64,000 nucleotides of DNA from the NCBI RefSeq assembly GCF_000152725.1, contig NZ_CH724131.1:3031236-3095235 (forward strand), given 5' to 3'. Position 1 is the first letter of the stretch. Every line of letters starts with the position of its first letter. A model generated the notes under the pieces. That model searched no databases, was not told the origin of the DNA, and saw nothing but the letters and a program-made list of their open reading frames with translations. Made by a program: the position numbers and the translations under genes. Positions 1-64,000 of the stretch are shown here, one piece after another. The stretch is from Pseudooceanicola batsensis HTCC2597 (GTDB taxonomy: Bacteria; Pseudomonadota; Alphaproteobacteria; Rhodobacterales; Rhodobacteraceae).

Positions 1-913
1 CGAGGCTTTGGATGAAAACCGTCTTTCCGACGCCTCCATCAGCGTAGAGAAATAAGGGTATACTGCTCGCTTCGATCTCGTCTTTGACAACGTGAAGGGC
101 AGAGCGCTCGACAACTTCACCAACATCAACGAAGCGGGTATCCGCAGGAAATAGCTGATCCTCGTCACACTCCAAGGCATCGAGGACATCTTCACGTGTG
201 ATCGAGTTGTTTCCCTGCCCTTCGATTTGGGCCTTCTCTCGCACAAGCTCAACCAGAGCGTACAACCTTTTTGCGGCCTGTCCGGTGGATCCGGCAGACC
301 AATCGCTAACCGTTCGTCGAAGGGATCGGTTCTGAGCAGGAAGATCACTTGTTGCAGCGCGAAACTCGATTAGCGGGAAGATTTCCCCTGCTTCGATCTT
401 CTCCTCCTTACACCATGCCTCGAGATATCTAAGTTGTGACTTACCGCTCTGGGTCTTCGCTACGCCACCTGACTTCAAACATTCGATAGCATCCCATAGG
501 TCGCTAGAGAATTTGGCATTTGTTACGAACCCGAATGATAGCTTGTTCGCGATGTCTGCGCTCGAAACACTTTTTCTGATCTCGCGAAGCGACGCAGAAA
601 ACTTCTTGATCGTCTTTTTTAGATAGGAAGAGGTGACCGGCTTTTCAGCCTCTTTGTATTTGAACTGCAAAATTTGCTGGGAGCTGCAGGTCTCAAAAGT
701 ATCGCCAGACCCATAGAAAAGAGTGAGATCGGCAATGTCCTCGGCCTCTTGCCCCCACTTCAGATTCTCATTTGGGGATAGGCCCTCAACAACGACTGCA
801 AAAAGATCATCTTTGGGGAAAACAAGTTGAAGCGCACGTCGTGCAGCCCACCTTTCGTGGAAGGTATGCCCAGCCCTTGAGACTCTGACTTTTTCGACTT
901 TTTTTCTTGTCAT
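1..913 (-). CDS. Nuclease-NTPase fusion, antiviral STAND (Avs)-like, cut by window edge
   Basis: The gene begins at ATG 913 and runs off the left edge; 304 residues are visible. Residues 1-120 look like a PD-(D/E)xK-type nuclease of the Cap4/DUF4297 or Mrr kind: a helix with HERWAARRAL, then acidic E43 and D59/D62 in DIADLTLFYG, then Q83-x-K85 in QILQFKYK. A helical linker follows, and a P-loop, ADGGVGKT, sits at residues 291-298. Nuclease followed by P-loop is the layout of Avs-type phage sensors and of other STAND-like defence ATPases; the sensor repeats expected at the C terminus are outside the window. It lies 141 bp downstream of a cassette on the same strand and may have its own promoter. 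Base composition is AT-rich like the rest of the island. Nuclease and NTPase are read from motifs; the defence role is inferred. Confidence 0.7.
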   Translation of the reverse strand, partial: MTRKKVEKVRVSRAGHTFHERWAARRALQLVFPKDDLFAVVVEGLSPNENLKWGQEAEDIADLTLFYGSGDTFETCSSQQILQFKYKEAEKPVTSSYLKKTIKKFSASLREIRKSVSSADIANKLSFGFVTNAKFSSDLWDAIECLKSGGVAKTQSGKSQLRYLEAWCKEEKIEAGEIFPLIEFRAATSDLPAQNRSLRRTVSDWSAGSTGQAAKRLYALVELVREKAQIEGQGNNSITREDVLDALECDEDQLFPADTRFVDVGEVVERSALHVVKDEIEASSIPLFLYADGGVGKTVFIQSL

Positions 914-1054
914 TTTCAAAACTGCTCCGAGTGTTTAGCTATTTGTAAGGCCGAAAAAATATTGCGGTATAGAATTGGCGACTTTGAGCTTCCCATAATC
1001 TGGCAATTCGCAATGTGAGTGAACTTGTTAATCGTTACCGTCACCTGCTGATCG

Positions 1055-1837
1055 TCAATGAATACAACCTAAATAGTTTTCTCCAAAACGGTCCATTGCT
1101 ACGCGCGCAACTCGCTCATTGACGCTCTCATCAATGAATAGGCCCCAAGGGTAAACGTCGACATTGGCGAGCTCGAAATCGTCTTTTGGGTTGGGCTTGT
1201 TTTGGCTGAGAAATGCGTAGCGGATCCCGGCCCACATCTCGAAGCCGAGCTCGACCTCGAGACCATCATATATGCTGTCGCCAGGGGCGTTAACGATCAC
1301 CTTTTTGGTAATGTCACCGAGTGCTTCCAACAGCATAATGCTGCACGTATGGGCCATAATGTCCGCAAGTTGGATACCCATGACCGCCTTGGAATCCTGT
1401 TCAAAGTGGAAGATGCAGCCTGCGAGCTCCGGATCGCCTGCAACTAAAGCCTCGGCCGCACTTTTGTGTTTGAAGAGGCCTTCATCAAAGAAGACCTCAT
1501 GCTGCCGCCCCTCGAGCAAGGGATGCTTCAGTGCGCTACGCAAAAGCGTCAACGAAGCTGGGCCTAATTTCCTAGTGTCTTCTGCGCTATCTACGACGCA
1601 TAGGGCCATTTTGCAGTTGCGTGCGATAAAGTGTTTCAAGCTATCACGCAGCGCTTGAAGATCATTGTCATCTTTCATGGTCGCTGAAGACTTGAACTCG
1701 AACGTGCCTGGATCGAAGCCATACTCGCGAAAGAGCGCGCCCATTTCTTCTGTGGGATCCACATCGCAAATGGCGAATGCGGCAAGTGAAAAGCCGGATC
1801 TATGGTGCTTGCTGTCGTCTAAAAATAGATAGGCCAT
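1055..1837 (-). CDS. DUF3800 domain protein
   Basis: 260 residues. The opening MAYLFLDDSK, then EFKSS, then FFDEG and IQLADIMAH are the spaced acidic blocks of DUF3800 proteins, which are thought to adopt an RNase H-like fold with acidic metal-binding residues. The biochemical activity of the family is not settled; members are common in mobile and defence islands. The start ATG overlaps the stop of the upstream HNH gene by one base (TAATG), so the two are almost certainly translated together. No signal peptide or membrane segment is seen, so a cytoplasmic location is expected. Function in this cassette is unknown; a nuclease or nucleic-acid-binding partner of the HNH protein is a reasonable inference. 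Confidence 0.75.
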   Translation of the reverse strand: MAYLFLDDSKHHRSGFSLAAFAICDVDPTEEMGALFREYGFDPGTFEFKSSATMKDDNDLQALRDSLKHFIARNCKMALCVVDSAEDTRKLGPASLTLLRSALKHPLLEGRQHEVFFDEGLFKHKSAAEALVAGDPELAGCIFHFEQDSKAVMGIQLADIMAHTCSIMLLEALGDITKKVIVNAPGDSIYDGLEVELGFEMWAGIRYAFLSQNKPNPKDDFELANVDVYPWGLFIDESVNERVARVAMDRFGENYLGCIH

Positions 1838-2736
1838 TACTGCTTAAAACAATTCTCTCTGTGCCAGGTTACAAACTCAGTCCTTGGCCGGTTGGCGAGG
1901 CGGTCCGGCACCAGGATCTTGCCGGACGAGTTAATCATCGACGTCACGGCTTCGATGTCGTTGCTCTGACGGGAAACCAGAATTGTCAGGTCGTCAGCCA
2001 ACCCAACGAGGCCGCGATCAAACATCCAATGCGCAGTTCCGGACAGGGCGAGCCCGTTGCTAACGATGTCGGGGCCGTCATGCTCTACCGGTCTGATATG
2101 AGCGGCTTCCACCTCAGCGCGACCACCACCATTGATCAGGCGCAAGCCAGTGATGGCGCAGCGTTCGCCGTAGGCGCGCAGGACATTCTTTCTGAAATTG
2201 CGGTCGCGAACCGCGCGATTGGTCAGTTGGTTGACGCGTTCTCGAGCGGGCATGTGTTGGAAAAGTGTTTGCGCGTCATGAAACCCTGGCATCTGCATCG
2301 TGTCGCCCACGCGAGGCAGGATGTCCTCATCTCGTCCAAGACCACGTTCAACTATTCGGGCGAAGTCTTCAGCTGAAAGGGTTCTTACCGCGGCTTGCGC
2401 GCGTCCGGATATCTTGCCTTGGTCGTTCAGCAATCCTCTTTCGATGATCGAATTCTCGTCCCGGAATGAAACAGGGTCGCCGAAATCAAGATACGTTCCG
2501 GGCTCTATGACCGCCAAGAACATGTCCTGCTTCCTAGGATCCGGAATGATCTCCTGGACCTTAGCGACTGCAAAGTACCCTTTGGTCTCTTTGACTTTGC
2601 TTGGCTCCAGGTAGACGATCCAATCCCCCTCGCACTGTTGGGCGCGTGAAAGGTATTGCTTGGGAAATTGATACCGCTCCGAGGGAATGTCGTCGTAGAT
2701 CGAGTCGCTGCGATGGATGAAGATACCGAAGGCCAT
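1837..2736 (-). CDS. HNH endonuclease with an EVE/PUA-like N-terminal domain
   Basis: 299 residues. The C-terminal half carries an HNH_2-type nuclease: FRKNVLRAYGERCAITGL, then AAHIRP with H213, NGLAL with N227 and HWMFDRG with H236. The first 100 residues (GDWIVYLEPSK, YFAVAKVQEIIPDP) resemble EVE/PUA-like small beta barrels, which in other proteins read modified bases. A reader plus an HNH nuclease is the layout of modification-dependent (type IV) restriction enzymes, but that specificity is inferred. The ATG lies 4 bp after the stop of the membrane-protein gene and the stop overlaps the DUF3800 start. There is no methyltransferase nearby, which fits a modification-dependent rather than a type II system. 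Confidence 0.8.
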   Translation of the reverse strand: MAFGIFIHRSDSIYDDIPSERYQFPKQYLSRAQQCEGDWIVYLEPSKVKETKGYFAVAKVQEIIPDPRKQDMFLAVIEPGTYLDFGDPVSFRDENSIIERGLLNDQGKISGRAQAAVRTLSAEDFARIVERGLGRDEDILPRVGDTMQMPGFHDAQTLFQHMPARERVNQLTNRAVRDRNFRKNVLRAYGERCAITGLRLINGGGRAEVEAAHIRPVEHDGPDIVSNGLALSGTAHWMFDRGLVGLADDLTILVSRQSNDIEAVTSMINSSGKILVPDRLANRPRTEFVTWHRENCFKQ

Positions 2737-2740
2737 CGGA

Positions 2741-3037
2741 TCACCCGCGTTGAAGGCGTTCCAGTTTTCGATCGGCTGCGCGAAGGGTCAATACCGCACC
2801 TGTCAAAAATGGAAGTGCGAAGCCAGCCGCAGCGATGGCAAAAATCATGGTGGCGGCCAAAACCGAGTATTCGGCGGTCTGTTGTGCCAATGATAGTCGC
2901 CCCAAGCCGATAAGGTAGAACACACTGGTTCCCAGGAGGATTGGGTAAAGCGGGTCAAGGGGTTCAATCACCTCACGACGGGTGCGTTCCAAGACTGAGT
3001 GTCTCAACATGTTCCAGCGTTTGCTTGCCTTGTTCAC
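2741..3037 (-). CDS. Small two-helix membrane protein
   Basis: 98 residues from a GTG start at 3037, chosen because GGAG lies 7 bases upstream, inside the end of the XRE gene. Two hydrophobic stretches are visible, about residues 31-51 (YPILLGTSVFYLIGLG) and 58-84 (YSVLAATMIFAIAAAGFAL). The N terminus is basic and the C terminus ends in a short charged helix. I do not recognise the family. It sits between the regulator and the HNH gene with 4-bp gaps on both sides, so it belongs to the same transcript. Small membrane proteins of this kind often act as effectors or anchors in defence cassettes, but nothing here proves it. A later ATG at 3010 is possible. Confidence 0.65.
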   Translation of the reverse strand: MNKASKRWNMLRHSVLERTRREVIEPLDPLYPILLGTSVFYLIGLGRLSLAQQTAEYSVLAATMIFAIAAAGFALPFLTGAVLTLRAADRKLERLQRG

Positions 3038-3041
3038 CAGA

Positions 3042-3464
3042 TTACTCCCTTACCAACTCGATCCATGTGTGCACGTCGTCATCAGTCACTTCACGGCCTT
3101 CGACATGCGATTGATACCAGCGCGCGACAATGGCCCCGCGCTTTTCGCTTTTGATTTTTATGCCCTCATCGGTGAGGTGCTTATCCAGCGAGCTTTCGAT
3201 GTGTTTGAGGGCATCGAAATCATGCCCCGCCCGAATGGATTTGGTGCCGAGTAACAGCCAGGGCACGTCCACCTCGAACCGTTCACCCATCGCGACCAAG
3301 GCTTCTACAGGCATTCCTCGCTCGCCCTTTTCGTAGCTGTGATACGCGCGCGGTGAGACACCGATAGCTTCGGCCATGGCCGCTTGTGAGAAGCCGATTT
3401 CATTGCGAGCAATGGTGAGACGAGCACCCATTGCAGCAAAAAGATCAGCAGGTTTCTGCGGCAT
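3042..3464 (-). CDS. XRE-family helix-turn-helix regulator
   Basis: 140 residues from ATG 3464 (MPQKPADLFAAMGARL); a longer frame upstream to 3578 is open but low in coding character and crosses the likely promoter. Residues 11-65 form a lambda-repressor-like HTH: LTIARNEIGFSQAAMAEAIG, SPRAYHSYEKGERGMP. The C-terminal part (about 70-140) is helical and charged and resembles repressors of mobile elements. It is the first gene of the minus-strand cassette and is divergent from the small DNA-binding protein and integrase, so it could repress both. An inverted repeat suitable as operator lies 22 bp upstream of its start. Confidence 0.85.
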   Translation of the reverse strand: MPQKPADLFAAMGARLTIARNEIGFSQAAMAEAIGVSPRAYHSYEKGERGMPVEALVAMGERFEVDVPWLLLGTKSIRAGHDFDALKHIESSLDKHLTDEGIKIKSEKRGAIVARWYQSHVEGREVTDDDVHTWIELVRE

Positions 3465-3485
3465 CTGAATTTTCCAATTGACTAC

Positions 3486-3503
3486 TTCGCCGAAATTAGC
3501 GAA
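3486..3503. promoter_or_regulatory. Candidate operator of the island regulator
   Basis: Inverted repeat TTCGC (3486-3490) and GCGAA (3499-3503) with an 8-base spacer, in the divergent region between the XRE gene and the small DNA-binding gene. Related CGAA blocks recur at 3491, 3501 and about 3520. Its placement suggests autoregulation and control of the integrase side; this is inferred. Confidence 0.35.
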
Positions 3504-3619
3504 CTTTGCAAAAAATGACGAACATTTACAGTTAATCACATCTGACCACGTCAGAAGGTGCAGAACAAGCGATTCCATGCGTGTCGCCGATTCAACTTAA
3601 GCGGACAAGGACGACTGAA

Positions 3620-3967
3620 ATGGCAGAGACCAACTATTCAGACAGCTGTCAGATCCTGGGGCTTGGGAAAACACCCGCGCAATGGGTCGAAGTCATGGCC
3701 GGTATGGGGATCGATATTTCGGAACGCACCTTGCGCGAACGCGCCAATGAGACGGGCGCATTCTATCGCCTTGGGCGGACCATGCTCATCACGCCCGCGC
3801 AGATTGATACGATTTTTGAAGGAGGCCAGTCATGCCGCTCCAAATTTACAAGAGGGGCCGTGTCTACTGGGCCAAGGGGTGGATTGAATACAACGGCAGG
3901 CCAATCGCCGGCCCATACCGGCGAAGCACTAAGGCATCTACAGAAGAGGGCGCACGGGACTGGATAA
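3620..3967 (+). CDS. Small DNA-binding protein, possible excisionase or HTH regulator
   Basis: 115 residues from ATG 3620 (MAETNYSDSCQILGLGKT), with AAGGA upstream. Residues 8-75 read as a small MerR/AlpA-like helix-turn-helix module: TPAQWVEVMAGMGIDISERTL, then LITPAQIDTIFE. Proteins like this are found just before integrases and act as directionality factors or regulators. The frame stays open for 136 bp into the integrase gene, so the last 45 residues (rich in G, T, R and H, with no recognisable domain) may be a low-value tail or a true overlap. The role is inferred from position and the HTH-like part. Confidence 0.6.
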   Translation: MAETNYSDSCQILGLGKTPAQWVEVMAGMGIDISERTLRERANETGAFYRLGRTMLITPAQIDTIFEGGQSCRSKFTRGAVSTGPRGGLNTTAGQSPAHTGEALRHLQKRAHGTG

Positions 3968-4926
3968 ACCATGAGACCGAGCGTCAGATCCGTCGCTATG
4001 TTGTGGGCGACGAACAGAGCAAAACGTTCTCCGATGCAATCATGCTCTACAACGCGTCCCCAAAAGCAGCTAAGCAGTTGATCCCGATTGTCGAAGCAAT
4101 CGGTGACCTATCGCTCGGCGCGATTTCTGGCGCGCTATTGAAAAGCCTTGGGCCGAAGCTGAAACCCAAAGCGTCGACCGATACCTGGTGGCGTGAAATC
4201 GTGACGCCCGCGAGTGCTGTGATTAACAACGCCCACGAGCTGGAAGGCACGCCGCTGATCCGTGTAAAACCCTACGACAAGTTTGAGCGGATCGCACAGG
4301 ACAAACGGCGCGGGAAGCTTAGCCGCGTCGAGCGCACGCCAGCTGACAAGGAATGGATCGAAGCCTTTTGCCGTGCTGCTGATCCGTACAACGCCGCGCT
4401 AGTCCGTTTCATGTTTGAGACGGCAGCACGGATTGATCAGGCTGTATCTTTGGAGCCTGATGACCTTCGACCGCACGAAAACAAAGTCCGCGTGAAAGCG
4501 CAGAAAGGACATCCAGAAAGTTGGATCACCGTTTCGCCGCAGATGATGGACGAGCTTCTCGCACTGCCAGCCAAACGGCCCAAAAACCGCAAGACTGGCA
4601 AGCTCATGAAGGCGCGCGTTTTCGGCTATGGCAGTTCCACCGGCTACAACACGCGCTGGAAGACAATCTGCAAGCGCGCGGGTATTCCGTACCTGTCAGC
4701 CCATCCAGCAGGACGGCACGGCTTCTTCACGGAGCTTGTTGTCCGTCAAGGCGTCGATCCGGTCACTGCAGCCAAGGCTGGCCGGTGGGCTGACCCCAAT
4801 TTGCCCATGCGCATCTATGCCCACGCAGAGACCGACGAGGCTGACATCCGAGCCCGTTTTCGTACAAACCATGTACAGGAAGACCCTGTACAAACACCCA
4901 ACAGCAAGAAATCACAAAAGGAATAG
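3832..4926 (+). CDS. Tyrosine recombinase (phage-type integrase)
   Basis: 364 residues. The start ATG 3832 has a strong GAAGGAGG 7 bases upstream. The C-terminal catalytic domain shows the tyrosine-recombinase pentad in order: Arg in FETAARIDQAVSL, Lys in VRVKAQKGH, H-x-x-x-R in SAHPAGRHGF, the Trp/His position in KAGRWADP, and the nucleophile Tyr in MRIYAHAETDE. The N-terminal 100 residues are the arm-binding and core-binding parts. The gene ends 16 bases before a tRNA 3' fragment, the usual arrangement for an enzyme that inserts its element into a tRNA gene. It should cut at the attachment site described at 4943-4987. It looks intact. Confidence 0.95.
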   Translation: MPLQIYKRGRVYWAKGWIEYNGRPIAGPYRRSTKASTEEGARDWINHETERQIRRYVVGDEQSKTFSDAIMLYNASPKAAKQLIPIVEAIGDLSLGAISGALLKSLGPKLKPKASTDTWWREIVTPASAVINNAHELEGTPLIRVKPYDKFERIAQDKRRGKLSRVERTPADKEWIEAFCRAADPYNAALVRFMFETAARIDQAVSLEPDDLRPHENKVRVKAQKGHPESWITVSPQMMDELLALPAKRPKNRKTGKLMKARVFGYGSSTGYNTRWKTICKRAGIPYLSAHPAGRHGFFTELVVRQGVDPVTAAKAGRWADPNLPMRIYAHAETDEADIRARFRTNHVQEDPVQTPNSKKSQKE

Positions 4927-4942
4927 CGCTATGAACGCATCC

Positions 4943-4987
4943 CTCCTAAGGGGCAGGTTGCAGGTTCGAATCCTGCCGGGGTCACCA
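4943..4987 (+). other. tRNA-Arg(CCU) 3' fragment, right attachment site of the island
   Basis: The fragment reads as the anticodon loop CTCCTAA, a 3' anticodon strand, a variable loop, a complete T arm (stem GCAGG 4960-4964 with CCTGC 4972-4976, loop TTCGAAT), the acceptor 3' strand CGGGGTC, discriminator A and encoded CCA (4985-4987). The matching 5' half, expected to begin GACCCCG, is absent upstream, so this is the duplicated end left by integration and not a working tRNA. Its orientation implies that the intact tRNA-Arg(CCU) lies at the far left end of the island. The crossover limits cannot be set without that copy. Confidence 0.8.
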
Positions 4988-5054
4988 CCACACGCTCTGG
5001 TCAATGTCTCACAAATTGGCCAAGGTGCCGCGGATACCGAAACCGGAGGGGACG

Positions 5055-6701
5055 ATGGAACGCACGGGTGCGCGGATACTGGTGGACCAACTCGTAGCTC
5101 AGGGCGTGGATCGCGCCACCTGCGTACCGGGGGAAAGTTACCTTGCCGTGCTCGACGCGCTGATCGGGTCGGGGGTCGATCTGCTTACCTGCCGGCAGGA
5201 GGGCGGGGCGGCGATGATGGCCGAGACCTACGGCAAGATCACCGGACGCCCCGGCATCTGCTTCGTCACCCGCGGACCCGGGGCGACGAACGCGGCGGCG
5301 GGCGTGCACGTGGCCGCCCAGGACAGCACGCCGATGATCCTTTTCGTCGGACAGGTGGCGCGGAACATGCGGCATCGCGAGGCGTTCCAGGAACTCGACT
5401 ATCCGGCCGTCTTCGGCACCATCGCCAAATGGGCGGTCGAGATCGACGACCCGGCGCGCATCCCCGAACTGCTCGCCCGTGCCTTTCGCGTCGCCACGCA
5501 GGGGCGGCCCGGCCCGGTGGTCATCGCGCTGCCCGAGGACATGCTCGTCGACACGGCCGACGTGCCTGACGCGCCCCCGATCCGCCCGATCGAGATGGCC
5601 CCCGCAGCGGACGGCATCGCCGAGCTGACCGAGCGGCTGGCCCGGGCCGAACGCCCTGTCGCAATCCTGGGCGGTGGCGGCTGGCGAGGGGCGGCGCGCG
5701 ACGGCATGATCGCCTTCGCCGAACGGCACGCGCTGCCCGTCGCGGTCGAGTTCCGCCGCGGCGGCAGCTTTCCGGCCGATCATCCGAACTACGTCGGCGA
5801 CCTCTCGATCGGCGCCAGTCCCGGTCTGGTCGAAGCGATCGAACGGGCGGATATGATCCTGATGCTCGGCGGGCGCATGTCGGAAAGCCCCTCGCAGAAC
5901 TACACGCTGTTCGACATCGGTCCGGGCGATGACCGGATCGTGCACCTGCACCCCGACCCCGAAGAGGTGGGGCGGGTCTACCAGCCGGGCCTCGGGCTTG
6001 TCGGAACGGCGGGCGGCTTCGTCTCGGCGGTCGAGGGGCTGCCCGGTCCAAACCGGCAGTCGGGCTGGGTCGAGGACCTGCGCCGGACCTATCTCGACTG
6101 GTCGACCGAGCCGCTCCCGCTGCCGGGCAGCTTCCAGATGGGAGAGGTGGTCTGCTGGCTGCGCGACACGCTCGGCCCGGATGCGGCGATCACCAACGGG
6201 GCGGGCAATTTCGCGACCTGGATCAACCGCCACTACCGGTTCCGGGACCACGGATCCCAGCTGGCGCCGACCTCCGGCTCTATGGGCTACGGTCTTCCTG
6301 CGGCTGTTATGGCCAAGCGCCAGCAGCCGGAGCGCGACGTCGTCTGCGTGGCGGGGGACGGCGACATCATGATGACGGTGCAGGAGCTTGCCACGGCGGT
6401 CCAGCACGAGATCCCCGTCATCGTCCTCGTGATCGACAACGGCATGTTCGGCACGATCCGCATGCACCAGGAAAAGCACTATCCAGGGCGCGTCTCGGCC
6501 ACCGATCTCAGGAACCCCGACTTCGCGGCCATGGCGGCCAGTTTCGGCTGCCACGCCGAAACGGTCCGCGACAGCGGCGACTTTGCGGCTGCCTTCGACC
6601 GGGCGCGGGCCAGCGGCCGACCGGCTCTGATCCACTGCTTCCTCGATCCCGAGGCGCTGACCATCGCCAAGACACTCTCAGATCTGCGAGACGCAACATG
6701 A
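5055..6701 (+). CDS. ThDP-dependent enzyme, acetolactate synthase large-subunit family
   Basis: 548 residues. ATG 5055 is chosen because GGAGGGG lies just before it and MERTGARILVDQLVAQGV matches the family N terminus; an earlier ATG at 5004 sits against the tRNA fragment. Domain 1 (to about 170) holds the catalytic Glu in CRQEGGAAMMAE; the middle domain (about 195-325) contains AILGGGG; the C-terminal ThDP domain carries GDGDIMMTVQELAT and DNGMFGTI. This superfamily decarboxylates 2-oxoacids and ligates the product. With no small regulatory subunit nearby and the gene coupled to a dipeptidase by a 4-bp ATGA overlap, it is more likely a catabolic relative than the valine-pathway enzyme. The substrate is unknown. 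It is the first core gene next to the island. Confidence 0.8.
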   Translation: MERTGARILVDQLVAQGVDRATCVPGESYLAVLDALIGSGVDLLTCRQEGGAAMMAETYGKITGRPGICFVTRGPGATNAAAGVHVAAQDSTPMILFVGQVARNMRHREAFQELDYPAVFGTIAKWAVEIDDPARIPELLARAFRVATQGRPGPVVIALPEDMLVDTADVPDAPPIRPIEMAPAADGIAELTERLARAERPVAILGGGGWRGAARDGMIAFAERHALPVAVEFRRGGSFPADHPNYVGDLSIGASPGLVEAIERADMILMLGGRMSESPSQNYTLFDIGPGDDRIVHLHPDPEEVGRVYQPGLGLVGTAGGFVSAVEGLPGPNRQSGWVEDLRRTYLDWSTEPLPLPGSFQMGEVVCWLRDTLGPDAAITNGAGNFATWINRHYRFRDHGSQLAPTSGSMGYGLPAAVMAKRQQPERDVVCVAGDGDIMMTVQELATAVQHEIPVIVLVIDNGMFGTIRMHQEKHYPGRVSATDLRNPDFAAMAASFGCHAETVRDSGDFAAAFDRARASGRPALIHCFLDPEALTIAKTLSDLRDAT

Positions 6702-7741
6702 TCCCCTTCTTCGACGGCCATAACGACCTTCTTCTCAAGATGACGCTTGGCCGGATGACGGCCGAGGAGGTCCGGGACGGCCACGGGAACGGGCATATCG
6801 ATCTGCCCCGTGCGAAGGCGGGGGGGTTGGGCGGCGGGTTCTTCGCGCTCTTCGTGCCCACGCCGGGCGGACCGGGGATCAACATGGCCGCCATGCGCGA
6901 GGAACGCTACGATCTCCCGCTGCCCGAGCCGCTGGACCACGACATCGCGCTGGACCAGGTCCGCGAGGGGATCGGGCATTTCAACCGGCTGGCCGAGCTT
7001 GGGGTGATCACGCCCTGCACCACCGCCACCGAGGTCGAGGCCGCCCTGCACGGGCCGACCCTCGCCGCCGTGCTGCACATGGAGGGCGCCGAGGCGATCG
7101 GCCCGGATCTTGCCGAACTGGATGAGCTCTATGACGCGGGCCTGCGGTCAATCGGTCCGGTCTGGAGCCGCGAGACGATCTTCGGCCACGGCGTGCCCTT
7201 CCGGCTGCCCGCCACGGCGGACATCGGGCCCGGCCTGACCGAGGCCGGCAAGGATCTGGTCCGGGCCTGCAACGACCGGGGCATCATGGTCGATCTCAGC
7301 CACCTGAACATGGCCGGGCTGCACGACGTGGCCGAGCTGTCGACCCGGCCGCTGGTGGCCACGCATTCCAACGCCCATGCGGTGACGCCCTCGGCCCGCA
7401 ACCTCACGGATGACGAGTTGCGCATCATCGCCGGGACGAACGGTCTGGTCGGCATCAACTACGGCACCTGTTTCCTGCGCCCGGACGGCCGGTTCATCCC
7501 CGATTGTCCGGTCGAGTTCATCCTGCGCCACCTGGATCACCTGCTGGGCATCCTGGGCGAGGACGGGGTCGCCTTCGGATCGGATTTCGACGGGGCGATC
7601 CTGCCCGACTGGATGGCGGACGTCGCCGGCCTGGCCCCCCTGCGCGAGGCCTTGGTACAGCATGGGCTGGGCGAGGCGCTGATGGAAAAGCTGCTCTTCC
7701 GCAACTGGCTGCGGGTCCAGCGCGCGACCTGGGGCGCGTGA
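6698..7741 (+). CDS. Membrane dipeptidase (peptidase M19, renal dipeptidase family)
   Basis: 347 residues; ATG overlaps the stop of the preceding gene (ATGA). The family pattern is complete: metal site FDGHNDLL at the N terminus (H-x-D), the bridging Glu in MEGAEAIG, VATHSNAHAVTPSARNL for further His ligands, and FGSDFDGA near residue 290. Members hydrolyse dipeptides or related amide bonds with two zinc ions. There is no signal peptide, so the protein is expected in the cytoplasm, as in most bacterial members. Translation coupling to the ThDP enzyme suggests the two act on a common compound, possibly an amino-acid derivative; this is inferred. Confidence 0.88.
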   Translation: MIPFFDGHNDLLLKMTLGRMTAEEVRDGHGNGHIDLPRAKAGGLGGGFFALFVPTPGGPGINMAAMREERYDLPLPEPLDHDIALDQVREGIGHFNRLAELGVITPCTTATEVEAALHGPTLAAVLHMEGAEAIGPDLAELDELYDAGLRSIGPVWSRETIFGHGVPFRLPATADIGPGLTEAGKDLVRACNDRGIMVDLSHLNMAGLHDVAELSTRPLVATHSNAHAVTPSARNLTDDELRIIAGTNGLVGINYGTCFLRPDGRFIPDCPVEFILRHLDHLLGILGEDGVAFGSDFDGAILPDWMADVAGLAPLREALVQHGLGEALMEKLLFRNWLRVQRATWGA

Positions 7742-7750
7742 AAGGCCCGC

Positions 7751-9241
7751 TCAGGATCCGTATTCGCTGCGCAACTCGGTCTTGAGAACCTTGCCATAGG
7801 CGTTCTTGGGCAGCGCGTCGACGAAGGCGTAGACCTTGGGTCGCTTGAACCTGGCGATGCGGTCCAGACAATGACTGTCGAGTTCCGCCTCGCTGCAGGT
7901 GCCCGCCCGCACCACGCAGGCCACCACCACCTCGCCCCATTCCGGGTCGGGCCGGCCGATCACCGAGGCTTCGGCGACCGCCGGATGGGTCAGCAGGCAT
8001 TCCTCGACCTCGCGCGGATAGATGTTCGTCCCGCCCGAGATGATCAGGTCTTTCGATCTGTCCTGAAGTGTCAGAAATCCGTCCTCGGACAGCGCCCCCA
8101 TGTCCCCCGTCCAGAGCCACCCGTCCTTCAGGGTCTCTGCCGTCGCCTCGGGGTTTTGCCAGTAGCCCGACATGACGCCGGCGCCGCGCGCGCAGATCTC
8201 GCCGCTCTCGCCCGTGGGCACCGGTTCGCCCTCGCGGTTCACCACCCGCACCTCGCAATTGGCCTGGGCGAAGCCGACCGACCCCAGCCGCGCGCGCCAG
8301 TCGGGGTGATCGCGGTCGGCCACCATCTCACGGGGGAGGGCGGTGATGCACATCGGGCATTCCCCCTGACCGTATATCTGCACGAAGCGCGGCCCCATCA
8401 GGTCCACCGCCTCGATGATATCGGCCACGTACATCGGTCCGCCGCCATAAATGACCGTCCGGATTCCCTCCCCGGTGAGCCCTGCCGCGCGGGCGAGATC
8501 GGTCATCCGCCGGACCATCGTCGGCGCGGCGAAGAGGCAGAGGTTCCCCACCCTCTCTCCGAGCTCGAAGATCTCGCGCGGGTCGAACCCGCCGCTCTCG
8601 GGCACCAGGTGCCGGGCGCCGCGGATGACGTACATGAAGTTGTAGAGCCCGGCGCCGTGCGACATGGGGGCGGCATAGAGCGAGACATCCGCGCGCTGCA
8701 CCGCATCCACATCCGCCAGGTATCCGGCGACCATCGCCATGATGTTGCCGCAGGTGATCTGGACGCCCTTGGGCCGCCCCGTCGTGCCAGAGGTGTAGAA
8801 GAGCCATGCCAGGCTGTCGCCGGCCATCTCCCGGCAGCCCTCCAGCGGTTCGCCCGCGGGCAGCCCGGCGTCCAGATCGACGATCCGGACCCCCGCCTGC
8901 GCCAGTCCCTCGGCGCCGTTGCGGTCCGTCACGACGACACCCGCGCCGGAATGCTCCAGCATCCAGGCGACTTCCCTGGGGTGCAGCTTGGCGTTGATCG
9001 GCACTGCCGCCGCGCCCAGCATCCACGTGCCGTAGAGCACGACGAGATAGTCCGCCCGGTTGGGCGCGAAAAGCGCGACCCGGTCCCCCGGGCGCACCCC
9101 GGCCTCGCGCAGCCAACCACCGAACCGGGCGGCCCGGGCTTGGAAGGTGGCGTAGTCGGCCACCACCGTCTCGCCCCGCAGCAGGGCAGGGGCCCCGGGC
9201 CAGAGCCGCGCCGCCCGGGACAGCCAGTTCGCAGGATTCAT
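7751..9241 (-). CDS. Acyl-CoA synthetase (AMP-dependent ligase)
   Basis: 496 residues from ATG 9241, preceded by GGGGGAGG; the frame is open further upstream but that part is antisense to aroQ and the aldolase gene. ANL-superfamily motifs appear in order: [12 protein letters not shown] (P-loop, about 160), YGQGECPM (A5 region), [36 protein letters not shown] (hinge) and the catalytic Lys in [12 protein letters not shown] at the end. It activates a carboxylic acid to its CoA thioester through an acyl-adenylate. The chain-length or aromatic preference cannot be read from sequence. It is convergent with the dipeptidase gene (9 bp apart) and divergent from aroQ. Confidence 0.88.
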
Positions 9242-9400
9242 CGCAGCCTCCCCCTTGCGTCGGTTGCCCGCGATCCTGCGCAGCCCCGCGCCGCCGTGCA
9301 AGCCACATCGCCCGCCGCCGAGGCCGCGCGCGGTCAAAACCGTGGCGCGCCCGTGCAAACATGCTATCACCGGCGGGACCAAGCGCCACCGGAGACCACC

Positions 9401-9841
9401 GTGACCAAGACCGTCGCCATCCTGAACGGCCCCAACCTGAACCTGCTCGGCCGGCGCCAGCCCGAGATCTACGGCGCCGAGACGCTCACGGACGTCGAGA
9501 CCCGGTGCAGCGACACCGCTGCCGGCCTCGGCCTGGAAACGTGCTTCTTCCAGTCCAACCACGAGGGCGAGATCGTCGAGGCGATCCACCGCGCCCGCGA
9601 CGAGGCGGCGGCCATCGTCATTAATCCTGCCGCCTACACGCATACCTCGGTCGCGATTCTCGACGCGCTCAATGCCTTCGACGGGCCGGTGGTCGAGGTG
9701 CATATATCGAACGTGCACAAGCGCGAGGACTTTCGCCATCATTCCTATGTCTCGGCCCGCGCGGATGCCGTGATCGCCGGCTGCGGGACGCAGGGATACA
9801 CGCTTGCGCTTCACCGTATCGCCACGCTGCTCGAGGACTGA
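9401..9841 (+). CDS. aroQ: Type II 3-dehydroquinate dehydratase
   Basis: 146 residues from GTG 9401, with GGAG 6 bases before it. The short length and the motifs [17 protein letters not shown] (catalytic Arg and Tyr), NPAAYTHTS and EVHISN identify the dodecameric type II enzyme. It converts 3-dehydroquinate to 3-dehydroshikimate in the shikimate pathway, or runs in quinate catabolism. Quinate breakdown leads to protocatechuate, whose pathway genes lie 4 kb away, so a catabolic role is possible; there is no quinate dehydrogenase here to support it. The next gene starts 3 bp after its stop, so the two are likely co-transcribed. Confidence 0.93.
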
Positions 9842-9844
9842 TCC

Positions 9845-10612
9845 ATGGACCTGCCCCGCAACCGATTCAAGGCCGCTCTGAAAGAGGGGAAACACCAGTT
9901 GGGGTTCTGGAACACGATCAGCGGCCCCATCGTCCCCGAGGCGCTGGCCGCCATCGGCTTTGACTGGATCGTCGTGGACACCGAACACACGACGACCGAA
10001 GCCTTCCAGGTCCATGCCTCGCTCCAGGCCATTGCCGCCTATCCCGAGGTCTCGGCCGTGGTCCGCCCCGTGTCGAACGACGCCGCCTACATCAAGCGGT
10101 ATCTCGACATGGGCGCGCAGACCCTGATGATCCCCTATGTGCAGACGCCGGACGAGGCGCGGGCCGCGGTGACCGCCATGAGGTATCCGCCGAACGGCAT
10201 TCGCGGCATGGCCGGCGGCACCCGGGCCTCGCGCTTCGGCATGGTCAGGGATTACATGACCCGCGCCGAGGAAGAGCTCTGCCTGATCGTGCAGGTCGAG
10301 ACGATCGACGCGCTCGCCCGGATCGAGGAGATCGCGACCGTCGACGGTGTCGATGCGGTCTTCATCGGGCCGGCCGACCTGTCGGGGTCGATGGGACATC
10401 CCGGCAACCAGTCGCATCCCGAGGTCGTCGCCGCCATCGAGGACGCCTTCACCCGCCTCAGGGCCATCGGCGTCCCTTCGGGTATCCTGACGCTGGACGA
10501 GGATCTGGCGAAGCGTCTCGCCACCCTTGGCGCGGGGTTCACCGCCATCGGCACCGACATCTCATCGCTCGTGCGGGATGTCCGCGCGCTCAAGGGGCGG
10601 TTCGGAGCCTGA
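9845..10612 (+). CDS. HpcH/HpaI-family aldolase (2-oxo acid aldolase)
   Basis: 255 residues. The class II metal-dependent aldolase family is shown by FDWIVVDTEHTT, VRPVSNDAAYIKRYLDMGAQ, QVETIDAL (metal Glu) and FIGPADLSGSMG (metal Asp). Members cleave 4-hydroxy-2-oxo acids such as 4-hydroxy-2-oxoheptanedioate or 2-keto-3-deoxy acids to pyruvate and an aldehyde. It follows aroQ by 3 bp. A sugar-acid route is attractive because an enolase-superfamily dehydratase, which typically yields 2-keto-3-deoxy acids, lies about 450 bp downstream on the opposite strand. The exact substrate cannot be decided. The gene is complete and of family length. Confidence 0.85.
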   Translation: MDLPRNRFKAALKEGKHQLGFWNTISGPIVPEALAAIGFDWIVVDTEHTTTEAFQVHASLQAIAAYPEVSAVVRPVSNDAAYIKRYLDMGAQTLMIPYVQTPDEARAAVTAMRYPPNGIRGMAGGTRASRFGMVRDYMTRAEEELCLIVQVETIDALARIEEIATVDGVDAVFIGPADLSGSMGHPGNQSHPEVVAAIEDAFTRLRAIGVPSGILTLDEDLAKRLATLGAGFTAIGTDISSLVRDVRALKGRFGA

Positions 10613-10672
10613 GATCGGTCGGGCGGGCCCCGATCCGCCGATCCGCGCGGCCCGGCCGCGGGGGCGCGCCGC

Positions 10673-11035
10673 TCAGGCGGGCCCCTCGCAGAACAGGCGG
10701 TAGAGCAGTCCGATCACCTCGGAGGTCTGGTGGTTGGCCAGCCGGTAATACACGGTCTTTCCCTCGCGCCGGGTGCTGACGAAGCCCTCCTCGCGCAGCC
10801 GGGCCAGCATCTGGCTGACGGCGGCCTGGCGCATCCCGAGAAGTTCTTCCAGCTCGCCCACGGATCTTTCGCCGCCGCCGAGGTGGCACAGGATCATCAG
10901 CCGCCCCTCATGCGCCAGCGTCTTGAGAAAGGCGGCCGCGCGTTCGGCGTTCTGCTCCATTTCCTGCGGCGGAACGGGGGGATGTAATTCGGCCACGGCG
11001 TCGGGTCCTGCGATACGTTTCCGGTGACGTATCAT
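10673..11035 (-). CDS. ArsR-family repressor of the BigR/SqrR/YgaV sulfur-sensing type
   Basis: 120 residues from ATG 11035. A winged HTH occupies about 30-105 (FLKTLAHEGRLMILCHL, MRQAAVSQMLARLREEGFV, REGKTVYYRLA). Two cysteines, C50 in LMILCHL and C116 in YRLFCEG, are 66 residues apart, the same spacing as C41 and C107 of SqrR, which form a persulfide-dependent bridge that releases DNA. No arsenic-type CxC motif is present. The usual targets (sulfide:quinone reductase, persulfide dioxygenase) are not adjacent; instead the gene follows the dehydratase gene by 27 bp on the same strand. Sensing of reactive sulfur is inferred from the cysteine pair. Confidence 0.82.
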   Translation of the reverse strand: MIRHRKRIAGPDAVAELHPPVPPQEMEQNAERAAAFLKTLAHEGRLMILCHLGGGERSVGELEELLGMRQAAVSQMLARLREEGFVSTRREGKTVYYRLANHQTSEVIGLLYRLFCEGPA

Positions 11036-11062
11036 GTCCTTGCGGGCTTGGCGAGAAGCCGG

Positions 11063-12286
11063 TCACTCACGCGGGGCGCCGCCCGGAAAACTGTTGCCGT
11101 TCGCGTAATCGCAGGGCGCCTCCTGCATCTGCAGGTGCAACGCCCGGCCCTCGTAAGGATGCGCCCGGGCCAGTTCCTCGTCGACCTCGATCCCGAGGCC
11201 GGGGCCGTCCGGCGGACGGACAAAGCCCCGCTCGACAGAGAGGGCGCCCCGGATCATCCGGGCGTGGAAGTCGGTCTCGATCGTCTCGATCATCAGCAGG
11301 TTGGGGCAGGTGGCGGCAAGATGGATGTTCGCCGCCCATTCCACCGGTCCGGCATAGAGATGCGGAGCGATCTGCGCGCCGAAAGTCTCGGCCAGCGCGG
11401 CGATCTTCTTGCCCTCCCAGATGCCGCCGGCCCGGCCCAGGGCCGGTTGCAGGATACGCACGCCCGCGCGCAGCAGGGCGGCGAACTCGGCCTTGGTGGT
11501 CAGCCGTTCGCCCGCCGAGACCGGCACCGGCGTCGCCGCCTGAACCGCCGCCATGCCCGCGACGTCGTCGGGGGGCACCGGCTCTTCAAACCACAGCGGG
11601 TCGTGCGGGGCGATGGCCTGCGCCAGCCGGATCGCCCCGGCCGGCGTGAACTGGCCGTGCGTCCCGAACAGCAGGTCGGCCCGCGTCCCGACCGCGTCGC
11701 GGACGGCGGCGCAGAACCGGGCTGACATGTCGATATCGGTCATCGCCGGCATGTGGCCGCCGCGGATCGTGTAGGGGCCCGCGGGGTCGAACTTGACCGC
11801 CGTATAGCCCCGGTCCGCGAGATCGAGGGCGCTTTCGGCCGCCATCTCGGGCGAGGTCCAGTAGGCCGCCATATCGTGATGCGCCAGCGGATAGAGGTAG
11901 GAATAGGCGCGCAGCCGATCGTTGACCTTTCCGCCCAAGAGCGCCCAGACCGGCCGGTCGCGATCCTTGCCGAGAATGTCCCAGCAGGCGATCTCCAGCC
12001 CCGAGAACGCACCCATGACCGTCAGGTCCGGCCGCTGCGTGAACCCGCTGGAATAGGCGCGGCGGAACATCAGCTCGATGTTTTCGGGATTCTCGCCGGC
12101 CATGTGCCGTTCGAACACGTCGGCGATCACCGCCTGCATCGCCTCGGGTCCGACCGAGGCGCCGTAGCATTCGCCCCAGCCGGTGATGCCCGTGTCGGTC
12201 GTGAGCTTGACGAGGATCCAGTAGTGACCGCCCCAGCCCGGCGCGGGCGGGGAGGTCACGATGATATCGAGCGTGTCGAGCTTCAA
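11063..12286 (-). CDS. Enolase-superfamily dehydratase (mandelate racemase/muconate lactonizing group)
   Basis: 407 residues. A TTG start at 12286 is chosen because no in-frame ATG or GTG gives the conserved N terminus (MKLDTLDIIVTS). The N-terminal capping domain runs to about 125; the barrel shows AVKFDPAG (Lys), LWFEEPVPPDD (metal Glu), VSAGERL (metal Glu) and APHLYAGPVEW (His). The place of the usual first acidic ligand reads FGTHGQ, without an obvious Asp. Relatives dehydrate sugar acids to 2-keto-3-deoxy products. It starts 4 bp after the alcohol dehydrogenase stop, so dehydrogenase and dehydratase form an operon that may oxidise and dehydrate one substrate. Confidence 0.82.
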   Translation of the reverse strand: MKLDTLDIIVTSPPAPGWGGHYWILVKLTTDTGITGWGECYGASVGPEAMQAVIADVFERHMAGENPENIELMFRRAYSSGFTQRPDLTVMGAFSGLEIACWDILGKDRDRPVWALLGGKVNDRLRAYSYLYPLAHHDMAAYWTSPEMAAESALDLADRGYTAVKFDPAGPYTIRGGHMPAMTDIDMSARFCAAVRDAVGTRADLLFGTHGQFTPAGAIRLAQAIAPHDPLWFEEPVPPDDVAGMAAVQAATPVPVSAGERLTTKAEFAALLRAGVRILQPALGRAGGIWEGKKIAALAETFGAQIAPHLYAGPVEWAANIHLAATCPNLLMIETIETDFHARMIRGALSVERGFVRPPDGPGLGIEVDEELARAHPYEGRALHLQMQEAPCDYANGNSFPGGAPRE

Positions 12287-12290
12287 GGCG

Positions 12291-13376
12291 TCACTTCATC
12301 ATGATGACGTTGCGCCGGGCGGCGCCCGACTTGGTGTCCTCGATCGCCTCGTTGATCTGCTCCAGCGTCCAGCGGCCCGAGATCAGCTCGTCCAGCTTGA
12401 GGCGTCCCTGCTTGTACATGTCGACGATCCAGGGGATGTCCCGCTTGATGACCATGTCGCCCATCTTGGAGCCGACGATGCCCTGGCCCTGGTTCGCCAT
12501 GATCAGCGGCGAGTAGGTCGAGGTCTTGTCGCCATGCGGCATGCCGACCATGACGATCCTGCCGCCCCAGCCAAGGTAGCGCGGCGCCTGGTCGTAGACC
12601 TGGGCCACGCCGACCGTCACCAGCACCGCATCCGCCCCGCGCCCGAGGATCTTCTTGACCTCGGCCCAGGGCTTGCCCTCGGCCAGCACGGTATCCGTCG
12701 CGCCGAATTCCTTCGCGACCTCGAGCTTTTCGGGCAGCATGTCGACCGCAACGATCCGCCGCGCGCCCGCAATCCTCGCGCCCTGGATCGCGTTCAGACC
12801 GACGCCGCCCGCGCCGATCACCACCACGTCCTGGCCCACCTCGATATCCGCCGCGAAGACCGCCGCGCCCACGCCGGTGATCACGCCGCAGGAAATGAGC
12901 GAGGCGACATCCTTGCCGATGTCGTCCGGGATCACGCAGATCTGGCTCTGGTCCACCACGACCTTTTCCGCGAAGGCGCCCGAGGCCATGGCCTTGAACA
13001 CCGGCTCACCTTCCGGGGTCTCGATCGGGCTTCCGGTCAGGTTGTCCACGGGGGTTTCGCAGATCGTCGGCTTGCCGCTCTGGCATGTCGTGCAGTGGCC
13101 GCAGGCGTGGATCAGGGTGACGCAGACGCTGTCGCCGGGCTTGATGCCGACCACGGCCTCGCCGACGGCGATGACTTTCCCGGCGGCTTCATGGCCGTAG
13201 ACCGCCGGAAGCGCACCGCCGAAGCCGCCCTGCCAGAAGGAGATGTCGGAATGGCAGATCGCCACCGCCTCGATATCGACGGCGACCTCGCCCATTCCGG
13301 GCTCCCGCAGCATCACCTCTTCGATCTGAAGCGGCGCGTTGTATTCCCGGCAGACCGCCGCGCGAATCTTTTCCAT
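12291..13376 (-). CDS. Zinc-dependent alcohol dehydrogenase (medium-chain family)
   Basis: 361 residues from ATG 13376 with GGAGG 5 bases upstream. Catalytic zinc ligands are in AICHSDISFWQGGF (Cys) and VYGHEAAG (His-Glu). The structural-zinc lobe is complete, with four Cys in CGHCTTCQSGKPTIC. The Rossmann motif is VVIGAGGVGLNAIQG, about residue 185, followed by VAVDM, whose Asp favours NAD over NADP. It oxidises an alcohol to an aldehyde or ketone. It heads a minus-strand pair with the enolase-superfamily enzyme and is separated from pcaB by 96 bp that contain palindromic AT-rich blocks, so it probably has its own promoter. Confidence 0.88.
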   Translation of the reverse strand: MEKIRAAVCREYNAPLQIEEVMLREPGMGEVAVDIEAVAICHSDISFWQGGFGGALPAVYGHEAAGKVIAVGEAVVGIKPGDSVCVTLIHACGHCTTCQSGKPTICETPVDNLTGSPIETPEGEPVFKAMASGAFAEKVVVDQSQICVIPDDIGKDVASLISCGVITGVGAAVFAADIEVGQDVVVIGAGGVGLNAIQGARIAGARRIVAVDMLPEKLEVAKEFGATDTVLAEGKPWAEVKKILGRGADAVLVTVGVAQVYDQAPRYLGWGGRIVMVGMPHGDKTSTYSPLIMANQGQGIVGSKMGDMVIKRDIPWIVDMYKQGRLKLDELISGRWTLEQINEAIEDTKSGAARRNVIMMK

Positions 13377-13442
13377 CTTGTCCTCCCGTGGTCCTGCAGA
13401 CCGTGAATTCTCTGGGGCACCTTAGGCAACCGGTTTTGGGAA

Positions 13443-13463
13443 TTCCACATTTCGGAATGAAAT
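13443..13463. promoter_or_regulatory. Palindromic candidate operator upstream of the alcohol dehydrogenase
   Basis: Two overlapping inverted repeats: TTCC-N7-GGAA (13443-13457) and ATTTC-GGAAT-GAAAT (13449-13463). They sit in an unusually AT-rich 96-bp gap between pcaB and the dehydrogenase gene. The layout resembles operators of dimeric HTH regulators; no such regulator is encoded next to it. Confidence 0.35.
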
Positions 13464-13472
13464 TTCGCAACG

Positions 13473-14801
13473 TCACACGGCACGTGCCGCGGCCGCGAAG
13501 GCCCGCGCCTGCTCCGGCCCGTCGCCCAGTTGCCCGGAGGCGCCGAAGACCGGGGCGAGGTCGATATCGGGATAGGCGGTGGCGGCGGCATCCCGGAGGT
13601 GACCGCCCCGTTCGATCACGGTTCGGCAGAGGCGCTTGACCGCAGCCTGCGCCTCGGGGCGGGGCATGTGCGCCGAGAGGTGAAAGCTCAGCGTTTCGGC
13701 CTGCATCAGCCCCTGGCTCTGGTCGAAGGCCGCCTGCATGGCATCGGGCTGCGGCTCGAGGCCGGGGACCATGCGCCGCGCCGTTTCGGCGGCACAGGCG
13801 GCGGCCAGGCAGAGTTGGGGCAGCACCATCCATTCCGTGAACCATGCGGCGCCGTCCCGCTGCTGCCGGGCAAGGCCGGCGCCCTGAAGGGCCGACTGCG
13901 CCGCGATGGACTGCCGCGCGGCGGCGACGAGAACCGAGGGCTGCACCGGGTTCTGCTTCTGCGGCATGGTCGATGACCCGCCGGCGGTCCCCAGCCGGAC
14001 CTCGCCCACGCCCGACTGGACCATCAGGGTGACGTCCTCGCCGATCTTCCCCAGGGCGGTGGCCAACCGGGTCAGCCAGTCCGCGACTTTCAAAAGCGGC
14101 CCGCGGTCCGCATGCCAGCTGCGGCCCGGATCGGACAGACCGAGCCCCGCCGCCACGGCGGCCCGCAGCGCCGGGGTCTGCGCGCCCCAGATGCTGCCCG
14201 TTCCCGCCGCGCCGGAAAGCGAGATCAGCAGGGAGGTCCGTTTCAGGTCGTCCAGTTCCTTCAGGCATGAAAGAAGTGGCTGCCCCCATTGTGCCGCGAC
14301 CGACCCGAAGCTGACGGGCGTCGCGTACTGGCCATAGGTCCGTCCCGCCATCGGCAGCTCGGCATGGGCCTCGGCCAGCCCGGCCAGGGCCGAGAGCGTC
14401 TCGCGCACCGCGCCCTCGACCAGCCCGAGCAACTGCCGGAGGCGCAGCATCAGCCCGGTGTCGATGATGTCCTGCGACGTGGCCCCCCAGTGGAAATACT
14501 GCGCATGTTCCGGCGCCTGCATCGCGTCGCGGAAGGCCGAGACAAGGCCGGGCACCGGCACGCCGTTCACCGCCGCCGCCTGGCCGAGCGCGCCGGGATC
14601 GAGCGGGATCTCGAGCGTGGCGCGATGGATCGCCTTGGCGCTCAGTTCCGGAATGATCCCCAGCTCTCCCTGCGCCTTGGCCAGGGCGCCCTCGACGATC
14701 AGCATCGCCCGCACCTCGGCGCTGTCGGTAAAGAGTTTCGACGCCTCGCCGGCATCGAAGAGCTTGTGATAGATCTGGCTGTCGTGAACCGATCCCGCCA
14801 T
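13473..14801 (-). CDS. pcaB: 3-carboxy-cis,cis-muconate cycloisomerase
   Basis: 442 residues. The start at ATG 14801 overlaps the preceding stop by one base (TGATG); another ATG at 14807 is less likely. Fumarase/aspartase-superfamily marks are present: HWGATSQDIIDTG, the ELPMAGRTYGQYATP region, and the signature GSSTMPQKQNP near residue 265. The enzyme lactonizes 3-carboxy-cis,cis-muconate to 4-carboxymuconolactone in the protocatechuate branch of the beta-ketoadipate pathway. It is the last gene of the operon headed by pobA. The C-terminal tail (ARAFAAAARAV) is alanine-rich. Length and motifs are normal. Confidence 0.92.
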   Translation of the reverse strand: MAGSVHDSQIYHKLFDAGEASKLFTDSAEVRAMLIVEGALAKAQGELGIIPELSAKAIHRATLEIPLDPGALGQAAAVNGVPVPGLVSAFRDAMQAPEHAQYFHWGATSQDIIDTGLMLRLRQLLGLVEGAVRETLSALAGLAEAHAELPMAGRTYGQYATPVSFGSVAAQWGQPLLSCLKELDDLKRTSLLISLSGAAGTGSIWGAQTPALRAAVAAGLGLSDPGRSWHADRGPLLKVADWLTRLATALGKIGEDVTLMVQSGVGEVRLGTAGGSSTMPQKQNPVQPSVLVAAARQSIAAQSALQGAGLARQQRDGAAWFTEWMVLPQLCLAAACAAETARRMVPGLEPQPDAMQAAFDQSQGLMQAETLSFHLSAHMPRPEAQAAVKRLCRTVIERGGHLRDAAATAYPDIDLAPVFGASGQLGDGPEQARAFAAAARAV

Positions 14802-15493
14802 CAGCATGCCATCCGCGCCAGATGACCGGCCAGCCTGTCGGGGTCCGACAGGAACGGCGAATGCCCGGTCTCCATCCGCACGACGTCGGTCAGGTCCGCG
14901 GCCATCCTTTCCTGATCGACCGCCGGGATCATCCGGTCCTCGGTGCAGATGACGAACGAGGCGGGAACTCCGGCGTGATTGTCCCCGAGGCTGATCGCCT
15001 CGCGATGGGGGCCCGAGGGCTCGTGGCGGATCTGCGGCAGGGCCCAGTCCATGTCGGCCTGGCTGGCGCCGTTGTAGAGCACCGGGCCGGCCCCTTCGGT
15101 GTCGAAGCAATAGGACAGCCGGTCCTTGGCCACCACAAGCGGCAGGTCGGCCCGCTCTCCCGTCAGGGCCTGCATCCGCTGGCCCAGCCTGTCTCCGTTC
15201 GCCGGCCGCAGCGCGGCCACGTAGATCAGGCGCGACACCCGCTCCGGCGCCTGTTCGGCCGCGGCCGAGATCGAGAAACCGCCGGCCGAATGTCCGACGA
15301 GAACCGCCTGGCCCTCGTAGGCCGACAGGATCGCCTCGGCCTGGTCCTTCAGCGTCAGCCCGGCGACGCCGCCGCCGCGTCCGGGCATGTCGACGGCGCG
15401 CACCGCATGGCCCCGCGATTCGAGCGCGGGGATCACGTCACGCCAGCACCATGCGCCGTGGCAGGCGCCATGCACGAGAATGAATTGCGCCAT
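14801..15493 (-). CDS. Alpha/beta hydrolase of the methylesterase/hydroxynitrile lyase group
   Basis: 230 residues. The opening FILVHGACHGAWCWRDV, nucleophile VGHSAGGFS, and catalytic His in METGHSPFLSDP are the signature of the plant-type methylesterase/hydroxynitrile-lyase branch, which is distinct from PcaD-type enol-lactonases. It is placed between pcaG and pcaB with TGA-ATG and TGATG junctions, so it is fully part of the pca operon. That position suggests it releases an aromatic acid from an ester and feeds the pathway (for instance an ester of 4-hydroxybenzoate or protocatechuate); this is inference. It has no signal peptide, so the ester would be taken up first. A true pcaD is present elsewhere in the operon, so it is not a duplicate of that function. 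Confidence 0.75.
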   Translation of the reverse strand: MAQFILVHGACHGAWCWRDVIPALESRGHAVRAVDMPGRGGGVAGLTLKDQAEAILSAYEGQAVLVGHSAGGFSISAAAEQAPERVSRLIYVAALRPANGDRLGQRMQALTGERADLPLVVAKDRLSYCFDTEGAGPVLYNGASQADMDWALPQIRHEPSGPHREAISLGDNHAGVPASFVICTEDRMIPAVDQERMAADLTDVVRMETGHSPFLSDPDRLAGHLARMAC

Positions 15494-16093
15494 TCAGATA
15501 TCCAGAAACACCGTCTCGCTGTCGCCCTGCAGGACGACGTTGAACGTATACTGGCCGTCCCCGGTCTTCTTTGCAATCAGGGTCTCGGCGCGGGGCCGCT
15601 GTTCGATCCGGTTCAGCAGAGGATCGCCGGTGTTGTCCTCGTCCTCGAAGTAGATCCGGGTCTGAAGGCCCACGTTGATCCCGCGCGCCACGAGCCAGAC
15701 CGAGATATGCGGGGCCTGGCGTCCGCCGCCGCGCATCGGCACGGGGCCGGGCTTTACCGTGCGCAGCGTGAACTTGCCGCTTTCCGCATCCGCGGCGAAC
15801 CGGCAGTAGCCCGAGACCTTCGGATCCGCGCCCGCCTGCCCCGGAAATACGCCGGCCGCATCTGGCTGCCAGCTCTCGAGCATCGCGTCGCGCAGGGCCC
15901 AGCCGGTGCCGTCGATCACCGCGCCGGTGATCTCGATGATCTCGCCCCTGGCGCCCTCCCGGATCGGGCTTGCGCCGATCTCGGTGTCATAGGCGCCGGC
16001 GTTCCCCGCGTAGGTCGGCATGCAGCCGATGTGGACGTAGGGGCCGGCGGTCTGCGACGGCGTTTCGAGCAGCGTGTCGAGTTTCTGCACCAT
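15494..16093 (-). CDS. pcaG: Protocatechuate 3,4-dioxygenase alpha subunit
   Basis: 199 residues, the usual length. The intradiol dioxygenase fold is visible in ETPSQTAGPYVHIG, LESWQPDAAGVFPG and APHISVWLVARGI. The alpha chain lacks the complete iron-ligand set and completes the active site beside the beta chain, as known for this family. The heteromer cleaves protocatechuate between the hydroxyls to 3-carboxy-cis,cis-muconate. It starts one base after the pcaH stop (TGA-G-ATG), which fits equal synthesis of the two chains. Cytoplasmic. Confidence 0.93.
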   Translation of the reverse strand: MVQKLDTLLETPSQTAGPYVHIGCMPTYAGNAGAYDTEIGASPIREGARGEIIEITGAVIDGTGWALRDAMLESWQPDAAGVFPGQAGADPKVSGYCRFAADAESGKFTLRTVKPGPVPMRGGGRQAPHISVWLVARGINVGLQTRIYFEDEDNTGDPLLNRIEQRPRAETLIAKKTGDGQYTFNVVLQGDSETVFLDI

Positions 16094-16094
16094 C

Positions 16095-16832
16095 TCACAT
16101 TCCCTCGATCTTGTTCTCGAACATGGTCTGGCGGCGGCCGCGCAGCACGATGTCGAACTTGTAGGCTAGGAAATCCAGCGGCCGCGATTTCGAGAAATCG
16201 AGCGGCGCGACCAGCCGGTCGAGCTGCGACCGGTCCTGCACGGTCGCGGCGATCGGACAGTGATCGATCAGAGGATCGCCCTCGAAATACATCTGGCTGA
16301 TCAGGCGCTGCCCGAACGAATGCCCGAAGATCGAGAAGTGGATATGCATCGGCCGCCAGTCGTTCGCCCGGTTCGGCCAGGGGTAGGCGCCGGGACGGAT
16401 CGTCAGGAACTCGTAATAGCCGTTCCCGTCGGTGATCGTCCGGCCGCAGCCGCCGAAGTTCGGGTCGAGCGGGGCGAAATAGGTGTCCTTGACGTGCCGG
16501 TACCGGCCGCCCGCATTGGCCTGCCAGATCTCGACCAGCGTGTTCGGCACGGGCCGGGCGTTTTCGTCCATGACGCGGCCATGCACGAGGATCCGCTCGC
16601 CGACGGCGGGCGCCTTGCCGCGCGTCCGGTTCATGATCAGGTTGTTGTCCCATTCGCCGAGGATCCCGTGCCCGAAGGTCGGGCCGGTTTCCTCGGAGGG
16701 GGTGGAGTCCATCGACAGGAGCGACCAGCGCGGGCTGCGCGGCACGCTTGTCTTGTAGTCGATCGCGTAGGCGGGCGGATGCACCGCACGGTTGCGCGGA
16801 ATCAGCGGCCCCTGGTCGGAAGTCTCAGTCAT
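16095..16832 (-). CDS. pcaH: Protocatechuate 3,4-dioxygenase beta subunit
   Basis: 245 residues from ATG 16832 (MTETSDQGPLIPRNRA), which overlaps the end of pcaC by 8 bases. The iron ligands are visible: Tyr in NAGGRYRHVKD, Tyr in RPGAYPWPN and the two His in RPMHIHFSIFG. This chain carries the non-haem Fe(III) centre and, with pcaG, opens the protocatechuate ring. The N-terminal block IPRNRAVHPPA is typical of beta chains. The gene order pcaD-pcaC-pcaH-pcaG is the common alphaproteobacterial one. Confidence 0.94.
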   Translation of the reverse strand: MTETSDQGPLIPRNRAVHPPAYAIDYKTSVPRSPRWSLLSMDSTPSEETGPTFGHGILGEWDNNLIMNRTRGKAPAVGERILVHGRVMDENARPVPNTLVEIWQANAGGRYRHVKDTYFAPLDPNFGGCGRTITDGNGYYEFLTIRPGAYPWPNRANDWRPMHIHFSIFGHSFGQRLISQMYFEGDPLIDHCPIAATVQDRSQLDRLVAPLDFSKSRPLDFLAYKFDIVLRGRRQTMFENKIEGM

Positions 16833-17211
16833 CCCCGGTGTCCTCCAGTTCGGCATAGATGGATCGGGCAAGCTTGAAGGCGTGGTTCGCGCGGGGCACG
16901 CCGGCATAGATCGCCACGTGGTGCAGCACCTCGCGGATGTCCTCGCGGGTGGCGCCGGTGTTCACCGTGGCCCGCAGATGCAGCTCGAATTCCTCGAAAT
17001 TCCCCAGCCCCGCCAGCAGGGCGAGCGTGATCATCGACCGTTCGCGCCGCGGGATCGCGTCCGAGGCCCAGACGGTGCCCCAGGCGCTTTCGGTGATCAG
17101 GTCGACGAAGCCCCGGTCGAACTCGGTCGCGGTGCCCTGCGAGCGGTTCACATGGGCCTCGCCCAGTACGGCGCGGCGGATCTCTTCCCCCGCGGGGCGG
17201 CGGTCAGCCAT
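16825..17211 (-). CDS. pcaC: 4-carboxymuconolactone decarboxylase
   Basis: 128 residues from ATG 17211, within the last 8 bases of pcaD. The family is recognised from RSMITLALLAGLGNFEEFELH and GATREDIREVLHHVAIYAGVP; the latter holds the conserved His pair. It decarboxylates 4-carboxymuconolactone to 3-oxoadipate enol-lactone, the substrate of the adjacent pcaD product. The stop overlaps the pcaH start by 8 bases, mirroring the pcaD/pcaC junction, so the three genes are translated in close coupling. Confidence 0.92.
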   Translation of the reverse strand: MADRRPAGEEIRRAVLGEAHVNRSQGTATEFDRGFVDLITESAWGTVWASDAIPRRERSMITLALLAGLGNFEEFELHLRATVNTGATREDIREVLHHVAIYAGVPRANHAFKLARSIYAELEDTGDD

Positions 17212-17991
17212 GGCCGGTCTCCTTGATGAAGTCGGTGAGGATGCGGGCGTAGTCCTCGGGTTTCTCGACGCAGGGCAGGTGGCCCGCACCGCGGATCAGC
17301 TCGAATTTCGAGCCGGGCACCAGATCCACGGTTTCCCGGACGAGATCCGGCGGCGTCGCCCCGTCCTCGCTGCCGGCGATGCCCAGCACCGGCAGGCGCA
17401 GGCCCGAGGTCGGCGTGTAGAAATCCGTCCCCGATATGGCGGCCGAACAGCCGGCGTAGCCCTCGGCCGGTTGCCGGACCAGCATGTTGCGCCAGGCGGC
17501 CAGCTCCTCGGTCGCGCGGAAGGCCCTGCCGAACCAGCGTTCCATCACCGCATCGGCAAGGCTCTCGATCCCGTCGCGGTTCACCGCGTCGATCCGCTCC
17601 TGCCACATCGAGGGCACGCCGATCTTGGCGGCGGAGTTCGAGATCACCAGCGCCCGCACCAGATCCATGCGCTTGACCGCAAGTCCCTGCCCGATCATCC
17701 CGCCGATCGACAGCCCGACGAAGAGCGCGTCCCTGACGCCGAGGTGATCCAGCAGGATCTCGGCGTCCCGGACCAGCGTGCCCATGGAATAGGGCGGCCG
17801 GGTGGTCTGCGTCAGCCCGTGCCCCCGCTTGTCATAGCGGATGTACCGGAACCCCTGCGGCAGCAGCGGCAGCACCTTGTCCCAGAGCCGCAGGTCCGTG
17901 CCCAGAGAATTGGCGAAGACGATGGGCGCGCCATCGGGGTCGCCATCGTCGCGGTAGTGAATGGCCAGCCCTTCGAGGTCAGCGATATGCA

Positions 17992-17992
<1 letters not shown>
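17204..17992 (-). CDS. pcaD: 3-oxoadipate enol-lactonase
   Basis: 262 residues. Alpha/beta hydrolase features: oxyanion region IVFANSLGTDLRLWD, nucleophile elbow VGLSIGGMIGQ, and catalytic His in GAGHLPCVEKPE. The opening MHIADLEGLAIHYRDDG and the NSLGTD motif are characteristic of PcaD. It hydrolyses 3-oxoadipate enol-lactone to 3-oxoadipate. The start overlaps the pobA stop by one base (TGATG) and its end overlaps pcaC by 8 bases. The later steps (CoA transfer and thiolysis of 3-oxoadipate) are not encoded in this window. Confidence 0.93.
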
Positions 17993-19209
<1,217 letters not shown>

Positions 19210-19656
19210 TTAGATAGATGCGGCCCGTCGACGCTGAAGATGCGTGATCGAATAGGTGAGAACGGGCTCATCCCTCTGATTGCGCACCACATAATCCGTT
19301 TCGACACGCCCGCGGTCGGGGCGGGATGCCGATGGCGTGGCCGAGCGAACGGTGCCTGTCACCCGGATCTCGTCGCCCGGGCGCACCGGTTTCAGCCAGC
19401 GGATTCGGTCCATTCCCGGCGATCCCATCGAGGATTCGTTGATGATGTTCGCGCGCAGCGTCAGCGCGAAGGAGATGGCGCAGGTCTGCAGCCCGCTGGC
19501 GATCAGCCCGCCATAGATCGACGCGGCGGCGGCCTCGCGGTCGAGGTGGAAGGGCTGGGGATCGTAGACCCGGGCGTAGTCGATGATCTCTTCCTCGGTG
19601 AAGACGTGGCCCGGCGTCTCGAAGGTGAAGCCCTCGTACATGTCGTCGAAGAACAT
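19210..19656 (-). CDS. MaoC-like dehydratase domain protein
   Basis: 148 residues from ATG 19656, overlapping the upstream stop (TGATG). The hot-dog-fold hydratase motif is in YARVYDPQPFHLDREAA, where Asp and His act on an enoyl-CoA; GLIASGLQTCAISFALTL and MDRIRWLKPVRPGDEIRV are also typical. Members hydrate trans-2-enoyl-CoA or related thioesters. It ends the three-gene unit with a dehydratase-like PLP enzyme and a hydrolase, 48 bp before pobA. The substrate is unknown. Confidence 0.85.
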   Translation of the reverse strand: MFFDDMYEGFTFETPGHVFTEEEIIDYARVYDPQPFHLDREAAAASIYGGLIASGLQTCAISFALTLRANIINESSMGSPGMDRIRWLKPVRPGDEIRVTGTVRSATPSASRPDRGRVETDYVVRNQRDEPVLTYSITHLQRRRAASI

Positions 19657-20636
19657 CACGAGGTCCTCCCGTGGCGGGCGAGGGCCCCGGAATGCACCTC
19701 GGGATCGACATTCCCGCCGGAGATCACGACCACCACCGCGTCGCCCGTGATTTCGGTCGGGCGCAGCAGCGCCGCGGCCAGCGCGACGGCGCCGCCGGGC
19801 TCCGCCACGACCTTGAGCCGCAGAAACGCCTGCGCCATGCCATGCAGCGCCTCGTCGTCCGAGACGGCCAGCCCCGGCCCGCAGAGCCGCCGGATGATCG
19901 GGAACGTCAGGTCGCCCGGCTGCGGCGTGACGATCGCATCGCAGATCGACCCCGACAGGCTGTCGTTGCGCTCGATCCCGCCCGCCAGCAGAGACCGGCG
20001 CACGTCGTCGAATCCCTCCGGCTCGACAGGGCGCACGCGCAGGCCCGGTGCCTCGGCCTCGCAGGCCAGCGCGATTCCCGAGGTCAGGCCGCCGCCCCCG
20101 CAGCAGACCAGCACCTCGGCGGCGTCGATCCCCGCCTCTGCCGCCTGCGCGGCGATTTCCAGCCCCACGGTGCCCTGGCCCGCGATCACCTGCGGCTCGT
20201 CGTAGGGGCGGACCAGCGTCAGCCCGCGCTCGGTCGCGATGCGCTCTCCGATCTCCTCGCGGCTCTCGGTCGCGCGGTCGTAGAGCACCACCTCGGCCCC
20301 GAGCGCCGCCGTGTTCGCGCGTTTCAGCGCCGGCGCGTCCGAGGGCATCAGGATCACGGCGGGCGCGCCGTGACATGCGGCCGCCCAGGCCACACCCTGG
20401 GCATGGTTCCCCGAGGAATAGGCCATCACGCCCGCGCTGCGCAGATCGGGGTCCATCGCCGACAGCGCCGACCACGCCCCGCGCGCCTTGAAACTGCCGG
20501 TGTGCTGGAGGCACTCGGGTTTCACGTAGACGCGCCGCCCCGCGATCTCGTCCAGGAAGGGCGATGTCAGCAGCGGTGTCCGCCGGATATGCCCGGCCGC
20601 CCGTCGGGCCGCATCGCGGATCATGTCGATATTCAA
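19656..20636 (-). CDS. Threonine/serine dehydratase-like PLP enzyme
   Basis: 326 residues. The start is taken as TTG 20636, because GGAGG lies 7 bases upstream and the codon overlaps the preceding stop (TTGA); ATG 20624 is the alternative. Fold type II PLP motifs: Lys in HTGSFKARGAWSAL, SSGNHAQGVAWAA, and the phosphate loop CCGGGGLTSG. The length fits catabolic dehydratases and serine racemases without the C-terminal regulatory domain. It removes water and ammonia from a hydroxyamino acid, or racemizes it. It is translationally coupled to the hydrolase gene before it and the MaoC gene after it; the joint pathway is not recognised. Confidence 0.83.
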   Translation of the reverse strand: MNIDMIRDAARRAAGHIRRTPLLTSPFLDEIAGRRVYVKPECLQHTGSFKARGAWSALSAMDPDLRSAGVMAYSSGNHAQGVAWAAACHGAPAVILMPSDAPALKRANTAALGAEVVLYDRATESREEIGERIATERGLTLVRPYDEPQVIAGQGTVGLEIAAQAAEAGIDAAEVLVCCGGGGLTSGIALACEAEAPGLRVRPVEPEGFDDVRRSLLAGGIERNDSLSGSICDAIVTPQPGDLTFPIIRRLCGPGLAVSDDEALHGMAQAFLRLKVVAEPGGAVALAAALLRPTEITGDAVVVVISGGNVDPEVHSGALARHGRTS

Positions 20637-21451
20637 CGCAGTGCCTCCAGCCAGCGGGTCAGGGCGTCGACGGCCTCGGGCTCGTCGAGAAACGGGATGT
20701 GGCCGCGGTCCGGAACCTCGGCCTCGATCAGGCCGGGATGGCGGCGGGCCATTTCGCGCACCGTCGCGGCGCTCAGCAGGTCCGAGTTGGCCCCCCGTAT
20801 CACCGCGCAGGGCAGGCCGGTCAGCAGGTCGAAGAGCGGCCAGAGGTCTGGCGCCGGCTTCTCCATCACCGCGGCGACCGCCTCTCTCAGGCGGGGGTCG
20901 TATTTCAGTGCCAGCCCCGTATCCGTCTCGTCGAGGATGTGGGACAGGAACTGGCGCCACCGCTCCCTGCCGACGCCGTCGAAGCCCGGCGCGCCGACGC
21001 GGGCCTCGGCCGCGGCGTCGAGCGTCGGCTCGGGCGGCACCCGTCCGAGGTAATCCATGATCGCGTCCAGCCCGCCGGGTTCGACGGCGGGTCCGACGTC
21101 GTTGAACGCCACGCCCAGCAGCCGGTCCTTCGCGGTGGCGCCCATCACCATCGCCACCATCCCGCCGCGCGAGGTTCCGAGAACGCCGGCCCGGTCCACC
21201 CCGAGGTGATCCAGCAGGGCCAGCGCATCGCGCGCCTCGACCGGCACGGCGTAGTCCTCGGGGCCGGTGTGGTCCGAGAGGCCCCGGCCACGATAGTCCA
21301 TCCGGATCAGGCGCGCGTCGGGAAGATGCGGCGCGACGAAATCGAAGTCCCGCGCGTTCCGCGTCAGGCCCGAGAGGCAGAGGACCGGCACGCCCGCGCC
21401 CGCGTCCTCGTAATAGAGCCGGGTTCCGTCCGGGGCAGTGAAATGCGGCAT
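20633..21451 (-). CDS. Alpha/beta hydrolase
   Basis: 272 residues from ATG 21451, with GGAGA upstream. The hydrolase fold is shown by PVLCLSGLTRNARDFDFV (oxyanion region), RMDYRGRGLSDH, nucleophile GTSRGGMVAM and the final His in DRGHIPFLDEPE. The SGLTRN and RGRGLSD blocks are common in proteobacterial hydrolases with esterase or lactonase activity. The first gene of a three-gene unit, it overlaps the dehydratase-like gene by 4 bases. No signal peptide. The substrate is not known. Confidence 0.82.
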   Translation of the reverse strand: MPHFTAPDGTRLYYEDAGAGVPVLCLSGLTRNARDFDFVAPHLPDARLIRMDYRGRGLSDHTGPEDYAVPVEARDALALLDHLGVDRAGVLGTSRGGMVAMVMGATAKDRLLGVAFNDVGPAVEPGGLDAIMDYLGRVPPEPTLDAAAEARVGAPGFDGVGRERWRQFLSHILDETDTGLALKYDPRLREAVAAVMEKPAPDLWPLFDLLTGLPCAVIRGANSDLLSAATVREMARRHPGLIEAEVPDRGHIPFLDEPEAVDALTRWLEALR

Positions 21452-21638
21452 GGGGTCTCCTGCGGTCGTCGGCTGTCCGGCGATGACCCTATCACCTGCG
21501 GTCCGGGGGGAAAGCCAAAGTTCCCTCGCCGCCGAATGGCCGCGGTTGCGGCGCCTTCCCTTCGCTCCTGCTTCGCGTGACTTTCGCATGGGGCTGGTAA
21601 AGTGGTACCATATTGCACGTGTCTTCTCGGAGGCTGTC

Positions 21639-22268
21639 ATGCCGAGATCGGTTCAACGCCTGTTCGACCTGGTCGGGCGCCTGCAGGAACGGTTGCCGAT
21701 CCGCCCGCTTCGGGGCGAGGGCGGCGCAGGTCCCGCAGGGTCCCGGCTCCGCCTCATCCCCGCCCCTCTACCTTTCCGGGGCGGCCGGGCGACGCGACGG
21801 TCCGGGCCGGATGGGCCGCCGATCCGGCTGGCGCACGTGGTGACGGCGCCGGTGATCTATCTGCTGATCATCCCGTTTGTCCTGCTCGACCTGTTCGTGA
21901 GCGCCTATCAGGCGATCTGCTTCCCGGCCTACGGCATTGCCCGGGTGAAACGCTCGGACTACATCCGCCTCGACAGGTACAAGCTGGGTTACCTGAACCT
22001 GACGCAGAAGATGAACTGCCTCTATTGCGGCTACGTCAACGGCCTCATCGCCTATGTCGGCGAGGTCGCCGGCCGGACCGAGGCCTACTGGTGCCCGATC
22101 AAGCACGCGGCCCGCGTGGCGGGGCGGCATCGGCACTACGAGGGGTTCATGGAGTACGGCGACGGCGACGCCTTCTGGCCGCGGCTCGAACGACGCCGGC
22201 GGAGACTGTCGGGCCCGACGGCCGGCCGCTCAGCTGCGGCGAAGGCGGATGACGACATCGACCTTTGA
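21639..22268 (+). CDS. Conserved membrane-anchored protein with a CxxC motif
   Basis: 209 residues from ATG 21639, preceded by GGAGG at 5 bases. A basic, low-complexity N-terminal part (to about 65) is followed by one strong hydrophobic segment (VVTAPVIYLLIIPFVLLDLFV), then a cysteine-bearing region: SAYQAICFPAYGI, MNCLYCGYVNGLIAY and EAYWCPIKHAAR. The four or five Cys and nearby His could bind a metal. I do not know a named function; similar proteins are seen in Rhodobacterales. The last 39 bases overlap the end of irr on the other strand, so transcripts of the two converge. The tail ends [10 protein letters not shown]. Confidence 0.7.
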   Translation: MPRSVQRLFDLVGRLQERLPIRPLRGEGGAGPAGSRLRLIPAPLPFRGGRATRRSGPDGPPIRLAHVVTAPVIYLLIIPFVLLDLFVSAYQAICFPAYGIARVKRSDYIRLDRYKLGYLNLTQKMNCLYCGYVNGLIAYVGEVAGRTEAYWCPIKHAARVAGRHRHYEGFMEYGDGDAFWPRLERRRRRLSGPTAGRSAAAKADDDIDL

Positions 22269-22646
22269 CAGCTCGGCCCCCTCCGGCAGATCCGGAAGGC
22301 TGGTGATCTTGAGCTGTTCGGCCGGCGCATCGGTCAGATGCCCCGTGTCTTCCCAGAAGAAATGCGGGTGATCGTGCATGTTGGTGTCGAAGTAGCTCTT
22401 CGAGCCGTCCACCGTGATCTCCTGCATGAGGCCCGCGTCGCAGAAGGCCCGCAGCGTGTTGTAGACGGTCGCCAGCGACACGGACTGGCCGCTGTCCTGC
22501 ACCGCGGCGAACAGGCTTTCCGCCGTCACATGCCGGTGCTGCCCGTCGCCGATCAGCAGCTCGGCCAGAAGGGCGCGCTGGCGCGTCGGCCGCAGGCCCC
22601 CCCGGTTCAGCCAGGAGATCGCGTCTGTTCGTGCGGTGTCGGTCAT
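22230..22646 (-). CDS. irr: Iron response regulator of the Fur family
   Basis: 138 residues. Fur-type winged HTH ([35 protein letters not shown]) and a dimerization part with [14 protein letters not shown]; the His-rich block followed by EDTG is the alphaproteobacterial Irr pattern rather than Fur, Zur or PerR. Irr represses or activates haem- and iron-related genes and is itself destabilised by haem in studied species. It is divergent from fabA across a 200-bp gap and overlaps the upstream neighbour's 3' end by 39 bases. Association of irr with fabA-fabB-fabI is a recurrent alphaproteobacterial arrangement. Confidence 0.9.
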
Positions 22647-22846
22647 GGTATCCGGAATTGTCTCGATCCGTCGGGTTGCCGGTCAATATAAGGTCAGGAT
22701 CGCCCGGAATTCAACGGCATTGGCGGGAAACGATCAAATCGACCGCCCGGTGCCATCGCGACGCCACGCAATCCGCCGCCCTTGCAAGGCGCGCAAGCGC
22801 GGTGATAGACGAGGCTCAGTTTCGACAAGGAAAAGGGGTCGCCTGC

Positions 22847-23356
22847 ATGGCCGAGTATCCGACCAGCTTCGACAGGGACGATCTGCTGAAATGCGCGCGC
22901 GGCGAGCTGTTCGGCCCCGGCAACGCCCAGCTTCCCGAACCTCCGATGCTGATGATGGACCGGATCACGGACATCAGCGCCGACGGCGGCGCGCATGGCA
23001 AGGGCCACGTCAGGGCGGAATTCGACATCAGCCCCGACCTCTGGTTCTTCGAATGCCACTTTCCGGGAAACCCGATCATGCCGGGCTGCCTGGGCCTCGA
23101 CGGGCTGTGGCAACTGACCGGGTTCAATCTCGGCTGGCGCGGCTGGCAGGGCCGTGGTTACGCTCTGGGCGTGGGCGAGGTCAAGCTGACGGGGATGGTC
23201 CGGCCCGACCGCAAGATGCTGACGTATTACGTGGATTTCACCAAGGCGATCCAGACCCGCCGGCTGACCATGGGCGTGGCCGATGGCAGGGTTGAAGCGG
23301 ATGGCGAGGAAATCTACGTGGTGAAGGACATGAGGGTCGCTCTCTCCGAGAGCTGA
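22847..23356 (+). CDS. fabA: 3-hydroxydecanoyl-ACP dehydratase/isomerase
   Basis: 169 residues from ATG 22847 with AAGGGG upstream. Active-site His and Asp lie in [20 protein letters not shown]. FabA dehydrates 3-hydroxydecanoyl-ACP and isomerizes the product to cis-3-decenoyl-ACP, the branch point to unsaturated fatty acids. The enzyme acts with FabB, whose gene follows after 25 bp. Length and N terminus ([19 protein letters not shown]) are normal for the family. Cytoplasmic. Confidence 0.95.
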
Positions 23357-23381
23357 CCCGCAACGGTTAGGGGAGGGCGCC

Positions 23382-24611
23382 ATGCGCCGAGTCGTCGTCA
23401 CCGGTCTGGGGATCGTCTCCAGCATCGGCAACACTGCCGAAGAGGTCACCGCCGCGCTCAGGGCGGGCCGGTCCGGAATCGAGGCCTCGGCGGAAATGGC
23501 CGAACACGGCTTCCGCAGCCAGATCGCCGGGACCCTCAAGATCGATCCGGCCGAGCATATCGACAAGCGGACGCTGCGCTTCATGGGGCCCGGCGCGGCC
23601 TATGCATACATCGCCATGCAGCAGGCCATCGCCGACGCCGGCCTGGACGAGTCGCACATCACCGATCCGCGCACCGGCCTTGTGGCCGGATCGGGCGGCC
23701 CGTCGACCTCGGCCATGCTGGCGGCGCACCAGACCGTCCTGAAGACCGGCGGGACCAAGCGGATCGGCCCCTTCGCCGTGCCCAAGTGCATGTCCTCGAC
23801 CGTGTCGGCTAACCTTGCCACGGCGTTCAAGATCAAGGGCATCAACTATTCCATCACCTCGGCCTGCTCGACCTCGCTGCACTGCATCGGCAATGCGGCC
23901 GAACAGATCATGCTGGGCAAGCAGGACATCATGTTCGCCGGCGGCGGCGAGGAACTGGACTGGACGCTTTCGTGCCTGTTCGACGCCATGGGCGCCATGT
24001 CGTCGAAGTTCAATGACACGCCCGCCAGGGCCTCTCGCGCCTTCGACGAGGCGCGCGACGGCTTCGTCATCTCGGGCGGCGGCGGCATGGTCGTTCTCGA
24101 GGATCTGGAGCATGCCAGGGCGCGTGGCGCGAAGATCTACGCCGAGGTCACGGGCTACGCCGCCACCTCGGACGGGCACGACATGGTGGCCCCCTCGGGC
24201 GAGGGCGGCGAACGTGCCATGAGCCTCGCGCTCTCGACGCTGCCCGAGGATCGCAAGGTCGGCTACATCAACGCGCACGGCACATCGACCCCCGTCGGAG
24301 ACGTGGGCGAGGTCGAGGCCGTCCGCCGGGTCTTTGGCGAGGGCACGACCCCGCCGATCAGTTCCACCAAGTCGATGACCGGACATGCGCAGGGCGCCGC
24401 GGGCGCGCTCGAGGCGATCTTCTGCCTGCTCATGCTCAAGGACGATTTCATCACCCCCTCGATCAATGTCGAGACCCTCGACCCGGCGCTCAAGCCCGAG
24501 GAGATCGCGACCGCACTGGTCGAGAACGCGGGCCTCGACACGGTGATGACCAACAGTTTCGGGTTCGGCGGGACGAACGGGTCCATGCTGCTGAGCCGTT
24601 ATCACGGATAA
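23382..24611 (+). CDS. fabB: 3-oxoacyl-ACP synthase I
   Basis: 409 residues. The condensing-enzyme triad is visible: Cys in [13 protein letters not shown], His in [11 protein letters not shown] and His in [11 protein letters not shown]. The start [17 protein letters not shown] is typical of FabB. It elongates the unsaturated intermediate made by FabA, the second step needed for cis-unsaturated fatty acids. It is followed by fabI after 5 bp, so dehydratase, synthase and reductase are made from one transcript. Confidence 0.95.
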
Positions 24612-24616
24612 GCGAC

Positions 24617-25405
24617 ATGACAGGACAACTGACCGGCAAGCGTGGCCTGATCATGGGCGTGGCCAACGACCGCTCCATCGCCTGGGGCATCGCCAGGGCC
24701 ATGGCCGAAGCCGGCGCCGAACTGGCGTTCAGCTATCAGGGCGAGGCCTTCGGCAAGCGCGTCATGCCCCTGGCGCAGAGCCTCGGCAGCGATTTCATCG
24801 TCGACATGGACGTGACCGACGACGCCTCGCTCGACCGAGGGTTCGCGGAACTCAGGGAGAAATGGCCGACGATCGACTTTCTCGTCCACGCCATCGCCTT
24901 TTCCAGCAAGGACGAACTGGCGGGCCGGTTCATCAACACCAGCCGCGAGAACTTCAAGCTGTCGCTCGACATCTCGTGCTATTCCCTGATCGATGTCTCT
25001 CGCCGGGCGGCGCCGATGATGAAGGACGGCGGAACGATCCTGACCCTGACCTACCAGGGCTCGACCCGGGTCACGCCCTATTACAACGTCATGGGCGTGG
25101 CCAAGGCGGCGCTGGAATCGGCGGTGCGATACCTGGCCAACGACCTCGGGCCGGACGGGATCCGGGTCAACGCGATCTCGCCCGGGCCGATGAAGACCCT
25201 GGCCGGCGCGGCGATCTCGGGCGCGCGCAAGACCTTCCGCCAGACCGAATACAATGCGCCGATGCGGTCCAACGCCACGCTCGAGGCGGTCGGCGGAACG
25301 GCGGTCTACCTGGCATCCGGGGCGGGCGCCTTCACCAGCGGCGAGATCATCCGCGTCGATGGCGGCTATCACGTCCTCGGCATGCCCCAGCCCGAGAACC
25401 TGTAA
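24617..25405 (+). CDS. fabI: Enoyl-ACP reductase (NADH)
   Basis: 262 residues. FabI-type short-chain reductase: RGLIMGVANDRSIAWGIA (nucleotide loop), DFLVHAIAFSSK, and the catalytic Tyr/Lys in TPYYNVMGVAKAALE. The last step of each elongation round reduces trans-2-enoyl-ACP. It is the third gene of fabA-fabB-fabI. The C terminus ends GYHVLGMPQPENL. A GC-rich hairpin lies 10 bp after the stop. Confidence 0.94.
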   Translation: MTGQLTGKRGLIMGVANDRSIAWGIARAMAEAGAELAFSYQGEAFGKRVMPLAQSLGSDFIVDMDVTDDASLDRGFAELREKWPTIDFLVHAIAFSSKDELAGRFINTSRENFKLSLDISCYSLIDVSRRAAPMMKDGGTILTLTYQGSTRVTPYYNVMGVAKAALESAVRYLANDLGPDGIRVNAISPGPMKTLAGAAISGARKTFRQTEYNAPMRSNATLEAVGGTAVYLASGAGAFTSGEIIRVDGGYHVLGMPQPENL

Positions 25406-25414
25406 CCCGGCAGA

Positions 25415-25433
25415 GCGCCGCCGCGGGCGGCGC
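25415..25433 (+). terminator. GC-rich hairpin after fabI
   Basis: Perfect 8-bp stem GCGCCGCC / GGCGGCGC with a 3-base loop, 9 bases after the fabI stop. There is no clear T run, so it may act as a pause or 3'-end barrier rather than a strict intrinsic terminator. Confidence 0.35.
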
Positions 25434-25543
25434 GCATCTTCCACTCGCGGTCTTGCCCCGGCAAGCCCGCTCGGCTTGGCGCCGTGCCCCGCCGGAGGAA
25501 CCGGCCTCCGGGGGCGGGGTTGGTCGGACAAAGGAGATTTGTC

Positions 25544-26224
25544 ATGACCCATACTCTCACGCTCAAGCGGATCGAGCCCGTCACCCACGACACCAACCAC
25601 CTGTGGTTCGATCGGCCCGAGGGGTTCGAGTTCCGGCCCGGGCAGGCGGTCGAGCTGGCCCTCGACGCCGATGGCTGGCGCGACGAGAAGCGCCCCTTCA
25701 CCTTCGTGTCGCTGCCTGACGAGGAGGACCTGGAGTTCGTCATCAAGTCCTATCCCGATCATGACGGCGTGACCGAGCGGATCGGACGGCTGACCCCCGG
25801 CGACCGGGTGATCATCGACGAGCCCTGGGGGGCGATCACGGACGAGGGGCCGGGGTATTTCATCGCCGGCGGCGCCGGGATCACGCCCTTCGTCGCGGTG
25901 CTGCGCAAACGGCTGGCCGAGAACGGGCACCTGGAGGACTGCACGCTGATCTTTTCGAACGAGACCGAGCGGGACATCATCCTGCGCCGCGATTTCGAGC
26001 GCATGAACGGTCTCACCACGGTCTTTACCGTGACCGGCGACAGCGATCCCGGGGATGGGGTCGAGACCCGCAGGATCGACCGGCAGTTCCTGTCCGAACG
26101 GATCGATCCCGCGCGCGGCACATACTACATCTGCGGCCCCGAGCCGATGATCGACGATATCGAGACGGCGCTGCGCGACCTTGGCGTGCCAGAGGACCGG
26201 ATCGTGACGGAAGACCTCGGCTAG
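25544..26224 (+). CDS. Ferredoxin/flavodoxin reductase-like FAD oxidoreductase
   Basis: 226 residues from ATG 25544, with AAGGAGAT 5 bases upstream. FAD-binding barrel with KRPFTFVSLP (RxxT/S pattern), then a NAD(P)-binding half with FIAGGAGITPFVAVLRKRL and the C-terminal YYICGPEPMIDDIE. The chain is short, with no fused iron-sulfur or globin domain. Such proteins pass electrons between NAD(P)H and a carrier; the partner is not seen here. The gene follows fabI by 138 bp, in which two hairpins lie, so it is probably a separate unit. It converges on the next minus-strand gene with a 1-bp gap. Confidence 0.85.
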   Translation: MTHTLTLKRIEPVTHDTNHLWFDRPEGFEFRPGQAVELALDADGWRDEKRPFTFVSLPDEEDLEFVIKSYPDHDGVTERIGRLTPGDRVIIDEPWGAITDEGPGYFIAGGAGITPFVAVLRKRLAENGHLEDCTLIFSNETERDIILRRDFERMNGLTTVFTVTGDSDPGDGVETRRIDRQFLSERIDPARGTYYICGPEPMIDDIETALRDLGVPEDRIVTEDLG

Positions 26225-26225
26225 G

Positions 26226-27095
26226 TCAGAACCACTGCCCCGGCTCCATCAGCCCGAGATCGAGCAATTGCCGCGACTGCCATTCGAACGGCTCGGAATT
26301 GTGCCAGCGGAACGTCTCGATCTCGTAGGTGGAGCCGGGGTTCCGCTTGAGCGCCTTCGCCACGCGGAAGGAACAGACCGCCGCCGTCAGGTTGTTGTGC
26401 CACTTGCAGGCGTAGGTGTTGTATTCCTCGACGTTGAACGTGTGGTCCGGCCGCAGCACCAGCCCCGGCCGCGCCCGAAATAGCGAGATGCGGTCGATCC
26501 GGCGCCGTTCGGGCGGCACGTGCTCCTCGTATCGCCAGCGCAACCCGCCGAAGAAATCGAGCTGCCGCTCCTTGGGATGGTTGTGATGCGCCGGGTCCGG
26601 CCGCGCGAGGGCATAATAGCCCGACCGGTCCAGCCAGGCCGCCTCCGGCGCCACCGCATCGGGATGTGCCTCGAGGTCGCCGGCATAGAGATCGACCACG
26701 TAGGTCAGCATCGCGTCGCGCCGTTCCCCGGTGTGGAAGGTCAGCATCTCGCCGACGGTGCGGGTCTCGCAGAAGGGATGGAACAGGTATTCGGTGTTGT
26801 AGCAGTAGTAGAGCCAGGCCCCCGGCACGGCCGCGGCGACGGCGGTCACGGCCTCGGGCAGGGACCCGCCCCGCGCGAGGTCGTAGTCCACGCGATGCAC
26901 CACGGGCTCCAGGTCGCGTGCCAGCCGGAAATCGGGCGGCGCAAAGAGCGCGACCGCCGCGAACCCCGCCGCCCTGTGGTGGCGCAGGGTGCCGTCGATC
27001 TCGACCTCGTCCTCGGCGAAGATCATGGCCGAGGGTCCCTGCGCGAAATCCGCCGGCGGCGCCTGCAAGAAGGCTGCGAGAGTGTCGAAACGCAT
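26226..27095 (-). CDS. Conserved protein of unknown function
   Basis: 289 residues from ATG 27095 (MRFDTLAAFLQAPPADF). I do not recognise a domain. The protein is soluble, with no signal peptide or membrane segment. It is rich in aromatic and His residues in blocks such as WLYYCYNTEYLFHPFCETRTV, YALARPDPAHHNHPKERQLDF and TYACKWHNNLTAAVCSF, which suggests an enzyme or sugar-binding protein. It is divergent from miaB with 119 bp between the starts. It could be related to polysaccharide or glycosyltransferase-associated proteins, but this is not supported by a motif I can name. Confidence 0.7.
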   Translation of the reverse strand: MRFDTLAAFLQAPPADFAQGPSAMIFAEDEVEIDGTLRHHRAAGFAAVALFAPPDFRLARDLEPVVHRVDYDLARGGSLPEAVTAVAAAVPGAWLYYCYNTEYLFHPFCETRTVGEMLTFHTGERRDAMLTYVVDLYAGDLEAHPDAVAPEAAWLDRSGYYALARPDPAHHNHPKERQLDFFGGLRWRYEEHVPPERRRIDRISLFRARPGLVLRPDHTFNVEEYNTYACKWHNNLTAAVCSFRVAKALKRNPGSTYEIETFRWHNSEPFEWQSRQLLDLGLMEPGQWF

Positions 27096-27214
27096 CGCTC
27101 TTTCCGGTCGTCCGCTGTTCTGGTCGGCCGCAGGGTTCCGCGTTTTCCCCCGCATTGCAAGAGCGGCCGCTTTCCGTTAGGCAGTCGCCCTGATCCCCGC
27201 AAGGCCCGTTGCCC

Positions 27215-28537
27215 ATGTCCACGCCCCGCAAGCTCTTTATCAAGACCTATGGCTGTCAGATGAACGTCTACGACAGCGAACGCATGGCCGAGGCCCTGGG
27301 CGGCAGCGGCTATACCGAGGTCGGCTCGCCCGAAGAGGCGGACATGATCCTTCTCAACACCTGCCACATCCGCGAAAAGGCGGCCGAGAAGGTCTATTCG
27401 GAACTGGGCCGCTACAAGGACCTCAAGGCGGCGAAACCCGACCTCAAGATCGGGGTGGCGGGCTGTGTCGCCCAGGCCGAGGGAGAGGAGATCATCCGCC
27501 GCCAGCCGATGGTCGATCTCGTGGTCGGACCGCAGAGCTATCACCGCCTGCCCGAGATGGAGGCGAAGGCCGGCACCGAGAAGGTGGTCGACACCGATTT
27601 TCCCGAAGAGGACAAGTTCGAGCGGCTCAAGGCGCGGCCCAAGGCGAAGCGCGGGCCGACCGCCTTCCTGACCGTGCAGGAGGGGTGTGACAAGTTCTGC
27701 GCCTTCTGCGTCGTGCCCTACACGCGCGGGGCCGAGGTCTCGCGCCCGGTGGCGCGCGTCCTGACCGAGGCGCGCGATCTGGTCGAGAGGGGCGTGCGCG
27801 AGATCACGCTGCTGGGGCAGAACGTCAATGCCTATCACGGCGAAGGGCCCGACGGGCGCGACTGGTCCCTGGCCGGGCTGATCCGCGAATTGGCCGAGAT
27901 CGAGGGGCTGGAACGCATCCGCTTCACCACCTCGCACCCCAACGACATGAGCGACGACCTGATCGCCGCCCATGGCGAGGTCGGCAAGCTCATGCCCTAC
28001 CTGCACCTGCCCGTGCAGTCCGGGTCGGACCGGATCCTCAAGCGGATGAACCGCAGCCACGATCGCGACAGCTATCTCCGGCTCATCGACCGCATCCGCG
28101 CCGCCCGGCCCGACATCCTGATCTCGGGCGATTTCATCGTCGGCTTCCCCGAAGAGACCGACGCCGATTTCCGCGACACGATGCGCCTGATCGAAGAGGT
28201 CCGCTATGGGCAGGCCTTCTCGTTCAAGTATTCGACGCGCCCCGGCACCCCCGCGGCCGAGCGTGAGCAGGTCGCCGAAGAGGTGAAGTCCGCCCGCCTG
28301 CAGGAACTGCAGGCCCTGATCACCCGTCAGCAGCGCGCTGTCCAGGACGCCATGGTCGGCCAGACGGTCGGCGTGCTGATCGAGCGGGCGGGCCGGATGC
28401 CGGGGCAGATGGTCGGCAAGTCCGATCACCTGCACGCGGTGCACCTGACCGCCGATCTGGCGCCGGGCGACCTCGTCCGCGTGCGCATCACCGAGAGCGG
28501 GCCCAATTCGCTCGGCGGCGTTCTGGCCCGAGGGTGA
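27215..28537 (+). CDS. miaB: tRNA-2-methylthio-N6-dimethylallyladenosine synthase
   Basis: 440 residues from ATG 27215. Three Cys of the auxiliary 4Fe-4S cluster are in [18 protein letters not shown] and AGCVAQAEG; the radical-SAM cluster is [10 protein letters not shown]-terminal TRAM domain covers about residues 375-440. The enzyme methylthiolates i6A37 of tRNAs that read UNN codons. miaB followed by phoH, ybeY, corC and lnt is a conserved order in alphaproteobacteria; here two envelope-protein genes are inserted between miaB and phoH. Confidence 0.95.
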
Positions 28538-28567
28538 TTCTGCCGCGCCGCGCCCTGTCGGCGCGGA

Positions 28568-28593
28568 GGCCGAATGCGCGCGGACATTCGGCC
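28568..28593 (+). terminator. Hairpin after miaB
   Basis: Perfect 9-bp inverted repeat GGCCGAATG (28568-28576) and CATTCGGCC (28585-28593), 8-base loop, 30 bases after miaB. It lacks a following T run. It may end or stabilise the miaB transcript. Confidence 0.4.
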
Positions 28594-28775
28594 GCCCGAA
28601 CCTACAGGTGGTGGCGCTCGCACCGCAATATCCCATATTTCGGCCCTGCAGCCCGGATTGAATCTTCACAAGTGTTTGCAAAGCGTTAAAGTGAAGCCAC
28701 AGAACAGCGCTGTGAACGGCCCCTGCGCGCGCGTGGCGCGCGGGCCGTTCATCGGGGGAAGCAGAGGACTAGACA

Positions 28776-29351
28776 GTGGCGAAGATCGACTTCGAAACCG
28801 TCGGCAGATGGATCAAGGGGCTTGCTGCCGCCGCCCTTTGCGCCGTGTCCGTATCCGGGCCGGCGACGGCCCAGGACAGCCGGCTTGGGTACAACGAAAG
28901 ATACGTTCCGACGATCTGGGTCGACCCGGACGGGTGCGAGCACTGGGTCATGGACGACGGGCTGGAAGGCTACATGAGCCCGCACGTCAACCGACAGGGC
29001 ATTCCCGTCTGCAATCGCGGCAACGTCTGCGGCGTGATGGAGACCGACCAGTTCTTCGCCACCGACAAGTACTATATCAGCCCGGCGAACAGGCAGCGCC
29101 TCGCCGAGTTCTTCAAGAGCTCGACCGCGACCGCCTTCATCATCGCCGGCCATACCGACAGCCGCGCCTCGGACGAGTACAACATGCGCCTGTCCTACAA
29201 CCGTGCCAACGCGGTGGCCCGGGTCGCCGCGGCGACCGGCGCGCGGATCGCCGATGTCCGCGGCTACGGCGAACGGATGCCGGCCGCCACGAACAACACG
29301 CGTGCGGGGATGGCCAAGAACCGCCGCGTCGAAATCATCTGTATCCAGTAG
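28776..29351 (+). CDS. OmpA-family periplasmic/envelope protein
   Basis: 191 residues from GTG 28776, with AGAGGA upstream. A signal peptide ends near ATAQ (residues 15-33). Next comes a module at about 45-75 with IWVDPDGCEHW, DDGLEGY and GIPVC, two Cys 24 residues apart. The C-terminal OmpA domain covers 80-191: TDQFFATDKYYISP, IIAGHTDSRASDEYNMRLS and the closing NRRVEIICIQ. OmpA domains bind peptidoglycan, so the protein probably links envelope layers. The next gene encodes a lipoprotein with the same first module and lies 11 bp away. The predicted start falls 240 bp after miaB. Confidence 0.88.
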   Translation: MAKIDFETVGRWIKGLAAAALCAVSVSGPATAQDSRLGYNERYVPTIWVDPDGCEHWVMDDGLEGYMSPHVNRQGIPVCNRGNVCGVMETDQFFATDKYYISPANRQRLAEFFKSSTATAFIIAGHTDSRASDEYNMRLSYNRANAVARVAAATGARIADVRGYGERMPAATNNTRAGMAKNRRVEIICIQ

Positions 29352-29362
29352 GGGGCGCCGCC

Positions 29363-29692
29363 ATGAAACTCATCAGGATCGCCCTGGGATGCGGACTGGT
29401 CGCCGGTCTCGCCGCCTGCGGCCACCCCAGCCCGACCCCCGACTTCAAGGGGCGCGACCGCGGCTTCGGAGCCAAGCATCTCAGCCAGCTTCAGGCCGGG
29501 ATCTGGATAGATCCGAACGGCTGCGACCACTGGATCGTCGACGACGGCGCCGAGGGCTACCTGTCGCAGCGACTCGATCCCTATGGCAAGCCCGTCTGCT
29601 CGGGCACCGCCCCGCCGAACACGGCGACCGGCGGGTTCAAGCGCGGCGGGCATATCTTCGACCCGAGGACCCCGACAAATCCGCAAGGCTGA
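29363..29692 (+). CDS. Small lipoprotein sharing the DPxGC-HW-DDG module
   Basis: 109 residues. A lipoprotein signal peptide ends in the lipobox LAAC (Cys at residue 19). The mature part contains IWIDPNGCDHW, DDGAEGY and GKPVC, the same module as in the preceding OmpA-family protein with identical Cys spacing. No OmpA domain follows; the tail is low in structure (GGFKRGGHIFDPRTPTNPQG). It is co-transcribed with the upstream gene (11-bp gap) and followed by a strong terminator. A disulfide within the module and an outer-membrane location are inferred. The function of the module is unknown. Confidence 0.82.
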   Translation: MKLIRIALGCGLVAGLAACGHPSPTPDFKGRDRGFGAKHLSQLQAGIWIDPNGCDHWIVDDGAEGYLSQRLDPYGKPVCSGTAPPNTATGGFKRGGHIFDPRTPTNPQG

Positions 29693-29724
29693 CATGATCG
29701 TGAATGCCGGATATCCGCTCATCC

Positions 29725-29757
29725 AATGCCGCAGGTTACCGCCTGCGGCATTTTTGG
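29725..29757 (+). terminator. Intrinsic terminator before phoH
   Basis: An 11-bp stem AATGCCGCAGG (29725-29735) / CCTGCGGCATT (29742-29752), 6-base loop, followed by TTT. This separates the two-gene envelope unit from phoH. Confidence 0.85.
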
Positions 29758-29813
29758 TTTCCCGCGCCGCACGCGCTGACCTAAACTTGGACCATAAACA
29801 CGAGGAGACCTGA

Positions 29814-30830
29814 TTGGCCGCCACATTGCTGCCCCCCCGAGACGCCTCAGACGACACGCTCGCAGAAGTCGCGGTCGAATTTCCCGACAATTTCCTGCTG
29901 ATCGAGCTGTGCGGAGAGTTCGACCGCAACCTCGCCGAGATCGAGCAGAAGCTTTCGGTCCAGATTCTCCGGCGCGGCAACCATCTGGTTGCCATGGGCG
30001 AAAAGCCCGCCGCCGAGGAAGCCGTGCAGGTTCTGCGCGCGCTTTACGCGCGGCTCGAGGCGGGGCGGCCGGTGGCCAGCGCGGACATCGACCGTGAATT
30101 GCGCATGCCGGGGGCCGAGCCGGAGCGGGCCAGCCGCGACGGCAACCAGTTCGAGATGTTCAAGGGCGGCCCGGTCGAGATCAAGACCCGCAAGAAGATG
30201 GTCGAACCCCGGACCGAGGCGCAGAAGGCCTATGTCCGCAACCTCTTCGAACACGAGATGGCCTTCGGAATCGGCCCCGCCGGGACCGGCAAGACCTATC
30301 TCGCCGTCGCGGTCGGCGTGTCGATGTTCATCGAGGGCGCGGTCGACAAGATCATCCTGTCCCGCCCGGCGGTCGAGGCGGGCGAAAAGCTCGGCTATCT
30401 GCCCGGCGACATGAAGGACAAGGTCGATCCCTACATGCAGCCGCTCTACGACGCGCTGAACGACTTCCTGCCCGGCAAGCAGCTGGCCAAGATGATGGAG
30501 GAGAAGGTGATCGAGATCGCGCCTCTGGCCTTCATGCGCGGCCGCACCCTCTCGAACGCCTTTGTCGTGCTGGACGAAGCGCAGAACGCCACCACCATGC
30601 AGATGAAGATGTTCCTGACCCGTCTCGGCGAGGGGTCGCGCATGGTCATCACCGGCGACCGCAGTCAGGTCGACCTGCCGCGCGGGATGCCCTCGGGTCT
30701 TCAGGATGCCGAACGCCTGCTGGGCCGTATCGACAAGATCAGCTTCAACTATTTCACCGCCCGGGATGTGGTGCGTCACCCGCTGGTCGCGGCGATCATC
30801 GAAGCCTACGAGGCCGACACGCCGGGCTGA
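29814..30830 (+). CDS. phoH: PhoH-family ATPase
   Basis: 338 residues from TTG 29814, preceded by GAGGAGA at 5 bases. The N-terminal 100 residues form a KH-like segment (VQILRRGNHLVAMGEK). The P-loop is IGPAGTGKTYLAVAVG (about 153-168) and Walker B is NAFVVLDEAQNATTMQ. The ATPase belongs to the PhoH/PhoL group linked with RNA metabolism and placed beside ybeY in many genomes. Here a response-regulator gene on the other strand and a small ribbon-helix-helix gene come between phoH and ybeY, an unusual interruption. Confidence 0.92.
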   Translation: MAATLLPPRDASDDTLAEVAVEFPDNFLLIELCGEFDRNLAEIEQKLSVQILRRGNHLVAMGEKPAAEEAVQVLRALYARLEAGRPVASADIDRELRMPGAEPERASRDGNQFEMFKGGPVEIKTRKKMVEPRTEAQKAYVRNLFEHEMAFGIGPAGTGKTYLAVAVGVSMFIEGAVDKIILSRPAVEAGEKLGYLPGDMKDKVDPYMQPLYDALNDFLPGKQLAKMMEEKVIEIAPLAFMRGRTLSNAFVVLDEAQNATTMQMKMFLTRLGEGSRMVITGDRSQVDLPRGMPSGLQDAERLLGRIDKISFNYFTARDVVRHPLVAAIIEAYEADTPG

Positions 30831-30848
30831 GGGGCGGCCCGCGGCGGT

Positions 30849-31319
30849 TCAGCGCGGCCGGGCGGCGTGGTCTTCGCCGCAGCCTGACCGGTCCGCACCG
30901 CCCGTCACGATGCCGTGTTTCGGGCGGCGCCGGCCTCTGAGCAGCGCGGAGACTGTCCCTGTCATGGCTTCGACATCGAGCGGTTTCTCGAAGCACGCCA
31001 GGATGGCGGGATTGCTCCGCAGCGGGCGGGAATCCGACGTGGTCACCGCGATGACCGGAAGCTCGTGAATGGCGAGGTGGTCGATCAGCTCGTGCACCCT
31101 CGGCTTCGGGGATGCGAAATCGACGATGGCGGCCACGAAGGGCGCGAGGACGCCGGGCGCCGCCTCCCGGCTGACGGGGGACTTGAGCACGGGTTGGAAG
31201 CGCCCGGCCCTCAGCGACAACTCCAGGTCGAGGGAAAAGACGCTGTCGTCGCTCATGACGAGAATGCTGGGCCGAGCCCGGTCGATCAAGGTGGGATTCT
31301 GCTCATGCAATTCGCTCAT
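30849..31319 (-). CDS. Stand-alone response-regulator receiver domain protein
   Basis: 156 residues. The receiver residues are in place: Asp pair in ILVMSDDSVF, phosphoacceptor Asp in AAIVDFASPKP, Thr in IAVTTSDS and Lys in ACFEKPLD. No output domain follows; the tail is Gly- and Arg-rich. It would act as a CheY-like or phosphorelay partner, but no histidine kinase lies nearby. It is convergent with phoH (18 bp apart). The start ATG 31319 borders an AT-rich region, so its promoter is probably there. The receiver is somewhat divergent, so phosphorylation is likely but not certain. Confidence 0.75.
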   Translation of the reverse strand: MSELHEQNPTLIDRARPSILVMSDDSVFSLDLELSLRAGRFQPVLKSPVSREAAPGVLAPFVAAIVDFASPKPRVHELIDHLAIHELPVIAVTTSDSRPLRSNPAILACFEKPLDVEAMTGTVSALLRGRRRPKHGIVTGGADRSGCGEDHAARPR

Positions 31320-31377
31320 GATTGCATGATGGCAGATGAGGTGAGAATTTCAATGTAAAACCAGATATTTAGCGTAC

Positions 31378-31428
31378 TATTGCCCTGTTAATCCTCAGAG
31401 TGAGTGGAATGGGTTCTTAAGGGCAATA
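31378..31428. promoter_or_regulatory. Inverted repeat in an AT-rich divergent promoter region
   Basis: TATTGCCCT (31378-31386) and AGGGCAATA (31420-31428) form a perfect 9-bp inverted repeat with a 33-base loop. It lies in the AT-rich gap 31320-31509, between the receiver gene and the ribbon-helix-helix gene. It could be a regulator-binding pair or the arms of a small RNA; a -10-like CATAAT is at 31473-31478. Confidence 0.4.
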
Positions 31429-31509
31429 TCAATAACCTCAAAGACCGCTTTCCACCAACTTTACTATTATGGCATAATGAGTGTAGTTTCCGCCGTAACC
31501 GAGACTGTT

Positions 31510-31758
31510 ATGACCGATGGCATGTCCAAGAGACTGGAACGTCTGCAGATCATGCTCACCCAGGAGGAGCTGGAAGCGCTGGACAACTGGCGTTTCGAAC
31601 AGCGCATGCCCAGCCGTTCGGCCGCCGCGCGCGAGCTGATGCGCCGTGGCCTCGCCGCCGAGGGCTATTTCGCGCAGGCCGACGGGGCCTCATCGTCCTC
31701 GGACTACGGTGTGCTGACCGACCCCGATCGCAAGGACGGACCCGCCAGGGACCGATGA
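31510..31758 (+). CDS. Small ribbon-helix-helix DNA-binding protein
   Basis: 82 residues from ATG 31510 (MTDGMSKRLERLQIML); upstream ATG 31477 overlaps the likely -10 region and is less probable, and 31522 is also possible. A ribbon-helix-helix pattern is visible: beta strand RLQIMLTQEE, then helix LEALDNWRFEQRMPSRSAAA and RELMRRGLAAEG. The tail is polar (SSSSDYGVLTDPDRKD). Such proteins bind DNA as dimers and often regulate their own promoter; the inverted repeat upstream is a candidate site. No toxin gene partner is seen, so an antitoxin role is not supported. Confidence 0.65.
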   Translation: MTDGMSKRLERLQIMLTQEELEALDNWRFEQRMPSRSAAARELMRRGLAAEGYFAQADGASSSSDYGVLTDPDRKDGPARDR

Positions 31759-31804
31759 CGCTGCCGCACTGGCGGCGGCGGGGCGCAGGGGCTAAGTGGG
31801 GCGG

Positions 31805-32299
31805 ATGGCCCTGATCGACATCATAATCGAGGACGAAAGGTGGACCGCCACCGACCTCGGCCCGCTGGCCGAGGCCGCGGCGACAGCGACCCTTGCGCAT
31901 CTCGGCCTCGATCCCGGCGATTGGGAGATCTCGCTGCTGGCCTGCGACGATGCCCGCATCGCGGCCCTGAACGGCGATTTCCGCGGCAGGCGGGCGCCGA
32001 CCAACGTTCTGTCCTGGCCCTCGGAAGAGCGTGCCGCCGAGGCCCCCGGCCAGGTCCCGACGCCGCCCGATCCCGACGGCGACCCGGAACTCGGCGACAT
32101 CGCGATCGCCTTCGAGACCTGTGACCGGGAAGCGCGCGAGGCGGGCCGCCCGATGGCCGATCATGTGACCCACCTGATCGTTCACGCGACGTTGCACCTT
32201 CTGGGCTACGATCACGAAAGTGACCTCGATGCCACTCTCATGGAGGGATCGGAGGTCGAAATACTTGGCAAAATGGGTTTGCCGAACCCATATGGATGA
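31805..32299 (+). CDS. ybeY: Endoribonuclease YbeY
   Basis: 164 residues from ATG 31805; a GTG at 31796 with GGGG upstream is the alternative. The zinc motif H-x3-H-x5-H is in HLIVHATLHLLGYDHESD. Other family blocks are NGDFRGRRAPTNVLSWP and LGDIAIAFETC. YbeY is a single-strand endoribonuclease that helps mature 16S rRNA and ribosome quality control. It lies between phoH and corC as in most alphaproteobacteria. The gene starts 46 bp after the ribbon-helix-helix gene. Confidence 0.93.
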   Translation: MALIDIIIEDERWTATDLGPLAEAAATATLAHLGLDPGDWEISLLACDDARIAALNGDFRGRRAPTNVLSWPSEERAAEAPGQVPTPPDPDGDPELGDIAIAFETCDREAREAGRPMADHVTHLIVHATLHLLGYDHESDLDATLMEGSEVEILGKMGLPNPYG

Positions 32300-32359
32300 C
32301 ATCGGGGAAGACTTTCCCCCCGCCGGCTGATTCGCAGCGGCGACGAACGGTAAGGAACG

Positions 32360-33313
32360 ATGGGCGACACGAACGACGGATCTTCTAACGCGGCGCAGGG
32401 CGCGCTGCCCGAGGGCCAGAACAGCACTACCGACGCTGACCGACCGCGCAGGCGGGGTCTCTGGTCTCGACTTTTCGGCGGTCCGTCCGTCTCCAGCCAG
32501 CCCGCCATGGGCGCTTCCGCACCGTCCGGAGCGGCGCCGCGCCAGGCGCACGGCATGATCAACCTGCGCCGCATGCGGGTCGAGGACGTGGCGATCCCCA
32601 AGGCGGAGATCGTGGCCGTCCCGCTGAACGCGACGCGCGATCAGCTGGTCAAGACCTTCAGCGACAGCGGCATGACCCGCCTGCCGGTGTTCCAGGACAC
32701 GCTCGACACCCCCGTGGGGATGATCCACCTCAAGGATTTCGCGCTGCGCTACGGCTTCAACGGCAAGTCGGGGCGCTTTACCCTCAAGACCATGCTGCGC
32801 CCGCTGCTCTTCGTGCCGCCGTCGATGCCGATCGGCGTGCTGCTGCAGAAGATGCAGACCGAACGGCGGCACATGGCGCTGGTGATCGACGAATACGGCG
32901 GTGTCGACGGTCTCGTGACCATCGAGGACCTGATCGAGCAGGTGATCGGCCAGATCGAGGATGAACACGACGTCGAAGAGGACAAGTTCTGGACGCGCGA
33001 GGATGGCGCGACCTATCTCGCCGTCGCCCGGACCCCGCTCGACGAATTCGCCGCCGAGACCGGGATCGACCTCACGTCGCACGACAGCGTCGACGAGGAA
33101 GAGATCGACACGCTGGGCGGGCTGGTCTTCATGCTTTCCGGCCGCGTGCCGGCCCGCGGCGAGGTGGTCGAGCATCCGGCCGGTCACGAATTCGAGGTCG
33201 TGGATGCAGACCCCCGGCGGATCAAGCGACTGCGTGTCCGCCTCCGGCCCGAGGGCGCCGGGCCCAGGCAGACCTCGGAGGAGCCGGAGACGGCCGATCT
33301 CGCGGCGCAATGA
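32360..33313 (+). CDS. corC: CorC/HlyC-family CBS-domain protein
   Basis: 317 residues. A low-complexity polar N terminus (to about 65) precedes two CBS domains (about 75-200: VEDVAIPKAEIVAVPL, MTRLPVFQD, VIDEYGGVDGLVTIEDLIEQ) and a C-terminal CorC_HlyC domain (about 215-300). The DEYGG block is typical. Such proteins are linked to magnesium and cobalt efflux. No membrane segment is present, so it is a cytoplasmic partner. The stop overlaps the lnt start by 4 bases (ATGA). Confidence 0.9.
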   Translation: MGDTNDGSSNAAQGALPEGQNSTTDADRPRRRGLWSRLFGGPSVSSQPAMGASAPSGAAPRQAHGMINLRRMRVEDVAIPKAEIVAVPLNATRDQLVKTFSDSGMTRLPVFQDTLDTPVGMIHLKDFALRYGFNGKSGRFTLKTMLRPLLFVPPSMPIGVLLQKMQTERRHMALVIDEYGGVDGLVTIEDLIEQVIGQIEDEHDVEEDKFWTREDGATYLAVARTPLDEFAAETGIDLTSHDSVDEEEIDTLGGLVFMLSGRVPARGEVVEHPAGHEFEVVDADPRRIKRLRVRLRPEGAGPRQTSEEPETADLAAQ

Positions 33314-34836
33314 CCCGTGATCGCGCGGCGTCCTGGCCGGGCCGCATCGCCGCATGGCCCCTGCGCCGGCGGATGCTGCTGGCCGCCCTGGCCGGCGCGC
33401 TCGCCGGATCGGGGCAGGCCCCGTTCGGGCTCTGGCCACTGACGCTTCTCGGGCTGGCCGCGGTGCACGCGCTCGCGATGACCGAGGGTGCCCCGCGCCG
33501 GGTGGCGGCTGTCTGGTGGGCGGGGGGCGCGGGTTATTTCGCCCTCGCGCTTAGCTGGATCGTCGAACCCTTCCTGGTCGACATCGACCGTCACGGCTGG
33601 ATGGCGCCCTTCGCCCTGGTGCTGCTGGCCGGCGGTCTGGGGCTGTTCTGGGGCGCTGCCGGCGCATTGGCCCGGCTGGTCGTGCCGGGGCAGGGCGGGG
33701 CCTTCGCCGCGGCCATGACCCTGTCGCTCGTCCTCTCCGGCTATCTGCGGGGCCTTCTCTTTACCGGGTTTCCCTGGGCCCTTCCGGGCCATGTCCTGAT
33801 CGGCACGCCCCTGCTGCAGCTTGCGCAATGGGGCGGCGCCATGTTCCTGTCGCTGATCGTCGTCGGCTTTGCCCTGGCACTGCCCCGGGCCCTGGCCCGG
33901 CCCCGGCCGCGCCTCGCGATCTGGCTCGTCCTCATGGTGCCGCTGCCGGTGCTGGGCATGGCGCTCCTGCCGCCCCAGGCACCGGCCGAGGGCAGGCCCG
34001 TGGTGCGCCTCGTGCAGCCGAACATCCCGCAGCGCGACAAATGGGACCCGGCCAAGGCCACGGCCAATTTCGATCGCATGCTGGCGATGACGGCGGACCC
34101 CGGCGATCCCGACCTTGTCGTCTGGCCGGAGACGGCCATCCCCGCCTGGCTGGAGTCCATCCCCCATCTGCTGCCCATGCTCTCCGAGGCCGCCGGGGGC
34201 AGCCCGCTGGCCTTCGGCATCAACCGGAGCGAGGGGGCGCGGATCTACAACGCCATGGTGCTGCTCGACGGCGGGGGCGCCATCGACGACGTCTACGACA
34301 AGCATCATCTTGTCCCCTTCGGTGAATACATCCCCTTCGGCGACATCCTTGGCCGGCTCGGGCTGCGCGGTCTCGCGCAGCGAGAGGGCGGCGGGTTCTC
34401 TCGGGGAACCGGGGCGCGCCTGATGCAGGTGCCCGGCATCGGGAGCACCCTGCCGCTGATCTGCTACGAGGGGATCTTTCCGCGTCATGTCGCCGCGGCC
34501 GAGCGGCCCGAGGTCCTGCTCCTGATCACCAACGACGCCTGGTTCGGAACCGTCTCGGGTCCCTACCAGCATCTGGCGCAGGCGCGGCTGCGCGCGGTGG
34601 AACAGGGGCTCCCCATGATCCGTGTGGCCAATACCGGCATTTCGGCCGTGATCGACCCGGCGGGGCGTCTCAGCGGCGTCATGGCGCTCGGCACGGGCGG
34701 GGTGCGGGACGTGCCGCTGCCGCTGGCCGAGGAACCCACGATCTATGCCCGCACGGGCGACACCCCGATCGCGATCGCCCTGCTTGTCGCCCTTTCGGTG
34801 CTCCGGCTCCTGCGCCGGTTCGCCCGCCGCGTTTAG
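33310..34836 (+). CDS. lnt: Apolipoprotein N-acyltransferase
   Basis: 508 residues. Six or more membrane helices fill residues 20-220 (MLLAALAGALAGSGQAPFG, FALVLLAGGLGLFWGAAGAL). The periplasmic nitrilase-like domain carries the catalytic triad Glu in VVWPETAIPAW, Lys in YDKHHLVPFGEYIP and Cys in PLICYEGIFP, and a final helix near 480. It transfers an acyl chain to the amino group of mature lipoproteins in the inner membrane. A lipoprotein substrate lies upstream at 29363. The gene is coupled to corC by overlap. Confidence 0.95.
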   Translation: MTRDRAASWPGRIAAWPLRRRMLLAALAGALAGSGQAPFGLWPLTLLGLAAVHALAMTEGAPRRVAAVWWAGGAGYFALALSWIVEPFLVDIDRHGWMAPFALVLLAGGLGLFWGAAGALARLVVPGQGGAFAAAMTLSLVLSGYLRGLLFTGFPWALPGHVLIGTPLLQLAQWGGAMFLSLIVVGFALALPRALARPRPRLAIWLVLMVPLPVLGMALLPPQAPAEGRPVVRLVQPNIPQRDKWDPAKATANFDRMLAMTADPGDPDLVVWPETAIPAWLESIPHLLPMLSEAAGGSPLAFGINRSEGARIYNAMVLLDGGGAIDDVYDKHHLVPFGEYIPFGDILGRLGLRGLAQREGGGFSRGTGARLMQVPGIGSTLPLICYEGIFPRHVAAAERPEVLLLITNDAWFGTVSGPYQHLAQARLRAVEQGLPMIRVANTGISAVIDPAGRLSGVMALGTGGVRDVPLPLAEEPTIYARTGDTPIAIALLVALSVLRLLRRFARRV

Positions 34837-34839
34837 ACG

Positions 34840-34866
34840 TTGACGCTCCGCAAGACGGGGTATAGG
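34840..34866 (+). promoter_or_regulatory. Candidate metK promoter
   Basis: TTGACG (34840-34845) and TATAGG (34861-34866) with a 15-base spacer, just after lnt. Transcription from here would begin shortly before the riboswitch at 34881. Confidence 0.4.
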
Positions 34867-34880
34867 CGATATTGACCGCT

Positions 34881-34926
34881 GTCCCAACGGCTTCCTGACG
34901 GGACGGTATGACATCCATCGGAGCGC
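34881..34926 (+). promoter_or_regulatory. SAM/SAH riboswitch controlling metK
   Basis: Stem GTCCC (34881-34885) / GGGAC (34900-34904) encloses AACGGCTTCCTGAC, followed by a 3' strand ATCGGAGCG (34917-34925). This matches the known SAM/SAH class, in which the 3' GGAG strand pairs back to the loop as a pseudoknot and so hides the ribosome-binding site when ligand is bound. That GGAG (34920-34923) is 8 bases before ATG 34932. The class is described upstream of metK in Rhodobacterales. It shows that an earlier in-frame ATG at 34908 lies inside the aptamer and is not the real start. Confidence 0.92.
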
Positions 34927-34931
34927 TTTTC

Positions 34932-36113
34932 ATGACCCGCAAGAATTACATCTTCACCTCGGAATCCGTTTCCGAGGGCCACCCGGACAAGGTCTGTGAC
35001 CGGATTTCCGACGCCGTCCTCGACGCCCTCCTGGCCGAGGAACCGCAGGCGCGGGTCGCCTGCGAGACCTTCGCGACCACCAACCGGGTGGTGATCGGCG
35101 GCGAGGTCGGCCTCGCCGACCAGGAGAAGCTGCATGACTACATGGACCGGATCGAGGACATCGCCCGCGCCTGCATCAAGGACATCGGCTATGAGCAGGA
35201 CAAGTTCCACTATCAGACGGTCGAGGTGACGAACCTCCTGCACGAACAGTCCGCCCATATCGCCCAGGGCGTCGACGCACGCGACAACAAGGACGAGGGG
35301 GCCGGCGACCAGGGGATCATGTTCGGCTATGCCACGACCGAGACCGACGACCTGATGCCCGCGCCGATCCAGTTCGCGCACAGGATTCTCCGCCGTCTCG
35401 CCGAGGTGCGCAAGGACGGAACGGAACCGACGCTCGGCCCCGACGCCAAGTCGCAGGTGTCGCTCCGTTACGAGAACGGCCAGCCGGTCGAGGTCACGCA
35501 GCTCGTCCTGTCGACCCAGCACCATGACGAGACCCAGTCCTCGGAAGACATCCGCCGGCTGGTCGAACCCTACATCCGCGAGGTCATTCCCGGCGACTGG
35601 CTGACGGCGAACACCGAATGGTGGATCAATCCGACCGGCAAGTTCGTCATCGGCGGTCCGGACGGCGACGCGGGCCTGACCGGCCGCAAGATCATCGTCG
35701 ACACCTATGGCGGCGCGGCTCCGCATGGCGGCGGGGCCTTCTCGGGCAAGGACCCGACCAAGGTCGACCGCTCGGCTGCCTATGCCGCCCGCTACCTCGC
35801 CAAGAACGTGGTCGCCGCCGGCATGGCCGAGAAATGCACGATCCAGCTGTCCTACGCGATCGGCATCTCGAAACCGCTGTCGATCTACGCCGACACCTAC
35901 GGCACCGGCCATGTCGACGAATCCGTCATCGAAGAGGCGGTCGCCCGGGTCATGGACCTGACCCCGCGCGGCATCCGCGAGCACCTGCAACTGAACCGCC
36001 CGATCTACCAGCGCACCGCGGCCTACGGCCATTTCGGCCGCAAACCCGAAGCGGATGGCGGTTTCTCCTGGGAACGCACCGACCTCGTCGACGCGCTCAA
36101 GAAGGCCGTCTGA
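34932..36113 (+). CDS. metK: S-adenosylmethionine synthase
   Basis: 393 residues from ATG 34932 ([20 protein letters not shown]), fixed by the riboswitch GGAG. Family motifs: [29 protein letters not shown] and [16 protein letters not shown]. The enzyme makes SAM from methionine and ATP. Expression should fall when SAM (or SAH) binds the leader and blocks ribosome access. After the stop lie two strong hairpins shared with the convergent doxX gene. Confidence 0.96.
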
Positions 36114-36136
36114 GCCGGCCTCCCCTACACGATCGC

Positions 36137-36264
36137 GCCCCGGCCTCGCGCCGGGGCCTCGCTCGAACTTCGCGCCACGAACGCACCGCGGGGCCTCGCC
36201 CGAACCACGGGCCATGATGTGACCCAAGTATTTCGACCGGGAGGCCCCGGCGCAGCGCCGGGGC
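36137..36264. terminator. Pair of matching hairpins between metK and doxX
   Basis: Two copies of the same stem GCCCCGGC / GCCGGGGC, with 5-base loops, at 36137-36157 and 36244-36264 (the second extends to 10 bp with a 1-base loop). They lie between convergent genes and probably end transcripts on both strands. No long T run follows on either strand. Confidence 0.5.
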
Positions 36265-36272
36265 ACATTGCC

Positions 36273-36689
36273 TTATTCCGCCGGGGCGGCAGCGCGGCGT
36301 TCCACCGACAGGGCGCCTGCACCGAAGGCCACCACCATCAGCATGCCGCCGGTGATCGTCACGTTCTTCATGAAGCTGATCATCTGCATCTGGGCGTCCA
36401 TCCCTTCCATGCCGAAGGACGGCACGAGGTGGAAGATGATCCCCGACACCAGCGAGAAGCCCGCCAGCAGGAAGGCCGCGATCCGCGCCTGCCAGCCGAT
36501 CAGCAGGGCGATGCCGCCGACCAGCTCGACCAGGATGACGATCGGCAGGAGGCCGCCGGGCACGCCCATCATCTCCATGTAGCCCTGCGTGCCGGCATAG
36601 CCGGTGATCTTCTGCAGACCCGAGGTGATGAACATGAGTGACAGAAGAACGCGCCCGAGCGGCGCGGCATAGGGAAGGATATTGGTCAT
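36273..36689 (-). CDS. DoxX-family membrane protein
   Basis: 138 residues from ATG 36689 (MTNILPYAAPLGRVLLSLMF). Four hydrophobic segments are visible: residues 8-25, 45-65 (GLLPIVILVELVGGIALLIG), 70-90 and 105-128. GRVLLSLMFITSGLQKI is the DoxX opening. The family is often tied to redox or stress-related membrane complexes; the function of this member is not known. It is convergent with metK and sits between metK and trmB, which are often neighbours in this group. Confidence 0.85.
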   Translation of the reverse strand: MTNILPYAAPLGRVLLSLMFITSGLQKITGYAGTQGYMEMMGVPGGLLPIVILVELVGGIALLIGWQARIAAFLLAGFSLVSGIIFHLVPSFGMEGMDAQMQMISFMKNVTITGGMLMVVAFGAGALSVERRAAAPAE

Positions 36690-37084
36690 TGTGGTGTCCT
36701 TGTAGGTGATATGATGAGTTCGGTGTCCGCATGCCGCATATCGCCGCCTCGCACCACTCGGAGAATTTCGACATATCATGTGCGTCACCGCGCAGACGGA
36801 GTTTCCGGGGTCGCGCGCATCCCGACGCTCCGCCTGGCGCCGACCATCCGTGACGGTGCCGTCCGCCTGCCGGGCAATTCCGCCGAAGCCGAAGGTGTCA
36901 CGCGGGAGGCTACGCCGCGTCCGGGAAGCGCGGCCGCCCGCGTGCAGCCGGGGCCAGACGAAGGGGATGGCCTTGCGCTGCAGCGCCGGACCGTCCCGCC
37001 GCCCGCGCGCCGCCGGGGCCGTCCTGGTCGGGTCGCGAAACGCCCAGGTTGATCCCGCGCGACCCGGACGCTAAGGCACCGCGC
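36690..37084. other. Gene-free stretch between doxX and trmB
   Basis: About 395 bp with no frame of convincing codon use on either strand. An AT-rich segment at 36705-36780 contains ACAT-ATC-ATGT near 36770 and is the likely doxX control region; the rest is GC-rich and featureless to me. Confidence 0.5.
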
Positions 37085-37795
37085 ATGAGCAATCAGCATC
37101 CCTCCGGCGCCCCGTGGCGCAACTTCTACGGCCGGTTCAAGGGCAAGGCCCTGCGCCCCTCGCAGGAGGCCTACCTCGACGAGGATCTCGCCGCGCTCTC
37201 TCCCGGCCCGGTCGGATGGGAGGAGAACCCCGACCGCCGGCCGCTCGATCTCGGGGCGCTTTTCGGCGGGCGCGAGGTCTGGGTCGAGATCGGCTTCGGC
37301 GGCGGCGAACACCTTGTGCACCAGGCCGAGCGCAACCCGCAGGCCGGCATCATCGGGGCCGAACCCTACATCAACGGGGTCGCCATGCTGCTGGGCAAGA
37401 TCCGGCAGGCCGGGGTCGACAACCTGCGGGTTCATCCAGGCGACGCCCGCGATCTCTTCGACGTGCTGCCAGCCGCCAGCATCTCGCGGGCCTTCCTGCT
37501 CTATCCCGACCCCTGGCCCAAGAAGCGCCACCACCGCCGCCGCTTCGTGACGCCCGAACACCTCGAGCCGCTGGCCGAGGTCCTGAAACCCGGCGCGATC
37601 TTCCGCGTCGCCACGGACATCCCCGACTATGTCCGCCAGACGCTGGAGCAGGTGCCGCGCCACGGGTTTGACTGGCTGGCCGAAAAGCCCGCCGACTGGC
37701 GCGAGCCGTGGGACGACTGGATTTCGACCCGGTACGAGCAGAAGGCCCTGCGCGAGGGCCGCACCCCGCACTATCTGACATTCCGCCGCCGCTGA
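37085..37795 (+). CDS. trmB: tRNA (guanine-N7-)-methyltransferase
   Basis: 236 residues from ATG 37085. SAM-binding motif VEIGFGGGEHLVHQAERNP, and the specific YPDPWPKKRHHRRRF block, identify TrmB. It methylates G46 in the variable loop of tRNAs. The N terminus (MSNQHPSGAPWRNFYGRFKG) is typical for alphaproteobacteria. The next gene starts 34 bp later. Cytoplasmic. Confidence 0.95.
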   Translation: MSNQHPSGAPWRNFYGRFKGKALRPSQEAYLDEDLAALSPGPVGWEENPDRRPLDLGALFGGREVWVEIGFGGGEHLVHQAERNPQAGIIGAEPYINGVAMLLGKIRQAGVDNLRVHPGDARDLFDVLPAASISRAFLLYPDPWPKKRHHRRRFVTPEHLEPLAEVLKPGAIFRVATDIPDYVRQTLEQVPRHGFDWLAEKPADWREPWDDWISTRYEQKALREGRTPHYLTFRRR

Positions 37796-37829
37796 AACCG
37801 TGGCGGACCGGGCGCAGGAGAGGATCTGC

Positions 37830-38258
37830 ATGGCCGGACAGAAGACCAGACCCACCACCGTCACGCCCGAGGACTTCCTCGCCTCGGTCCAGCCCGCCCG
37901 CCGCCGCGCGCAGGGGGTCGTCCTGCGCGACCTCTTCGACCGCGTCACCGGCTGGCAGCCGCGCATGTGGGGCCCGTCCATCGTCGGTTACGGCGCCTAC
38001 GACTACACCTATGCCAGCGGCCGCACCGGCACATGGCTGGCGACGGGCTTCTCGCCCCGCAAGGCCGCGCTCTCGGTCTACATCATGCCGGGCTATCAGG
38101 ACTACGGCCCGATCCTCGACCGCCTCGGCCCGCACCGGAAGGGCAAGTCCTGCCTCTACCTCACCCGCCTCGACGCCGTGGACCATGACGTGCTGGCCGA
38201 ACTGATCCGCACCGGCCTCGACGATCTTGCGCGCCGATGGCCCGTCCGGCCGGAATGA
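37830..38258 (+). CDS. DUF1801 domain protein
   Basis: 142 residues from ATG 37830, with GGAGAGG upstream; a GTG at 37800 is open but lacks a site. DUF1801 features: a helix with LRDLFDRVTGWQPRMWG, SIVGYGAYDY, ATGFSPRKAALSVYIMPG and YGPILDRLGPHRKGKSCLYL. The family adopts a YdhG-like fold and has no assigned activity. It lies between trmB and gltX and is probably carried on the trmB transcript. Small and soluble. Confidence 0.8.
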   Translation: MAGQKTRPTTVTPEDFLASVQPARRRAQGVVLRDLFDRVTGWQPRMWGPSIVGYGAYDYTYASGRTGTWLATGFSPRKAALSVYIMPGYQDYGPILDRLGPHRKGKSCLYLTRLDAVDHDVLAELIRTGLDDLARRWPVRPE

Positions 38259-38321
38259 CCCGCCGCTGATGGACATTCCCGCGCCTTTGTGACAAAGCGC
38301 GCGGGCATCAGGAGCCTGCCC

Positions 38322-39647
38322 ATGACCGTCACCCGTTTCGCCCCCTCGCCGACCGGCTATATCCATGTCGGCAACCTGCGCACCGCGCTGTTCAATTTCC
38401 TGATCGCCCGCAAGCAGGGCGGCACCTTCATCCTGCGGATCGACGACACCGATCCGGAGCGCTCGAAAGAGGAATATGTCGACGCGATCAAGCAGGATCT
38501 CGACTGGCTCGGCCTGCACTGGGACCGGGTGGAGCGGCAGTCCGAACGGCTTGACCGCTATGCCGAGGCGGCCGACCGCTACCGCGAGATGGGCCGCTTC
38601 TACGAAGCGTTCGAGACGCCGACCGAGCTTGACCTCAAGCGCAAGAAGCAGCTCAACATGGGCCGCCCGCCGGTCTACGACCGCGCCGCCCTCGCGCTGT
38701 CGGATGCCGAGAGGGACCGCCTGCGCGCCGAACGCGGGCAGGGGGTCTGGCGCTTCAAGCTGGATCACGAGCGGATCGAATGGACCGACGGCATCCTCGG
38801 CCCGATCTCGATCGACGCGGCCTCGGTCTCGGACCCGGTGCTGATCCGGCAGGACGGGCAGGTGCTCTATACGCTGGCCTCGGTGGTCGACGACACCGAG
38901 ATGGGCGTGACCCATGTGGTGCGCGGCTCGGACCACGTGACCAACACGGCGACCCAGATCCAGATGATCGACGCGCTCGGCGGCGCGGCCCCGGCCTTCG
39001 CGCACCATTCCCTGCTGACCGGCCCGCAGGGCGAGGCGCTGTCGAAGCGTCTCGGCACCCTGTCGATCCGCGACCTCCGCGCGCGGGGCGTGGCGCCGAT
39101 GGCCTTGCTGTCGCTGATGGCGCGGCTCGGCTCGTCCCGGCCGGTCGAGCTGCGCGCCTCGGTCGACGAACTGGTCGAGGGGTTCGATCTGTCGCAATTC
39201 GGCTCCGCCCCGACCAAGTTCGACGAGAACGACCTCTTTCCCCTGACGGCCCGGGTCCTTCAGTCGACCCCGCTGTCGGCCGTGAGGGACCGCCTCGCTG
39301 CCGCCGGCGTGCCGGAAGACCGGGCCGAGGCCTTCTGGTCCGTGGTCCGCGACAACATCACCGTGCTCGACGAGGTGGACGCCTGGTGGATCATGATGCG
39401 CGACGGGGCGGATCCGCTGGTCGCCCCCGAGGACGAGGATTTCATCCGCGAGGCCATGCCGCTCCTGCCCGAGACCATCGACCAAAGCACCTGGAGCCAG
39501 TGGACCGGCGCGGTGAAGGACAAGACGGGGCGCAAGGGTAAGAGCCTCTTCATGCCGCTGCGCAAGGCCGTGACGGGGATGGAACGCGGGCCCGAGATGG
39601 CCCAGCTGCTGCCCCTGCTGCAGGTGATCCGGGCGCGGAATTTCTGA
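38322..39647 (+). CDS. gltX: Glutamyl-tRNA synthetase (short, GluRS2-like)
   Basis: 441 residues from ATG 38322, with AGGAG 8 bases upstream. Class I motifs are FAPSPTGYIHVGNLRTALF (the HIGH-type site as HVGN) and GEALSKRLG for the KMSKS loop, in which the first Lys is replaced by Ala. This degenerate loop and the short length are typical of the second GluRS type of alphaproteobacteria. The enzyme charges tRNA-Glu and perhaps tRNA-Gln (then amidated); which one is not decidable here. Downstream lies an inverted repeat at 39672-39696. Confidence 0.9.
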   Translation: MTVTRFAPSPTGYIHVGNLRTALFNFLIARKQGGTFILRIDDTDPERSKEEYVDAIKQDLDWLGLHWDRVERQSERLDRYAEAADRYREMGRFYEAFETPTELDLKRKKQLNMGRPPVYDRAALALSDAERDRLRAERGQGVWRFKLDHERIEWTDGILGPISIDAASVSDPVLIRQDGQVLYTLASVVDDTEMGVTHVVRGSDHVTNTATQIQMIDALGGAAPAFAHHSLLTGPQGEALSKRLGTLSIRDLRARGVAPMALLSLMARLGSSRPVELRASVDELVEGFDLSQFGSAPTKFDENDLFPLTARVLQSTPLSAVRDRLAAAGVPEDRAEAFWSVVRDNITVLDEVDAWWIMMRDGADPLVAPEDEDFIREAMPLLPETIDQSTWSQWTGAVKDKTGRKGKSLFMPLRKAVTGMERGPEMAQLLPLLQVIRARNF

Positions 39648-39671
39648 TCGCGTCGCGGTGCGTCTAAGCGC

Positions 39672-39712
39672 GCACCCTACCCAACCCGTAGGGTGCCTGC
39701 TCGCACGCACCG
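39672..39712. repeat. Dispersed palindrome, CGTAGGGTGC type (copy 1)
   Basis: GCACCCTAC (39672-39680) and GTAGGGTGC (39688-39696) form a 9-bp inverted repeat; the right arm continues into CGTAGGGTGCCTGCTCGCAC (39687-39706), a dispersed motif also at 50435, 50565 and 55079. It could also serve as a hairpin after gltX. Confidence 0.5.
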
Positions 39713-39876
39713 CCCGCGGCGCCGCTCCGCACTTCCCGCCGGGCCTTGTCCGACCGTTAACCCCGGGCTCGAGCGGGGTTCTCCCCCGGGCACGCCCGAC
39801 CGGCGCGGTAGGCTGGGCTTCAGACCGGACACCTCCGGGGCCTAGATTGGCATGCCGCCCGGTGCGCGCGCCCGGC

Positions 39877-40446
39877 CTATTCGTCGAGGATCTCCACCCC
39901 CAGCTCCCGCAGGTGCCGGTCGACCAGGCCCGTCTCCTTCGCGCTCAGCGTCTGCGCCCGGGGATATCGGGGCGCCGCGCGGTCGTTCAGGATCGGCCCG
40001 TCCCAACCGGCCGTCGTCTCGAAGAAGTGGCGGCCGCCCTCCTCGCCGAAGACCCTCAGATATCCCTGCACCACCACGTCGAGATAGCTGAGCAGCACCG
40101 GCCGGTGTCCTTCTGCCGGACCGTGCTTGTCCCGGGGGATGTGGTAGACGGCGATCTCGCCCGCATCCTCGGCCGCGTGACTGATCCCGTCCAGAAGCGC
40201 GACACGGTCGTAGCCGAGTTCGCGCGCGTCGAGCGCGGTCCAGTCGGCGCCCGGTACCGCCGCGATCAGTCCGTCGATGGCGACGCCGTCGCAGCGCTCG
40301 GCCGTCAGAAAGGCCATGTCGCGGATCGGCGTGTGCCGCCAGACCCGCCGCCATCCCGACAGCCGGGCCGGATGCGACCGTCCGTAGACATGCGTGGCGG
40401 TGTTCACCAGGCTGCCATATCCGAAGAAGTAAGGGTCCCTTTGCAT
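39877..40446 (-). CDS. Gamma-glutamylcyclotransferase-like protein
   Basis: 189 residues. The family opening FGYGSLVN is clear (residues 8-15), followed by RVWRHTPIRDMAFLTA; near the end is LSAKETGLVDRHLRELGVE. The AIG2/GGCT fold binds gamma-glutamyl amines and related compounds. The central part (GISHAAEDAGEIAVYHIP, SYLDVVVQGYLRVFGEEG) is longer than in minimal members. The catalytic Glu is not certain from sequence alone. The gene is convergent with gltX across 229 bp of repeats. Confidence 0.75.
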   Translation of the reverse strand: MQRDPYFFGYGSLVNTATHVYGRSHPARLSGWRRVWRHTPIRDMAFLTAERCDGVAIDGLIAAVPGADWTALDARELGYDRVALLDGISHAAEDAGEIAVYHIPRDKHGPAEGHRPVLLSYLDVVVQGYLRVFGEEGGRHFFETTAGWDGPILNDRAAPRYPRAQTLSAKETGLVDRHLRELGVEILDE

Positions 40447-40906
40447 GCCGTGCCTCGTTCCGTTCTGAGCCGCATCGCGCTGGCCAAGCCTCTACGCTGA
40501 CCCCGTCAGGCCGGTGATCGGCCGGACGGAGCCCCGGAGAGCCGAGTACCACGGGTCCGCAGGGGAGATCCAACATCTCGGTGCGGGCCGGTTCCCGGAG
40601 GCGTCGCGGAGGCGTCGCGGAGGCCGGGCCCGATCGTCACGGCAGGGCCTGCGCCGTCGGAGAGATCGACCGGCCCGGGCGCGCGTCTGTCCGGCATCGC
40701 TGCGCTGGCGCGCCGTCCGACCGGCAGCTGCAGCGCGCCGAGGCGCCGGCGCGGAACTGCCCGCTGTTCGGGCCTGCCGCCCGCGCGACATCTGCGCCGC
40801 GCCGGCCGAACCCCGGCCGCATCGCGGCGGCGCCCGGAGCAGGCCGATGCTCTTGCCGGCCAGCGGCCCCCGCGTCCCGTCCCGCGAACGGTGCGCACTC
40901 TGGCTC
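40447..40906. other. Gene-free stretch before the gcv promoter
   Basis: About 460 bp, very GC-rich. The open frames here have no recognisable protein and run on both strands. I see nothing definite in it; the promoter and riboswitch follow at 40907. Confidence 0.5.
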
Positions 40907-40935
40907 TTGCGTGACCGGCGCGGGCAGGCTAATCC
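40907..40935 (+). promoter_or_regulatory. Candidate gcv operon promoter
   Basis: TTGCGT (40907-40912), 17-base spacer, TAATCC (40930-40935). The start predicted from this falls near 40942, right at the beginning of the glycine riboswitch. Confidence 0.45.
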
Positions 40936-40940
40936 AGAGA

Positions 40941-41120
40941 CATCGGACAGGGAGAACCGGCCGCGCGCCGGTGCCGAAGGAGCAACCGCCCCGGAAACTC
41001 TCAGGCCAAAAGGGACCTGCCGGTATCGAACTCTGGAGAGTGGCGCGGACCCGCGCCCGCCGAAGGGATAGCGATCTCAGGCGCAAGGACAGAGGGGGCA
41101 TCGTGGCGCGTGACGCGCCA
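40941..41120 (+). promoter_or_regulatory. Tandem glycine riboswitch of the gcv operon
   Basis: Two aptamers in series. The first (about 40944-41022) has GCCGAAGGAGCAA, then AAACTCTCAGGCC and AAAAGGGACC. The second (about 41029-41098) has GCCGAAGGGATAGC, ATCTCAGGCGCAAGGACAGA. The spacing and motifs are those of the cooperative glycine riboswitch, which turns on glycine-cleavage genes when glycine is high. It is followed by a 7-bp hairpin TGGCGCG-TGA-CGCGCCA (41104-41120), which may be part of the expression platform; there is no T run, so control of translation or processing is possible. gcvT starts at 41159. Confidence 0.9.
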
Positions 41121-41158
41121 GCGGTGCCGGGCGTTTCCCGGAACAGACGAGGACCGGG

Positions 41159-42271
41159 ATGAACGACCTGCAAAGCCTGCCGTTGAACGACCTGCACGTC
41201 GAACTGGGCGCCAGGATGGTGCCCTTCGCCGGCTATTCCATGCCCGTGCAGTACACGGCCGGCGTGATGAAGGAACACCTCCACACCCGCGAGGCCGCGG
41301 GGCTGTTCGACGTGTCCCACATGGGCCAGGTGCTGCTCAGGGGCGAGAACCCCGCCCGAGCCTTCGAGGCGCTGATGCCCGTGGACGTGGTCGGACTGAA
41401 GGAGGGCCGCCAGCGCTATGGCCTGCTGACCGACGACACGGGCGGCATTCTCGACGACCTCATGTTCTCGAACCGGGGCGATCACCTCTTCACCGTGGTG
41501 AACGCCGCCTGCAAGGCGGATGACATCGCCCATATGCGGGCCGCCATGCCCGGCGTCGAGGTCGAGGAGGTCACCGACCGCGCCCTGCTGGCCCTGCAGG
41601 GTCCCCGGGCCCAGGCCGTTCTGGCCGCGCTGGCCCCCGAAGTGGCGGACATGAGGTTCATGGATGTCCGCACCGTCGCCCTCTGCGGTGCCGAATGCTG
41701 GGTCTCGCGCTCCGGCTATACCGGCGAGGACGGCTACGAGATCTCCGTGCCCGCGGACAGCGCCGAAACCCTCGCCCGCGCCCTGCTCGACCATCCCGAC
41801 ACCCTGCCCATCGGCCTCGGCGCCCGCGACAGCCTGCGGCTCGAGGCGGGGCTCTGCCTTTACGGTCACGACATCGACACCACGACCACCCCGGTCGAGG
41901 CCGGCCTGCAATGGGCCATCCAGAAGGTCCGGCGCGCCGGCGGCGACCGCGCCGGCGGCTTTCCGGGTGCCGACCGCATCCTGAAACAGCTGGCCGAGGG
42001 CGCGGAGCGCAAGCGCGTCGGCCTCCGCCCGCAGGGTCGTGCCCCCATGCGCGAGGGCGTGCCGCTCTTCGCCGGTGAAGCCGCGACCGATCCGGTCGGC
42101 ACCATCACCTCGGGCGCCTTCGGGCCGACCGTGCAGGCCCCGGTCGCCATGGGCTATCTTCCCATTGACTTGGCGGCGCAGGGCACGATCATTTCCGCTG
42201 AGCTGCGGGGCAGGCGGGCGCCGGTCGAGGTCGCCCCGCTGCCCTTCACCCCCGCGAATTTCAAGAGATAA
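41159..42271 (+). CDS. gcvT: Aminomethyltransferase (T protein)
   Basis: 370 residues from ATG 41159, with GAGGA upstream. T-protein features: LGARMVPFAGYSMPVQYT, LFDVSHMGQVLL, ALQGPRAQAVL and SRSGYTGEDGYEISVP. It transfers the aminomethyl group from the lipoyl arm of GcvH to tetrahydrofolate, giving 5,10-methylene-THF and ammonia. First gene of the glycine cleavage operon, under the glycine riboswitch. gcvH follows by 17 bp. Confidence 0.95.
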   Translation: MNDLQSLPLNDLHVELGARMVPFAGYSMPVQYTAGVMKEHLHTREAAGLFDVSHMGQVLLRGENPARAFEALMPVDVVGLKEGRQRYGLLTDDTGGILDDLMFSNRGDHLFTVVNAACKADDIAHMRAAMPGVEVEEVTDRALLALQGPRAQAVLAALAPEVADMRFMDVRTVALCGAECWVSRSGYTGEDGYEISVPADSAETLARALLDHPDTLPIGLGARDSLRLEAGLCLYGHDIDTTTTPVEAGLQWAIQKVRRAGGDRAGGFPGADRILKQLAEGAERKRVGLRPQGRAPMREGVPLFAGEAATDPVGTITSGAFGPTVQAPVAMGYLPIDLAAQGTIISAELRGRRAPVEVAPLPFTPANFKR

Positions 42272-42288
42272 GGATCAGGGAGACCGCG

Positions 42289-42648
42289 ATGAAATTCACC
42301 GAAGAACACGAATGGCTGCGGCCCGACGGCGACGAGATCGTGGTCGGCATCACCGAACACGCCGCCGAACAGCTGGGCGACATCGTCTTCGTCGAACTGC
42401 CCGAGGTCGGCACCGAGGTCTCGAAGGACGACGAATGCGTCGTGATCGAATCGGTCAAGGCGGCGTCGGACATCCTCGCGCCGCTCGACGGCGAGATCAC
42501 CGAGGTGAACGAGGCGCTGGTCGAGGATCCCGGCAAGGTGAACGAGGATCCCATGGGCGACGCCTGGTTCTTCAAGATCAAGCCCTCGGAGCCGTCCCAG
42601 ATGGACGACTACCTCTCCGAGAAGGAATACCAGGACCTGATCTCCTGA
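42289..42648 (+). CDS. gcvH: Glycine cleavage system H protein
   Basis: 119 residues. The lipoyl-carrying Lys is in VVIESVKAASDILAP. FTEEHEWLRPDGDEIVVGIT and PYDRK-type end (YLSEKEYQDLIS) are normal. GcvH shuttles the aminomethyl group from GcvP to GcvT. A 683-bp spacer separates it from gcvP, unlike the usual close packing. Confidence 0.95.
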   Translation: MKFTEEHEWLRPDGDEIVVGITEHAAEQLGDIVFVELPEVGTEVSKDDECVVIESVKAASDILAPLDGEITEVNEALVEDPGKVNEDPMGDAWFFKIKPSEPSQMDDYLSEKEYQDLIS

Positions 42649-42744
42649 CCGGACCCATGACAGCGATCGGCACCTTCCCGCGAACCGGCCCGATGGGCCG
42701 GGCCTCCGCCTCGCGACCCTTCATGGCGCGGGGGCCGTCGGGGG

Positions 42745-42770
42745 ATCCTGGGGTCAGGCCCGAGGATGAC
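42745..42770. repeat. Dispersed palindrome, TCGGGTCAAGCCCGAGG type (copy 1)
   Basis: ATCCTGGGGTCAGGCCCGAG with GATGAC after it (42745-42770). It resembles the short palindromes, roughly ATCCTCGGGTCAAGCCCGAG, seen widely between genes in alphaproteobacteria. It stands in the gcvH-gcvP spacer; other copies are at 50529 and 60743. Confidence 0.5.
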
Positions 42771-42870
42771 TGCGGCGCGCGCCCCGCCGGCGCGCACCGG
42801 GTGGGCGCCCGCCGGTTCACGCCCCGCCATCCCGTGCGGCACCCGATCGAACGGCCGGAGCGGTGAGACC

Positions 42871-43331
42871 ATGACCGGCCCCCGCACCGACAGGGCAGAG
42901 CGCATCGTTCCCGCCGCACCCGCGCGCCTGTCCGGGCGGCGCGCTCCGGACGGCGCGCGGGCAGAGGTCGCCGCCCGCGACCGTCGCACCGGCGGCGACG
43001 TCTGCATGGTCCGGCGTTTCCTTTCCGGCGGCGACGGCAACACCGGCCCCGCCCGCGACGAGGTCGCGGGGCGCTTTGCCGAAGGAACGCCGCCCGAAAG
43101 CCTCGCCCGCTCGATCCGCGTTCCGGCCGCCAACCCGGCCTTTGCCGGACCCTTGCGGATGCACCGGAGCTTCAGCCCTCATTCCCACGGCACCCGTGTC
43201 CGGGTCGCCTCTCACGGTGTGCCGGCGGGCAAACTCGCCGCCCCCGCCGCCCCCCGCGCAGTGGCCCCCTCGCAGGGCCTCGCCAAACTCTCCGCCCTCT
43301 TTGCAGCTGCCCCGACGTCGAAGGAGACGAC

Positions 43332-43335
<4 letters not shown>
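42871..43335 (+). CDS. Uncertain small open frame between gcvH and gcvP
   Basis: 154 residues from ATG 42871; its stop overlaps the gcvP start by 4 bases (ATGA), which is what a real operon gene would do. Against it, the sequence is low-complexity (A, R, P, G-rich) with no domain, the ribosome-binding site is weak (GCGGTGAGACC) and the reading frame is rich in codons any GC-rich DNA would give. A piece near the end ([34 protein letters not shown]) could be decayed protein. I give it low weight. The 222 bp before it hold a palindrome. Confidence 0.25.
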
Positions 43336-46172
<2,837 letters not shown>

Positions 46173-46443
46173 GCGCCCGGCCCCTGCTTCTTTGGTCGGA
46201 AAAATATCCTCGGGGGTAGCCCGGACCGCCCCGGCGGTCCGGGCGAAGGGGGCAGACAGCCCCCTGTGCCGCCCCCCGGATCTCGGGGTGCCCCCTGGAC
46301 CCCGGGTGCCCGACTTCCTCGCGCTCGACCCGGGGATCTCCCGCCGTCTTCTCTCCGTCGCCACGCCATGCCGCGCAGAGGGCCCGGGTCAGGTCAGCGT
46401 CGCAGGAGAGGGGGCCACCCCTCCCGAACGCCCCTCGGCCCCG
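46173..46443. repeat. Repeat-rich gap after gcvP
   Basis: CTTCTTTGGTCGGAAAAATA (46188-46207), a hairpin CCCGGACCG / CGGTCCGGG (46220-46243) with 6-base loop, and ACCCGGGGATCTCCCGCCGT (46329-46348), which recurs at 60611. A partial copy of the GGGTCA palindrome is near 46381. The hairpin may end the gcv transcript. No protein-coding frame is credible here. Confidence 0.5.
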
Positions 46444-48987
46444 TCAGTCCGCCGACCGCAGCACCCGCGCCGGCCGCGCCGCCAGCGGTCGCCAGGCAAA
46501 GGCCAGGCCCGCCAGCAGGTTCGCGGCCAGCCCGCCCAGCACGACGGCCAGGGCATTGCTCCAGATCACCTCGAACGGCGTCTCCAGCACGAAGAAGCAC
46601 ACCGCCCAGCCCCCGGCGATCCCCGCCACCAGGGCCACCGTGCCGGCGCCCGCCCCCGTCAGCGCCGACCGCAGCGCGAGGCTCTGCAGTATCCGCCCGC
46701 GCGAGGCGCCCAGCGTCTTCAGCAGCGCCGCCTCGTAGACCCGCTCCCGCTCGCCCGAGAGCGCGGCGCCGATCAGCACCAGGAACCCGGTCAGCAGGGT
46801 TGCCCCCGCCCCCCAGGACGTGGCCGAGGCGATGCCACCCAGCAGCGCCGCCACCTGGTCGATCGCGTCCCGCACCCGGATCGCGGTCACGTTGGAATAC
46901 ATGCGGCCGATGTCGCGCAGGATCGCCGCCTCGGCCTCGGGCGCGGCATAGACCGTGGCGATGAAGGAATGCGGTGCGCCCTCCAGTGCCGAGGGGTTCA
47001 TCGCCGTGATGAAGCCCATTCCCGCGGTCGAGAAATCCACCTCGCGGAACGAGGTCACGGTGCCGGTCATGTCGCGCCCGAGGATGTTGATCGTCATCTC
47101 GTCGCCGATCTTCAGTCCCATCTCTGCCGCCTCCTCTGCGGCAAAGGAGATCTGCGGCGGCCCGTCGTAGGCCTCGCCCCACCAGTCGCCGGCGGTGATC
47201 CGCGTGGTCTCGGGCAGGGGGCCCGAATAGGTCACGCCCCTGTCGCCGCGCAGCACCCAGTGATCGCCCGCCACCTCGCGCGCCGGGCGCCCGTTGATCC
47301 GGGTGATGATCCCGCGCAGCATCGGCGCGCTGTCCACGCGGCTCACCGCCGGATCGCCCTCGACCCGCTCGAGGAACCCGCCGATCTGGTCCTTCTGGAT
47401 GTCGACGAAGAAATAGGACGGCGCGCGCTCGGGCAGATCCCGCGTGATCGCACCGCGCAGATTGCCGTCGATCTGCCCGACCGCCGCCAGCACCGACAGC
47501 CCCAGCCCCAGCGACAGCACCACCGGCAGCGCCTCGCTCCGCGGTCCGCCGATCGCGGCCAGCGCCCATCTCAGCGGCGCCCGCCCCCGGGCCCCCGCCT
47601 GTGCCCGCCGTGCGAGCCGGCGGATACCGATCCCGGCCAGCGCCAGCAGCACCAGCGCGAAGACGATCCCGCCCGCGGTCCAGAGCGTCAGCACCCAGGT
47701 CCCGCTGAAGAGCGCCGCAATCCCCACCAGCAGCCCCAGCAGCGCCATGATCGCGATCAGGTAGGGCAGCCGGGGCAGGTCGCCGCCCGCCGAAAGGGCA
47801 TCGCGGAAGAGCGTCGCCGCGCGGATCTGTTCGGTCCGGGCCAGCGGCCAGAGCGTGAAGATCAGCGCGGTCAGCGCGCCGTAGACCGCCGCCTCGACCA
47901 GCGTCGCGGGATAGAGGCCGAACCGCGCCGGCACCGGAAGCTGTTCGGCGATCACCGGTGCCAGCGCCAGCGGCACCAGCGCGCCCAGCAGCAGCCCCGC
48001 CGCGATCCCCGCCACCGCCAGCGCGCCGATCTGCAGGAAATAGGTCAGGAAGATCACCCGCCGTGTCGCCCCCACGGTCCGCAGCGTGGCGATCACGGCG
48101 GTCTTGCGTGCCAGATGCGCGCGCACCGCCGCCGAGACGCCGACGCCTCCGACCGCCAGCCCCGACAGCCCGACGAGCACGAGGAAGGCCCCCAGCCGCT
48201 CGACGAAGCTCTGGACCCCCGGCGCACCGTTCCGCGAATCCCGCCAGCGCAGGCCGGAGGTCTCGAACCGCTCCAACGCCTCCGCCTTCACCGCGTCGAG
48301 CGGACGGTCCTCCGGCAGCAGCATCCGGTAGTGGCTGTCGAAGAGCGTCCCGGCCTGCAACAGCCCGGTCCCCTCGAGATCGGCCCGCCGCACGATCATC
48401 CGGGGCCCGAAGCCGAACCCGCCGGTGGCGCTGTCGGGCTCCCGCTCCAGCACCGCGCCCAGCACGAACTCCTTTGACCCGAGCCGGAGCATGTCGCCCC
48501 GTTCCAGCCCCAGCCGGTCCGTCAGCAGCGCCTCGGCCACCACGCAGGGCCGCGCGGGGTCGCAATCCAGGGCCTCGGGCAGCGGCATCTCGGGCGACAG
48601 CGCGACCGTCCCGACCAGCGGATAGGCATCGTCCACCGCCTTGATCTGCGTCAGCGCCCGCTCCACCGTGCCGTCGTCATCCGGCACCGTCGCCATCGAC
48701 CTGAAATCGGCGATCTCCGAGACCGCCGAGGCCACAGATCCCATCCAGCCCTTTTCCTCTTCCGTGGCGAAGCGGTAGGTGAAACTGACCTCGGCATCGC
48801 CGCCCAGCAGCGCCGCGCCCTCTTCGGTCAGCCCCGCCTCGATCGAGGCGCGGATCGTGCCGACCCCGGCGATCGCCGCCACACCGAGCGCGAGGCAGGC
48901 CAGCAGGATGCGGAACCCCGAAAGCCCGCCCCGCAGTTCGCGCGCGGCGAAACGGCCCGCCTGGGCGAGGTCGCGGCGAAAACTCAC
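46444..48987 (-). CDS. ABC transporter permease, FtsX/MacB-like, large (YbbP type)
   Basis: 847 residues from GTG 48987, which overlaps the ATPase stop by 4 bases (GTGA). It has the layout of large FtsX-domain permeases: one helix at about 24-45, a long periplasmic part, then clusters of helices (about 255-450 and 710-830) such as AFLVLVGLSGLAVGGVGVSA and ALTGAGAGTVALVAGIAGG. YbbP-type permeases work with a YbbA-type ATPase and are often linked to TesA-like esterases; here the esterase gene is divergent and adjacent. The substrate is not known; lipoprotein or lipid export is inferred. Confidence 0.88.
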   Translation of the reverse strand: MSFRRDLAQAGRFAARELRGGLSGFRILLACLALGVAAIAGVGTIRASIEAGLTEEGAALLGGDAEVSFTYRFATEEEKGWMGSVASAVSEIADFRSMATVPDDDGTVERALTQIKAVDDAYPLVGTVALSPEMPLPEALDCDPARPCVVAEALLTDRLGLERGDMLRLGSKEFVLGAVLEREPDSATGGFGFGPRMIVRRADLEGTGLLQAGTLFDSHYRMLLPEDRPLDAVKAEALERFETSGLRWRDSRNGAPGVQSFVERLGAFLVLVGLSGLAVGGVGVSAAVRAHLARKTAVIATLRTVGATRRVIFLTYFLQIGALAVAGIAAGLLLGALVPLALAPVIAEQLPVPARFGLYPATLVEAAVYGALTALIFTLWPLARTEQIRAATLFRDALSAGGDLPRLPYLIAIMALLGLLVGIAALFSGTWVLTLWTAGGIVFALVLLALAGIGIRRLARRAQAGARGRAPLRWALAAIGGPRSEALPVVLSLGLGLSVLAAVGQIDGNLRGAITRDLPERAPSYFFVDIQKDQIGGFLERVEGDPAVSRVDSAPMLRGIITRINGRPAREVAGDHWVLRGDRGVTYSGPLPETTRITAGDWWGEAYDGPPQISFAAEEAAEMGLKIGDEMTINILGRDMTGTVTSFREVDFSTAGMGFITAMNPSALEGAPHSFIATVYAAPEAEAAILRDIGRMYSNVTAIRVRDAIDQVAALLGGIASATSWGAGATLLTGFLVLIGAALSGERERVYEAALLKTLGASRGRILQSLALRSALTGAGAGTVALVAGIAGGWAVCFFVLETPFEVIWSNALAVVLGGLAANLLAGLAFAWRPLAARPARVLRSAD

Positions 48988-49670
48988 GCGGCGGCCTCGG
49001 CGAGGTCGAGTTCGCCGTCGCGCAGCCGGATCACCCGGTCGCAGCGCCGCGCAAGGTCGGGGGCGTGGGTCACCAGCACCAGCGTCGCCCCGTGGCGGTC
49101 GCGCAGCCCGAAGAGCAGATCCATGATCGCGGTGCCGTTCGGCCCGTCGAGATTGCCGGTCGGCTCGTCCGCCAGCAGGATGTCGGGCCGCGGCGCCGAG
49201 GCCCGCGCCAACGCCACCCGCTGCTGCTCGCCGCCCGACATCTGTGCCGGATAGTGATCCGCCCGCGCGGCCAGCCCGACCGTCTCGAGCTCGGCCGCCG
49301 CCCGATCGAAGGCATCCGCCACGCCGGCCAGTTCCAGCGGCGTCGCGACGTTTTCCAGCGCGGTCATCGTCGGAATGAGGTGGAAGGATTGGAACACCAC
49401 CCCCATATGATCCCTGCGGAACCGGGCGAGCGCATCTTCGTCCATCGCGGTCAGATCCTGCCCGAGGGCGCGGATCGACCCGCCGGTGGCACGTTCCAGC
49501 CCGCCCATGAGCATGAGGAGCGACGACTTGCCCGACCCCGAAGGACCGATCAGCCCCAGCGTTTCCCCCGTCGCCACGTTCAGCGTGATGCCCCGCAGGA
49601 TCTCGACGGGTCCGGCATTGCCGTCCAGCGTCAGCCGGGCGTCGTCGAGGGAAAGGATCGCATCTGTCAT
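48984..49670 (-). CDS. ABC transporter ATP-binding protein (LolD/YbbA-like)
   Basis: 228 residues from ATG 49670. Walker A GLIGPSGSGKSSLLML (about 46), Q-loop VVFQSFHLIPTMT, signature MSGGEQQRVALARA and Walker B ILLADEPTGNLDGP are complete; the GNLD end is typical of the MacB/LolD branch. It powers the permease encoded next. The start overlaps the divergent esterase start, so their promoters lie inside each other's genes or are shared. Confidence 0.92.
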   Translation of the reverse strand: MTDAILSLDDARLTLDGNAGPVEILRGITLNVATGETLGLIGPSGSGKSSLLMLMGGLERATGGSIRALGQDLTAMDEDALARFRRDHMGVVFQSFHLIPTMTALENVATPLELAGVADAFDRAAAELETVGLAARADHYPAQMSGGEQQRVALARASAPRPDILLADEPTGNLDGPNGTAIMDLLFGLRDRHGATLVLVTHAPDLARRCDRVIRLRDGELDLAEAAA

Positions 49671-50382
49671 GTCGGTCGTCTCTGCATTGCGGCGGCGCTC
49701 TGGGTCATATGGGCGTTCCCTGCTCTGGAGCAAGGCTTTGGTGCTTGCCGGCCTGCTGGCGCTCGCCGCGCCCGCCCGGGCCGACACGACCGAGATCCTC
49801 GCCTTGGGCGACAGCCTGACCCAGGGCTACGGCCTGCCGGCGGCCGAGGGCTTCGTGCCGCAACTCCAGGCCTGGCTGGACGCGCGCGGTCACGACGTGC
49901 GGATCGTCAACGGCGGCGTCTCGGGCGACACGACGCGCGGCGGCCTCGCCCGCGTGGACTGGTCGCTGACACCCGACATCGACGCCATGATCGTCACCCT
50001 CGGCGGCAACGACATCCTGCGGGGCCTCGACCCGGCCGACACCCGCCACAACCTGCGCGGCATACTCGAGGCCGGGCGGGCGAAGGGGGTCGAGATGCTG
50101 GTGATCGGAATTGCGGCGGCCTCGAACTACGGCAGCGACTACAAGACGGCCTTCGACGCGATCCACCCCGAACTGGCCGAAGAGGCCGGCGCGCTCTACG
50201 AGCCGGGTTTCTTCGCCGCGCTGAGGGAAGAGGGCGACGACGCCGGCGCGGCCCTGCGCTACATGCAGGCCGACGGCATCCACCCCAATGCCGAGGGCGT
50301 GGCGCGGATCGTCGACCGCATCGGCCCCCGCGTCGAGGACCTGATCCGCCGGGCCGGCGCCGCCGACGCCCCCGAGGGCTGA
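49669..50382 (+). CDS. tesA: Arylesterase/lysophospholipase, GDSL (TesA-like)
   Basis: 237 residues from ATG 49669, uncertain; a later TTG or GTG near 49738 is possible and would shorten the signal peptide. The N-terminal hydrophobic stretch ALVLAGLLALAAPARA suggests export. SGNH blocks are present: ALGDSLTQGYG (Ser), GGVSGDTTRGG (Gly), TLGGNDILRG (Asn) and DGIHPNAEG (Asp, His). TesA-like enzymes hydrolyse acyl thioesters and lysophospholipids in the periplasm. It is divergent from the ABC genes. The first MSVVSALRRRSG residues are Arg-rich. Confidence 0.85.
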   Translation: MSVVSALRRRSGSYGRSLLWSKALVLAGLLALAAPARADTTEILALGDSLTQGYGLPAAEGFVPQLQAWLDARGHDVRIVNGGVSGDTTRGGLARVDWSLTPDIDAMIVTLGGNDILRGLDPADTRHNLRGILEAGRAKGVEMLVIGIAAASNYGSDYKTAFDAIHPELAEEAGALYEPGFFAALREEGDDAGAALRYMQADGIHPNAEGVARIVDRIGPRVEDLIRRAGAADAPEG

Positions 50383-50434
50383 GGCCGCCCCCCGCGCCCG
50401 CCGGGACCGAGGCACGCTCCGGCCGGTCCTGAAC

Positions 50435-50592
50435 CTGTGGGGTGCGTGATCGCACGCGCCGCCCGTCGAACGCCGACAGCGCGCCCGCGTCATCGCGGCG
50501 CCTGGCCCGCGGCACTCTTTGGCCGGATAGCCTCGGGTCGTGCCCGTGGATGACGGTCGCGCAGCCCGTAGGGCGGGTTTCCGTCCCGCCAC
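50435..50592. repeat. Cluster of three dispersed palindromes
   Basis: CTGTGGGGTGCGTGATCGCA (50435-50454) and CCCGTAGGGCGGGTTTCCGT (50565-50584) belong to the CGTAGGGTGC family; AGCCTCGGGTCGTGCCCGTG (50529-50548) belongs to the TCGGGTCAAGCC family. They lie between tesA and the FAD reductase gene, which converge. Confidence 0.5.
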
Positions 50593-50605
50593 AAGCACGA
50601 ACCGA

Positions 50606-51754
50606 CTACCGCCCGGTCACGCTCCGCACCATGAAGCCGGGAACCTTCTTCAGCGTCGCCCATGCCAGCGCCGGATATTCGATCTCGCCCGCCATCAGCC
50701 GCAGGTACTCGTGCCGCACGGTGCCCGATCCGCGGAAAGCCCGCACGAAGGCCCCCCGGAACCGCCGGCCAAAGATGATCTGGCGGATCCAGCGCGCATG
50801 GAACATCGCGCGGTGGATCTCGCGCAGCTTCCGCCGGTAGAGCCTCAGCGCGCGCGGCGGGTCTCCGGCCCGGATCGCCTCGGCCGCCGCCTCGGCCGCG
50901 AGCGCCCCCGACTTCATAGCATAGGCGATGCCCTCGCCGGTGATCGGATCGACCAGCCCGGCGGCATCCCCCGCCAGCAGCACCTCGGCCCGGCCCGGCC
51001 GGCGGCGCACGTCGCCGAAGGGTAGAAAGGCACCCTTCACCCGATACGCCCCGGCCACGCCGAAGAGGGCGAGGTAACGCTGCATCGCCGCCTTCATCTC
51101 GGGGTTCTTCGCGTGGACCCCGCCGATCCCGATGGTCGCCGACCCCGCCTTGGGAAAATTCCAGCCATAGCCCCATTCCGCGGCACCGAAGTCGATCCGC
51201 ACCGGCGCGTCGTCCGGCGGCGCGGGGCCCTCGATCTCCAGTCCGAAGCCGATCCGGTCGTGGTCGAAGGCCGCGCCGTAGAGCGTTCGCGCCACCTGCG
51301 AATTCGCCCCGTCCGCGCCGATCAGGACGCGGTAGCGCAGGCTCCGGCCGTCCTTGAGGACGATCCGCCGCGCCGCCGGCTCGAGTGTCTCCACCGCCGT
51401 GCCGGTGAAATCCTCGGCCCCCGAGGCCAGCGCACGCCGGACGATCGCCGCGTCCATGTCGCGTCGCATGGTCATGTGGATGGGCGGGATGCCGTCGATC
51501 CGGGCCAGCGGCTGGCCGTGCGCGTGGAATTCGACCGAACGCTTGGTCAGGATGATTTCCTCGGGGATCGGCTCTCCGAAGATCTCGGCGTAATAGCGAT
51601 AGCTGCGCCCCGTGAACCCGCCGCCGCACAGCTTTTCGCGCGGAAAGGCATGTCTGTCGATCAGCGCCACGCGCAGCCCCGCCCGGGCGGCCACATGGGC
51701 CGCCGCCCCGCCGGCCGGCCCGCCGCCGATGACGATCACGTCATAGTCTTCCAT
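50606..51754 (-). CDS. Geranylgeranyl reductase family FAD-dependent oxidoreductase
   Basis: 382 residues from ATG 51754, overlapping the preceding stop (TGATG). FAD motif YDVIVIGGGPAGGAAAHVAA at the N terminus, EKLCGGGFTGRSY (binding loop), and LLAGDAAGLVDPITGEGIAYA (about 275). The family reduces isoprenoid chains in lipids or pigments, or dehydrogenates other substrates. Bacteriochlorophyll BchP is one member, but no photosynthesis genes are seen nearby, so the substrate is not assigned. Translation is coupled to the lipoprotein hydrolase gene. Confidence 0.85.
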   Translation of the reverse strand: MEDYDVIVIGGGPAGGAAAHVAARAGLRVALIDRHAFPREKLCGGGFTGRSYRYYAEIFGEPIPEEIILTKRSVEFHAHGQPLARIDGIPPIHMTMRRDMDAAIVRRALASGAEDFTGTAVETLEPAARRIVLKDGRSLRYRVLIGADGANSQVARTLYGAAFDHDRIGFGLEIEGPAPPDDAPVRIDFGAAEWGYGWNFPKAGSATIGIGGVHAKNPEMKAAMQRYLALFGVAGAYRVKGAFLPFGDVRRRPGRAEVLLAGDAAGLVDPITGEGIAYAMKSGALAAEAAAEAIRAGDPPRALRLYRRKLREIHRAMFHARWIRQIIFGRRFRGAFVRAFRGSGTVRHEYLRLMAGEIEYPALAWATLKKVPGFMVRSVTGR

Positions 51755-52644
51755 CAACTCTCCGGCTTCAGCCCGAAAAACGCCCGCACATCGTCGAACA
51801 GATGCGGCTCGGTCACGAACAGCAGATGTCCCTGGCCCTCATAGCTGTGGAACTCCTCTGCCTGCAAGCGCCGGGCATAGCGGCGCGTCCTCCGCTCGGA
51901 AAAGACCGAATCCTCGCTGCCGTGGAAAAATCCGATGCGCGCCCCGGCCAGTTCCTCGGGGCGCTCCAGGTACCAGGTCATCAGATCGGCCGTATGCGCC
52001 ATCGTCATCCGCCGCGGCGGGGTGGTGATCTGCCCGCGTTTCAGCGCGGCCATCCGGCGGCTCTGCTCGGCCAGTTCCTCTTCGCTGAAATGCCGTCGGC
52101 CGTAGAGCAGGGTGCGGTAGTTCTCGAGCCAGGCCTCGTCCAGTTCCCGGCCCCGGGCGCGCAGCATGGCCCGGACGACATCCAGCGCCCCCCGGGCCGA
52201 GGCGATGGCCGCGGCCGGAGAGTCGCTGGCCGACGAGACCAGCGCGACCTGCACGTCCCGCGTCTCGAGCCGCCGCGCGGTCTCGAGCGCGATCGGCCCG
52301 CCCGTGGAATAGCCGATCAGATAGACCTCCTTCACCTTCAGCGCGTTGAGATGCCGGGCGATCAGCGCGCCGGAATCGACGATGTCGATCCGGTGATTCA
52401 GCTCCAGCCCGTCGACGCCGGGAAAGCGGTAGGCCAGGACCGTGCTTTCAGGCACGTCCCACTCCAGCACCGGCGCGAAGAGGCGGATCGACGCCAGCGC
52501 CCCGGGAATCACCACGATGGCCCGGTCGATGCCCACCTCGGCATTGCCGTCGTGCACGACGGGGTTGGCCTCCGTCTTCTGTGGCGGGGGCAGGAAGGAA
52601 CAGGCCGTCAGGGCCAGGAGACAGATGAGAGAAAGGAGGCGCAT
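51754..52644 (-). CDS. Alpha/beta hydrolase lipoprotein
   Basis: 296 residues from ATG 52644. The lipobox LLALTAC gives a Cys at residue 15, so the mature protein should be membrane-anchored. Nucleophile GYSTGGPIALE and catalytic His in GQGHLLFVTEPH are clear; the Asp is probably in GFFHGSEDSVF. The hydrolase faces the periplasm, so a role with the envelope lipids is reasonable. It is coupled to the FAD reductase gene. The next gene upstream is an L,D-transpeptidase with 139 bp between. Confidence 0.82.
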   Translation of the reverse strand: MRLLSLICLLALTACSFLPPPQKTEANPVVHDGNAEVGIDRAIVVIPGALASIRLFAPVLEWDVPESTVLAYRFPGVDGLELNHRIDIVDSGALIARHLNALKVKEVYLIGYSTGGPIALETARRLETRDVQVALVSSASDSPAAAIASARGALDVVRAMLRARGRELDEAWLENYRTLLYGRRHFSEEELAEQSRRMAALKRGQITTPPRRMTMAHTADLMTWYLERPEELAGARIGFFHGSEDSVFSERRTRRYARRLQAEEFHSYEGQGHLLFVTEPHLFDDVRAFFGLKPES

Positions 52645-52783
52645 CACCGTCCGCTGGATCAATGCGCGACACAATAACCTTGCTGGCGGGGATGGCCACC
52701 CCGGGCGCGGCCCGTCCCGCTCTCTTCCTGCCCCTTGTGCGCGGCCGGCGCCGGCGCCCGCCGTCCCTGGCCCGGGAACTGCC

Positions 52784-53350
52784 TTACTGAAGCACGGTGA
52801 CAGGGGTGCCGATCTCGACCCGGTTGTAGAGGTCGATGACGTGGTCGTTGATCATCCGGAAGCAGCCGGACGAGGCCCTGCGCCCGATCGACCGCGGCTC
52901 GACCGTGCCGTGGATCCGGATGAGCGTGTCCCGGTTGCCCTCGAAGAGATAGAGCGCCCGCGCGCCCAGCGGGTTGCCCGGGCCGCCGGGCATCCGGTCC
53001 TCGTTGTCCCTGTACTTGCCGTAAAGGCCCGGATCGCGTTCGATCATGTCGTCCGTCGGGCGCCAGGTCGGCCATTTCACCTTGCGCTTGATCGTCGCCG
53101 TGCCGGTATAGCCCAGCCCGGGCTTGGCCACGGCGATGCCATAGCGGATCGCCGCATTCGGGGCGGTGACGTAGTACAGGTAGTAGGCCCGCGGCAGGAT
53201 CACGATCTCGCCTGGCTGGAACCGGCTCGAGATCCGCACCTCCGTGGGCAGCAGGTGCTTCGGCGGGGTATAGGCGAGCGCGGGGGCAGGCAGCGCGGCA
53301 GAGGCCGCGGCGGCGGAAGCGATGGTCAGGAAATCTCGGCGGGTGGTCAT
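52784..53350 (-). CDS. L,D-transpeptidase (YkuD/ErfK family)
   Basis: 188 residues from ATG 53350. The N terminus (TTRRDFLTIASAAAASAALP) is a Tat-type signal. YkuD catalytic motif: His in IRIHGTVEPRSIG and the SSGCFRM Cys (about residue 165). The enzyme makes 3-3 crosslinks in peptidoglycan or anchors lipoproteins to it, with the Cys as nucleophile. The gene is single; its promoter should lie in the 225 bp upstream, just after the cspA terminator. ALPAPALA is a likely cleavage site. Confidence 0.9.
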   Translation of the reverse strand: MTTRRDFLTIASAAAASAALPAPALAYTPPKHLLPTEVRISSRFQPGEIVILPRAYYLYYVTAPNAAIRYGIAVAKPGLGYTGTATIKRKVKWPTWRPTDDMIERDPGLYGKYRDNEDRMPGGPGNPLGARALYLFEGNRDTLIRIHGTVEPRSIGRRASSGCFRMINDHVIDLYNRVEIGTPVTVLQ

Positions 53351-53519
53351 GTGCAGGGGCCTCGGTGCGGGAAATTTTTCAGATTCTGCCACGGGATGGC
53401 CGATTCGTAACGGCCCGGCCGGCCGACCTGTTCCACCTCGGTCGGCAACCTGTGGCCCGTCCGACACGGAAAACCCATCAACTTGCGGTGATCACGCGCG
53501 GATCGCGCACCGAGGGGCC

Positions 53520-53557
53520 GGAAAAAGGAAACGGCCCGCGGGGTGCCGCGGGCCGTT
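53520..53557 (-). terminator. Intrinsic terminator of the cold-shock gene
   Basis: 12-bp stem AACGGCCCGCGG (53530-53541) / CCGCGGGCCGTT (53546-53557), 4-base loop; on the minus strand TTTCCTTTTTCC follows. It lies 22 bases after the cold-shock stop. Confidence 0.85.
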
Positions 53558-53578
53558 CGATGATCACGTCTCTGCGAA

Positions 53579-53785
53579 TCAGAGCAGGGCGAGGTTCGAG
53601 GCGCTCTCGCGTCCGTCGCGGCCGGATTCGAGGTCGAAGCTGACCTTCGCGCCGTCCTGCAGGCCGGTCAGGCCCGAGCGTTCGACGGCCGAGATGTGGA
53701 CGAAAACGTCCTTGCTGCCACCCTCGGGGGCGATGAAGCCGTAACCCTTGGTGGTGTTGAACCATTTCACGGTGCCGGTGGCCAT
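53579..53785 (-). CDS. Cold-shock domain protein
   Basis: 68 residues from ATG 53785 with AAGGAG 9 bases upstream. [15 protein letters not shown] and [14 protein letters not shown] are the two RNA-binding RNP motifs of CspA-type proteins. The first base pair of the gene is followed by a typical 3' terminator. It is an RNA chaperone in the cytoplasm. The 5' leader from the upstream region is long and may carry cold-responsive structure; no part of it is resolved here. Confidence 0.95.
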
Positions 53786-54206
53786 ATCCGTGTCTCCTTG
53801 TTTCATGCCGCCCACGGGATGCGGCGGCTGCGGCTAACTGAGTCTAACCAAGACTGTCGCCGTATCGCGAAGCAGGGAGTCGGTAGAGGTCGTAAAGCCC
53901 CCCCTTTGTGGCAGCAATCGGAGCCACGTGAAAGCGGAATCGGCGGCATGGGCGTGCGATTGCCGGGCCCGGCGCCCGGCGGCGCCTCGTTTCACGCCGC
54001 AGAAAACGGCCCTTTTGGCCCATTTCAACGTCACCGGGCGGGAACAACGCGGATCTCCGCCGACGCGCGCCCGGCTTTTCAGCGATGTCTCGCCGAAAAC
54101 GCCGCCTCTTTGTTGTGTCGCGGCCGCCGGCCCTTAGATCGTTCCTTGGAAGCGCAGGCCCGGCCGGGGCCGCGCCAAGGACCCAAATCCGATGATCGGA
54201 GGACCA
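53786..54206. other. Gene-free stretch between the cold-shock gene and DUF4168 gene
   Basis: About 420 bp. The cold-shock leader is on the left and the promoter of the DUF4168 gene on the right. No credible reading frame; composition is GC-rich with short AT-rich parts at 53830-53860. Confidence 0.45.
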
Positions 54207-54635
54207 ATGACCTTTATCGCATCCAGAATTCTGCGCAGCGCGATGGTGGCCGGCCTGGCACTGTCGCCGGTGGCGGCGCACGCCCAGGCAGCCGAAGGCG
54301 CCGAGGCCAGCCAGGAAGACATGATGAGCTTTTCCGACGCGCAGCTGGAAAGCTTCGCGGACGCGACGCTGAAACTGCAGGAAGTGCGCAGCACCTATGT
54401 GCCGCAACTCCAGAACGCGTCCGATGACGCCGAGCGCCAGGAGATCGCGCAGGAAGCCAACACCGCCATGGTCGCCGCCGTGCGCGCGGCCGACGGCATC
54501 ACCGTCGAGACCTACAACGCGATCAGCCGCCTGGCCCAGACGGACGAAGAACTGAACCAGCGCCTCGTCAGCATGGTGCAACAGCGCATGCAGACGGAGC
54601 CCGGCGCCGACGAGATGGAGAGCAACGAGGGCTGA
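54207..54635 (+). CDS. DUF4168 domain periplasmic protein
   Basis: 142 residues from ATG 54207, with GGAGG upstream. A signal peptide ends near AAHAQ (about 28). The remainder is helical, with FSDAQLESFADATLKLQEVR and repeated Gln/Asp-rich helices, as in DUF4168 proteins; TYNAISRLAQTDEELNQRL is the family end. It probably sits in the periplasm. Function is not known. A perfect intrinsic terminator follows 28 bases after the stop, so it is a single-gene unit. Confidence 0.8.
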   Translation: MTFIASRILRSAMVAGLALSPVAAHAQAAEGAEASQEDMMSFSDAQLESFADATLKLQEVRSTYVPQLQNASDDAERQEIAQEANTAMVAAVRAADGITVETYNAISRLAQTDEELNQRLVSMVQQRMQTEPGADEMESNEG

Positions 54636-54663
54636 CGCACGCGCGACCCTTGAATGCTACGGA

Positions 54664-54692
54664 AACGCCGCCCCGCGAGGGCGGCGTTTTTT
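54664..54692 (+). terminator. Intrinsic terminator after DUF4168 gene
   Basis: 10-bp stem AACGCCGCCC (54664-54673) / GGGCGGCGTT (54679-54688), 5-base loop, then TTTTTT (54687-54692). Confidence 0.93.
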
Positions 54693-55112
54693 CTGCGCGG
54701 GACTCCTGGAAACGCGCGATGTTGACCGTGGCGTGTACCAATCGGAGGCAGGTCCGCCGACCTCGGTCCGCACCGACCCGGCGCCTTCGTCTACTGCATG
54801 CCCGGTCTCGCCGACCGACGCTTGGACATGCTGGTCCGCGTGGTCGCGGCGCTCCGCTCTGCCGTGGTGGCGAGACTGATCGCCCGGCCGGTCCCGATGT
54901 CCGCCCGGGTCGTCCCGTCCGCTCACATGCCTTGCGTCCGGACCCGGCCCGCGGTGGACGCGGCCTACGCCCGGCGCATCGGCGCGATCAAGGCGCGGTT
55001 CACGGGCGATGCGCGAGGTGAGTGCAGCCCCATCCTAGACCCGGCACCTCGAAGGGGGGCATCCGTAGCGGCGCACCCACGTAGGGTGGGGGTCCACCCC
55101 ACCCACACCCGG
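54693..55112. other. Gene-free stretch before ettA with one palindrome
   Basis: About 420 bp. The right end has CACGTAGGGTGGGGGTCCAC (55079 on), a copy of the CGTAGGGTGC dispersed motif. The open frames before that are GC-rich without recognisable protein content. Confidence 0.45.
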
Positions 55113-56768
55113 TCACCGTGTGAACTTCTTGTACTTCAACCGCTTCGGCTCAAGCGCATCCGGACCCAGCCGCCGCTTCTTGTCCTCTTCGTAATCCTCG
55201 AAGTTCCCTTCGAACCACTCCACATGCGCATCCCCCTCGAAGGCGAGCATATGCGTGCAGATCCGGTCGAGGAAGAACCGGTCGTGCGAGATCACGACCG
55301 CGCAGCCCGCGAACTCCGTCAGCGCGTCTTCCAGCGCCCGCAGCGTCTCGACGTCCAGGTCGTTGGTCGGCTCGTCGAGCAGCAGGACATTGCCCCCCGA
55401 CTTCAGCAGCCGCGCCATGTGCACCCGGTTGCGTTCCCCGCCCGAGAGCAGGTTGACCTTCTTCTGCTGGTCGCCGCCCTTGAAGTTGAACGACGAGCAA
55501 TAGGCCCGAGAATTCACCTGCGCATCGCCCAGCTGGATGATCTCGGCCCCGCCGGTGATCGCCTCCCAGACGGTATCGCCATCCGCCAGGTCGTCGCGCG
55601 ACTGGTCGACATAGGACAGCTCGACCGTGTCGCCGAACTCGATCGCTCCGGCATCCGGCTGTTCCTGGCCGGTGAGCATCTTGAAGAGCGTGGACTTGCC
55701 CGCGCCGTTCGGCCCGATCACCCCCACGATACCCCCCGGGGGCAGGGAAAAGGACAGGTCCTCGATCAGCAGCTTGTCGCCCATGGCTTTCCTTAGGCCC
55801 TCGACCTCGATCACCTTCGAGCCGAGGCGCGGCCCGTTCGGAATGATGATCTGCGCCCGGCCGACCTTTTCGCGCTCCGACTGGTTGGCCATCTCCTCGT
55901 AGGCCGCGATCCGCGCCTTCGACTTGGCCTGCCGGGCCTTCGCCCCCTGCCGCATCCATTCCAGTTCTCGTTCCAGCGTCTTCTGCTTGGCCTTGTCTTC
56001 CTTGGCCTCGCGCTCCAGCCGCTTGGCCTTCTGCTCCAGCCAGGAGGAATAGTTGCCCTCGTAAGGGATGCCCCGCCCGCGGTCGAGCTCGAGGATCCAG
56101 CCGGTGATGTCATCCAGGAAATAGCGGTCGTGGGTGACGATCAGGATCGTGCCCTTGTACTCGATCAGGTGCTGCTGCAACCAGGCGATGGTCTCGGCGT
56201 CGAGGTGGTTGGTCGGCTCGTCCAAGAGCAGCATGTCGGGCTGTTCCAGCAGCAGCTTGCACAGGGCCACCCGGCGCTTTTCCCCGCCCGAGAGCGTGGT
56301 CACGTCCGCATCGTCCGGCGGGCAGCGCAGCGCCTCCATCGAGATGTCGATCTGCGCATCGAGATCCCACAGGTTCTGGCTGTCGATCTCGTCCTGGAGC
56401 GCGGCCATCTCGTCCGCCGTCTCATCGGAATAGTTCATCGCGAGCTCGTTGAACCGGTCGAGCTTGGCCTTCTTGCCGGCCACGCCCAGCATCACGTTGC
56501 CGCGCACGTCGAGGTTGGGGTCCAGCTCCGGCTCCTGCGGGAGATAGCCGACCTTGGCGCCCTCGGCATGCCAGGCCTCGCCCTGGAAATCCTTGTCCCA
56601 GCCCGCCATGATCTTGAGCAGGGTGGACTTGCCGGCCCCGTTGACGCCGACGACGCCGATCTTCACCCCGGGCAGGAAGTTCAGGTTGATGTTCTCGAAG
56701 GTCTTCTTGCCGCCCGGATAGGTCTTGGACACGCCGGACATGTGATAGACGTACTGATAGCTGGCCAT
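55113..56768 (-). CDS. ettA: Energy-dependent translational throttle protein EttA (ABC-F)
   Basis: 551 residues from ATG 56768 (MASYQYVYHMSGVSKTYP). Two ATP-binding domains: VGVNGAGKSTLLKIM (about 40), LSGGEKRRVALCKL and LLLDEPTNHLD; second VIGPNGAGKSTLFKM, LSGGERNRVHMARL and LLLDEPTNDLD. The linker between them (LEREAKEDKAKQKTLEREL) is the P-site tRNA-interaction motif. No membrane part. EttA binds the ribosomal E site and restrains the first peptide bond when ATP is low. Standard length and start. Confidence 0.95.
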   Translation of the reverse strand: MASYQYVYHMSGVSKTYPGGKKTFENINLNFLPGVKIGVVGVNGAGKSTLLKIMAGWDKDFQGEAWHAEGAKVGYLPQEPELDPNLDVRGNVMLGVAGKKAKLDRFNELAMNYSDETADEMAALQDEIDSQNLWDLDAQIDISMEALRCPPDDADVTTLSGGEKRRVALCKLLLEQPDMLLLDEPTNHLDAETIAWLQQHLIEYKGTILIVTHDRYFLDDITGWILELDRGRGIPYEGNYSSWLEQKAKRLEREAKEDKAKQKTLERELEWMRQGAKARQAKSKARIAAYEEMANQSEREKVGRAQIIIPNGPRLGSKVIEVEGLRKAMGDKLLIEDLSFSLPPGGIVGVIGPNGAGKSTLFKMLTGQEQPDAGAIEFGDTVELSYVDQSRDDLADGDTVWEAITGGAEIIQLGDAQVNSRAYCSSFNFKGGDQQKKVNLLSGGERNRVHMARLLKSGGNVLLLDEPTNDLDVETLRALEDALTEFAGCAVVISHDRFFLDRICTHMLAFEGDAHVEWFEGNFEDYEEDKKRRLGPDALEPKRLKYKKFTR

Positions 56769-57184
56769 GTTTCCCTCCACGACAGTTTCCGCGTGTCTAC
56801 GTCGCGCCGCCGGCGGGCGCAACGGGAGGCGGGGCTGCCAGGGGCGCGGATCGCGGTGGTCCCTGGATGCGCCCGCGTCGGAACGGCACATCCGGTCTCT
56901 GTCGCGTTCCGCGGCCGCCGTTTTCGCCGATCTCTCTTGTCTCGGGGCGCCGCCGCGTGGCGCGAAACCTCTGCCAAGCCCCTTTCGCCCGGCCTGAAAG
57001 AACCGGAAAAGCGGCGCCCGCCGGACACCGGCAATCCGGCGCGGCGTGCCCCGGCTGACCGACTTTCCGCATGGTCCCGGCCCGTCCGGCCGGGGGCGCC
57101 AGCCTGCCGCCCCGTCGCCGCGTGACCGGCCACGGAACGAATGCGGGGGTGCGACGTTATCCGTCATAGCCACGGGGGACAGCA
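56769..57184. other. Gene-free stretch between ettA and the AI-2E-family gene
   Basis: About 415 bp between divergent genes. GC-rich, no credible frame or motif; promoters of both genes must be here. ACGTTATCCGTCATAG near 57152 is the only AT-richer piece. Confidence 0.45.
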
Positions 57185-58330
57185 GTGCAGGACGAAGCCG
57201 GGTCGGTCGCTCCGACGAAAGAACTTGCGCAAGAGCGCCTCAAGGTTCTTCAACGCATGGAGTACCTGCTGGGCGGGCTTCTGATCCTGTTGTTCTTCTG
57301 GTCCATCTCGCTGGCCAAGGACGTGGTCCTGCCGATCGTCCTGGGGTTTCTCATCGCGCTGACCCTCTCGCCCCTGGTCCGGTGGCTTTACAAGCTGGGG
57401 GTTCCCACGGGCATCGCCGCCGTCGCGCTCATCGCCACCATCGGCATGAGCTCGTCCTTCGGGCTCTACCTGCTCAGCGGGCCTGCCGCCTCGCTGGTCG
57501 AGACGCTGCCCGAGGTCCGGGCCGAGGCCGAGCACAAGCTCTCGGCGGTCCGGCAGAAGGTGCAGCAGGTCCAGCAGGCCGAGAAGGAGATGCAGGAGCT
57601 TGCCCAGGGCGAGAACGAGACCGCCGGCGAAGACGACGAGGGGGATGTCACCCGCGTGCTCGTCGACGAACCCGGCATGCTGGAAACCGCCCTCGCCTCG
57701 TTCGCGGGGACCGGCTCCGCGCTGATCATCGCGCTGATCCTCGCGATGTTCCTCCTCGCCTCGGGGGACATGTTCCAGACCAAGCTGGTGCAGAGCTTTC
57801 CCAAGTTCAGCGATAAGAAGCGCGCGATCCGGGTGGCGAACGACATCGAGCGCCAGATCTCGCGCTACCTCGGCGCGATCACCGTGATCAACGCCTGCCT
57901 CGGGCTGGCGATCGGGATCAGCCTCTACGCGCTCGACATGCCCTATGCCCATGTCTGGGGCGTGGCGGCCTTCCTGCTGAACTACCTGCCCTATCTCGGC
58001 GCCATGCTGGGCGTCGTCGCCGTGGCCGCGGTGTCGCTGATCACCTACGACACGGTGGGGCAGATGCTGATCCCGCCGGGGGTCTACCTTCTCCTGACCT
58101 CGATCGAGGGGCAGATGGTCACCCCCTGGCTCGTCGGCCGCCATCTCAGCCTGAACGCCGCCGCCGTCTTCGTCGCGGTGATCTTCTGGGCCTGGCTCTG
58201 GGGGGTCGCGGGGGCGCTCATGGCCGTGCCGTTCCTGGTCTTCGTCAAGGTGGTCTGCGACAACCTTCCGGGCCTCGGCTTCATCGGCAACTTCCTCAGC
58301 GGCGCCGATCCGCCGCCGATCCGCGACTGA
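57185..58330 (+). CDS. AI-2E family transporter
   Basis: 381 residues from GTG 57185, with GGGGGA upstream. The family pattern is two groups of membrane helices with a charged helical part: helices at about 30-55, 60-85, then charged coil at about 110-150, then ALIIALILAMFLLASG and helices to the end (VWGVAAFLLNYLPYLGAMLG, FWAWLWGVAGALMAVPFLVF). The PYLGAM and WLWG-type blocks are typical. The substrate of most members is not known; autoinducer-2 export was proposed for a few. Inner membrane. nadD follows 51 bp later. Confidence 0.9.
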   Translation: MQDEAGSVAPTKELAQERLKVLQRMEYLLGGLLILLFFWSISLAKDVVLPIVLGFLIALTLSPLVRWLYKLGVPTGIAAVALIATIGMSSSFGLYLLSGPAASLVETLPEVRAEAEHKLSAVRQKVQQVQQAEKEMQELAQGENETAGEDDEGDVTRVLVDEPGMLETALASFAGTGSALIIALILAMFLLASGDMFQTKLVQSFPKFSDKKRAIRVANDIERQISRYLGAITVINACLGLAIGISLYALDMPYAHVWGVAAFLLNYLPYLGAMLGVVAVAAVSLITYDTVGQMLIPPGVYLLLTSIEGQMVTPWLVGRHLSLNAAAVFVAVIFWAWLWGVAGALMAVPFLVFVKVVCDNLPGLGFIGNFLSGADPPPIRD

Positions 58331-58381
58331 GGCCGCAGGCAAGCGCTTGGTAAGCCGGGAAATCTCGGCTACATCCGCGGA

Positions 58382-59002
58382 ATGCGCCACGACATTCCCA
58401 TGGCGGCCCCCGGCCAGGTGATCGGCCTGCTCGGCGGGTCCTTCGACCCGGCCCACGACGGCCACGTCCATATCACCCGCGAGGCGATGCGCCGCTTCGG
58501 CCTCACCCATGTCTGGTGGCTGGTGAGCCCGGGCAACCCGCTCAAGCCGCACCCGCCCGCGCCGCTGGCCGATCGCATGGCGCGGGCGCGGCGCGTCATG
58601 GACCATCCGCGCGTGACCGTCACCGCGATCGAGGCCCGGCTGGGCACCCGCTATACCGCCGCGACCCTGCGCCGGCTGGTCCACCTCTATCCGCGGACCC
58701 GCTTCGTCTGGCTGATGGGGGCGGACAACCTCGTGCAGTTCGACCGCTGGCAGGACTGGCGCTGGATCATGGAAAACGTGCCCGTCGGCATCCTCGCCCG
58801 CCCAGGCGACCGCATCGGGGCCCGCACCTCCCGGGCGGCGCGCCTCTATTCCCGGTTCCGCCTGCCGTCCCGCGCCTCGGCTCTGCTGGGCCGACGCCCC
58901 GCGCCCAGCTGGTGCTTCGTCAACGTGCCGATGGTCTCGGTGTCATCCACGATGCTGCGCGACCGCGGCGATTGGTCCGGCCACGTCACCGAAACGCGAT
59001 GA
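58382..59002 (+). CDS. nadD: Nicotinate-nucleotide adenylyltransferase
   Basis: 206 residues from ATG 58382; MAAPGQ at 58400 is an alternative. Nucleotidyl transferase motif [43 protein letters not shown] and the SSTMLRD (SxTxxR) near the end. It adenylates nicotinate mononucleotide in NAD synthesis. In many alphaproteobacteria nadD is next to rsfS and obgE, but here dacB follows by 44 bp. Cytoplasmic. Confidence 0.95.
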
Positions 59003-59046
59003 GGACCCCCTTGAGCAGACCTCTCGGGCCTGCTTAACGTGTCGCC

Positions 59047-60540
59047 ATGACAGCCAGACTGGACCGCCGCGCATTTCTTTCCGCCCTCTCCGCAGGCGCC
59101 GCCTTTCCATCCGCCCTGCTGGCCGCGCCGCCGGCCACCTCGCTCCGGCCGCGGCCGCGCCCCGGCTCGGCCGAGCCGCTGGCCCTGACGGCCGAGCGGA
59201 TCGTCGAGGAGGCCAACCTCAGCGGCGAGGCCGCCTTCACCGTCTTCGACCTGACCCGCGGCCGTCCGCTCGAGGCGCGCAGCCCGACCCGTCCGATGCC
59301 GCCGGCCAGCGTGGCCAAGGCGCTGACCGCGCTCTATGCGCTGGACGTGCTGGGGCCGGACCACCGGTTCGAGACCCGGGTCCTCGCCACCGGCGAGATC
59401 GTCGACGGCGTGCTCAGGGGCGATCTGGTCCTCGCCGGCGGCGGCGATCCGACATTGCAGACCGACGACATGGCCGATCTCGCCGCGAAGGTGAAGGAGA
59501 CGGGCCTGCGCGCGGTCGAGGGCCGCTTCCTCGTCTGGGGCGGCGCGCTGAATTTCGAACCGGTGATCGACACGCTCCAGCCGCCGCATGTGGGCTACAA
59601 CCCGGCGATCTCGGGCCTCTCGCTGAACTTCAACCGGGTGCATTTCGAGTGGAAGCGCACGGGCGGCAAATGGGGGGTCACCATGGATGCCCGCTCGGCC
59701 CGGTATCGGCCCGAGGTGGCGATGGCCCGGATGAAGGTCGTGAACCGCTCCGGACCGGTCTACACCTATGACGACGCCGGCGGCCGCGACGAATGGACCG
59801 TGGCGCAGGGCGCCCTGGGCAACGGCGGCTCGCGCTGGCTGCCCGTCCGCAAGCCCGAACTCTACGCCGGCGAGGTCTTCCAGACCATGCTCCGCTCGCA
59901 CGGCATCGCGCTCAAGGCCCCCGAGGTCACCGGGATCCTGCCGCCGGGGCAGGTGATCGAACGCCGGCAGAGCCAGCCGCTCACCGACATCCTGCGCGAC
60001 ATGCTGAAGTATTCGACCAACATCACCGCCGAGATGGTGGGCATGTCCGCCGCCGCCGCCCGCCTGGGCCGGCCGGACAGCCTGGTCAACTCGGCCCGCG
60101 CCATGTCGGACTGGGCCCGCGAGACGCTCGACCTGCGCGAGACGCGGATGGTGGACCACTCCGGCCTGGGCGACCGGTCGCGCACGACGACCGGCGATCT
60201 GGTCCGCGCCATGGCCAGCCCGCTCGCGCAAGAGGTGCTGCGCCCGCTGCTCAAGGAGATCCCCGTGCGCAACGAGGACTACCAGCGCATGTCCGACCAT
60301 CCGCTCAGCGTGCAGGCCAAGACCGGAACGCTCAATTTCGTCAGCACCCTCGCAGGGTTCGCCAGCCTGCCAGACGGCACGGACCTTGCCTTCGCCATCC
60401 TCACGGCGGATGTGCCCCGCCGCGACGAACTTACCGAGGCGCAGCGCGAACGCCCCCCCGGCGGCCGCGCCTGGGCCCGCCGCTCCCGCCTCCTGCAGCA
60501 GGCGCTCCTGCGCCGCTGGAGCCTGGTCCACGCCGGCTGA
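59047..60540 (+). CDS. dacB: D-alanyl-D-alanine carboxypeptidase/endopeptidase (PBP4)
   Basis: 497 residues. Tat-like signal RRAFLSALSAGAAFP. Penicillin-binding motifs: SxxK in ASVAKALTAL (about 90), SxN in YSTNITAEM (about 325) and KTG in VQAKTGTLNF (about 425). The region between the first two motifs carries the inserted domains of the DacB type. It trims or opens peptidoglycan crosslinks in the periplasm. Downstream is a 613-bp stretch with repeats and a small open frame. Confidence 0.93.
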   Translation: MTARLDRRAFLSALSAGAAFPSALLAAPPATSLRPRPRPGSAEPLALTAERIVEEANLSGEAAFTVFDLTRGRPLEARSPTRPMPPASVAKALTALYALDVLGPDHRFETRVLATGEIVDGVLRGDLVLAGGGDPTLQTDDMADLAAKVKETGLRAVEGRFLVWGGALNFEPVIDTLQPPHVGYNPAISGLSLNFNRVHFEWKRTGGKWGVTMDARSARYRPEVAMARMKVVNRSGPVYTYDDAGGRDEWTVAQGALGNGGSRWLPVRKPELYAGEVFQTMLRSHGIALKAPEVTGILPPGQVIERRQSQPLTDILRDMLKYSTNITAEMVGMSAAAARLGRPDSLVNSARAMSDWARETLDLRETRMVDHSGLGDRSRTTTGDLVRAMASPLAQEVLRPLLKEIPVRNEDYQRMSDHPLSVQAKTGTLNFVSTLAGFASLPDGTDLAFAILTADVPRRDELTEAQRERPPGGRAWARRSRLLQQALLRRWSLVHAG

Positions 60541-60881
60541 CGGCAAACTGCCACGCGCCAACCGCCACCCCGCGCCACCGTCGCTTCTCGCGCGACCATC
60601 CCCGGCCCCGACCGGGGATCTCCCGCCGTTCCGCATCACCGTCGCCCTCGGGGGAGACGGGCAGCTCCTTCCGCTCCGCATGACGGTCACCCTGGGGGCC
60701 GACCCGAGGGTCTCGTCTCACTGCACGCGGCACGACGCAGAGACCTCGGGTCAAGTCCGAGGATGGTGCGGCGCCGGCGGCGGACGACATGACAGGAGGT
60801 CCGGGCACGACATCGGTCCGGCGGCGCGGCACGACCGGGCGGCCCCGGGGCGAGCCCGGGGCGCCGCCCGCGCAACGGCGA
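60541..60881. repeat. Repeat-rich gap after dacB
   Basis: ACCGGGGATCTCCCGCCGTT (60611-60630) matches 46329 on; ACCTCGGGTCAAGTCCGAGG (60743-60762) is the TCGGGTCAAGCC family. The stretch also holds CGCATCACCGTCGCC-like and CGCATGACGGTCACC-like repeats. No protein frame is convincing. Confidence 0.5.
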
Positions 60882-61031
60882 TCAATGGCTCCGCAACGTC
60901 ACCGGGCTGGCGACCGGCGCTGCAAGGCGGACCGTCCGGTCCAACCCGTTCGAGACGTCGAGAAGGGTGCCGAGAATTGGCAGGGCGCACAGCAGTGCGA
61001 CACCGATAATCAAAAGACCATTTTTCTTCAT
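60882..61031 (-). CDS. Candidate 49-residue secreted or membrane peptide
   Basis: 49 residues from ATG 61031 to TGA 60882. The sequence opens MKKNGLLIIGVALLCALPIL and then turns polar, ending PVASPVTLRSH. A basic start plus a 15-residue hydrophobic stretch is typical of a signal-anchor or small membrane protein. The upstream ribosome-binding site is weak (GGAT). The coding frame sits in an AT-richer part of the gap. I do not know a family. It could also be chance. Confidence 0.45.
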   Translation of the reverse strand: MKKNGLLIIGVALLCALPILGTLLDVSNGLDRTVRLAAPVASPVTLRSH

Positions 61032-61153
61032 GGCGGCGATCCAAATGCATGTTCTGCGCATGTATCGTCGCCCCGAAGGGTCAACCAGGTCAATTCACGG
61101 AAACGCGACCCGGGGGCATCGGCGCAAAAGCGCCGCCCGAAGGGCGGGCCGGT

Positions 61154-61579
61154 TCAGATCGTCATGTGACGCGCCCGCGCGCTGCGCTCGATCGCGCCGG
61201 CATGGAGCCGGTCGATGTTCAGCTCGTCGCGGATCTCCTCGAGCAGCCGCAGCTCGCCCTCACGGATCGTCCCGTCCGCCGCCGCCACGTCGCAGGCCAG
61301 CGCATAGGCCGTCTCGTTCAGCTTTTCCGGCATGTTCTCGCGCACCAGGCCAAAGAGCGCGTCCAGCCCGTCCTCGTGGGCGAACAGGTCGTATACGGTC
61401 TTCGACAATACCGTGATCCGGTCGATGTCGAATTGCCCGAAGATCGGCAGCGTGTTCACCTGGTTCTCGATCTTGATGAGCTCCGAGGTGCGGATCGTCT
61501 GGTCCGAGACCGAGACGGCGATCATCAGCATCACGAGGCAATCCTGCGGTGACAGGGCGTGGTCGGCGGTTTCGTTCAT
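61154..61579 (-). CDS. TerB-like helical protein
   Basis: 141 residues from ATG 61579. The sequence is all helical with acidic ends, [29 protein letters not shown] and [20 protein letters not shown]; the [10 protein letters not shown] pattern is that of TerB-type domains. TerB domains bind metal ions and act in stress-related scaffolds. No other ter genes are here, so tellurite resistance is not implied. It is divergent from lysS with 112 bp between starts. Confidence 0.7.
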
Positions 61580-61691
61580 CGGGGACTCCGGACGGATCGT
61601 GTTGCGGCGCAGAATATTGACGCTGTGCCGGGGGAGCAATAGAGAGGTGCGCGCCCCGGGACCACCCCCGGCGCGAGCGATGGAGAGCAAG

Positions 61692-63266
61692 ATGGCGGAA
61701 CTGCGTGACGCGGGCATGACGTCCAAGGCCTGGCCTTTCGAAGAGGCGCGCCGCCTGCTCAAACGGTACGAGGCCGCGCCGCCCGAAAAGGGCCACGTCC
61801 TCTTCGAGACCGGCTACGGCCCCTCGGGCCTGCCGCATATCGGCACCTTCGGCGAGGTCGCGCGCACCACGATGATCCGCCGCGCCTTCGAGGCGATCAG
61901 CGACATTCCCACCCGGCTGATCTGTTTCAGCGACGACATGGACGGGATGCGCAAGGTGCCCGACAACGTGCCCAACGCCGGGATGCTGCGCGAACACCTG
62001 CAGAAGCCGCTGACCTCGGTCCCCGATCCCTTCGGCACGCACGAGAGCTTCGGCCACCACAACAACGCCATGCTGCGCCGGTTCCTCGACACCTTCGGCT
62101 TCGAGTACGAGTTCTACTCGGCCACGGAATATTACCGTTCGGGCCGCTTCGACGCGGTGCTGAAACGCGCCGTCGAACGCTATGACGACGTGATGAAGGT
62201 CATGCTCAAATCCCTCCGCGAAGAGCGGCAGCAGACCTATTCCATCTTCCTGCCGATCCATCCCGAGACCGGCCGCGTCCTCTATGTCCCCCTCAAGGAG
62301 GTCAACGCGCAGGACTTCACGGTCACCTTCGACGACGAGGAGGGCCGGGAGTGGACCCTTCCCGTCACCGGCGGCAACGTCAAGCTTCAGTGGAAGCCCG
62401 ACTTCGGCGCCCGCTGGGCCGCGCTCGACGTGGATTTCGAGATGTACGGCAAGGACCATTCCACCAACACGCCGATCTACGACCGCATCTGCGAGATCCT
62501 CGGCGGCAGGAAGCCCGAACACTTCACCTATGAGCTGTTCCTCGACCAGAACGGCGAGAAGATCTCGAAGTCCAAGGGGAACGGCCTGTCGATCGACGCA
62601 TGGCTCACCTATGCCTCGACCGAAAGCCTGTCGTATTTCATGTTCCAGAAGCCCAAGACGGCCAAGCGGATGCATTTCGACGTGATTCCCAAGGCGATGG
62701 ACGAATATCACCAGCAGCTGCGCGCCTATGCCGGTCAGGACGCGGCGCAGCGGGCGAACAACCCGGTCTGGCACATTCATGGCGGCGACGTACCGCAATC
62801 GCATATGGTCGTGCCCTTCTCGATGCTGCTCAACCTCGCCTCGGTCGCGGGGGCCGAGGACAGGGAAACGCTCTGGGGCTTCATCCGCCGCTACGCGCCC
62901 GAGGCCACGCCCGAAACGCACACCGATCTCGACGCCGCCGCCGGCTATGCGGTGCGCTATTACAACGACTTCGTGAAGCCCGAGAAGGTCTACCGCGCGC
63001 CGACCGAGCAAGAGGCCGAGGCGCTCGATACCCTGCGCAACGCCCTGCGCGCCTACGAGGGGCCCGCCGATGGCGATGCGCTTCAGCAGGTGGTCTTCGA
63101 CGTCGGGCGCGACCGGTTCGACCCGATGCGCGATTGGTTCCGCGCGCTTTACGAGGTCCTGCTGGGCGCCTCGCAGGGGCCGCGCTTTGGCGGTTTCATC
63201 GCGCTCTACGGGGTCGACAACACGATCCGCCTGATCGATCGCGCGCTCGCCGGCGAGTTGAGCTGA
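61692..63266 (+). CDS. lysS: Class I lysyl-tRNA synthetase
   Basis: 524 residues from ATG 61692, chosen because GGAGA lies 5 bases upstream; ATG 61680 in frame is earlier. The class I sites are [13 protein letters not shown] and [12 protein letters not shown] (KMSKS). This is the archaeal-type LysRS common in alphaproteobacteria, not the class II enzyme. It charges tRNA-Lys in the cytoplasm. [16 protein letters not shown] and [16 protein letters not shown] are normal for the family. Confidence 0.95.
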
Positions 63267-63520
63267 AGCGCGCGGTCACGCAGGGCGTGGCCGTCGCGAC
63301 GGGGCAATGCGGGCGGCGGCGGCACGGCGCCGGTCGGTACTGTCGCCGGCGGAGCGCGCGGGATGGACCCGAAGCGCCCCGACCGTCCAGGTCGAACGTT
63401 CCGACCGGACCGGCGGGCGGGTCCCTTGCCCCTGCGCGCAGCCCCGCTCGAACCGACGCGTCCCGGGGAATTATGAAACCGATCCGCCGCCGGCTCCGTA
63501 TGTGCTGACAGGAGGATGCC

Positions 63521-63925
63521 ATGAAACACATGATCCTGAACGCCGCTCTCGCCCTGATGCTGGCCGTGCCGCAGGCCCTTGCGCAGGGGGCCGGTCCGGC
63601 CGAGACCATCGCCCGCCAGTTCGAGGCCTTTCGCGCCGATGACCTCGACGCGGCCTTTTCCCACGCCAGCCCGATGATCCGGGGGATATTCCGCACGCCG
63701 GGCAACTTCGGCATGATGGTGCGGAACGGCTATCCCATGGTCCGCAACCCCGGTGAGGTCCGCATGCTCGACCTGCGGGAAGAGGGGGGGCGCACCATCC
63801 AGCGGGTCGAGATCATCGACGGGAAGGGCCGGGTGCACCTGCTCGACTACGACATGATCGAGACCGGAAACGGCTGGAAGATCAACGGCGTCCGCTTTGT
63901 CGAGGCGCCGCCGCTCGCCGCCTGA
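63521..63925 (+). CDS. DUF4864 domain periplasmic protein
   Basis: 134 residues from ATG 63521, with AGGAGG upstream. A signal peptide ends near ALAQG (about 21). The rest, PAETIARQFEAFRADDLDAA through GWKINGVRFVE, is the DUF4864 pattern, with a SnoaL-like or cystatin-like fold likely. Function is not known. Single gene; its downstream neighbour lies outside. Confidence 0.85.
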   Translation: MKHMILNAALALMLAVPQALAQGAGPAETIARQFEAFRADDLDAAFSHASPMIRGIFRTPGNFGMMVRNGYPMVRNPGEVRMLDLREEGGRTIQRVEIIDGKGRVHLLDYDMIETGNGWKINGVRFVEAPPLAA

Positions 63926-64000
63926 CCGGGGCAGCGCCCGATGCCGTGACGAACGGTTAACCATCGTCGAGTACCCCTTTTGGCCTTCCAGGGCGGACAC

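Follow-up and report, generated by a model that had tools for sequence, protein, structure and literature searches.

The window analysed here, a 64,000-nucleotide stretch of the genome (G000:C2:3031236-3095235), begins at its left edge with a minus-strand open frame (positions 2-913) that has an ATG at 913, encodes 304 residues and runs off the edge. An in-frame TTG lies upstream at 919 and, because a GGAG precedes both codons, at a distance of 5 bases from the TTG and 11 from the ATG, either may be the start. In an overlapping extract of the same genome, L002 (C2:3016236-3036235; window position equals L002 position minus 15000, with 5000 compared bases identical), the frame continues leftward from L002 15919 down to 10217 (C2:3026452) and reaches 1900 residues; the cut therefore belongs to the window edge only. 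Features of this avs3-like gene and its surroundings are collected in Table 1. Directly upstream of the gene lies the DUF3800 protein gene, followed by that of an HNH protein. In the HNH protein, residues 128-298 show similarity to a model of a phosphorothioate-DNA restriction enzyme (112 bits, cut-off 180), and no family match was obtained for the first ~127 residues.

Table 1 Features of the avs3-like locus (window positions unless marked L002)
Feature	Position	Strand	Basis
tRNA-Arg(CCT)	L002 4968-5044, left of window		element's insertion site
C-terminal piece of avs3-like gene	L002 8231-8966, outside window		
IS within avs3-like gene	L002 8967-10219, outside window		
5' part of avs3-like gene: Cap4-like nuclease domain and P-loop	2..919	-	ATG 913 or TTG 919
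DUF3800 protein	1055-1837	-	
HNH protein	1837-2736	-	HNH_2 36.9 bits
Tyrosine-type integrase of mobile element	3832..4926	+	Pfam Phage_integrase 40 bits, cut-off 27.1
Right end of element	4941..4987	+	47-bp copy (98%) of tRNA-Arg(CCT) 3' end

The gene is split after residue 1900 by a 1253-bp element, at the first bases of which the large open frame stops. This element carries TGACCTGCCCCC inverted at both ends, is flanked by CAGG on either side and encodes a 359-residue transposase ORF; it is called IS3-like because this ORF clusters by blast with an annotated "IS3 family transposase", and we take the 4-base duplication to be typical of IS3. Beyond the element, an ORF (P0004) matches Avs3a 1884-2064 with its residues 41-223. 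When both pieces are placed on the relative P0009, the large ORF matches residues 8-1911 and P0004 residues 1911-2154, and the last ~240 residues of the avs3-like protein thus lie beyond the element. Two relatives read through the break site in one frame (G349, 2154 residues, 75% identity; G207, 2172 residues, 72% identity). The genome contains four copies of the element without a single difference across the 1253 bases, and a fifth that is 82% identical; the insertion is probably recent and, given the four identical copies, may have happened too lately for decay to be visible.

The initial annotation had proposed that the frame fuses a PD-(D/E)xK-like nuclease (D62, Q83-x-K85) to a STAND-type P-loop (residues 291-298) on the N-terminal plan of Avs proteins, a proposal that the alignments and models bear out. 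Counted from the ATG at 913, all of these motifs are present, the P-loop reading ADGGVGKT, and D62, Q83, K85, G293, G294, G296, K297 and T298 are invariant in 21 of 21 aligned sequences (the window and 20 relatives), which makes them more than chance resemblances. With numbering from the TTG, the P-loop K299 and a DAxD motif (D396/D399) are invariant in six sequences, and we read the latter as the Walker B motif. The 1900-residue protein scores above the Pfam cut-offs for NACHT (31.2 bits, cut-off 26.7) and NPHP3_N (29 bits, cut-off 24.8), and below that for Cap4_nuclease (14.5 versus 26.2 bits). A structural model of the window's 304 residues built with 20 relatives (low mean pLDDT of 61, better at ~70-190) found SeAvs3 of Salmonella enterica (PDB 8dgc) as its best Foldseek match (E 1.7e-16), followed by Cap4 (6wan, E 1.1e-5), Hachiman and LmuA. 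VIA-align superposed it on 8dgc with Z 16.1 (245 residues, rmsd 6.6) and on Cap4 with Z 10.5, so that the N-terminal part does match a nuclease fold, while the Avs4 structure 8dgf matched weakly (Foldseek E 0.21, Z 4.6). The likeness to Cap4, and likewise to LmuA, HerA-associated DUF4297 and Hachiman, consists of a shared fold and is limited to the nuclease domain.

The leftward extension settled what the window had left open, namely the subtype and the sensor domain. PADLOC returned Avs3a as the sole match of the 1900-residue ORF (522 bits, E 8e-157), with no match to Avs1, Avs2 or Avs4 at E up to 1, and a PDB sequence search (E up to 10) returned only SeAvs3 8dgc, in stretches 11-980 and 1153-1894, leaving residues 981-1152 outside both. 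The C-terminal part was modelled on an intact relative (L037, about branch residues 955-2154; mean pLDDT 77), which is predicted to form a helical solenoid that gives way to a beta-rich part at about model residue 985. This model matched 8dgc in Foldseek (E 1.7e-24) and in VIA-align (Z 21.5 over 1002 residues, rmsd 8.0; next row Z 10.8), with model residues up to 1191 aligning to 8dgc residue 2082. The earlier suggestion of a new type, which had been tied to an absence of the usual C-terminal repeats, was accordingly dropped, since the solenoid matches that of SeAvs3 in sequence and fold. Judged by sequence and predicted structure, the subtype is Avs3-like: the protein has the same domain order as SeAvs3 (Avs3a of PADLOC and NCBIfam), and the likeness extends over nearly the whole length, including the nuclease and solenoid folds. 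In terms of a broad definition of Avs3, an N-terminal Cap4-like PD-(D/E)xK nuclease with D..QxK (motifs and folds), a STAND/NACHT ATPase (NACHT above cut-off) and an Avs3-type C-terminal solenoid (1153-1894 of the protein itself by sequence, L037 by fold) were all found, but the gene in this copy is broken. Under the narrower NCBIfam definition of AVAST type 3, the protein reaches 600 bits against the Avs3a equivalog cut-off of 2800; its two nearest intact relatives (655 and 679 bits) also fall below this cut-off, as does even the orthodox relative P0011 (2297 bits). Its identity to three orthodox relatives in alignment is ~20-22%. A phage origin was considered and rejected: 50,697 phage records searched at E up to 1e-10 gave no match, and 34 stretches of viral contigs matching two peptide patterns included no relative of the avs3-like protein.

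The same NCBIfam definition places Avs3b beside Avs3a, and no Avs3b was detected beside the gene. Among nine genomes searched for Avs3b, five gave a match; no match exceeded the cut-off, and two were weak (E 8.6e-11 and 3.9e-10). No Avs3b was found anywhere in G000, G349, G207 or G235. A local Avs3b profile (three rounds) run on the loci matched 13 of them (L024-L028, L094-L100, L102). The branch and its sisters, represented by 46 loci (L002, L022, L023, L030-L072; L023 and L038 are one contig), gave no match; some of these loci are short-flanked. The downstream flanks of 20 intact genes measure 0.6 to 10 kb. L101 and L103-L107 (L103 and L107 look like one record) also gave no match. Wherever both comparisons were made, the score of each of the 13 Avs3b loci was higher with the orthodox P0011 than with P0009, and since L103 and L106 join that side (by a slightly higher score with P0011) yet lack Avs3b, the partner is present in 13 of the 15 loci nearer orthodox Avs3a. 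The genes at L103/L107 and L106 are intact, encode Avs3-like proteins of ~2095 residues and are weakly nearer orthodox Avs3a. In a midpoint-rooted FastTree of 39 proteins, 26 without Avs3b separated from 12 with Avs3b plus L103, a root split with ambiguous support once the tree is re-rooted (1.0 and 0.53 on its two sides); support is 1.0 for a group of 24 and 0.98 for the close branch of 23. The branch thus appears to act without Avs3b, which sets it apart within a well-studied family of phage sensors. Our literature search, with poor coverage of subscription papers, retrieved no paper naming "Avs3b" and, with Avs3, Avs4 and AVAST added as terms, no title on such a branch.

The island suspected from the window alone has now been delimited: tRNA-Arg(CCT) and the 47-bp repeat of its 3' end bound 14.94 kb holding the avs3-like gene, which is cargo of an integrative mobilizable element in this tRNA gene. 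The element encodes a MobA/VirD2-like relaxase (23.2 bits, cut-off 24.6). At L025 in genome G259, the same tRNA-Arg(CCT) precedes a backbone that shares 90.8% identity over 3111 bp, after which come an orthodox Avs3a (2297 bits) and Avs3b (196.8 bits), in contrast to the lone form on the element studied here. The stretch concerned is L025 7007-17541; across the 20 kb of L025 the repeat turned up solely as its tRNA copy, and no right end of the related element was seen. Related elements carrying either form offer a natural comparison for asking what Avs3b does. Relatives of the relaxase, at 46-59% identity, occur in 6 of 39 other related genomes (L109-L114).

A scan of genome contigs, which recovers members carrying one of two short peptide patterns, located 38 loci of the branch in Rhodobacteraceae, in other Alpha-, Beta- and Gammaproteobacteria, and in Desulfuromusa and Desulfosediminicola. 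The G349 protein shares 74-76% identity with the copies in Desulfuromusa, Ewingella, Citrobacter and Pseudohongiella, which indicates that the gene has moved widely. Near-full-length branch members were found in 3 of 17 plasmid records. Matches occur in 9 of the 394 genomes of the family sample: three carry the close branch (the present genome, G349 and G207), five carry other full-length Avs3 relatives, and G235 has a frame of 558 residues near the start of a contig. Class-wide, the Avs3a model matched 4 of 385 genomes at E up to 1e-30, the present one included.

Breakage of the gene recurs within the close branch. When the close branch was sorted by hand into 41 genomes, the gene was intact in 22, interrupted by IS in 4, affected by stops or frameshifts in 8, truncated within a contig in 2 and at a contig end in 5, the last of which were dropped to leave 36 for comparison. 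The four IS-broken cases are the present copy, two from Rhizobium leguminosarum plasmids (L030 with two transposase genes inside, L031 with one) and one from Nitrobacter vulgaris (L063/L055, two contigs broken at residue 678 with IS-like ends, presumably IS5-like), and the latter three appear to be interrupted at other positions than the present copy. Broken genes numbered 14 of 36 in the close branch versus 1 of 13 at loci with Avs3b (L095, a frameshift; Fisher p 0.043). For IS alone the counts were 4 of 36 versus 0 of 13 (p 0.56), beside which plasmid records gave 2 of 3 for the branch versus 0 of 14 for the remaining records (p 0.022); of these 14, two are without annotation (L033 with one open frame, L095 with two adjacent frames), H33 is counted without its sequence, and a single plasmid may underlie two R. 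opacus PD630 records. A truncated P. turbinis plasmid copy (L104) and two intact Avs3b-less Tistrella-type loci stand outside these counts. We treat the frequent breakage of the close branch as a lead only; draft genomes contain sequencing errors, the sample is small, and the tests were picked once the data had been seen.

By analogy, an intact relative probably works like Avs3, which binds its target through the solenoid and forms an oligomer. The whole protein would use its solenoid to bind a conserved phage protein, most likely the large subunit of the terminase, and would assemble through its ATPase, after which the nuclease would cut DNA and kill the infected cell. The title of 8dgc describes Avs3 bound to the phage PhiV-1 terminase. 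According to one report (PMC12931631), the nucleases of Avs1-4 cleave both phage and host DNA once large terminase, portal or Ksap1 is recognised, and the triggers of Avs proteins differ (terminase, portal, Ksap1, JADA). The present copy itself probably no longer works, as judged from its sequence: the break falls near model residue 957 of L037 (by arithmetic from the alignment), which would leave the solenoid in place and remove the beta-rich part that is present in 20 of 20 intact relatives aligned. The initial reading of a candidate antiviral STAND protein therefore stands as to the kind of protein, which is Avs3-like, and fails as to this copy, which is probably no working sensor because the IS cuts off its last ~240 residues. 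What lies in the window is best explained, with a probability of about 0.8 that takes in the inferred mechanism and the dead copy, as the 5' part of an avs3-like gene carried as cargo in tRNA-Arg(CCT) and split by an IS3-like element. It is a known kind of defence protein from a branch without detected Avs3b, broken by an IS; the message of the window copy itself is modest, a familiar kind of defence gene that is probably dead.

Other explanations were weighed against this one. That the trigger of the branch is the portal or some further phage protein, and not the large terminase, seems rather unlikely: the L037 solenoid is only ~16% identical to that of SeAvs3 over the aligned structure, residues 981-1152 belong to no matched stretch and the triggers of known Avs proteins vary (PMC12931631), but the nearest solved relative, 8dgc, is terminase-bound. 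It is improbable that the 1900-residue protein still works, the IS having taken a dispensable C-terminal part and supplied a stop codon; its first 1900 codons are open with all motifs intact and the solenoid proper precedes the break, yet the lost part is retained by every intact relative aligned and belongs to the region matched in SeAvs3 (to 8dgc residue 2082), and an insertion as young as the identical IS copies suggest may predate visible decay. Very improbable is a larger system in which the sensor is one gene beside those lying upstream for DUF3800, HNH, membrane and XRE proteins. These share a strand and a tight order (window 1055-3578), but 135 bases separate DUF3800 from the TTG, and a search at E up to 1e-5 among the ORFs of the 50 other loci, some of them short-flanked, gave no homologue of either DUF3800 or HNH. 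A companion gene was considered as well and rejected: six flanking-ORF clusters are common to at least three loci, at varying distances from the gene, and on visual inspection they resemble transposases, ABC transporters, recombinases and other genes of mobile elements.

Beyond the preferred reading of a split avs3-like cargo gene, the branch might constitute a second kind of Avs3, independent of Avs3b through a self-restrained nuclease or a different phage trigger, swapped with Avs3a plus Avs3b on the same element, and costly, perhaps by reacting to a gene transfer agent terminase, so that the lone form is unusually often inactivated by IS or mutations; we regard this conjecture as quite unlikely. 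A literature search found no paper combining "gene transfer agent", "terminase" and "Avs". GTA_TIM matches occur in 5 of 5 genomes searched. G207 has six such matches (loci L086, L091-L093) versus one each in the other four genomes; its assembly, of 330 contigs and 83% complete, may be mixed. In the present genome, the sole Terminase_6N match lies ~11 kb from the GTA_TIM match.
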